Source: Gammaproteobacteria bacterium (GTDB lineage: Bacteria > Pseudomonadota > Gammaproteobacteria > Arenicellales > Spongiicolonaceae). From it: a stretch of DNA of 34,728 nt. Shown here one piece after another: positions 1 through 34,728 of this stretch (positions are counted from its first letter, which is position 1; the number at the start of each line of letters is the position of its first letter). The position numbers and the translations under genes are program-made. The stretch lies in the NCBI GenBank assembly GCA_028817275.1, contig JAPPPZ010000075.1, forward strand, positions 1-34,728, given 5' to 3'. The notes below the pieces were generated by a model. It saw nothing but the letters and a program-made list of their open reading frames with translations. It had not been told where the DNA came from and searched no databases.

Positions 1-114
1 TCCTCGGTGCTGATTGCGCTGATTTTGTTTTTGCCGAACGGTCTGTTGAGTCTGCACTTGCCGCGTTTTGCAACCTGGCTGCGCCTGGTCCGGCCGGTGC
101 GCGGAGAACGGTGA
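1..114 (+). CDS. livM: LivM-type branched-chain amino acid ABC permease, C-terminal fragment
   Basis: Only the last 37 codons are present, entering from the left edge and ending at TGA 112-114. They encode a hydrophobic segment (SSVLIALILFLPNG) and a short basic tail (RPVRGER), as expected for the cytoplasmic end of an inner-membrane permease. The stop overlaps the livG ATG (TGATG), which is typical of translational coupling in liv operons. The assignment to LivM rather than LivH rests mainly on position immediately before livG and on the 'LFLPNGL' ending common in LivM; too little sequence remains for certainty. Confidence 0.7.
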   Translation, partial: SSVLIALILFLPNGLLSLHLPRFATWLRLVRPVRGER

Positions 115-890
115 TGGCGTTGCTTGATGTCAACGGCCTCAGCAAACGTTTCGGCGGTTTGGCGGCGGTGAATGACGTCACCTTCAGCGCCGCCGGCGGT
201 GAAATCCTCAGCATCATCGGCCCCAACGGCGCCGGCAAGAGCACGTTGTTTAAGCTCATCTCCTCTTTTCTGCGCCCCAGCGCCGGGCGGATTGTTTTTG
301 ACGGCCGCGACATCACCGCGCAGGCGCCGCACACCGTCGCCCGGCTCGGCGTTGTCCGCACTTTTCAGGAGACCACTATTTTCAAGGAGATGACCGCGCT
401 GGACAATGTGGTGGTCGCCCATCACCTGCGCAGCCGCGCCTCGCTCGGCGGTTTTTACTTCGCCACCCGCCACGCGCGCCGCGATGAAGCGGAGTTCCGC
501 AAAAGCGCACGCGAAATTCTCGGCTACCTCGGACTCGGTGAAGTCGCCGGCCAGCGCGCCCGCAGTTTGCCCCACGGCCACCTGCGCGCGCTCGGCATCG
601 CCATCGCCATGGCCACCGCGCCGAAGATTCTGCTGCTGGACGAGCCGTTCGCCGGCATGAATCCGGAGGAGACCAACGCCTGCGTGGAGATGGTGCTCGG
701 CATCCGCAAGCGCGGGGTGACGGTGCTGCTGGTGGAGCACGACATGCGCGCGGTGATGCGCATCAGCGACCGCATCGTGGTGCTCAACTTCGGCCGCAAG
801 ATCGCCGAGGGCAAACCGGCGGAGGTGCGCGAAAACCCGGCGGTGATTGAAGCCTACCTTGGCCGCCCCGACGACGAACTCGGCGCATAA
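114..890 (+). CDS. livG: LivG-type ABC transporter ATP-binding protein
   Basis: Cytoplasmic ATPase, 258 residues, of a branched-chain amino acid/amide importer (HAAT family). Walker A GPNGAGKST lies at residues 36-44, Walker B ILLLDEP near 172-178, and the switch histidine is in LLVEHDM. The signature is LPHGHLRALGIAIAMA instead of the classical LSGGQ; LPHGHQRALGIA-type signatures occur in a known LivG subgroup, so this is a subfamily trait rather than damage. The C-terminal tail (ENPAVIEAYLGR) is typical of LivG. I chose ATG 114, which overlaps the permease stop; GTG 111 would add one residue. livF follows after 3 bases. The substrate could be leucine-type amino acids, amides or urea; no binding protein is visible in the window. 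Confidence 0.93.
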   Translation: MALLDVNGLSKRFGGLAAVNDVTFSAAGGEILSIIGPNGAGKSTLFKLISSFLRPSAGRIVFDGRDITAQAPHTVARLGVVRTFQETTIFKEMTALDNVVVAHHLRSRASLGGFYFATRHARRDEAEFRKSAREILGYLGLGEVAGQRARSLPHGHLRALGIAIAMATAPKILLLDEPFAGMNPEETNACVEMVLGIRKRGVTVLLVEHDMRAVMRISDRIVVLNFGRKIAEGKPAEVRENPAVIEAYLGRPDDELGA

Positions 891-893
891 AAC

Positions 894-1616
894 ATGAGCG
901 CAGCCTATTTTTCCGCCGACAAGATCAGCGTCTATTACGACCGTGTGCGCGCCATTGAAGATGTCTCGCTGCACCTGGACGAAGGCGAAATCATCGCCCT
1001 CATCGGCGCCAACGGCGCCGGCAAAACCACCACCCTGCGCGCCATCACCGGCCTGGCCAAACTCAGCGCCGGCGAAATCAACTTTGACGGCCGGCGTCTC
1101 GACACCCTGGGCGCCGATGCGGTGGTCGCGAGGGGCCTGTCCATGGTGCCGGAAGGGCGGCGCGTGTTCCCCTACATGAGCGTGCGCGACAACCTGCTGA
1201 TGGGCGCCTTCCGCCACAACGAAAAGCGCGCCGCCGCGGCCGGCGACCTGGCGCGCGTCTTCAATCTGTTCCCGCGCCTTGAAGAACGTCTCGGCCAGCA
1301 GGCCGGTACGCTCAGCGGCGGCGAGCAGCAGATGGTGGCCATCGCCCGCGCGCTGATGTCGCGCCCCAGGCTGCTGCTGCTGGATGAGCCGTCGCTGGGC
1401 CTGGCGCCGATGCTGGTGCAGGAGATTGCCCGCACGGTGGTGCGCATCAACAAAGAGGACGGCATCAGCGTTATTTTAGTGGAGCAGAACTCACGCATGG
1501 CCCTGGCCGTCTCGGCGCGCGCATATGCGCTGGAAACCGGCCGCGTCGCGCTGTCCGGCCGCTCGGATGACCTGGCGAGGGATGAGCGAATCGTGAAGTT
1601 GTATTTGGGCGGGTAA
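894..1616 (+). CDS. livF: LivF-type ABC transporter ATP-binding protein
   Basis: Second cytoplasmic ATPase of the importer, 240 residues, the usual LivF length. Walker [10 protein letters not shown] is at residues 38-46, the signature [15 protein letters not shown] is canonical, Walker B is [11 protein letters not shown], and the switch region reads VILVEQN, with glutamine where LivG has histidine, as is normal for LivF. It lacks the extra C-terminal helix of LivG and ends KLYLGG, also typical. It pairs with LivG to form the nucleotide-binding heterodimer. The operon ends here: the next gene is convergent with only 9 bases between stop codons. Confidence 0.94.
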
Positions 1617-1625
1617 GGGCGCGGC

Positions 1626-3230
1626 TCAGCGGTTGTCCTCGGCGACCATCTCCGCCGCTTTCTCGGCGATCATAATCACCGGCGCGTTGGTGTTGCCGGA
1701 GGGAATGGCCGGCATGATGGATGCATCGGCGACGCGCAGGCCGGCGATGCCGTGCACCCGCAGGCGGGCGTCGACCACGGCTTGCCGGTCGCCGGCCGGG
1801 CCCATCATGCAGGTGCCCACCGGATGGTAGATGGTGGTGCCGGTTTCCCTGGCGTGCTGCAGCAATTCGGAGTCGCTTTGCAGTTGCGCGCCGGGGAGCA
1901 GTTCCTCGGTGGCGTAGTCGCGGATGGCGCGCGCCTGCATGATGCGGCGCGACACTCTCATGCCGGCCACGGCGATGCGCTGGTCCTCGGCGTCGCCCAG
2001 GTAGTTGGGGAAAATTGCCGGATGGGTTGCCGCGTCGGCGGATTTAATTTTGATGCGGCCGCGGCTGCGCGGGCGCAACTGGCACACCGAGGAGGTGAAC
2101 GCGGCAAATTTGTGCAAACCCTCACCCGGGCTGTCGGAACTCAGCGGTTGAAAATGAAACTGAATGTCCGGCCGCGTGAGATTTTCCTCGCTGCGCGCAA
2201 AAACGCACACCTGGCTCGCGCCCATGGTCATGGGGCCGCTGCGCAGCAGGAGATACTGCAGCCCGATGCGGATTTTTTTGAGCGGGTTGCGCACTTCGTT
2301 GTTGAGGGTGGGCCGTGAACTTTTGTAGACCGCGCGGATTTGCAGGTGGTCCTGCAGGTTGCCGCCAACGCCGGGCAGGTCGCGCGCCACCGCGATGTTT
2401 AAACTTTGCAGGTGCGCGCCATCGCCGATGCCGGACAGTTGCAGCAGTTGCGGCGAGTTGACGGCGCCGGCGGCGAGAATAATCTCGCGCCGGCATGCGG
2501 CGCGGCGCAAACCCTCACCCCTGGCGCTGAACTCCACCGCCGCCGCCCGGCCGTTGGTGATGGTGACGCGGTGCGCAAGGGCCCGGGTGCACACGGTTAA
2601 ATTGCCGCGCTTCAGCGCCGGGCGCAGGTAGCCGCGCGCGGTGCTCCAGCGCAGGCCGCGGTGGGCGGTGAGTTGAAAGTAGCCGGCGCCCTCCTGCACC
2701 GCGCCGTTGAAGTCGTCGTTGGGCGCGATGCCGGCCTCACTGGCGGCGCGGATGTAGGCATCGCAAATCTCGCGCTGGATGCGCATGTCGGAAACCTTGA
2801 GCGGGCCGCCGCGGCCGTGGAACTCGTCGGCGCCGCGCTGCTGGTCTTCGGCGCGCTTGAACAGCGGCAGCACTTCGCGGTAACTCCAGCCGGGGTTGCC
2901 GGCCGCGGCCCAGGCGTCGTAGTCGGCGCGGTGGCCGCGGATGTACAGCAGGCCGTTGATGGAACTGGAGCCGCCGAGCACCTTGCCGCGCGGCCACTTC
3001 ATGCGCCGGCCGTTGATGCCGGGGTCGGGCTCGGTCACGTGGCACCAGTCGGTGGCCGGATTGTGCATGGTTTTGAAGTAGCCCACCGGAATGTGGATCC
3101 ACGGGTTGCGGTCGCGGCCGCCGGCCTCCAGCAACAGCACACTGCAACCGCCGCCGGCGCTCAGGCGGTTGGCCAGTACACAGCCGGCGCTGCCGGCGCC
3201 GACAATGATGTAGTCAAAAGCCTCACCCAC
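1626..3230 (-). CDS. GMC-family FAD-dependent oxidoreductase (choline dehydrogenase-like)
   Basis: Flavoprotein of 534 residues that should oxidise an alcohol to an aldehyde or acid. The ADP-binding fold is at the N terminus ([19 protein letters not shown], then LLLEAGG), followed by the GMC signature region ([20 protein letters not shown]). Near the C terminus, [10 protein letters not shown] and SGNTNAP carry the conserved catalytic His and Asn. The length and motifs fit the BetA-like branch, but substrate cannot be inferred: betB, betI and choline transporters are absent. It is the last gene of a TRAP operon and overlaps dctM by 8 bases, so the imported compound is plausibly its substrate. 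Two copies of the GGGTGAGGGTTTG word lie in this gene. Confidence 0.9.
2115..2127 (-). repeat. GGGTGAGGGTTTG word, copy 1
   Basis: Exact 13-base word on the minus strand inside the GMC oxidoreductase, encoding the GEGL of SPGEGLHKF with codons GGT-GAG-GGT-TTG. One of five exact copies in the window, all in sense orientation within genes. Confidence 0.8.
2508..2520 (-). repeat. GGGTGAGGGTTTG word, copy 2
   Basis: Exact copy on the minus strand, 393 bases from copy 1 and in the same gene, encoding the GEGL of ARGEGLRRA with the same four codons. The flanking bases differ from copy 1, so this is not part of a longer duplication. Confidence 0.8.
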
Positions 3231-4542
3231 CGTAAATCAATCCCGGCAGCCACAGCGCGATTTGCGGGAAGACGATGATGAGAATCAAGCCCAGCAGTTG
3301 GATGAGCATGAACTGCATCATGCCGTGGTAGATGTCCTTCAGGTCCCACTGCGGCACCACGCCCTTGAGGAAGTAGGCCGATAAGGCCACCGGCGGCGAC
3401 AGCCATGCGGTCTGCAGGTTCACCGCCACCAAAATGGCGAACCAGGTGAGGTTGAAGCCGAGTTGCTCCACCAGCGGCAGCAGGATGGGCACGATAATCA
3501 GCACGATGGGCACCCACTCCAGCGGCCAGCCGAGCAGAAAAATCAGCGCCATGATAATCAGCAGAATGAGCACCGGCGACCACTCCAGCCCGAGCAGCAG
3601 TTCGGTGAGCATGGTCGGCGTGCCCAGGCGCGAAAACACGGCGCCGAAGAAGTTGGAGGCGGCGACCAAAAAAAGCACCAGCGCCGAGATTTCCAACGTG
3701 CGAATCAGCGCCGTTCTGAGTTTGGCCCACGACAGGCGGCGGTAGGCCAGGGTCAGCAGCAGCGCGCCGAAAGCGCCGCAACCGGCGCCCTCGGTGGGGG
3801 TGGCGAGGCCGAACAGGATGCTGCCCAGGGCCGAGAACACCAGCAGCGCCGGCGGCACCAGGCCGAGCATGAACTCGCGCCACACCTCGGCCATGCCCTG
3901 CGGCTGTTCACTCTCCGCCAGCACCGGGCCCAGTGCCGGGTTCATCCAGCAGCGCACCATGGAATAGGCGGCGTAGAGGAAGGCGAGCATGATGCCGGGC
4001 ACGATGGCGGCGGCGAACAGGTCGGTGACCGGCACCTCCATCACCGGCCCCATGACCACCAGCATGATGGACGGCGGGATGAGAATGCCGAGGGTGCCGC
4101 CGGCGGTGATGGTGCCGGCGGCCATGCGCACGTCGTAGTTTGAGCGGTTCATGGTTTTGGCCGCCATGATGCCGAGGATGGTGACCGAGGCGCCCACAAT
4201 GCCGGTGGCGGCGGCGAAGATGGTGGACACGAACAGCACCGCCAGATACAGCGCGCCGCGCGTGCGCGACAGCATCAGTTGCACCGCCGAGAACAGCCGC
4301 TCCATCAGCCCGGCCTGCTCCATCATGATTCCCATGAAAATGAACAGCGGCACCGCGGCCAGGGTCTGCTCCAGCATCACCGAGTTGAACTGGAAGGTCA
4401 TCAGGTAGAACACCACATCACCGAAACCGATGTAGCCGAAAACCACGCCGAGAAAAATCAGCGTGAACGAGATGGGGAAGCCGACGAAAATCGCCAGCAG
4501 CATGCAGCCGATTAAAACCAGGCCGAGGATTTCCGGGGTCAT
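3223..4542 (-). CDS. dctM: TRAP transporter large permease (DctM family)
   Basis: Inner-membrane protein of 439 residues, a normal DctM length, with about a dozen hydrophobic segments. The family's transport motifs are present: the first-half region GIVGASVTILGIMAAKTM, the LGILIPPSIMLVV segment and the VNLQTAWLSPPVALSAYFLKG segment. DctM carries substrate and sodium across the inner membrane, taking substrate from the periplasmic DctP protein. Its ATG overlaps the dctQ stop by 4 bases (ATGA), and its own stop is overlapped by the downstream GMC dehydrogenase, so the genes are co-transcribed and probably translationally coupled. Confidence 0.95.
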   Translation of the reverse strand: MTPEILGLVLIGCMLLAIFVGFPISFTLIFLGVVFGYIGFGDVVFYLMTFQFNSVMLEQTLAAVPLFIFMGIMMEQAGLMERLFSAVQLMLSRTRGALYLAVLFVSTIFAAATGIVGASVTILGIMAAKTMNRSNYDVRMAAGTITAGGTLGILIPPSIMLVVMGPVMEVPVTDLFAAAIVPGIMLAFLYAAYSMVRCWMNPALGPVLAESEQPQGMAEVWREFMLGLVPPALLVFSALGSILFGLATPTEGAGCGAFGALLLTLAYRRLSWAKLRTALIRTLEISALVLFLVAASNFFGAVFSRLGTPTMLTELLLGLEWSPVLILLIIMALIFLLGWPLEWVPIVLIIVPILLPLVEQLGFNLTWFAILVAVNLQTAWLSPPVALSAYFLKGVVPQWDLKDIYHGMMQFMLIQLLGLILIIVFPQIALWLPGLIYGG

Positions 4543-5174
4543 GACTGCTGCTCGCCGGCGGCCTGGTGCGGCCAGCGGTTATGGGCGGCGGCGTAGAAGC
4601 ATTTGAGCAACTCCGACACGCCCTGGATGAGCAGCAGCACGATGCCGGCCGGCAGCGCGGTCTTCACCGGCGCCACATATGGCATCCACGCGGTGTCCAT
4701 GCCGCGCTCGCCGCGCAGCCACGAGGCCCAGGAAAAGTCCACCGCGGCAAACAGAAAAAACAGCAGGCCGGGAAAATAAAACAAAATGTACAGCGCGCCA
4801 TCCACCGCGCCCTGCACCCGCGGAGCGAAGTTGCGGTAGAGAAAATCGGCGCGGATATGCACGCCGCGCGACAGCGCATAGCCGGCGCCTAACATGAACA
4901 GCGCGCCGTACATCATGCGGCTCATGTCGTAGGCCCAGATGGTGGGCGCGACAAAAACATAGCGCAGAAAAATTTCCACCACCATGGCGCCGAACAGGGG
5001 AATGGTGAGCCAGCACACCACCTGCCCCACCAGCCGGCTGAAGCGGTCGATGCGGGTAATGACGGCGCCCATCCACCCCGGCATGTCGTCCGGCATGGCG
5101 GTGATGTCGTGGGCCTCGGCGATGAGTTCGTCGGTGATTTCGGGGGCGTCGTCAGGCTTGCGGTCGTCGGGCAT
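4539..5174 (-). CDS. dctQ: TRAP transporter small permease (DctQ family)
   Basis: Inner-membrane partner of DctM, 211 residues with four predicted membrane segments starting near residue 55. The first segment region (VVCWLTIPLFGAMVVEIFLRYVF) and the IWAYDMSRMMYGALFMLGAGYAL region match the DctQ family, including its conserved aromatic/acidic residues. The soluble N-terminal extension of about 45 acidic residues (MPDDRKPDDAPEITDELIAE...) is longer than in minimal DctQ proteins but common in the larger ones. It lies between dctP, 140 bases upstream, and dctM, which overlaps it by 4 bases. Confidence 0.92.
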   Translation of the reverse strand: MPDDRKPDDAPEITDELIAEAHDITAMPDDMPGWMGAVITRIDRFSRLVGQVVCWLTIPLFGAMVVEIFLRYVFVAPTIWAYDMSRMMYGALFMLGAGYALSRGVHIRADFLYRNFAPRVQGAVDGALYILFYFPGLLFFLFAAVDFSWASWLRGERGMDTAWMPYVAPVKTALPAGIVLLLIQGVSELLKCFYAAAHNRWPHQAAGEQQS

Positions 5175-5234
5175 GGCGGAATCCTTGTGCTTGGGGAAAG
5201 GGTTCGGGGGCGGGCGCTGGTTGCACCGTCAACA

Positions 5235-5250
5235 GCGGCGGTTGCGCCGC
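5235..5250 (-). other. Hairpin in the dctP-dctQ gap
   Basis: A perfect six-base stem (GCGGCG 5235-5240, loop 5241-5244, CGCCGC 5245-5250) sits in the 140-base gap between the binding-protein gene and the permease genes. There is no T run, so it is not a classical terminator. Such hairpins often protect the abundant binding-protein message from decay while lowering permease output. That role here is inference. Confidence 0.45.
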
Positions 5251-5314
5251 CGCCGGCACCGCCGGCACTGTCAACAACAGCGCCAACGGCACCGGAAGCG
5301 GCGGCCGCGCCGGT

Positions 5315-6424
5315 TTACTTCTTCAACTGGTCGGCGTAGGCCTTGCCCAGGTTGGCGTTGGTGGCCTGCGCGCCGGCCCAGAACGGCACCGCAGTGTCGG
5401 CGAAAGCCTTCATGGAGTCCCAGACTTTCTTGAAGAAGGCGTTTTCGCTTTTGTATTTGTCCATGCTGTTGCCGACCGCGTTCATGTATTCCGGAAAATA
5501 GTCGGCCGGCGTGTCGTGCAGGATGACGCCGTGGTTGTCGGTGAGGTCCTTGAGCGCCTTGCCGTTTTCGTGGATGCGGTAGGCCATGGCCTGCATCAGC
5601 GAGGCGTTGGCCGCCACTTCCATGGCTTTTTTCTGGTGCGGCGTGAGTCTGTTCCAGACGTCGCCGTTGATGTAGAGGTCGGCGTTGACCACAACCTGGT
5701 GCAGGCCCTGCAGGTAGTAGTGCTTCAGCACTTTCTGGAAGCCGAACACGCTGTCCGGTTTCGGGCAGCACCACTCGGCGGCGTCAATCACGCCTTTTTC
5801 CAGCGCCGGCAGAATGTCGCCGCCGCCCATGGCCACCGAGGCCACGCCGATGTCCTTGTAGGTCTGGCCGGGAATGCCGGGCGGGGTGCGGAAGCGGTAT
5901 TGGCGGAAGTCGTCCATGGAGTTAATCGGCTCCTTGAACCAGCCCAGCGCCTCGGGGCCCACCGGCTGCAGCATCAGCCCTTTGACGTTCACCCCCATCT
6001 CGTCCCACAACTGGTCGTAGAGCTCCTTGCCGCCGCCGTACATGTACCAGGAAATCCAGGCGATGTTGTCGATGCCCAGCCCGGCGCCGGCGGTGGGCGA
6101 GCCGAACAGGGTGGCGGCGGGGTGCAGGCCGGACCAGTAATGCGTCCACGCAAAACCGCCCTCAATCAGCCCCTTGTCCACCGCCTCCAGCGTCTCCCGG
6201 ACGCCCACCACCGCCCCGGCCGGCAGAATCTCAAACGTGACGTCGCCGTTGGTGAGGGAGGTGACGTTGTCGGTGAACACCTTCAGCATGGTCACCTCGT
6301 CGGCCTTGGACGGGATGACGGACTGAATGCGGATGTTCACCTTGGCCGCCTGTGCGGCTGACGCGAAAAACAGCGCCGCGCAAATTAAAACGGCGGCGGT
6401 TTTGAGTGCGCTACAATATTTCAT
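5315..6424 (-). CDS. dctP: TRAP transporter periplasmic substrate-binding protein (DctP family, TakP-like)
   Basis: Periplasmic protein of 369 residues that captures the substrate and delivers it to DctQM. A signal peptide covers residues 1-26 (basic start, hydrophobic core, cleavage after AQA). The mature part has family features: VTFEILPAGAVVG, LEAVDKGLIEGGF, and RFRTPPG containing the arginine that usually binds a substrate carboxylate. The GVIDAAEWCCPKPD region resembles the alpha-keto-acid-binding TakP group, where Glu-Trp contact the ligand, so a small organic acid is a reasonable guess. The frame stays open far upstream, but ATG 6424 is chosen because it begins the signal peptide and follows GAGGA by 7 bases. 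First gene of the operon. Confidence 0.93.
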   Translation of the reverse strand: MKYCSALKTAAVLICAALFFASAAQAAKVNIRIQSVIPSKADEVTMLKVFTDNVTSLTNGDVTFEILPAGAVVGVRETLEAVDKGLIEGGFAWTHYWSGLHPAATLFGSPTAGAGLGIDNIAWISWYMYGGGKELYDQLWDEMGVNVKGLMLQPVGPEALGWFKEPINSMDDFRQYRFRTPPGIPGQTYKDIGVASVAMGGGDILPALEKGVIDAAEWCCPKPDSVFGFQKVLKHYYLQGLHQVVVNADLYINGDVWNRLTPHQKKAMEVAANASLMQAMAYRIHENGKALKDLTDNHGVILHDTPADYFPEYMNAVGNSMDKYKSENAFFKKVWDSMKAFADTAVPFWAGAQATNANLGKAYADQLKK

Positions 6425-6499
6425 CAGAATGTCCTCTTGGTTGTTGTTGGTGTTTGGTTTGGATTTCGGTGTGGGCGCCGCCGCCGGTGGCGGTGCGCC

Positions 6500-7288
6500 A
6501 TGGCGCATTATGGCACGGACGGCGCCGCCGTGCGCCCCCGCCGCCGCCGCCCAAAAAACCGCGTTTTCGCGCCGCATCCGGTGACGCCGCCGCGCGATGT
6601 GGCGCTGGTCCACGGCTTGCTGCTGTCCGGCTGGGTGATGGCGCCGCTGGCGCGCCACTTGCGGCGGTGCGGCTGGCGCTGCCATGTTTTTTCCTACCCG
6701 TCGCGGCGCGATTCCCTGGCGGCGCATGCCGATTCCCTGGCGGCGTTTTTGCAAAGGCGCGGCATTGCGCGCTGTCATTTTGCCGCCCACAGCATGGGCG
6801 GCCTGGTGGTGCGCGAATATCTTGCCCGTGGTGGTGGCGGTGAAAGCGCCGGCGGCGGCTGCCGCAGCGTCGCCTTGGGCACGCCTTTTGGCGGTTCCAG
6901 TCTGGCGGCGGTGATGGCGCGGAAAAAGTTCGGAAAATGGATCCTCGGCGCCGCGGCGCCAGCGTTGACAACAGCGGCCCCGCCCTGGCCGCCGCAGCAT
7001 GCCCTCGGCGTGATAACCGGCCAGGCCGCGTTCTCCTTCAGCCCCGCCGCCCGCCTGTTCGGCGCGCCCACGGCGCCCGGCGACGGCGTGGTGCTGTGCA
7101 GCGAAACCGGCACCCCCAACACCGCCGCCGCCGTCACCGTTAACTGCACCCACACCGCCATGCTGTTCCGCCGTGAAGTAATGCGCCTGGCCGAACGGTT
7201 CCTCGCCGCCGGCGTCTTTGATGGTGAAGACTATGCCGGCGGCGATGAACCGGTGATGCCCACTCCTAATAGAAATACGCCCACTTAA
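6500..7288 (+). CDS. Alpha/beta hydrolase (lipase/esterase-like)
   Basis: Predicted serine hydrolase of 262 residues from ATG 6500. The oxyanion-hole region is VALVHGLLLSGWVMAPLA, the nucleophile elbow is AHSMGGLVV, and CRSVALGTPFGGS is the strand-plus-loop common in triacylglycerol lipase/PGAP1-like enzymes. Later segments supply plausible acid (GDGVV) and histidine (CTHTAML) residues. The first 30 residues are very arginine/proline-rich and may not be translated; the frame is open upstream to 6437, so the start is uncertain. No signal peptide is obvious. It is transcribed divergently from dctP and convergently with the DUF429 gene, so context gives no substrate. Confidence 0.75.
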   Translation: MAHYGTDGAAVRPRRRRPKNRVFAPHPVTPPRDVALVHGLLLSGWVMAPLARHLRRCGWRCHVFSYPSRRDSLAAHADSLAAFLQRRGIARCHFAAHSMGGLVVREYLARGGGGESAGGGCRSVALGTPFGGSSLAAVMARKKFGKWILGAAAPALTTAAPPWPPQHALGVITGQAAFSFSPAARLFGAPTAPGDGVVLCSETGTPNTAAAVTVNCTHTAMLFRREVMRLAERFLAAGVFDGEDYAGGDEPVMPTPNRNTPT

Positions 7289-7314
7289 ACCCGGAGCCGC
7301 CGGTGCGATTTCAG

Positions 7315-7920
7315 TCATGGTTTTCCGCAGGGCCACCAATACCACGGCTCTTTCAGAAAATCATGAATCGCTGTTTTGTTTTCGCAATCGTACAGGTTGC
7401 GTCCGTTGTTGGATGCGAATTGCGCCGCCGCCCATGCGGAAATTATGGCATCTCTTTCGTGCTCCGTTTTACCGTCCCCCGCCAGTTGTTTCGCTCCCGG
7501 ACATACCACCAGCAACGCTTTTGGATGAGTTTCAGTAATGCGGCATGCGGGATATTTCTTTTCAATCATCGCGGCAATCATAATGCCTTGAGCCAGGCAC
7601 GCGCCCCGAAGCGAATTTACCGCCTGCACGGTTCCCGCGGAGCCTTTGCTTTTTGGATTGATTTGCTTCCGAACGTATTTGTCAGATGCTCTGCTCTGGC
7701 CCGTGTATGGCCAATAAAGCGGCGCATCGATTCCGGCGGCAATTAATTCCCCGCTTTGTTCGGCGACAGATTTTTTGACTTTGCAAAATGCATCCATGGC
7801 GTGATTGGCAATGCCTGCCTCGATGAGACTCAGATTCGGCGGACTTGTTTGGGCAATGCACCAGCCAAATTTGCCTTGCCCACCAGGGTCAAAGCCGGCG
7901 ACTAACTCTAAACATTTCAT
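7315..7920 (-). CDS. DUF429-like protein, predicted RNase H-fold nuclease
   Basis: 201 residues. I recognise a DUF429-type layout by motif: VAGFDPGG at the N terminus, GIDAPLYWP near residue 64, RITETHPKALL in the middle and EHERDAIISAWAAA near the C terminus. These supply the spaced acidic residues of an RNase H-like active site. Function in this family is poorly known; nuclease activity is predicted only from the fold. The DNA is visibly less GC-rich than all neighbours, with many AT-ending codons, suggesting recent acquisition. The start at 7920 follows GAGGA by 7 bases. It lies downstream of the amidase in the same direction (29-base gap) but the change in composition argues against an old operon. 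Confidence 0.7.
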   Translation of the reverse strand: MKCLELVAGFDPGGQGKFGWCIAQTSPPNLSLIEAGIANHAMDAFCKVKKSVAEQSGELIAAGIDAPLYWPYTGQSRASDKYVRKQINPKSKGSAGTVQAVNSLRGACLAQGIMIAAMIEKKYPACRITETHPKALLVVCPGAKQLAGDGKTEHERDAIISAWAAAQFASNNGRNLYDCENKTAIHDFLKEPWYWWPCGKP

Positions 7921-7949
7921 CAGGATGTCCTCTGTGGCGGGTTTTTTGT

Positions 7950-9401
7950 TTAATGGTTAACGTTGACCGCCAGCAACGGAAGTTTTTCGGCGACGCCGGC
8001 GCGTTGTTCGATTTCTTTTGCCGCGCGCAGGAGTTTGGCTTCCTGGTGCGGGGCGGCGATGATTTGCAGGCCGATGGGCAGGCCGCCGGCGCTGAATCCA
8101 GCCGGTACTGAGATCGCCGGGCAGCCGGTGAGGGAAATGACCGAGGTGATGTTGATCCACTGCACATAGTTGTCAAACCGCACGCCGTTCACTTCCTCCA
8201 CAAAGCGCGCTTCGGCCGGGAACGGCGCGACGATGGCCGCCGGGCACAGCAGAAAATCATGGCGCTGAAAAAATTTTCCCATGCGCCGCGCAATTCGGGC
8301 GCGCTGGTTTTCGGCGGTGACGATTTCAGCGGCGCTGAGGGCCAGGCCTTTTTCAATGTTCCACACCAACTCCGGTTTTAATTTTTGGCGGTGAAGTTTG
8401 AGCACGTCGCCCAGTTCGGCGGCGAACAGTTTGGCGCGCAGCACCTGAAAACATTCCTCGGCGCCGGTGAAGTCCGGGCAGCGTTCCTCCACCGCCACCC
8501 CGGCCTCCGCCAGCAGCAGCGCCGCCCGCCGGCACACCGCCGCCACTTCCGCATCCGTCACCGTCACTCCGAGGTCGGCGCTGAACGCCGCCGGCCCCAG
8601 GGCCACCGTTTCCCGCTCCGCCGCATGCAAAAACGACTCGGCCGGCGCCGCCATGGCCAGCGGGTCGGCCGGGTGGGCGCCCGCCATGGCGTCCAGCAGC
8701 AGCGCCGCATCGGCCACGTTGCGCGCGATGGGGCCGTTCACCGACAGCGAATTGAAAACATCGCCGCCGTTGTTGTCGCGCGGCACCCGCCCCGGCGTCG
8801 GGCGCAGGCCGACCACGGCGTTGAACGCCGCCGGTGTGCGCAAACTGCCGCCGAGGTCGGAACCGGTGGCCAGCCAGCATTCGCCGGCGGCCACCGCCGC
8901 GCATGAACCGCCGGAAGAGCCGGCCACCGAGCGCGCGGTGTCCCACGGGTTGCGGGTGACGCCAAACACGTCGTTAAACGTGCTGGCGCCGGCGCCGAAC
9001 TCCGGCGTGTTGGACTTGCCCATGACGATGGCGCCGTTGCTTTCGATGCGCTCCACCATGACGTCGCTGCGCGCTGCGGTGTGGTTTTTGTACACCGCGC
9101 TGCCGAAAGTGCTGCGGACGCCGCGCACTTCGCTGAGGTCCTTAACCGCGGTGGGGATTCCGCCGAGCAGAGTCCGGGCGCTGCTTAACTTTTTTGCATG
9201 CTCTCTGGCGCGGTCGGTGCATTGCGTCGGCAAAGCGTTGAGGTGCGGCTCCACTTCGGCGATGCGCGCCGCCGATGCCTCCACCAGGTCCAGCGGCGAG
9301 ATTTCCCCGGCGGCAAGCAGCCGGCGCAGTTCGCACGCGCTCCGCCGCAACAACTCCCCGGCCACGGCCCCGCCCTCACCGCCGGCCGGGGGGCGGCGCA
9401 T
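7950..9401 (-). CDS. Amidase (amidase-signature family)
   Basis: Cytoplasmic amide hydrolase of 483 residues. The Ser-cisSer-Lys triad is complete: Lys87 in TAVKDLS, Ser162 in GSSGGS and nucleophile Ser186 in GSDLGGSLRTP (counting from ATG 9401). The C-terminal GCPAISVPAGF and GLPIGLQII segments are also typical. It looks like a stand-alone amidase rather than GatA, because gatB and gatC are absent and the C-terminal region fits the catabolic branch. The ATG overlaps the end of the upstream gene by 26 bases; GTG 9365 would avoid the overlap and still keep the whole domain, so the first 12 residues are doubtful. Substrate unknown; carbamoyl compounds are possible given the other nitrogen catabolism in the window. 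Confidence 0.9.
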   Translation of the reverse strand: MRRPPAGGEGGAVAGELLRRSACELRRLLAAGEISPLDLVEASAARIAEVEPHLNALPTQCTDRAREHAKKLSSARTLLGGIPTAVKDLSEVRGVRSTFGSAVYKNHTAARSDVMVERIESNGAIVMGKSNTPEFGAGASTFNDVFGVTRNPWDTARSVAGSSGGSCAAVAAGECWLATGSDLGGSLRTPAAFNAVVGLRPTPGRVPRDNNGGDVFNSLSVNGPIARNVADAALLLDAMAGAHPADPLAMAAPAESFLHAAERETVALGPAAFSADLGVTVTDAEVAAVCRRAALLLAEAGVAVEERCPDFTGAEECFQVLRAKLFAAELGDVLKLHRQKLKPELVWNIEKGLALSAAEIVTAENQRARIARRMGKFFQRHDFLLCPAAIVAPFPAEARFVEEVNGVRFDNYVQWINITSVISLTGCPAISVPAGFSAGGLPIGLQIIAAPHQEAKLLRAAKEIEQRAGVAEKLPLLAVNVNH

Positions 9402-10422
9402 CGGCGCTGAGCAGAATGCCGAGCCAGCGCGTCTCGCGCGATGCGTCCAGGGCGATGCGCGTCACCATGGTCAGCGGCGCCGACAAAAACATGCCCACCG
9501 GCCCCAGCAGCCAGCCCCAGAACACCAGCGACAAAAATACAACCAACGTGGACAGGCCCAGGCTTTTGCCCATCAGGTGCGGCTCCACGAAATTGCCGAT
9601 GACGATGTTGACGATGAGAAACACCGCCAGCGCCACCACGGCGCCGCCGGGGCCGAGTTGCACCAGCGCCAGCAGAATGGCCGGCGCGGCGGCGATGAAC
9701 GAGCCGATGGCCGGGATGTAGTTGAGAAAAAACGCCAGCATGCCCCACAGCAGTGCAAAGTCCACGCCGGCCAGCGCCAGCCCGGCCGAGACGCCGGCGC
9801 CGGTGGCCAGGGAGGTGAGGGTTTTGATGGCCAGGTAGCGGTTGATGTTTTCCATGCACTCCCGCAGCGGCGCCAGGGATGCGCCCGGCACTTGCACAAT
9901 GGCCGCCAGTTTGGCCGGAAAGCGCGCCGCCTCCAGCAGAATGAAAATCACCGTCAAGAAGATCAGAAAAGCGTTGGCCAGCACGCCGCCCAGGCTGTTG
10001 ACGAACCGGCCCACCAGTTTCACCGCCGCCGCCGGGTCCAGGTATTTGAGAATGTCATCGGCGTTCAACTGCAAACCCAGCCCGCCAAGCCAGGCGATGA
10101 AGTGCGCGCCCTGTTCGCCGAGGCGCTTTTCATAAAACGGCAGCGCCGACGAAAACGCCGCCACCGAATCCCCAAGCAGCGCCCCGGCCGCCAGCAGCAC
10201 CGCCACCACGCCGCCAATCACCGCCAGCAGCGCAAGCCACACCGGCATCCCGCGCCGCTGCAAAAAAGTCAGCGGCGGCTCGCAGATAATCGCAATAAAA
10301 ACCGACAGCAAAAACGGCACCACAATGGACTGCGCCGCCTGAATCCCCCCGGCCACAATCACCAGCGCCGCCAAACCGAGCAGCAGGCGCAGGGGGGTGG
10401 AGAGGTTTTGGGCGGGGGTCAT
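9376..10422 (-). CDS. AI-2E/PerM family membrane transporter
   Basis: Inner-membrane protein of 348 residues, a standard length for PF01594. It has paired N-terminal membrane helices, a soluble central segment (LGEQGAHFIAWLGGLGLQLNADD) and a C-terminal block of helices containing NYIPAIGSFIAAAPAILLAL and the conserved FVEPHLMGKSLGLSTLVVFLSLVFWGWLLGPVGMFLSAPLT. The family includes autoinducer-2 exporters and Na+/H+ antiporters, so substrate cannot be assigned. First gene of a minus-strand pair with the amidase. Confidence 0.9.
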   Translation of the reverse strand: MTPAQNLSTPLRLLLGLAALVIVAGGIQAAQSIVVPFLLSVFIAIICEPPLTFLQRRGMPVWLALLAVIGGVVAVLLAAGALLGDSVAAFSSALPFYEKRLGEQGAHFIAWLGGLGLQLNADDILKYLDPAAAVKLVGRFVNSLGGVLANAFLIFLTVIFILLEAARFPAKLAAIVQVPGASLAPLRECMENINRYLAIKTLTSLATGAGVSAGLALAGVDFALLWGMLAFFLNYIPAIGSFIAAAPAILLALVQLGPGGAVVALAVFLIVNIVIGNFVEPHLMGKSLGLSTLVVFLSLVFWGWLLGPVGMFLSAPLTMVTRIALDASRETRWLGILLSADAPPPGRR

Positions 10423-10452
10423 GGGGTGGAGTGTGCTATACTCGGGCGTTCT

Positions 10453-10458
10453 ATTATA
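10453..10458 (-). promoter_or_regulatory. Candidate -10 box for the PerM-amidase pair
   Basis: The minus strand reads TATAAT 31 bases upstream of the PerM-family ATG, in a 93-base divergent gap that is locally AT-rich. No good -35 box stands at 16-18 bases, so support rests on the perfect -10 and its position. Confidence 0.4.
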
Positions 10459-10515
10459 GCCCTCAGGGGCGGCAATATTTTAACCTGACACACCAATCGG
10501 TGAGGCGGTGACTCC

Positions 10516-10794
10516 ATGGCTGTTTTCGCGGTTGTGCTTAATGAGCCCAATGAAGAGTTAATGGCGCGCGTCAAAGAGGCGTTTGTGGAGCCAGCACATT
10601 TTCAACTGGCCGACCACATTGCCTTTGTTCGCTCTCCTCTGGTCAGCGCCCAAGTGGCCGAAAAAATCGGCTTGAGAAAGGGCGACAACCAGATTGAGGA
10701 GGCAACCGGAGTCGTCCTGAGGGTGGAGAGTTATTCAGGGTGGAATTCCCCCGCGCTTTGGGAATGGCTGAGTTCCGGGGAGGACGGGTCATGA
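10516..10794 (+). CDS. Small unknown protein, first gene of an overlapping pair
   Basis: 92 residues, apparently soluble, with no signal peptide or membrane segment. I do not recognise a named domain. It has an N-terminal beta-like strand (MAVFAVVLNEPNEEL), a helix (ARVKEAF) and a C-terminal SPALWEWLSSGED tail; the pattern resembles small conserved hypothetical proteins found beside coiled-coil membrane proteins. The ATG is preceded by GAGGCGGTG as a plausible ribosome site. Its stop overlaps the next start (ATGA), so the two are translated together. Base composition is more AT-rich than the flanking genes. Confidence 0.75.
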   Translation: MAVFAVVLNEPNEELMARVKEAFVEPAHFQLADHIAFVRSPLVSAQVAEKIGLRKGDNQIEEATGVVLRVESYSGWNSPALWEWLSSGEDGS

Positions 10795-11054
10795 CCAAGC
10801 GTCACCTGCGGTCAGTCCCCGGTCTCTCGCAGGAGCCCAAAAGCGGCGGCGCCGGACAGAACGGCGGCGGCGGCAGCGACATCGAGGCGCGGCTGCGGAA
10901 AGTCGAGGAGGCGTTGACCGTCATTAAAACGACGCTGACGCATGTGGCGACAAGAGAGGATATCCAAAAAATGCAAAACAACAATTTGCGCTGGATAATT
11001 GGGATACTGATTGGCGTCATTGCCCTCTTTGCCCGCGAAATTTTCTTCAAGTAG
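10791..11054 (+). CDS. Small coiled-coil protein with a C-terminal membrane anchor
   Basis: 87 residues. A basic, glycine-rich N terminus is followed by a helix with heptad character at about 29-58 (IEARLRKVEEALTVIKTTL), a short linker, then one membrane segment at about 63-82 (RWIIGILIGVIALFAREIFF) ending at FFK. This layout resembles XhlA-like or DUF1640-like small membrane proteins, but I cannot assign a family. ATG 10791 is chosen over in-frame sites further upstream because it overlaps the stop of the preceding gene (ATGA). Tight coupling implies the soluble partner is bound to the membrane through this protein; that is inference. Confidence 0.75.
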   Translation: MTKRHLRSVPGLSQEPKSGGAGQNGGGGSDIEARLRKVEEALTVIKTTLTHVATREDIQKMQNNNLRWIIGILIGVIALFAREIFFK

Positions 11055-11131
11055 AAGAACCGGGCGGCGGCTTCATTTAAGGCGTGCATTCACCGGGCGG
11101 GGCCGAACCGTTCCGCCCCCGGCCGTCCACC

Positions 11132-11159
11132 GCACCGCCGGCGCTGGCAACGGCGGTGC
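11132..11159. other. Perfect 9-base stem hairpin
   Basis: GCACCGCCG (11132-11140) and CGGCGGTGC (11151-11159) are perfect complements around a 10-base loop. It lies between the small-gene pair and the EamA gene. There is no T tract on either side, so it is not a standard terminator; it could end the upstream message with help from Rho or stabilise its 3' end. Confidence 0.5.
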
Positions 11160-11182
11160 ACGGTATGACATAATCACCGCCG

Positions 11183-12094
11183 ATGGAACGGTTCAGAGAA
11201 GACAACATCGGCCGCGCGGTTGCGGCGATTCTTTTTTCGGTGCTGGCGCTTTCCTTTGGCGATGCGGTGATTAAAAGTTTCAGCGTCGCTTTTTCCATCT
11301 GGCAACTTTTTGTCGTCCGCTCGATTTTTGCCGGCGCGTTTTTAATTGCGCTAATCAAGTTGCGCCAGCCGCAGGTCTCCCTGCTGCCGGTTGCAGTGCG
11401 GTGGACGGCGCTTAGAAGTTTTTTGCTGGCGTTAAGTCTGGCCTCGTTTTATTCCGCGCTGCCGCATGTGCATTTGGCCGTGGCCGCGACGTTGTATTAC
11501 ACCATTCCGCTTTTCATCGCCCTGTTTTCGGCGTTGTTCACCCGCGACCCGGTGGGGCCCAGGTCGTGGTTCGCCATCACCCTTGGTTTTGCCGGCATTG
11601 TGATTATCGTGCGGCCTGAGGCCGGGGAATTTAACGCATATGCGCTGGTGCCCATGGCGGCCGCCGTTTTTTATGCGCTGGCGGCGGTTTTGACGCGCAC
11701 CAAATGCCGCCACGAAAAACCGCTGGTGCTGGCGCTGTCGGTGAACGCGGCGTTTATTGGGGTCGGCGTTGCGGCGAGTTTGCTCATCCTGGTTTTCAAT
11801 CCCATGGCGTCCATGCCGGCGGGCGACGCATTCCTGCTCGGCGGCTGGGCGCCGCTGGCGGCAAAAGAATGGCTGGTCATGGGCGTTCTGGCGGCGGCCG
11901 TCACCATTGGCTGGATTTTTGCCGCGGTCGCCTACCAAAGCGGCCCGTCGCCGGTGGTTGCGGCGTTTGATTACTCCTACATCATTTTCAGCGCGCTGTG
12001 GGGGCTGGTGTTTTTTGCCGAGATTCCCGGCTTGCCGACGCTGGCCGGCATGGCCATGATTGTCGGCGGCGGCGTGCTCATCACCCGGCGCTGA
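11183..12094 (+). CDS. EamA/DMT-family transporter
   Basis: Inner-membrane protein of 303 residues with about ten hydrophobic helices arranged as two EamA repeats. Recognisable family segments are the first-repeat ending HLAVAATLYYTIPLFIALFSALF and the second-repeat DYSYIIFSALWGLVFFAEIP followed by a final GMAMIVGGGVLI helix. Members export amino acids or other metabolites or import small molecules; substrate is not predictable here. The gene stands alone between the small-gene pair and dsbB. Confidence 0.9.
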   Translation: MERFREDNIGRAVAAILFSVLALSFGDAVIKSFSVAFSIWQLFVVRSIFAGAFLIALIKLRQPQVSLLPVAVRWTALRSFLLALSLASFYSALPHVHLAVAATLYYTIPLFIALFSALFTRDPVGPRSWFAITLGFAGIVIIVRPEAGEFNAYALVPMAAAVFYALAAVLTRTKCRHEKPLVLALSVNAAFIGVGVAASLLILVFNPMASMPAGDAFLLGGWAPLAAKEWLVMGVLAAAVTIGWIFAAVAYQSGPSPVVAAFDYSYIIFSALWGLVFFAEIPGLPTLAGMAMIVGGGVLITRR

Positions 12095-12148
12095 CCTTGC
12101 GCGTTTTTCCGGCTTCACCCCCGGCGCAATTGGGTTAAACTCCCCCCC

Positions 12149-12622
12149 ATGCTCCTGCGCCTTTCCTATCTGTGGGTTTTTGCCATCGCGGTTCTGCTGT
12201 TTTTAGCCGCGCTGTATTTTCAGTTTGTGCTGCACCTGGAGCCGTGCCCGCTGTGCATTTTGCAGCGCATCGCCCTGGCCGCGCTCGGGCTGGCGGCGCT
12301 GGCGGCGGCGGTGCATGGGCGGTGGAACCGTTTTTACGCCACGCTGGTTTTGGTCGCGGCGCTGGCCGGGGCGGCCCTGGCCGGGCGCCATGTGTGGCTG
12401 CAGAATCTGCCGCCGGGGCAGGTTCCCGAATGCGGCCCCGGCCTCGGTTACATGATGCAGAATTTCCCCCTCGGCGACGCGCTGCAGATGGTTCTTTCCG
12501 GCTCCGGCGAGTGCGCCGAGGCGCATCTGTTTCTCGGCCTCCCCATTCCCGGGTGGACGCTGCTGTGGTTTTTAATTTTCACCGCTTTCGCCCTCACCGC
12601 ATTTTTTGCGCGCCGCCGCTGA
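12149..12622 (+). CDS. dsbB: Disulfide bond formation protein B
   Basis: Inner-membrane oxidase of 157 residues that reoxidises DsbA in the periplasm and passes electrons to quinone. Four membrane helices are evident. Both functional cysteine pairs are present: Cys33-Pro-Leu-Cys36 in the first periplasmic loop and Cys95/Cys122 in the second, with the typical QNLPPGQVPECGPGLGYM context. Arg40 in CILQR matches the quinone-binding arginine region. No dsbA lies nearby. mscS follows 4 bases downstream, which suggests co-transcription without an obvious functional link. Confidence 0.95.
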   Translation: MLLRLSYLWVFAIAVLLFLAALYFQFVLHLEPCPLCILQRIALAALGLAALAAAVHGRWNRFYATLVLVAALAGAALAGRHVWLQNLPPGQVPECGPGLGYMMQNFPLGDALQMVLSGSGECAEAHLFLGLPIPGWTLLWFLIFTAFALTAFFARRR

Positions 12623-12626
12623 GCCC

Positions 12627-13454
12627 ATGCCGGGCGCCGCCGACATTCAGGTTTATGTGGACCAGTTCCTGCTGTGGGGCGCGCGGGTGGCCATCGCCGC
12701 GGCGATTTTTTTCATCGGCCGTGTACTGGCGCGCTGGCTTACCGGCCTGGTGGTGCGCGCCATTCGCCGGGTCAGCGCCGACCGCGCCATCGCCTCCTTT
12801 GCCGAGACGCTGGTGTACTGGCTGCTGCTCACCATCGTCATCCTCGCCGCGCTGGACCAACTGGGCCTCAGCATCACCTCGCTGCTGGCGGTGCTGGCCG
12901 CCGCCGGGCTGGCCGTGGGTTTGGCGCTTAAAGATTCGCTGTCCAATGTCGCCTCCGGACTTTTGATCATCGTCCTGCGCCCGTTCACCGTCGGCGACTA
13001 TGTCACCATGGCCGGCCACAGCGGCACCGTCACCGAGATCGGCCTGTTCTGCACCCGCCTGCAAACCCCGGACAACCGCCTCATCACCATCTCCAACGCC
13101 GACATCTTCGGCGGCGCCATCGTCAATGAATACGTCTACCCCACGCGCCGCGTGGACCTGGTGGTCAGCATCGCCTACGAGGATGACATCGCCAAAGCGC
13201 GCGCCATCGCCGAGAAGATTCTGCAGGAGGACCCGCGCGTGCTGAGCGACCCGCCGCCCACCGTTTACGTCGCCGAACTGGCCGACAGCGGCCTCAACCT
13301 CAACATCCGCCCGTGGGTCAAGAGCGGCGACTACTGGCCGTTCTACTGGGAAATGCTGGAGGCGGTCAAAACCGCCTTTGACCAGGGCGGCATCACCATT
13401 CCCTACCCGCAACGTGAGGTGCGCCTGCGCAACGGCGGCATGGGCCGGGGTTGA
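12627..13454 (+). CDS. mscS: Small-conductance mechanosensitive channel (MscS family)
   Basis: 275 residues, close to the minimal MscS length. Three N-terminal membrane helices are followed by the pore-lining TM3 region VLAAAGLAVGLALKDSLSNVASG with its regular Ala/Gly spacing, then the beta domain (LRPFTVGDYVTMAGHSGTVTEIG) and the C-terminal alpha/beta vestibule domain. It opens under membrane tension to release solutes after hypo-osmotic shock. I chose ATG 12627, just after the dsbB stop; a TTG at 12606 would overlap dsbB and add seven poorly conserved residues. Confidence 0.93.
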   Translation: MPGAADIQVYVDQFLLWGARVAIAAAIFFIGRVLARWLTGLVVRAIRRVSADRAIASFAETLVYWLLLTIVILAALDQLGLSITSLLAVLAAAGLAVGLALKDSLSNVASGLLIIVLRPFTVGDYVTMAGHSGTVTEIGLFCTRLQTPDNRLITISNADIFGGAIVNEYVYPTRRVDLVVSIAYEDDIAKARAIAEKILQEDPRVLSDPPPTVYVAELADSGLNLNIRPWVKSGDYWPFYWEMLEAVKTAFDQGGITIPYPQREVRLRNGGMGRG

Positions 13455-13466
13455 CCCGCCGCCGTC

Positions 13467-13961
13467 TCACCCCGCCGCCGCCACCGCCGCTGCGTAGTCC
13501 GGCTCCTGGGCGATCTCCGGGACCAGTTCACGGTACAGCACCCGGTCCTTTTCATCCAGCACTAACACGGCGCGGGCGGTGAGGCCGGCCAGGGGGCCGT
13601 CCTCTATCAGCACGCCGTAGTCGCGGGCGAAGTTGCCGCGCAGGGTGGACAACGTGGTGACCTTGCCGGTGTTCTCGGCGGTGCAGAAGCGGCCCTGGGC
13701 GAAAGGCAGGTCGGCGGACACGATTAAGACCTGCAGGTCGTCGCGCTCGGCGGCGGCCTGGTTGAACTTGCGGGTGGACAGGGCACAGGTCGGCGTGTCC
13801 AGACTGGGAACGATGCTGAGTATTTTTTTGCCGCCAAAATCGGCCAGCCGTTTGTCGGCCAAATCCGCGTTGACCAGAACGAAGTCCGGCGCCGCGGCGC
13901 CCACTTGCGGCAAATCGCCGCAGGTGTTGCACGGGTCGCCTTTGAGGGTGATTTGCGCCAT
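13467..13961 (-). CDS. tpx: Thiol peroxidase, Tpx-type peroxiredoxin
   Basis: Atypical two-cysteine peroxiredoxin of 164 residues that reduces hydroperoxides with thioredoxin. The peroxidatic Cys59 is in [15 protein letters not shown] and the resolving Cys93 in AQGRFC, spaced 34 residues as in the family. A second, unusual feature is CNTC at residues 11-14, where related proteins usually have no cysteine pair. Last gene of a three-gene minus-strand run after the FbpC-like ATPase (2-base gap) and bfr, giving a set that joins iron storage and peroxide defence. Confidence 0.95.
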
Positions 13962-13963
13962 GG

Positions 13964-15031
13964 TTAAACCTCCCGGATTACCGTCAGTGGCCGTGAATGG
14001 ATTTTAAGCCGCACCGCGTCGCCGATGTTTTTCAGGCGGTCCAGTGCGCCGAGGCAGTACAGTTTGCCGGCCTCCGCCACCTCCACCGTATACACCACGC
14101 GCCCGGCGTGGAAGTTGCGGTAGGTGACGCGCCCCTCCACCGCGCCGGCGGCGTCAAGGCGCAGGTCTTCGCAGTTCACCATCAGCGTCACCGGCGCGCC
14201 GGGGCCGGCGCCGGGCAGCGCGGCCTGCAGTTCGCCGAGGGGCGTGCGCACTTTGCCGTCGTCGCCGAGCACGCCGCGCACAAAACCCTGGTAGCCGCCG
14301 AGCCCGCTGAGGGATGCGCTGTACGGCCGGCGCAGAAACCAGTCCGGCGGCGTGGTCTGCAGCAGGTGGCCGTCGCGCATCAGGTGAATCTGGTCGGCCA
14401 GCGCGCAGGCCTCGTCGCGGTCGTGGGTGACCATCAGCGTGGTCACCCCGGCGTCGCGCAGGATGGCCATGATTTCATCGGCCAATGTCTGCCGCAGGTG
14501 GCTGTCCAGATTGGCGAACGGCTCGTCCAGCAGCATCAGCCTGGGATTGGCGGCCAGCGCGCGGGCCAGGGCGACGCGCTGCCGCTGGCCGGTGGACAGT
14601 TGGTGCGGGTAGCGTTTTTCCATGCCGCTCAGCGAGGTGAGTTGCAGCAAATCGTCCACCGTGCGGCGGCCGCCGCTGCCGCCGTTGCCGTTGCGCATGC
14701 GGTTTTTGAGTCCGAATTCAATGTGCCACGCCACCGTGCAGTTGGGAAACAGCGCCAGGTCCTGAAACACCAGCCCGGTGCCGCGCTTTTCCGGCGGGCG
14801 GTAAAGGGCGCCGTTGCACACCGTCTCGCCGTGGATGCGGATGGCGCCGCGCCCGGGTTTTTGCAGGCCGGCAATCACCCGCAGCAGCGTGGTTTTGCCG
14901 CAGCCGCTGGGGCCGAGCAGGGCGCCGACGCAGCCGCGCGGCAGTTGCATGGAAATGTTTTGCAGCAGCGGCCCGCCGTTGCCGCCGCCGAGGGAAACCT
15001 CCTCCAGTTCCAGGGCCGGGGAAAGGGGCAT
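13964..15031 (-). CDS. FbpC/PotA-like ABC transporter ATP-binding protein without partner permease
   Basis: Cytoplasmic ATPase of 355 residues. Walker [10 protein letters not shown] is at residues 40-48, the Q-loop is [11 protein letters not shown], the signature is [15 protein letters not shown], Walker B is [12 protein letters not shown], and the switch histidine is in [10 protein letters not shown]. After about residue 245 there is a TOBE-like beta domain (GFVRGVLGD..., [12 protein letters not shown]), as in ferric iron (FbpC) and spermidine/putrescine (PotA) importers. The [13 protein letters not shown] segment favours the FbpC side, as does its place between bacterioferritin and Tpx. No binding protein or permease is adjacent, so it must work with proteins encoded elsewhere. 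Confidence 0.85.
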
Positions 15032-15034
15032 CGC

Positions 15035-15502
15035 TCAGCCCATCATGGACTGCTGGTAATTCTGCAGGCCGGTGCGCTCGATTAAACCGAGTTGCGTTTC
15101 CAGCCAGTCGATATGCTCCTCCTCGTCGCTGAGGATTTTTTTGAACAAATCGCGCGAGGTGTAGTCGCCGCACTGCTCGCACCAGGCGATGGCCTCTTTG
15201 AGTTCTTCGCAGGCGTCGGTTTCCATTTTAAGGTCGCACTCCAGAATTTCCCGGGTGTCGCCGCCGATGGAAAGTTTGCCGGCGTTTTCCATGTCCGGCG
15301 TGCCTTCCAGAAACAAAATGCGCGCCACCAGCAGGTCGGCGTGCTTCATCTCGTCGATGGATTCGTTGTACTCGTGGTCGCCGAGTTTGCTCAGCCCCCA
15401 GTCGCGGAACATCCGCGAGTGGAGAAAATACTGGTTGATGGCGGTCAACTCGTTGCGCAGGACTTTGTTGAGAAAGCCGAGCACTTTGCCGTCGCCTTTC
15501 AT
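15035..15502 (-). CDS. bfr: Bacterioferritin
   Basis: Cytoplasmic iron-storage protein of 155 residues forming a 24-subunit shell. All ferroxidase ligands are in register with E. coli Bfr: Glu18, Glu51, His54, Glu94, Glu127 and His130. Met52, the axial haem ligand at the subunit interface, is also present, so this is a haem-binding Bfr rather than a ferritin. First gene of a run that continues with the FbpC-like ATPase (3-base gap) and tpx. Confidence 0.96.
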   Translation of the reverse strand: MKGDGKVLGFLNKVLRNELTAINQYFLHSRMFRDWGLSKLGDHEYNESIDEMKHADLLVARILFLEGTPDMENAGKLSIGGDTREILECDLKMETDACEELKEAIAWCEQCGDYTSRDLFKKILSDEEEHIDWLETQLGLIERTGLQNYQQSMMG

Positions 15503-15531
15503 GGTCGGACCCCGGTTGTGTGTTCGGTTAA

Positions 15532-15560
15532 ATTCTGCGGGCGGCGGCGGGCGTTGTCAA
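15532..15560 (-). promoter_or_regulatory. Candidate sigma-70 promoter of the bfr operon
   Basis: On the minus strand a perfect -35 TTGACA (15555-15560) is followed after 17 bases by CAGAAT (15532-15537, four of six matches to TATAAT). Transcription would start about 22 bases before the bfr ATG at 15502. No convincing Fur-box palindrome is visible. The remaining bases of the 224-base gap up to maf contain no further gene that I can support. Confidence 0.6.
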
Positions 15561-15726
15561 CCCGCTGTTATTCTTCCCCTGCCCCCGCCATTTTCGCCTC
15601 CGCCGCCACCGCTTCCGGATCCCAAACCACCGTTCCCGACGTTGATTCCACCATTTCCACAACGCAAACCGCCAAAAACACCGGGCAAACAAGCAACCGC
15701 CGCAATGAAAAAACGGCGGCGCGGTT

Positions 15727-16305
15727 TCAGCGCATGACTTCAGCCAGCGCCTCCCGCAATTCCGCCAGCGGCAGGCCGATGACGTTGGTGTAACTGCCGC
15801 GCACATCGGCGATAAGGGGGGCGGCGCGGCCCTGGATGGCGTAGGCGCCGGCTTTGTCGGTGAACTCGCCGTGGCCGAGGTGGCGGCTGATGTCGGCGTC
15901 GCTGAGGGCGGTGAACCGGACGGTAGTGGCGCACACTTTTGCCGCCTCGCGCCCGGCGGCGATGGCATGGACGCCGGTGAAAACCCGGTGCTCGCGCGCC
16001 GACAGGCGGCGCAGCATGGCGGCGGCGGCGGTGCGGCCGGCGGGTTTGCCGAGGATGACGCCGTCCACCGCAACGCAGGTGTCGGCGCCGACAATTGCAT
16101 CGGCACCGTCGCCGGCAAACCGCCGCGCAACATCGCGCGCCTTGGCGGCGGCGAGGCGGGCGACGTACTGCGCGGCGCCTTCACCGTCCACCACCGACTC
16201 GTCCACCCTCGGCGCGCGGGCATGGAAGGAAAACCCGGCATCGCGCAGCAGCGCATGGCGGCGCGGTGAGGCGGACGCGAGCAGCAGGTGAGGCTCAGCG
16301 GTGAT
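15727..16305 (-). CDS. maf: Maf-family nucleotide pyrophosphatase, probable non-standard start
   Basis: Cytoplasmic house-cleaning enzyme that hydrolyses non-canonical or excess nucleoside triphosphates. The signature is LLLASASPRRHALL at the N terminus, then VDESV, the KA segment (LAAAKARDV), GADTCV, GKP and STREAM-like regions, ending at GLPLAELREAL. No in-frame ATG, GTG or TTG stands near the conserved start: candidates are ATC 16303-16305 and CTG 16285-16287. ATC gives 192 residues beginning TAEPHLLLAS, the family's normal length, and lies 7 bases after a GGAGGGG sequence. The frame remains open far upstream, inside rlmH, but those residues are not Maf-like. It overlaps rlmH by 11 bases under this start. 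Confidence 0.85.
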   Translation of the reverse strand: MTAEPHLLLASASPRRHALLRDAGFSFHARAPRVDESVVDGEGAAQYVARLAAAKARDVARRFAGDGADAIVGADTCVAVDGVILGKPAGRTAAAAMLRRLSAREHRVFTGVHAIAAGREAAKVCATTVRFTALSDADISRHLGHGEFTDKAGAYAIQGRAAPLIADVRGSYTNVIGLPLAELREALAEVMR

Positions 16306-16762
16306 AGGGCAGCCCCTCCACGATGCAGCAGGCGCGGTACAACTGCTCGGCCAAAACCACCCGCGCCAGCGCGTGCGGCAGGGTGAGGGCGGACAGCGAC
16401 CAGCATTCCCCGGCGCGTTCCAGGCAGCGGCGCGACAAACCGTCGGGGCCGCCGATGAGAAAAGCGGCGTCACCGCCGTCGCGGCGCCAGTCGGCGATGC
16501 GCGCGGCGATGTGGCTGGTGGCAAGGGCGCGGCCGCCGGGGTCCACGGCGATGATGCGCCCGGCGCTTGCGGCGGCGGCGAGCAGAAGTTCACCCTCGTC
16601 GCGCACCGCGCGCGCCAGGTCAGCGCCTTTGCCGCGCCGGGCCTGGGTGACGGCGCGCACCACCAGGCGGCTGTGGCGGGGGAAACGTTTCTGGTATTCG
16701 GCAACCGCCTGCCCGGCCCAGCCAGGCAGGCGCTTGCCGGTGCACGCGATGATGAGTTGCAA
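16295..16762 (-). CDS. rlmH: 23S rRNA pseudouridine-1915 N3-methyltransferase
   Basis: SPOUT-class SAM-dependent methyltransferase that modifies helix 69 of 23S rRNA in the assembled ribosome. The SAM-knot motif LIGGPDGLS, the WSLSALTLPHALARVVLAEQLYRA segment and the terminal PYHR are all highly typical. TTG 16762 is chosen as the start because it gives exactly 155 residues beginning QLIIACTGK, the same length and start context as E. coli RlmH; upstream in-frame codons run into preA. It follows the preA stop by 20 bases and precedes maf. Confidence 0.93.
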   Translation of the reverse strand: MQLIIACTGKRLPGWAGQAVAEYQKRFPRHSRLVVRAVTQARRGKGADLARAVRDEGELLLAAAASAGRIIAVDPGGRALATSHIAARIADWRRDGGDAAFLIGGPDGLSRRCLERAGECWSLSALTLPHALARVVLAEQLYRACCIVEGLPYHR

Positions 16763-16782
16763 GCGGCGGCGGAGCGAGGGGA

Positions 16783-18051
16783 TTAACCGGCGGTGCGCGC
16801 CGGGTTGTTGGGGTGGGTGGTCCAGTCGGCGTGTTCGGCGGCGCCGGCCGGGCGCATGGTGATGCAGCCCTCCACCGGGCAAACCGCGGCGCACAGGTTG
16901 CAGCCGACGCACTCCCCGGGAATCACTTCATAGTGCCGCCGGCCGTTCACTTCATGGGTGATGGCCTGGTGCGAAGTGTCCTCGCAGGCGATGTGGCAGC
17001 GGCCGCACTGGATGCACTTGTCCTGGTCGATCCAGGCTTTTTCCACATAATTTAAGTTCAGGTATTTCCAGTCGGTGAGACTCGGCACAGCAGCGCCGAC
17101 CAGGCGGTCCACCGAGTGCAGGTTTTTCTCATCCAGAAAACGCGCCAGGCCCTGCAGCATGTCGTCCACGATGCGAAAGCCGTAGGTCATGGCCGAGGTG
17201 CACACCTGCACGGTGCCGGCGCCCAGGGCCAGATAGTCCACCGCGTCGCGCCACGTCTCCACGCCGCCGATGCCGCCGATGGGCAGGCCGCGGGTGCGCG
17301 GGTCGCGGGCGATTTCGGCCACCATGTGCAGCGCGATGGGCTTCACCGCCGGGCCGCAGTAGCCGCCGTGGGTGCCCTTGCGGTCCACCGCGGGCCACAC
17401 GCTGAGGGTGTCGTAGTCCACCCGCATGATGGAGTTGATGGTGTTGATGAGCGACACCGCATCGGCGCCGCCCTCCTGCGCGGCGAGCGCCGGCTGGCGG
17501 ATGTCGGTGACATTGGGGGTGAGTTTGACCACCACCGGCAAGCGCGAATGTTTCTTGCACCACGCGCACACCTGCGCCACGTATTCCGGCACCTGCCCCA
17601 CCGCCGCGCCCATGCCGCGCTCCGACATGCCGTGCGGGCAGCCGAGGTTGAGTTCCAGGCCGTCGGCGCCGGCGTCTTCAATGCGCGCCACGATGTCGGC
17701 CCACGACTCTTCTTTCATCGGCACCATCACCGACACCAGTAGCGCGCGGTCCGGCCAGTTCTTCTTCACCTCGGCCACCTCGCGCAGGTTCACCGCCAGC
17801 GGCCGGTCGGTGATTAATTCAATGTTGTTGAAGCCGAGCAGGCGGCGTTCGCCGCCGTGCATGTAGCCGTAGCGCGGGCCGCTGACATTGACGATGGGCG
17901 GGTCCTCGCCGAGGGTCTTCCACACCACGCCGCCCCAGCCGGCCTCCAGGGCGCGGTTGACGTTGTAGGCCTTGTCGGTGGGCGGCGCCGAGGCCAGCCA
18001 CAGCGGGTTGGGCGCGCGGATGCCGGCGAAGTTGACGCTGAGCTCAGCCAT
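16783..18051 (-). CDS. preA: NAD-dependent dihydropyrimidine dehydrogenase, PreA subunit
   Basis: 422 residues. The N-terminal TIM barrel is dihydroorotate dehydrogenase-like and binds FMN (APNPLWLASAPPTDK, LELNLGCPHGMSERGMG, VKLTPNVTD, GGIGGVETWRDAVDYLALGA). The C terminus carries two 4Fe-4S motifs, CIQCGRCHIAC and CVGCNLCAAVCPVEGC. With PreT it reduces uracil and thymine with NADH to the 5,6-dihydro forms, the first step of reductive pyrimidine degradation. ATG 18051 overlaps the preT stop by 8 bases; the longer open frame upstream lies inside preT and is not used. Slightly longer than E. coli PreA (411). Confidence 0.95.
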   Translation of the reverse strand: MAELSVNFAGIRAPNPLWLASAPPTDKAYNVNRALEAGWGGVVWKTLGEDPPIVNVSGPRYGYMHGGERRLLGFNNIELITDRPLAVNLREVAEVKKNWPDRALLVSVMVPMKEESWADIVARIEDAGADGLELNLGCPHGMSERGMGAAVGQVPEYVAQVCAWCKKHSRLPVVVKLTPNVTDIRQPALAAQEGGADAVSLINTINSIMRVDYDTLSVWPAVDRKGTHGGYCGPAVKPIALHMVAEIARDPRTRGLPIGGIGGVETWRDAVDYLALGAGTVQVCTSAMTYGFRIVDDMLQGLARFLDEKNLHSVDRLVGAAVPSLTDWKYLNLNYVEKAWIDQDKCIQCGRCHIACEDTSHQAITHEVNGRRHYEVIPGECVGCNLCAAVCPVEGCITMRPAGAAEHADWTTHPNNPARTAG

Positions 18052-19324
18052 GGCCGCCGCCGAGAAACCGGTGAATGGAGCGCGCCGCCACTTTGCCGTC
18101 TTCAACGGCGGTGACGGTGAGGTTGTCGCCGCCGGCCACGCAGTCGCCGCCGGCCCACACTCCGGGGATGGAGGTGGCGCGGTCGGCGGTGACGCTGATG
18201 CGGCCATCGGCGGTGGACAGGCCTTCGGGAATGCCGCCGCCGAGGGCCTGGCCGATGGCGGTGAACACCATGTCGGCGGCGAGGGTGATGGTTTCACCGC
18301 CGTCGACGGTGAACTCGGCCGCGCGAACCGTGCCTTCGCCGATGAAGCGCGCCGGGCGGGCGTTGCAGCGGAAGTGCACGCCATTGGAGCGGGCGAAATC
18401 CTGTTCGTGGCGGCTGGCGCGCATGTCCTCCGGGCCGCGGCGGTAGACGATGGTCACTTCCTCGGCGCCGAGTTTGCGCGTCTGCACGGCGATGTCGATG
18501 GCCGTCATGCCGCCGCCGATGACCACAATTTTTTTGCCGACTTTAATGCGCGACTTGTCTTCGGCCTGGCGCAGGGCGGCGATAAAACCCACCGCGTCCA
18601 TGACGCCGTCCAAACCCTCACCCTCCACCCCGGCGCGGTTGACGCCGCCGAGTCCGGGCGACAAAAACACCGCGTCAAATTCGCCGCGCAATTCTTCCAG
18701 CGTAATGTCGCGGCCAAGTTCGGCGCCGGCGCGCATCTCAATGCCGCCGACGGCGAGAATGTATTCCACTTCCCGGCGCGCAAAATCGTCCACCGTTTTG
18801 TACGCGGCGATGCCGAATTCGTTCAGGCCGCCGGGCTTTTTTTGTTTTTCAAACACGGTGACGGCGTGGCCGAACAGCGCGAGTTGGTGCGCGCAGGCGA
18901 GGCCGGCCGGGCCGGCGCCGACCACCGCCGCGCGCTTGCCGGTGGATTCGGCGCGGCGGAAAAACTGCACGCCGCGCTCCAGCACCGGGTCGGTGGCGTG
19001 GCGCTGCAAAAGCCCGATGCGCACCGGCGAGTCGCCGGGTTTGTTGCGCACGCAAACCTCTTCGCACAAAATTTCGGTGGGGCAGACGCGCGCGCACATG
19101 CCGCCCATGATGTTGGCGCGCAAAATGGTGCGCGCCGCGCCGTCACCATTGCCGCTGCGGATTTGGTGGATGAAGCCGGGAATGTCAATGCCGGTGGGGC
19201 AGGCGCTGACGCACGGCGCGTCATAGCAGAAGTAGCAGCGCGCGCTTTCCACCAATCCGCCATGGCCGCTCAGCGGCGGGTGGATGTCGGTGAAGTTCTT
19301 CTCGATTTCAGCCGGTGTTGGCAT
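18044..19324 (-). CDS. preT: Dihydropyrimidine dehydrogenase, PreT subunit
   Basis: 426 residues, related to the glutamate synthase small subunit. Two N-terminal cysteine-rich motifs (CYFCYDAPCVSACPTGIDI and CARVCPTEILCEEVC) would hold 4Fe-4S clusters. They are followed by an FAD-binding GAGPAGLACAHQLAL motif and an NAD(P)-binding GGGMTAIDIAVQ motif, and the C terminus has the second FAD motif (VWAGGDCVAGG). PreT takes electrons from NADH and passes them to PreA. Its stop overlaps the preA start. It contains one copy of the GGGTGAGGGTTTG word encoding GEGL. Confidence 0.94.
   Translation of the reverse strand: MPTPAEIEKNFTDIHPPLSGHGGLVESARCYFCYDAPCVSACPTGIDIPGFIHQIRSGNGDGAARTILRANIMGGMCARVCPTEILCEEVCVRNKPGDSPVRIGLLQRHATDPVLERGVQFFRRAESTGKRAAVVGAGPAGLACAHQLALFGHAVTVFEKQKKPGGLNEFGIAAYKTVDDFARREVEYILAVGGIEMRAGAELGRDITLEELRGEFDAVFLSPGLGGVNRAGVEGEGLDGVMDAVGFIAALRQAEDKSRIKVGKKIVVIGGGMTAIDIAVQTRKLGAEEVTIVYRRGPEDMRASRHEQDFARSNGVHFRCNARPARFIGEGTVRAAEFTVDGGETITLAADMVFTAIGQALGGGIPEGLSTADGRISVTADRATSIPGVWAGGDCVAGGDNLTVTAVEDGKVAARSIHRFLGGGHG
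18611..18623 (-). repeat. GGGTGAGGGTTTG word, copy 3
   Basis: Exact minus-strand copy inside preT, encoding the GEGL of VEGEGLDGV with codons GGT-GAG-GGT-TTG. Confidence 0.8.
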
Positions 19325-19339
19325 GGATGAGGGTGAAAG

Positions 19340-19936
19340 TCAGCGCCGCCACCGCCAGACCGCCGGCAGCAGCGCGGCGGCGAGGGCAATTTTAAGCGCA
19401 TCGCCGGGCAGGAACAACAGCATGCCGACCTTGAGCACCGGCTTGTCCCAGCCGATGACGGCGCCCAACCACAGCAGGCCGCAGGCGTAGATGAGAAAAT
19501 TACCGGCCACCATGGCGGCCACGGTGCCGGCCACCCGGCGGTCCCAGCCGAATTGCGCCAGGCGGCCCACCACCCAGGCGGCGGCGATAAAGCCCACCAG
19601 GTAACCGCCGGTGGGGCCCAACATGTATGCAAAACCGATTCCTTTCTCCGGCGTGCCGGCAAACACCGGCAACCCGGCCGCCCCGGCCGCCAAATACGCC
19701 GCCACCGAAGTCACGCCCAGCGCCGGCCCGTACACCATGCCCAGCGCCAGCACCACGAACGTCTGCATGGTCACCGGCACCGGCCAGAAGGGAATCTGCG
19801 CCCGGGCCGAGACCGTCAACAGCGCCACTCCGGCCAGCACCAGCAGCACCGCGCGCACCGCCTGGCCCGGCGGAGCAGCGGCCGCCGGCCACAGGGCGGC
19901 GGCAAGGGTGGGGCTGGGGTTTGCAGGGCGCTTCAT
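19340..19936 (-). CDS. bioY: BioY-family biotin transporter
   Basis: Inner-membrane substrate-binding component (S component) of a biotin ECF-type transporter, 198 residues with about six helices. The family hallmarks are IPFWPVPVTMQTFVVLALGMVYGPALG and the GLPVFAGTPEKGIGFAYMLGPTGGYLVGF region. BioY can work alone or with EcfAT; no ecfA or ecfT is present here. It lies between dihydropyrimidinase (31-base gap) and preT (15-base gap), all in one direction, so it is co-transcribed with pyrimidine catabolism genes. A vitamin other than biotin cannot be excluded from sequence alone. Confidence 0.9.
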   Translation of the reverse strand: MKRPANPSPTLAAALWPAAAAPPGQAVRAVLLVLAGVALLTVSARAQIPFWPVPVTMQTFVVLALGMVYGPALGVTSVAAYLAAGAAGLPVFAGTPEKGIGFAYMLGPTGGYLVGFIAAAWVVGRLAQFGWDRRVAGTVAAMVAGNFLIYACGLLWLGAVIGWDKPVLKVGMLLFLPGDALKIALAAALLPAVWRWRR

Positions 19937-19967
19937 TTTCGGCCTCCGGTTAACCAGGGTTTTGGAA

Positions 19968-21434
<1,467 letters not shown>

Positions 21435-22916
21435 TCAGGCCCCGGCCGGGGCGGCGGCGGTGTTTTTGTGGGCGCCGAACATGCTCATCACCCAGTACAA
21501 AACCGCGCCGAGCAGGGAGCCGGTGAACCAGCCGTAACTGTAAAACCAGCCGATCTGCTCCACAAACAGGGCGACAAAAGTCAGCGCCACCGGCACCAGA
21601 AAGGCGACGAAGCCGGCGGTGTTCCACGCCGGGTAGACGCCGTCCTGGTACAGGCCGGGCAAATCCAGTTCACGGCGGCGGACGATGAAGTAGTCCACGA
21701 TCATGATGCCGGCCACCGGGCCGAGCAGGCTGGAGTAGCCGATAAGCCAGTTGGAATACAAACTTTCCACACTGACATCGGAATCCAGCCAGCCGAGTTT
21801 TTTCAGCAACTCCCAGCCCACCAGCAGAATGCCCACCAGGCCGGTGAGCAGCACGCCGCGCGTCTGGTTAATCACGCGGGGCGCGACATTCTGGAAGTCG
21901 TTGGTGGGCGCCACCACGTTGGCCGCGGCGTTGGTGGACAGGGTGGCGAGAATAATAATCACCATGGAAACCGCCACCCACAACGGGCTGTCGATTTTGC
22001 CAATCAGGGTGATGGGGTCGGACACCGTCTCGCCCACCAGGGTCTCCGAGGCCGCGGTCAGGATCACGCCGAGGGCGGCGAACAGAAACATGGTCACCGG
22101 CAGGCCGATGATCTGGCCGCGTACCTGGGCGCGCTGCGACTCGGCGTAGCGCGAGAAGTCGGGAATGTTCAGCGCCAGCGTCGCCCAGAAGCCGACCATG
22201 GCGGTGAGGCCGCCGAAGAAATACCCCCACAGCGAGGCATCGGCCGGGCGTTTGGGCGCCTGCGCCAGCAGTTCGGTGACCGAGGCCTGCGGGTAGGCCC
22301 AGACCAAAAGGCCCAGGCCCACAATCAGCAGCAGCGGGGCGGCGAAAGCCTCCAGATTTTTAATCGCCTCGGAACCGCGAATGACCACCCATACATTGAG
22401 CACCCAGAAAATGGCGAAACCGCACACCTCGCCGACGCCGCCGAGTTCACCCCAGGCCGGGAACAGCGCGGAGAGAAAAAAGTGGATGGCAAGGCCGCCG
22501 AACAGGGTTTGAATGCCGAACCAGCCGCATGCCACCAGCGCGCGAATCAGCGCCGGTACGTTGGAGCCGAGCACGCCGAAAGAGGAGCGCAACAGCACTG
22601 GAAACGGTATGCCGTATTTGGTGCCGGGATAGGCGTTCAGGCACAGCGGGATGAGGATAATCACATTGGCGAGGAAGATCGCCCACAGCGCCTCGCCCAC
22701 CGACAGGCCGAAATAGGCGGTCAACACGCCGCCCAGGGTGTAGGTGGGTACGCAGATGGACATGCCCACCCACAGGGCGGCGAAGTTCCAGGTCTTCCAC
22801 GTGCGCACCGAGGCGGTGGTCGGGGCGATGTCTTTGTTGTAGCGTGGACTGTTGAGAACGTCATCGCCGGCGGCGAGTTCGTGGTGCTCTCCGACGGTGC
22901 GGACTGTGCTGATCAT
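21435..22916 (-). CDS. NCS1-family nucleobase/hydantoin permease
   Basis: Inner-membrane symporter of 493 residues with twelve hydrophobic helices. NCS1 features include NFAALWVGMSICVPTYTLGG near the N terminus, YGIPFPVLLRSSFGVLGSNVPALIRALVACGWFGIQT, NIPDFSRYA and the later LGPVAGIMIVDYF motif. Relatives import uracil, cytosine, allantoin or hydantoins. Between beta-ureidopropionase and dihydropyrimidinase the likely cargo is uracil/thymine or a dihydropyrimidine/hydantoin. The ATG follows a perfect AGGAGG by 7 bases. Confidence 0.93.
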   Translation of the reverse strand: MISTVRTVGEHHELAAGDDVLNSPRYNKDIAPTTASVRTWKTWNFAALWVGMSICVPTYTLGGVLTAYFGLSVGEALWAIFLANVIILIPLCLNAYPGTKYGIPFPVLLRSSFGVLGSNVPALIRALVACGWFGIQTLFGGLAIHFFLSALFPAWGELGGVGEVCGFAIFWVLNVWVVIRGSEAIKNLEAFAAPLLLIVGLGLLVWAYPQASVTELLAQAPKRPADASLWGYFFGGLTAMVGFWATLALNIPDFSRYAESQRAQVRGQIIGLPVTMFLFAALGVILTAASETLVGETVSDPITLIGKIDSPLWVAVSMVIIILATLSTNAAANVVAPTNDFQNVAPRVINQTRGVLLTGLVGILLVGWELLKKLGWLDSDVSVESLYSNWLIGYSSLLGPVAGIMIVDYFIVRRRELDLPGLYQDGVYPAWNTAGFVAFLVPVALTFVALFVEQIGWFYSYGWFTGSLLGAVLYWVMSMFGAHKNTAAAPAGA

Positions 22917-22982
22917 GGTGGCGCCTCCTGAGTTGGTGGTTGGGGGTCGGGAAATGGTTGTTGGAGTTTGGGAAACGGTGGT

Positions 22983-23855
22983 TCAGACCGCCGCAAGGTT
23001 GCGGTAGGTCTCGGGCCGGCGGTCGCGGAAGAACTGCCACAGGTCGCGCACTTCGCGGACCATGTCCAGGTCAATGTCGTGCACCAGCAACTCGTCCTGG
23101 TCGTAACTGGCCTGGGCTTCAATTTTGCCGCGCGGGTTGACGATGTAACTGGAGCCGTAAAACTCGCCCATGCGCTCGGCCCACGGCTCCTCCCGGCCGA
23201 CGCGGTTGATGGCGCCGATAAAAACGCCGTTGGCCGCGGCCGAGGCCGGCTGCTCCAGTTCCCACAAATACTTGCTGAGGCCGGCCACGGTGGCCGAGGG
23301 GTTGACGATGTACTCGGCGCCGTTCAGCGCCAGGGCGCGCCAGCCTTCGGGGAAGTGGCGGTCGTAGCAGATGTAGACGCCGAGTTTAAGGTAGGCGGTG
23401 TCAAACACCGGGTAGCCGAGATTGCCGGGTTTGAAGAAAAACTTTTCGTAAAAGCCGGGGTCCACATGGGGGATGTGGGTTTTGCGGTATTTGCCGAGGT
23501 ATTTTCCGTCGGCGTCGATGACGGCCGCGGTGTTGTAGTAAACGCCGGGCATGTCCTCTTCGTAGATCGGCGACACAATCACCATGTTGTGCCTGGCCGC
23601 GCATTCCTGCATCAATTTCGTGGTGTCGCCGTCGGGAATGCGCTCGGCGGCGGCATACCACTTGCGCTCCTGCCCGGGGCAGAAATACGGCTGCGTCCAC
23701 ACCTCCTGAAAGCACAAAACCTGCACCCCGCGCGCGCCGGCCTCGGCCACCAGCGGCAGGTGCGCCTCCACCATGTGCCGCCGAATTTCCTCCGGCTGCA
23801 TGGAGGCGTCACCTTTGAGATTCATCTGAATCAAGCCGCATTTAACTTTGTGCAT
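22983..23855 (-). CDS. Beta-ureidopropionase (N-carbamoyl-beta-alanine amidohydrolase), nitrilase family
   Basis: 290 residues. The nitrilase catalytic triad is Glu51 (CFQEVW), Lys125 (YRKTHIPH) and Cys163 (YICYDRHFPE). The YFCPGQERKWY and HVDPGFYEKFFFKPG segments fit the beta-ureidopropionase/N-carbamoyl amidohydrolase branch. It releases beta-alanine or 3-aminoisobutyrate plus CO2 and ammonia, the last step of the reductive route. ATG 23855 begins the conserved KCGLIQM strand; the open frame upstream crosses an intergenic gap and the neighbouring gene and is rejected. First gene of the operon. N-carbamoyl-D-amino acid hydrolase is a less likely alternative. Confidence 0.92.
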   Translation of the reverse strand: MHKVKCGLIQMNLKGDASMQPEEIRRHMVEAHLPLVAEAGARGVQVLCFQEVWTQPYFCPGQERKWYAAAERIPDGDTTKLMQECAARHNMVIVSPIYEEDMPGVYYNTAAVIDADGKYLGKYRKTHIPHVDPGFYEKFFFKPGNLGYPVFDTAYLKLGVYICYDRHFPEGWRALALNGAEYIVNPSATVAGLSKYLWELEQPASAAANGVFIGAINRVGREEPWAERMGEFYGSSYIVNPRGKIEAQASYDQDELLVHDIDLDMVREVRDLWQFFRDRRPETYRNLAAV

Positions 23856-23882
23856 AATCAAGCCCCAAAGCAGGGTCAGGCA

Positions 23883-23912
23883 ATCATGGCACAACCCCGG
23901 GCGGCATGTCAA
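23883..23912 (-). promoter_or_regulatory. Candidate promoter of the pyrimidine-degradation operon
   Basis: On the minus strand a perfect -35 TTGACA (23907-23912) is followed after 18 bases by CATGAT (23883-23888, four of six). Transcription would start about 20 bases before the ATG at 23855. The -35 lies within a 14-base word (23901-23914) that also recurs at 24665-24678 after the second copy of the neighbouring module. Confidence 0.5.
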
Positions 23913-23914
23913 GC
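23901..23914 (+). repeat. 14-base boundary repeat, copy 1
   Basis: GCGGCATGTCAAGC here recurs exactly at 24665-24678. Each copy lies at the downstream side of a DUF6883-like gene, so it probably belongs to the duplicated unit. Confidence 0.6.
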
Positions 23915-23940
23915 CCGGGGCCGGCGGCGGTGAGGGCCTG

Positions 23941-24309
23941 TCAAACGCCGCCGCGCCGGTAGATTTCCGCCTCCTTTTTCTTCGCCGCGCGGGCATGCGG
24001 AGTCGCGCCCTCCGCGCTGATGTGCCAGATGGGGGTGATGAGGACTTTTCCCTTGCGCGGCGAGAGGATGCTGCCGCAGAAACGGTAGTTGGTGCCGCGC
24101 CGGCCCGGCCGCTTGCCAATATAAACCGCCCCGGCCAGTTGTGCGTGCAGGGCCTGTGCAAACTCCCCCGGCCTTTGCCGGGAAAAACCGCAGGTGTGAA
24201 TGAAAAAATTCGCCTTGGGTCCACCATCCTTGCGCCGGGTCTCCAGAAGATAGTCCACAAGTTTCGCGGGCGCGATGATTCCCTCCCTGAAAGGAGCGTC
24301 CTGGTCCAT
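23941..24309 (-). CDS. DUF6883-like protein, module copy 1
   Basis: 122 residues, soluble. From memory of family motifs it fits DUF6883 (APAKLVDYLL, GPKANFFIHTCGFSRQRPGEFAQALHAQL, NYRFCGSILSPRKGKVLITPIW); function is not established. The first 51 residues are identical to the neighbouring copy at 24673-25053, then the two diverge. In copy 2 the C terminus keeps PHFVTARP, while here it reads PHARAAKKK, so this copy has lost or changed that end. It begins 2 bases after the stop of the DUF4926-like gene, as in copy 2, implying a fixed two-gene unit. Confidence 0.7.
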   Translation of the reverse strand: MDQDAPFREGIIAPAKLVDYLLETRRKDGGPKANFFIHTCGFSRQRPGEFAQALHAQLAGAVYIGKRPGRRGTNYRFCGSILSPRKGKVLITPIWHISAEGATPHARAAKKKEAEIYRRGGV

Positions 24310-24354
24310 GCTCAGCCCATGCCGCTTTTCCAGACCAGTTCAACCTCGCTCTCG
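24155..24354. repeat. 200-base perfect direct repeat, copy A
   Basis: Read base by base, 24155-24354 is identical to 24899-25098 (offset 744). It covers the beginning of the DUF6883-like gene, the 2-base spacer and the end of the DUF4926-like gene. Both flanks remain similar but diverged. Confidence 0.95.
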
Positions 24355-24638
24355 TGGAGATCGAGAATGTTGTCATCGAGAATTTCCTCGAGGGAGTTGA
24401 ACTCCACCATGTACCAGCCACTCGGCTTGCCGGCATCGGCGTGGATGAGTACGACGGTGCCCTCGGCGCCTTTTTTGAAGCCGTCTTTCTCGTGCGCATC
24501 GGTGGCCAGTTTGACCACATCGTGCTCTTCGGTCACCCCCAATTTCGGCCGCGCTCGCGTGGCACCGCCAAAAACCGCCGCCCGGCCGGGGCCAGGCCGC
24601 CGCTCAGGAATTGCTGCCGCTGTACTGTGCATTGTCAT
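24312..24638 (-). CDS. DUF4926-like protein, module copy 1
   Basis: 108 residues from ATG 24638; ATG 24632 would give 106. A low-complexity N terminus (STAAAIPERRPG, shared with copy 2) is followed by a small beta-rich domain: HDVVKLATDAHEKDGFKKGAEGTVVLIH, YMVEF, and the ending ESEVELVWKSGMG. This is the pattern of DUF4926, whose members are small proteins often found next to other small unknown genes. No ribosome-binding sequence precedes the start, unlike copy 2. The next gene (DUF6883-like) begins 2 bases after its stop. Compared with copy 2 it lacks about 25 residues before the conserved domain. Confidence 0.65.
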   Translation of the reverse strand: MTMHSTAAAIPERRPGPGRAAVFGGATRARPKLGVTEEHDVVKLATDAHEKDGFKKGAEGTVVLIHADAGKPSGWYMVEFNSLEEILDDNILDLHESEVELVWKSGMG

Positions 24639-24664
24639 GGTTGGCATGTTTTTCACGGTTGGGG

Positions 24665-24678
24665 GCGGCATGTCAAGC
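24665..24678 (+). repeat. 14-base boundary repeat, copy 2
   Basis: Identical to 23901-23914. Here it overlaps the stop codon of the second DUF6883-like gene (TGA of TTGACA on the minus strand), whereas copy 1 lies 27 bases past its gene. Confidence 0.6.
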
Positions 24679-25053
24679 ATTTTTTGCGTCATGGATTTCA
24701 CGTTCTTTTTCCCATGCCGGGCGGGCGGTGACGAAGTGCGGGATCGCGCCTTCCCGGCTGATGCACCAGACACTGGTGATGCAGATTTTCCCCCGGCGCG
24801 GCGAGAGAAGGCTGCCGCAGAAAGCATAATTTACGCCGCCACTGGATGCGCGGCGTTTCCCCAGAAACACCGCCCCGGCCAGTTGCGCATGCAGGGCGTG
24901 TGCAAACTCCCCCGGCCTTTGCCGGGAAAAACCGCAGGTGTGAATGAAAAAATTCGCCTTGGGTCCACCATCCTTGCGCCGGGTCTCCAGAAGATAGTCC
25001 ACAAGTTTCGCGGGCGCGATGATTCCCTCCCTGAAAGGAGCGTCCTGGTCCAT
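24673..25053 (-). CDS. DUF6883-like protein, module copy 2
   Basis: 126 residues, paralogue of the gene at 23941-24309. The first 51 residues are identical to copy 1, then about half of positions match. The C terminus (WCISREGAIPHFVTARPAWEKE) keeps the pattern I associate with DUF6883 (a VW strand followed by P-x-LVTAYP), so this is probably the less altered copy. It starts 2 bases after the DUF4926-like stop. Role unknown; the fixed, tight two-gene order resembles toxin-antitoxin organisation, but no toxin motif is visible. Confidence 0.7.
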   Translation of the reverse strand: MDQDAPFREGIIAPAKLVDYLLETRRKDGGPKANFFIHTCGFSRQRPGEFAHALHAQLAGAVFLGKRRASSGGVNYAFCGSLLSPRRGKICITSVWCISREGAIPHFVTARPAWEKEREIHDAKNA

Positions 25054-25098
25054 GCTCAGCCCATGCCGCTTTTCCAGACCAGTTCAACCTCGCTCTCG
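24899..25098. repeat. 200-base perfect direct repeat, copy B
   Basis: Identical to 24155-24354. Its centre is the DUF4926-stop/DUF6883-start junction of module copy 2. Confidence 0.95.
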
Positions 25099-25460
25099 CC
25101 AAGGTCGAGAAAATGGCAGAAAGGATCCTCCATGTCCGGTCTTTTTTTGCGGTGGTCAAACTCCACCATAAACTGGCCGCCGGGCTTGCCGGCCTGGTCG
25201 GTGTAAATCACCACCACCGTCCCCTGCTCGCCTCTTTTGAAGCCTTTTTTCTCGTGGGCCTCGGTGGCCAGTTTGACCACGTCTAGTTCCTCCAGCAGCG
25301 CCCCGGATTTCAGCCGCATTTTCGGGTGGCGCGCAAGGGCATCGGCCACGGCGGCTGCGGACCAGGTTTTATGCTGAATCCGGGGGCGCGCCATGCCGCC
25401 CAAAGCCGCCCGGCCGGGCCGCCGCTCAGGAATCGCCGCCGCTGTGCTCATTGCGCTCAT
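25056..25460 (-). CDS. DUF4926-like protein, module copy 2
   Basis: 134 residues from ATG 25460, which is preceded by GAGGG at a suitable distance; ATG 25451 is an alternative. The N terminus STAAAIPERRPG matches copy 1. A segment absent from copy 1 follows (IQHKTWSAAAVADALARHP...), then the DUF4926-like domain ELDVVKLATEAHEKKGFKRGEQGTVVVIY, FMVEFDH and the shared ending ESEVELVWKSGMG. It is the first gene of the duplicated array, 46 bases downstream of the autotransporter stop on the same strand. Confidence 0.65.
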   Translation of the reverse strand: MSAMSTAAAIPERRPGRAALGGMARPRIQHKTWSAAAVADALARHPKMRLKSGALLEELDVVKLATEAHEKKGFKRGEQGTVVVIYTDQAGKPGGQFMVEFDHRKKRPDMEDPFCHFLDLGESEVELVWKSGMG

Positions 25461-25506
25461 GCCGCGAACCCTCGCATAAAATCCGCCGCCAGTCAACCGG
25501 CCGGGC

Positions 25507-27378
25507 TTAGAACCGCCACTCGCCGCTGAACAGGTTGCGGTAATCGGCGCGGTTGGCGTCGCTGAGGGCGGTTTCCAGAGACAGGGTCAGCCGCTGGCCG
25601 GCGCGGACGCTGAGGCCGCCGGCCAGGGTGCGGTCGCCGGAGGCGTCCATGGCCATGCGGGTGAACGGGGCGAGGCCGAAGCCCTGCCAGGCGGTGTCCA
25701 GCGCCAGGCGGGCCGAGATGTGGTTCTCCTCGTAGCGCGCGCTACCGTCCAGTTGGCGGGTGGTCTCGAGGCTGAAGTTGAGGCCCTGGTTGTCGGTCCA
25801 CTGGAAGCCGCCGCCCAGTTCGTAGGCGATGGCGTCGCTGGCGTCTTTGTAATCCTTGCGCGCGCCGGCGGTGGCGAACAGGCGCAACTCGCCGCCGGGG
25901 GTGTCCATGGTGTAGCCGAATTCCCACGAACTGCCGAGCCGCACCGCGGTGCTGTGGGAGCCGTCCAGCAACGCGCCGTTGCTGAGGGTGGCACTGCCCA
26001 GGTCGCTGGACACCCAGGCGACGTTGATGTTGAGGGCGACGTCGGCGGCGTCAAAGACGTCGCTGCGGCTACTGAGGCCGCCGCTGGCCATCATGGCGGT
26101 GAGTTTGGGGGCGGCGGTGGCGCTGTCCTCGGTGTATTTGAGGTTGCTGGTGCCGTAGCCGAGGGACAGCCACAGCGAGGTGGCGTCGCTGATCCAGCGC
26201 GCCCAGTAGGGATGCACGCTGGTCATGGCGCTGCGGATTTTGCCGCTCTGGCTGCCGGCGGTCCAGTCCAGGTCGCCGACGGTGTAGCCGAGGGTGACGC
26301 CGGCCAGCACCGCATCGCGCACCCAACTCTCGGCGCCGATGTGGAAGGCGGTGTTGTCGCCGTCGTAGGTGGTGCTGCTGCCGGTGGCGGTGGCGGGGAT
26401 GGTGCCGCTGACGCTGGTGCGGCCGCCGGCGCCCCATATGGTGAGGGTGTCGTTCACGCTGCTGAGACTGAAAGCGCTGGTGTTCAGCATCTCGGCCATG
26501 GTCATGGCGCCGCCATCGGCGGTGGCCGGGGCTTGGGCCGGCAGGGCGGCGCGCTGGCGGGGGTTGGCGGCCCAGGGGCGGGCGGCGCTGATGCGCCGGC
26601 CGGCGACGGTGAGGCTGCGCACATCGCCGGGCGGGCGGGCGGCGCCGCCACGGGTCAGGCGGCCGCGGATGATGCCGGCACCCAGCCGCTCCACCGCCTG
26701 GTTGGTCACCGTGCCCAGGGCCATCACCCGCGCCTGCCGCTGCGCCTGCCGCTCGGCCGGGTCGTCCTCCCGGATGGTGATGGGGACCAAGGCCGGCGCA
26801 TCCGGGTCGGTGCCGGCGCCGGTGACCGCCCACTGCACGGTGATGTCATCGGTGGGCGCCTCGCCGGAGACGCTGACGGTGAAGGCGGCATTGCCGACAT
26901 CCTCGCCGACCTGGGTGCCGGCGGCGGTATTGTCGGCGCCGGTGACGCTGGAGGCGGCGGCGATTGGGAAGCGGGGGGCCACGGTCACGGTCACATCCGC
27001 TATCGTTATGCTGTTGGGGTAATTGCCGGCGCCGCTGTCGAGTCTGTGGGTGATGGTCGTGCTGCCCACGGCCACGCCGGTGACGGTCACGGTATACGCG
27101 AAGTCCCGGTTATCGCCGTTGCTCCAGACCGGTTCGTCGTTGAAAGCGTCCGTCGTGAACGTGGCAATCATCTCATCCGAACTGCTCGGAATGACCGCCA
27201 TCTCGGCGGTTGGCTGGACAGTCAGACTCAAGGTGTATTGCGCCGTCGAGCCCACCTCGATCGTCAGCGAGGTCGGGCTGACGACCACCGCGGGCTGCTG
27301 CCCCAGTGCGACGCCGCTGAACGTGCACAAAACCACCGTCGCCACAGCGGCGAACCAAGAGCCATAACGAAGTGACAT
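25507..27378 (-). CDS. Autotransporter-barrel outer membrane protein with Ig-like N-terminal region
   Basis: 623 residues. A signal peptide occupies about 1-26 (ending GVALG). Residues 30-130 look like an immunoglobulin-like beta domain (VVVSPTSLTIEVGSTAQYTLSL, FAYTVTVTGVAVGSTTITH), followed by a second beta-rich region to about 210. A basic, Ala/Arg-rich helical stretch near 215-245 precedes a C-terminal beta barrel from about 300, with alternating aromatic strands and a final Trp-Arg-Phe, the outer-membrane assembly signal. The passenger is short and not a repetitive beta-helix, so this may be a surface-display or barrel-anchored adhesin. The ATG follows GGGAGG by 7 bases. Surface location is predicted from architecture; ligand unknown. 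Confidence 0.85.
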   Translation of the reverse strand: MSLRYGSWFAAVATVVLCTFSGVALGQQPAVVVSPTSLTIEVGSTAQYTLSLTVQPTAEMAVIPSSSDEMIATFTTDAFNDEPVWSNGDNRDFAYTVTVTGVAVGSTTITHRLDSGAGNYPNSITIADVTVTVAPRFPIAAASSVTGADNTAAGTQVGEDVGNAAFTVSVSGEAPTDDITVQWAVTGAGTDPDAPALVPITIREDDPAERQAQRQARVMALGTVTNQAVERLGAGIIRGRLTRGGAARPPGDVRSLTVAGRRISAARPWAANPRQRAALPAQAPATADGGAMTMAEMLNTSAFSLSSVNDTLTIWGAGGRTSVSGTIPATATGSSTTYDGDNTAFHIGAESWVRDAVLAGVTLGYTVGDLDWTAGSQSGKIRSAMTSVHPYWARWISDATSLWLSLGYGTSNLKYTEDSATAAPKLTAMMASGGLSSRSDVFDAADVALNINVAWVSSDLGSATLSNGALLDGSHSTAVRLGSSWEFGYTMDTPGGELRLFATAGARKDYKDASDAIAYELGGGFQWTDNQGLNFSLETTRQLDGSARYEENHISARLALDTAWQGFGLAPFTRMAMDASGDRTLAGGLSVRAGQRLTLSLETALSDANRADYRNLFSGEWRF

Positions 27379-27497
27379 GGCAAGACCTCCCGAAATATGA
27401 AGGAATGTGAAAAACCTGATGCGTGGGAGGATAGCACAACCCGGCAGGGTGAGGGTAGGGGGTTTTTTCGGGGGGCGGAACGGCGGCCGATTCCCGC

Positions 27498-27514
27498 GCC
27501 CCGCCGGGCGGGGC
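27498..27514 (-). other. GC-rich hairpin after the coiled-coil gene
   Basis: GCCCCGC (27498-27504) pairs perfectly with GCGGGGC (27508-27514) around a 3-base loop, directly after the stop codon of the minus-strand coiled-coil gene. It could act as a transcript end, but no T run follows on that strand. Confidence 0.45.
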
Positions 27515-27883
27515 TCAGGGGAGCAGGCGGGAGAGTTGGGCGGCGACCTGGTTCAACTTGGAGGTGATGGCGTTTACCTTGGTGTCCAGGGTGACGACTT
27601 TGGTGTCCAAGGCGGCGGCCTTCTTGTCCACGGCATCCAGTTTCCGGTCCAGGGCGTCCACCTTTTTATCCAGAGTGACCACCTTTGCATCCAGCACGCT
27701 GATCATGGCGGCGGTGGCGGCGATGGCCTTGGCATTCAATGCAACCTGCTGCGAAACCGCCGTCAGTTTGGCGCCCTGCGCCGCCAACGTGCCGCCCTGC
27801 TCATGGGCGATGCAGGTGAGCCCGCCCAGGGCGCCGCCGAAAACCGTCACCAGAAGCGCACTGGCGAAATAAAGCGCGCGGAT
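27515..27883 (-). CDS. Small membrane-anchored heptad-repeat coiled-coil protein, probable ATC start
   Basis: 122 residues if started at ATC 27881-27883. One N-terminal membrane segment (ALYFASALLVTVFGGALGGL) is followed by a continuous helix. Residues from about 73 repeat every seven with the pattern xxxLDxK (VVTLDKK, VDALDRK, LDAVDKK, AAALDTK, VVTLDTK), an almost perfect coiled coil. No named family is recognised; it resembles lipoprotein-like or XhlA-like spacer proteins only in layout. No ATG, GTG or TTG occurs in frame near the beginning. The ATC sits 7 bases after AGGGAGGA and immediately before the membrane segment. It is divergent from the dehydrogenase at 28019. Confidence 0.65.
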   Translation of the reverse strand: MRALYFASALLVTVFGGALGGLTCIAHEQGGTLAAQGAKLTAVSQQVALNAKAIAATAAMISVLDAKVVTLDKKVDALDRKLDAVDKKAAALDTKVVTLDTKVNAITSKLNQVAAQLSRLLP

Positions 27884-27988
27884 GAGTTGGTCCTCCCTGA
27901 TAAGGGTTTGGCGATGCCGTTCCCGGCGGTCGGGCGACGCTACACCCGCACCGCCGCCGTCAAATTTATTTTTCCGCGCCGGGCGGTT

Positions 27989-27994
27989 TATAAT
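27989..27994 (+). promoter_or_regulatory. Candidate -10 box for the dehydrogenase-hyuA-panB run
   Basis: Perfect TATAAT on the plus strand, 24 bases before the ATG at 28019, in the divergent gap. The region 18 bases upstream is AT-rich (TTTATT) but a poor -35. Transcription would start near 28001. Confidence 0.45.
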
Positions 27995-28018
27995 CGCCGC
28001 CTGCAACAAAGCCAAGCC

Positions 28019-30529
28019 ATGCCCGCCGCGACCCAAACCCCCGACATTCCCTCGTCCGCCTCGGCGGTGGTGATTGGCGGCGGGGTGGTGGGCGGCAGCG
28101 TCGCCTACCACCTGGCGCGGCTGGGCTGGAAGAAAGTGCTGCTGCTGGAGCGCAAGCAATTTTCCTGCGGCACCACGTGGCACGCCGCCGGGCTCATCGG
28201 CACGGTGCGCGCCAACGAGTCGCTGGCCATGCTGGCGCAGTATTCCACCTCGCTGCTCAGCGAACTGGAACAGGAAACCGGGCAGTCCACCGGCTTCCGC
28301 CAGGTCGGCAGCATCAGCCTGGCGCACAGCAAAGACCGCTTTGAGGAGTTAAAACGCCTGGCCTCCATGAACAACGCCTTCGGCGCGGCGCAGGTGGAGG
28401 TCATCGGCGCCGACCAAATCAAAAAACTCTGCCCCATCGTCAGCACCCGCGGCCTGCTGGGCGGCACCTGGGTGGCGGACGACGGCATGGCCAGCCCGGT
28501 GGATGTCACCGCCGCTTTCATCAAGGGCGCGCGCGCGCGCGGGGCGGTGTGCGTGGAGGGGGTGAAGGTGACGGCCATCCGCACCGCATCCGGCCGCAAC
28601 AGCCGCCACCCGCGGGTGCGCGGCGTGGCCACCACCGCCGGCGACGTCAGTTGCGACTTCGTGGTCAACTGCGGCGGCCTGTGGGGGCGCGAAATCGGCG
28701 CCATGGCCGGGGTCAACGTGCCGCTGCACGCCTGCGAACACTACTACGCCCACACCGAAAAACTGCCCGGCCTGCCGGACAAACTGCCGGTGTTGCGCGA
28801 CCACGACAACTGCGCCTACTACCGCGAGGACGCCGGCAGCCTGCTGGTGGGCGCTTTTGAGCGCAACGCGCGGCCCTGGGGCATGGACGGCGTGCCGGAG
28901 GATTTTGCCTTTGACGAACTGCCCGGCCGCATGGAGGAGCAGTTGATGCCGGTGCTGGAAGAGGCCATGGAGCGCGTGCCGCTGCTGCGCGACGCCGGCT
29001 GGCGCAAGTTTTTCTGCGGGCCGGAAAGTTTCACCCCCGACGACCAGTTCCACCTCGGCGAGGCGCCGGAGGTGGGCAATTTTTTTGTCGCCTGCGGCCT
29101 GAACTCGGTGGGCATCCAGTCGGCCGGCGGCATCGGCAAGGCGCTGGCGCGGTGGATGGACGAGGGGCGGCCGCCCATGGATTTGTGGGCCAACGACATC
29201 CGCCGCATGCAGCCGTTTCAGGGCACCCGCGTCTACCTGCGGCGGCGCGTGGCCGAGACGCTGGGGCTGCTGTACGACCGCCACTATCCGCACCGCCAGT
29301 ACCGCAGCGCGCGCAACGTCCGCCACTCGCCGCTGCACGAGAAGTTCACCGAATGCCTCGGCCACCGCGCCTGCTTCGGCGAAACCGCCGGCTGGGAACG
29401 CCCCAACTGGTTTGCCCCGCCGTCCATGGAGCCGCAGTACGACTACGGCTTCGGCAAGCAGAACTGGTTCCCCTGCTGGGAGGCGGAGCACCGCGCGGCG
29501 CGCGAAAACATCGCGCTGTTTGACCAGAGCAGTTTTGCCAAATACCTTGTCCACGGCCGCGACGCCTGCGATGCGCTGCAGAAAATCTGCACCGCCGACG
29601 TGGATGTGGAGGCCGGGCGCGTGGTGTACACCCACTGGCTTAACGAGCAGGGCGGCATTGAAGCCGACCTCACCGTCAGCCGCATTGATGAGCAAGCCTA
29701 CTGGGTGCTCAGCGGCGCCACGGTCAACGTGCGCGACCTGAACTGGCTGCGCCGCCATGTGCCGGAGGAGATGCGCTGCACTGTCGCCGACATCACCGCC
29801 GCCTACGCCGTCCTCGGCGTGATGGGGCCGAACAGCCGCAAGTTGCTGGAGGCGCTCAGCGGCGAGGCCCTCGGCAACGGGGATTTTCCCTTCGGCACCA
29901 GCCGTGAGTTGGAGATCGGCTGCTGCCGGCTGCGCGCACAGCGCATTTCGTACGTGGGCGAACTGGGCTACGAGTTAATTGTGGGCGCCGATTTTGCGCG
30001 CCACGCTTTTGACGAGGTGGCGCGCGCGGGTGAGGGTTTGGGCCTGCGCCCGGCCGGCATGCACGCCATGGACTCGTGCCGGGTGGAGAAGAAATTTGTC
30101 CACTTCGGCCACGACGTCAGCGACGAGGACACGCCGCTGGAGGCCGGCCTCGGCTTTGTGTGCAATTTCCGCAAGCGCGGCGGCTTCATCGGCATGGACG
30201 CCGCCCGCCGGGCGCAGGAGGACGCCGACCAAGGCCGCCCCCGGGTTAAACGGCTGGCGCAGTTTCTGCTCGGCGACCCGCAGGCGGTGCTGTACCACCA
30301 CGAGCCGGTGGTGCGCAGCGGCCGGATTGTCGGCCACCTGACGAGCAGCACCTACGGCCACACCCTGGGCGGGGCGGTGGGCCTCGGCTATGTCCGCCAC
30401 GCTGACGGCGTGGACGACGACTACTTGAACAGCGGCGCATGGGAAATTGAAGTCGGCGGCGTCCGGGTGCCGTGCCGGGCCAGTTTCCGCGCCTTGTACG
30501 ACGCAGGAAACCGCCGCATGCGGGGGTAA
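28019..30529 (+). CDS. FAD-dependent dehydrogenase with GcvT domain (dimethylglycine/sarcosine dehydrogenase type)
   Basis: 836 residues. The N-terminal DAO-type FAD domain starts VVIGGGVVGGSVAYHLARLG; His55 in GTTWHAAGL corresponds to the histidine that binds FAD covalently in mitochondrial dimethylglycine dehydrogenase. A connecting FAO-type segment covers about 390-445, then a GcvT folate-binding domain (VLGVMGPNSRKLLEALSGEAL, SYVGELGYELIV, GMHAMDSCRVEK) and a C-terminal barrel (YGHTLGGAVGLGYVR). Such proteins demethylate dimethylglycine or sarcosine and hand the carbon to tetrahydrofolate. The exact substrate is not fixed by sequence. The frame is open upstream to 27407 but ATG 28019 starts just before the FAD motif. 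hyuA begins at the very next base after the stop. Confidence 0.9.
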   Translation: MPAATQTPDIPSSASAVVIGGGVVGGSVAYHLARLGWKKVLLLERKQFSCGTTWHAAGLIGTVRANESLAMLAQYSTSLLSELEQETGQSTGFRQVGSISLAHSKDRFEELKRLASMNNAFGAAQVEVIGADQIKKLCPIVSTRGLLGGTWVADDGMASPVDVTAAFIKGARARGAVCVEGVKVTAIRTASGRNSRHPRVRGVATTAGDVSCDFVVNCGGLWGREIGAMAGVNVPLHACEHYYAHTEKLPGLPDKLPVLRDHDNCAYYREDAGSLLVGAFERNARPWGMDGVPEDFAFDELPGRMEEQLMPVLEEAMERVPLLRDAGWRKFFCGPESFTPDDQFHLGEAPEVGNFFVACGLNSVGIQSAGGIGKALARWMDEGRPPMDLWANDIRRMQPFQGTRVYLRRRVAETLGLLYDRHYPHRQYRSARNVRHSPLHEKFTECLGHRACFGETAGWERPNWFAPPSMEPQYDYGFGKQNWFPCWEAEHRAARENIALFDQSSFAKYLVHGRDACDALQKICTADVDVEAGRVVYTHWLNEQGGIEADLTVSRIDEQAYWVLSGATVNVRDLNWLRRHVPEEMRCTVADITAAYAVLGVMGPNSRKLLEALSGEALGNGDFPFGTSRELEIGCCRLRAQRISYVGELGYELIVGADFARHAFDEVARAGEGLGLRPAGMHAMDSCRVEKKFVHFGHDVSDEDTPLEAGLGFVCNFRKRGGFIGMDAARRAQEDADQGRPRVKRLAQFLLGDPQAVLYHHEPVVRSGRIVGHLTSSTYGHTLGGAVGLGYVRHADGVDDDYLNSGAWEIEVGGVRVPCRASFRALYDAGNRRMRG
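30028..30040 (+). repeat. GGGTGAGGGTTTG word, copy 5
   Basis: Exact plus-strand copy inside the GcvT domain of the dehydrogenase, encoding the GEGL of RAGEGLGLR with codons GGT-GAG-GGT-TTG. As with the other four, the word is in sense with its gene. Confidence 0.8.
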
Positions 30530-32572
30530 ATGTCGCCCCTCACCCTCGGCATCGACACCGGCGGCACGTTCACCGATGCCGCCCTCCTCGCCACCGCCGC
30601 CGGCGCCGGAGTCACCGTTCCGGCAGCCGGCGCCGCCACTTCGGTCCTCGCCTCCGCCAAAGCCCTCACCACCCGCGACAATCTGCTCACCGGCATCACC
30701 AAAGCGGTGGACGCCGTCTTCAAAGCCGCCCCGGCCGGCAGCGTTTCCCGGGTGCGGCTGGTGGGCCTGTCCACCACCCTCGCCACCAACGCCATCGTCG
30801 CCGGCCACGGCAGCCCGGCGTGCCTGCTGCTGATTGGCCAGCCGCCCGGCATTTTGCAGCGCGCCGACCTGGGCCTCGCCCTTGGCGGCGGACCGGCGGT
30901 TTTTGTGGACGGCGGCCACAACGCCGCCGGCGACGAACAGGCCGCGCTGGACACCGCCGCCCTGGCCCGCGCCGTGGAGCGGCATGCGCCGGCCGCCGCC
31001 GCCTTCGCCGTGGCCGGCTACTTTGCGGTGCGCAATGCCGGCCACGAATTGCGGGCGCGGGAGTTGATTGAAAAACAGTGCGGCCTGCCGGTCACCTGCT
31101 CGCACGAACTCAGCGCGCGCCTGTCAGCCCCGCGCCGCGCCCTCACCGCCCTGCTGAACGCGCGGCTGATTCCGCTATTGGGCGAGTTCATTGAAGCCGC
31201 CGCCGCCATGCTGCGCGCCACCGGCATCACCGCCCCGCTGATGGTGGTGCAGGGTGACGGTTCCCTCATCACCGCCGAAGCGGCATTGCGGCGGCCGGTG
31301 GAAACCATACTCTCCGGCCCGGCGGCCAGCATCCTCGGCGCCCGCCACCTGGCCGGCGCCGGCGGCAACGGCACCGCGGTGGTTTCCGACATCGGCGGCA
31401 CCACCACCGATATCGCCCTGCTGCGCGGCGGCAAGCCGGTGCTCGATCATGGCGGCGCCACCGTCGGCGGCTGGCGGACGTTGGTGGAGGCGGTGGCGGT
31501 GCACACCCTGGGCCTCGGCGGCGACAGCGAGGTGGCGGTGGACGGTTCACTTTTAACGTTAGGCCCGCGCCGGGCGGTGCCGCTGTGCCTGCTGGCCGCG
31601 CGCTATCCGCAAGCGGCGGCGATGCTGGCGCACCAGGCGAAAGAGCCGCCGCGCGAGCATCATGGCCGCTTTGCCCTGCGCTTGCGCAACGCCGCCGCCG
31701 GCCGCCTGTCGCGCAGCGAGCAGGCGGTGTGGGACGCCCTCGGCGGCGGGCCGCTGGCGGTGGACAAGTTGCTTGACAGCGCATCCAGCGGGCGCGCGCT
31801 GGAAAATCTGCGCCGCCGGGAACTGGCCGTGGTGGCCGCGCTGACGCCCACCGACGCCGCCCACATTCTCGGCCTGCACCAGGCCTGGCCGCGCCAGGCG
31901 GCGGTCAACGGCGCAAAAATTCTGCTGCGGCGGCTGTCACCGAACAGCGGCGGTGAGGGCGGGGGCGGGGGCGGTGAAAAAGTCCTGGCGGAAAAAATCA
32001 TCCGCATGTTAGTGCGCCGCTCGGCCCATGCCATCGGCGCCGCCGCCATTAACAGCGACTCGCCGGGCAGCGTGGAAAGCGACTACCAAAGCGCCCATTT
32101 CCTGCACAAAAAAGCGCTGGACGAAAACGGCGGCGCGCTGGTGGAGCACCGCCTTAAACTCAAGGCCGCCCTCATCGGCGTCGGCGCGGCGGCGGAAACC
32201 TACTACGCCGATGTCGCCGCGCGCTTGCACACCAAATGCGAAATCCCGCCACACTTTGCAGTGTGCAACGCGGTGGGCGCGGTGGCCGGCGGCATCATCC
32301 GCCGGGTCAGCGCGCTGGTCACCGCGGTGGGCGCGGCAAAATACCGGGTGCATATCCAAAACGGCGTCAAAGATTTCCCGGCCCTGGAAGCGGCCGCGCG
32401 GTACGCAGCATTGCAGTGCGAAAATCTTGCAACGCAGCAGGCAATTGACGCCGGCGGCGGCGGCATCAGCGTGGAGCATGAGCGGCGCGACACCATCGTC
32501 GACGGATTCGGCGGCGAAAAAATTTTTGTGGAAAGTTTCCTCAGCGCAGTGGCCAGCGGTACGCCGGAATGA
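30530..32572 (+). CDS. HyuA-family hydantoinase/oxoprolinase subunit
   Basis: 680 residues with an actin-like ATPase fold. The N-terminal GIDTGGTFTDAAL is the hydantoinase A signature, followed by LSTTLATNAIVAG, the central VSDIGGTTTDIALLRGG and a Gly-rich ATP-site region. HyuA with HyuB opens hydantoin or oxoproline rings using ATP. No hyuB is present in the window, and the protein is too short to be a fused oxoprolinase. A stand-alone HyuA-like group of this length exists. A glycine-rich insertion near residue 475 (SGGEGGGGGGEK) interrupts the C-terminal half. It follows the dehydrogenase without a gap, which suggests N-methylhydantoin-like or related N-methyl compounds; this is inference. 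Confidence 0.85.
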   Translation: MSPLTLGIDTGGTFTDAALLATAAGAGVTVPAAGAATSVLASAKALTTRDNLLTGITKAVDAVFKAAPAGSVSRVRLVGLSTTLATNAIVAGHGSPACLLLIGQPPGILQRADLGLALGGGPAVFVDGGHNAAGDEQAALDTAALARAVERHAPAAAAFAVAGYFAVRNAGHELRARELIEKQCGLPVTCSHELSARLSAPRRALTALLNARLIPLLGEFIEAAAAMLRATGITAPLMVVQGDGSLITAEAALRRPVETILSGPAASILGARHLAGAGGNGTAVVSDIGGTTTDIALLRGGKPVLDHGGATVGGWRTLVEAVAVHTLGLGGDSEVAVDGSLLTLGPRRAVPLCLLAARYPQAAAMLAHQAKEPPREHHGRFALRLRNAAAGRLSRSEQAVWDALGGGPLAVDKLLDSASSGRALENLRRRELAVVAALTPTDAAHILGLHQAWPRQAAVNGAKILLRRLSPNSGGEGGGGGGEKVLAEKIIRMLVRRSAHAIGAAAINSDSPGSVESDYQSAHFLHKKALDENGGALVEHRLKLKAALIGVGAAAETYYADVAARLHTKCEIPPHFAVCNAVGAVAGGIIRRVSALVTAVGAAKYRVHIQNGVKDFPALEAAARYAALQCENLATQQAIDAGGGGISVEHERRDTIVDGFGGEKIFVESFLSAVASGTPE

Positions 32573-32630
32573 TGGCTCCGGGCAACGCGGCCGCGGCGCG
32601 GTTTACGGTTCTGTGTGCGAAAATGCGGTG

Positions 32631-33410
32631 ATGAAAACCGTGCAGACTTTAACCAAGATGAAACAGGCCGGCGAGAAGATCGCCTGCCTGACCTGCTACG
32701 ATTTTTCCTTCGCCCGCCTGCTGGCCGATGCCGGGGTGGACGTGCTGCTGGTGGGCGACTCGGTGGACATGGTCGCCGCCGGCAAAACCTCCACCTTAGG
32801 CGCCGCCATGGAGCAGATGGTCTACCACACCGCTTGCGTGGCGCGCGGCAGCGGGAGCGCGCTGCTGGTCGCCGACATGCCGTTCGGTTCCTACGAGGCC
32901 GACAACAAAGACGCCTTCGGCAATGCGCGGCGGTTAATCGGTGACGGCGGGGCGCACATGGTTAAAGTGGAGGGCGCGGCGGCGGCGGACTGTGTGGAGT
33001 TCCTGAGCGCGCGCGGCATTTTGGTGTGCGGCCATCTCGGCCTCACCCCGCAGCACCTTCACCGCCTCGGCGGCTACAAAACCCAGGCCCGGGGTGAAGC
33101 CGCCGCCGGCCAACTGCTGCAGGACGCGCGGCGGTTGCAGGAGTGCGGGGCGGCGATGCTGGTTGTGGAATGCGTCCCGCCGCCGGCCGCCGCGGCCGTT
33201 GCCGAAACCCTCACCATCCCGGTCATTGGAATCGGCGCCGGCGCCGGCTGCGACGGCCAGATTTTGGTGCTGCACGACGCCCTCGGCCTTTACCCCGGCC
33301 CCAGCCCGGCTTTTGCGGTTAATTTTATGCAGCGCAACAACTCCATCCGGGGGGCGGTGAACGACTACGTGACCTCGGTGAAGACCGGGGCCTTTCCGCC
33401 GGCGGGGTGA
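32631..33410 (+). CDS. panB: 3-methyl-2-oxobutanoate hydroxymethyltransferase
   Basis: Cytoplasmic TIM-barrel enzyme of 259 residues that transfers a hydroxymethyl group from 5,10-methylene-THF to alpha-ketoisovalerate, giving ketopantoate for pantothenate and CoA. Metal ligands Asp43 (VGDSVDMV) and Asp82 (ADMPFGSY) and the catalytic Glu180 (MLVVECVP) are present, as are GHLGLTPQ and IGIGAGAGCDGQILVLHD. ATG 32631 begins the conserved TLTKMKQAGEKI start; the frame is open upstream inside hyuA. panC and panD are not in the window. It follows hyuA by 58 bases. Confidence 0.95.
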   Translation: MKTVQTLTKMKQAGEKIACLTCYDFSFARLLADAGVDVLLVGDSVDMVAAGKTSTLGAAMEQMVYHTACVARGSGSALLVADMPFGSYEADNKDAFGNARRLIGDGGAHMVKVEGAAAADCVEFLSARGILVCGHLGLTPQHLHRLGGYKTQARGEAAAGQLLQDARRLQECGAAMLVVECVPPPAAAAVAETLTIPVIGIGAGAGCDGQILVLHDALGLYPGPSPAFAVNFMQRNNSIRGAVNDYVTSVKTGAFPPAG

Positions 33411-33435
33411 AGACCGTCACCGCCGGCCCGGCCGC

Positions 33436-34545
<1,110 letters not shown>

Positions 34546-34579
34546 TACGCTGCCTCCGCGTCGGATTTTTTGTATCATT

Positions 34580-34728
34580 ATGTTAACCATGCTCCCGCGC
34601 GCGGCACAACCCGACCGCAAACCCCGCCTGCTGCCGGCGGTGATGGCGGCGGTGATGGCGGCGGCGATTGCCGGCTGCGGCGGTGGGGGCGGCGGGGGCG
34701 GCGGCAGGCCGGCAACCACCGGTCAGCC
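34580..34728 (+). CDS. Lipoprotein with poly-glycine start, truncated at window edge
   Basis: The first 49 codons are visible from ATG 34580; ATG 34589 in the same frame is an alternative. A basic n-region (DRKPR) and hydrophobic core ([16 protein letters not shown]) end in the lipobox IAGC. Nine glycines follow the lipidated cysteine, then RPATTGQ. Poly-glycine tails after the lipobox occur in secreted and surface proteins of Gram-negative bacteria, where they act as flexible spacers. The rest of the protein lies outside the window, so function is unknown. Divergent from frmA, with a 34-base gap. Confidence 0.7.

Follow-up and report, generated by a model that had tools for sequence, protein, structure and literature searches.

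Tandem DUF4926-DUF6883 gene pairs with an identical junction are probable chromosomal toxin-antitoxin modules

The active site of the CdiA-CT toxin Kp342 comprises K157, Y160, H170, R252 and T255, and a Lys-Tyr-Thr triad is common to Kp342 and EC3006 (PMC9086364). Among type II toxin-antitoxin (TA) modules, 13 Pfam families with a BECR fold were listed in 2025 (PMC11980606). The locus described here lies within a window of 34,728 nucleotides, the whole stretch of DNA that was analyzed, and is best explained (probability about 0.68) as tandem chromosomal TA modules, each encoding a DUF6883 BECR-fold RNase toxin and a DUF4926 antitoxin, for which we infer toxicity, an RNA target and neutralization. 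In such a module DUF4926, a small SH3-like barrel co-translated from the upstream position, would bind DUF6883 and block it.

Two units were found head to tail on the minus strand, each with the DUF4926 gene followed by the DUF6883 gene, and the duplication with a perfectly conserved 200-base core reported in the initial annotation was borne out. In copy 2 the candidate antitoxin gene (25056..25319, minus strand, with a possible upstream extension of the ORF to 25496) precedes the candidate toxin gene (24673..25053, minus strand). In copy 1 the candidate DUF4926 antitoxin domain (about 24312..24545, minus strand) lies in an ORF that is open upstream to 24827 and precedes a probably inactive DUF6883 (23941..24309, minus strand). 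The DUF6883 ORFs are stand-alone, of 122 and 126 aa, and no larger secreted or packaged carrier was found for them. The identical core (24155..24354 in copy 1 and 24899..25098 in copy 2, no strand assigned) is a run of exactly 200 bases at a spacing of 744, and covers toxin codons 1-51 and the last 14 codons of the antitoxin. Both copies have the junction TGA-GC-ATG, with 2 bases from the antitoxin stop to the toxin start, from which co-transcription of the two genes may be inferred. The fixed 2-base spacing previously taken to mark a functional pair is thus real in both copies, but the junction falls inside the identical core, so that copy 2 does not provide independent evidence and the junction counts once; in the sister genome G001 the two genes have a 4-base overlap instead. 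No further full copy of the unit was found in a search of the genome's own 166-contig assembly.

On one side the units are flanked by a putative nitrilase-like gene at 22983..23855 (minus strand), and on the other by an autotransporter beta-domain protein gene at 25507..27378 (minus strand; Pfam PF03797, E 1.8e-10). Stretches resembling 25507-27378 were present on several G001 contigs; such a family of repeats may interrupt assemblies. A long plus-strand ORF at 23848-25206 spanning both units was interpreted as an antisense by-product of the high GC content. Elsewhere in the window, a DUF429 gene at 7321-7956 has a GC3 of 0.53 among genes of approximately 0.8 and is likely a recent arrival.

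The Pfam searches proposed in the initial annotation placed both DUF6883 proteins above the PF21814 gathering cut-off of 27 bits (copy 1, 35.6 bits, E 1.2e-8; copy 2, 43.5 bits, E 4.2e-11) and both DUF4926 proteins below that of PF16277, with 25.8 and 25.5 bits against 29.1 (E 7e-6 for copy 1 and 8.5e-6 for copy 2). The DUF4926 proteins are also linked to the family by where they lie and by a DUF4926 profile built from relatives, which includes both window copies and gave 86 bits for copy 2 and 82.6 bits for copy 1. AF2 models, for which the underlying alignments were shallow (13-14 sequences), were also produced. The model of the copy 2 DUF4926 (pLDDT 83.7) is an SH3-like barrel with SH3-like/KOW matches, nearest to NusG and PsaE-type folds, and the DNA-binding domain of many type II antitoxins was not recognizable in DUF4926.

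The copy 2 DUF6883 model (pLDDT 93.5) consists of alpha helices followed by a four-strand meander, the arrangement of the BECR fold, with modest Foldseek support (E 7e-3). The best solved matches were four chains of 6cp9, the CdiA-CT Kp342 complex (probability 1.00, TM about 0.6, E from 6.9e-3), followed by 7vd7, a Salmonella toxin-antitoxin complex; viral minor capsid proteins gave TM values of 0.73-0.75. Sequence profiles searched against the PDB produced chance-level matches only. Among 28 DUF6883 domains, counted where the residue is present, K16 was found in 27/27, Y20 in 27/27, K32 in 28/28 and T/S109 in 25/26, and all four positions are present in copy 2. The Lys-Tyr spacing of 4 is that of EC3006, a basic residue stands three before the Thr in most DUF6883 sequences as in Kp342, and K16, Y20 and T109 lie in elements matching the Kp342 triad, as judged by spacing and fold rather than by superposition. 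These data suggest a predicted catalytic set of Lys16-Tyr20-Thr109, helped by Lys32 and the basic residue three before Thr109, and on the strength of the model DUF6883 would be a metal-independent BECR-fold RNase toxin, most likely a tRNase.

The proposal that the two genes form a functional pair was supported by conservation of their neighborhood. Nearly all complete, stand-alone DUF6883 genes are adjoined by a DUF4926 match, across five phyla and in both gene orders, with DUF4926 upstream in the window, in the genomes G001, G210, G226, G330, G661 and G755 of the same phylum and on Methylobacterium plasmids, and downstream in Thermus, Meiothermus, Nostoc, Tolypothrix, Nitrosococcus, Rubrobacter, Subdoligranulum and others. 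The exceptions without an adjoining DUF4926 are fused proteins of 511/518 aa and partial or contig-edge pieces. Pairs are often on plasmids and also chromosomal; DUF6883 is patchily distributed, in 7/398 genomes of the phylum and 15/369 of the class, and several copies are visibly broken or interrupted. Small adjacent genes, kept as a pair, mobile and patchy, were thus found as in type II TA modules, and this distribution together with the broken copies is, as far as sequence comparison goes, the habit of toxin-antitoxin modules. The same pairing might instead reflect a two-subunit housekeeping or regulatory complex, given that DUF4926 has a fold like that of the SH3/KOW accessory proteins NusG and PsaE and that the toxicity of DUF6883 is deduced. 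This we consider improbable, however, in view of the patchy spread, the plasmids, both gene orders and the interrupted copies, of a fusion to a prophage MuF protein, and of a BECR toxin fold in which residues of a catalytic type are conserved.

No family in NCBIfam or PADLOC was assigned to the nine proteins scanned, and a PHROGs scan likewise gave none. A narrow scan of viral contigs detected no relative, and one of genome contigs matched the sister genome G001 only; a tblastn search of phages found no relative. In the open-access literature no paper naming DUF6883, PF21814 or PF16277 was found, and DUF4926 had one passing mention. Several variant arrangements were observed among the relatives. 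On Nostoc plasmid pNSMS103 (L033:2832-3297) the annotated DUF4926 gene is separated from DUF6883 by extra DUF4926 matches, which may represent an additional, broken antitoxin. The 511/518-aa family (L044:1105-2658 and L036:1682-3217) contains DUF6883 internally and lacks a neighboring DUF4926, and the L044 gene overlaps an ORF that matches UvrD_C_2 weakly. At L041:1489-2319 an SdhE (Sdh5) domain lies upstream of DUF6883 in one open frame (both by Pfam), representing either a fusion or two genes.

Two further contexts were identified. In a prophage-like region of an Anoxybacillus plasmid (L060), a minor capsid protein consists of Phage_Mu_F (E 2.6e-18) and a C-terminal DUF6883 (E 1.3e-20), its gene lying between the portal and scaffold genes, and is followed by an overlapping 56-aa ORF that begins VIEELDVVKL, like the start of DUF4926, with a profile match that is not significant. 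On plasmids of Rhizobium and Agrobacterium, the end of a BPTD_3080 restriction enzyme gene (so annotated in L062/L063) is overlapped by DUF6883, and the last residues of the enzyme show a weak DUF4926 match (Pfam E 0.003, below the cut-off; profile E 6e-4; DUF4926-like stretches at the enzyme C terminus at L062:1260-1394 and L015:1278-1412). This may point to an antitoxin fused to the restriction enzyme in a possible guard arrangement.

The occurrence of DUF6883 as a MuF C-terminal toxin, and of an autotransporter-domain gene next to the units, could also mean that the units are what is left of a secreted polymorphic toxin-immunity array, with orphan toxin tips and immunity genes, rather than an intracellular module. 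Against this, both DUF6883 genes begin at a start codon of their own, 2 bases past the stop of the antitoxin, neither is in frame with a carrier or secretion domain, and most relatives are stand-alone plasmid or chromosomal pairs, making such an origin unlikely. The likeness to polymorphic toxin-immunity arrays drawn in the initial annotation holds for DUF6883 as the tail of a MuF protein, whilst the window genes are stand-alone and TA-like, with no secreted carrier.

The history of the two units was reconstructed from the core. The units differ at 25.4% of the aligned columns that lie outside the core, and when the differences were shuffled in 5000 rounds the longest identical run never exceeded 73, against the 200 observed. 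Between copies, dS is 0 in the core (51 toxin and 14 antitoxin codons, the latter with two non-synonymous differences at the edge), compared with 0.78 in the toxin remainder and 1.09 in the antitoxin remainder beside it. In G001, the only congener found, a unit occupies the corresponding position, with the nitrilase-like gene again next to it. The G001 contig ends inside its first unit, and window DNA from the far side matches mainly repeated autotransporter-like pieces in G001. The syntenic nitrilase-like gene, used as a divergence clock, has a dS of 0.11 between the two genomes, whilst the core has a saturated dS of 1.97 to G001; the units evolve or are exchanged much faster than the neighboring gene. 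Were the core as old as the species split, the chance of zero differences would be approximately 0.01 (pS 0.103, approximately 43 silent sites). Identity that extends to silent sites but is confined to a sharply bounded block, with the paralogues diverged around it, is the pattern of a gene conversion tract, and recent gene conversion, or an equivalent partial re-duplication, would be the simplest cause of the core identity, in agreement with the original reading of an identical core in diverged flanks. The other suggestion made there, selection on exchangeable ends, did not fit, as the exchanged segment is the antitoxin C-terminal tip and the N-terminal half of the toxin and not the toxin C-terminal end. 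GC3 is 0.65-0.74 in the units and 0.61 in the core against 0.84-0.91 in neighboring genes, in keeping with a possible foreign origin of the units.

Copies or strains with slightly different cores might also have been collapsed by assembly into one metagenome consensus. The source assembly (2.0 Mb) is in 166 contigs and 92.9% complete, 200 bases is longer than the k-mers commonly used in assembly, the contig of the sister genome is broken within the unit, and a few differences could be hidden in this way; however, a unique stretch of 544 bases connects the two cores, so that a tandem loop is required unless strains were mixed, and a few differences are hideable where divergence at the 25% level of the flanks is not, leaving this explanation only a small chance. 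Strong constraint on the nucleotide sequence itself, such as an RNA element or overlapping signal, would suit a core covering the gene junction, the site of translational coupling signals, but was rejected as very improbable because core silent sites are saturated relative to G001 whereas the toxin remainder has a lower dS of 0.29-0.64, indicating no constraint at the nucleotide level and a recent origin of the identity between copies.

Under the gene conversion reading, the units would have been duplicated, or have arrived separately, long ago and then drifted, until the 200 junction-spanning bases of one unit were recently copied into the other by conversion or partial re-duplication. Copy 2 would be a complete module, whilst copy 1 would have kept its antitoxin and lost function in its toxin. 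The changed C terminus noted earlier for copy 1 is real: in a three-way alignment with copy 2 and G001 its DUF6883 lacks FVT in the last strand, so that the predicted catalytic Thr is gone, and it is the only domain without T/S at position 109 among the 26 with a residue there. As its antitoxin domain is intact, copy 1 probably represents a dead toxin beside an intact antitoxin domain, the effect of the loss being deduced from the alignment, and is probably either a spare antidote or a decaying module. The altered end looks like decay rather than swapped specificity.

The useful part of the analysis is the family assignment, for which no priority is claimed. Two domains of unknown function, carried as a pair without functional annotation by genomes of several phyla, gain a concrete and testable role, one as a predicted tRNase toxin for which catalytic residues can be named and the other as the cognate antitoxin. 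The restriction enzyme and MuF contexts tie the pair to phage defense and phage-borne competition; if a restriction enzyme does bear an antitoxin tail, its inhibition or loss would free the toxin. The tandem locus itself is a clear small case of probable conversion across a TA junction with one toxin copy degraded. A broader and rather doubtful proposal, offered tentatively, is that DUF6883-DUF4926 constitutes an undescribed family of BECR tRNases with SH3-barrel antitoxins in three settings (free, as a MuF payload and as a toxin guarded by a restriction enzyme), in which junction conversion keeps the antitoxin tip and toxin N-terminal half matched while the rest diverges.

Compared with known systems, the DUF6883 model resembles CdiA-CT Kp342/EC3006 in its helices followed by a four-strand meander, and the conserved Lys and Tyr of a helix and the Thr of the last strand may correspond to the triad reported for these toxins (PMC9086364), but DUF6883 is stand-alone and not a secreted C terminus, has 12-17% identity to these toxins and has Lys32 where they use a key His. 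The window antitoxin is a predicted SH3-like barrel, whereas CdiI is a beta sandwich or alpha solenoid. With RelE/ParE-superfamily type II modules the pair shares a two-gene operon, a small predicted BECR toxin, both gene orders and plasmid as well as chromosomal locations; it differs in that PF21814 is absent from the 13 BECR Pfam families (PMC11980606), in that the predicted active site is of tRNase rather than mRNase type, and in that DUF4926 has no recognizable DNA-binding domain. MuF polymorphic toxins of temperate phages (PMC5576092) are approached by the Anoxybacillus protein, with its C-terminal DUF6883 and short overlapping gene downstream, whilst the window pair lacks a MuF carrier and had no phage genes in view next to it. 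The BPTD_3080 enzymes share a weakly DUF4926-like end and the overlap with a DUF6883 gene; in the window no restriction enzyme lies beside the pair, and DUF4926 is a separate small protein.
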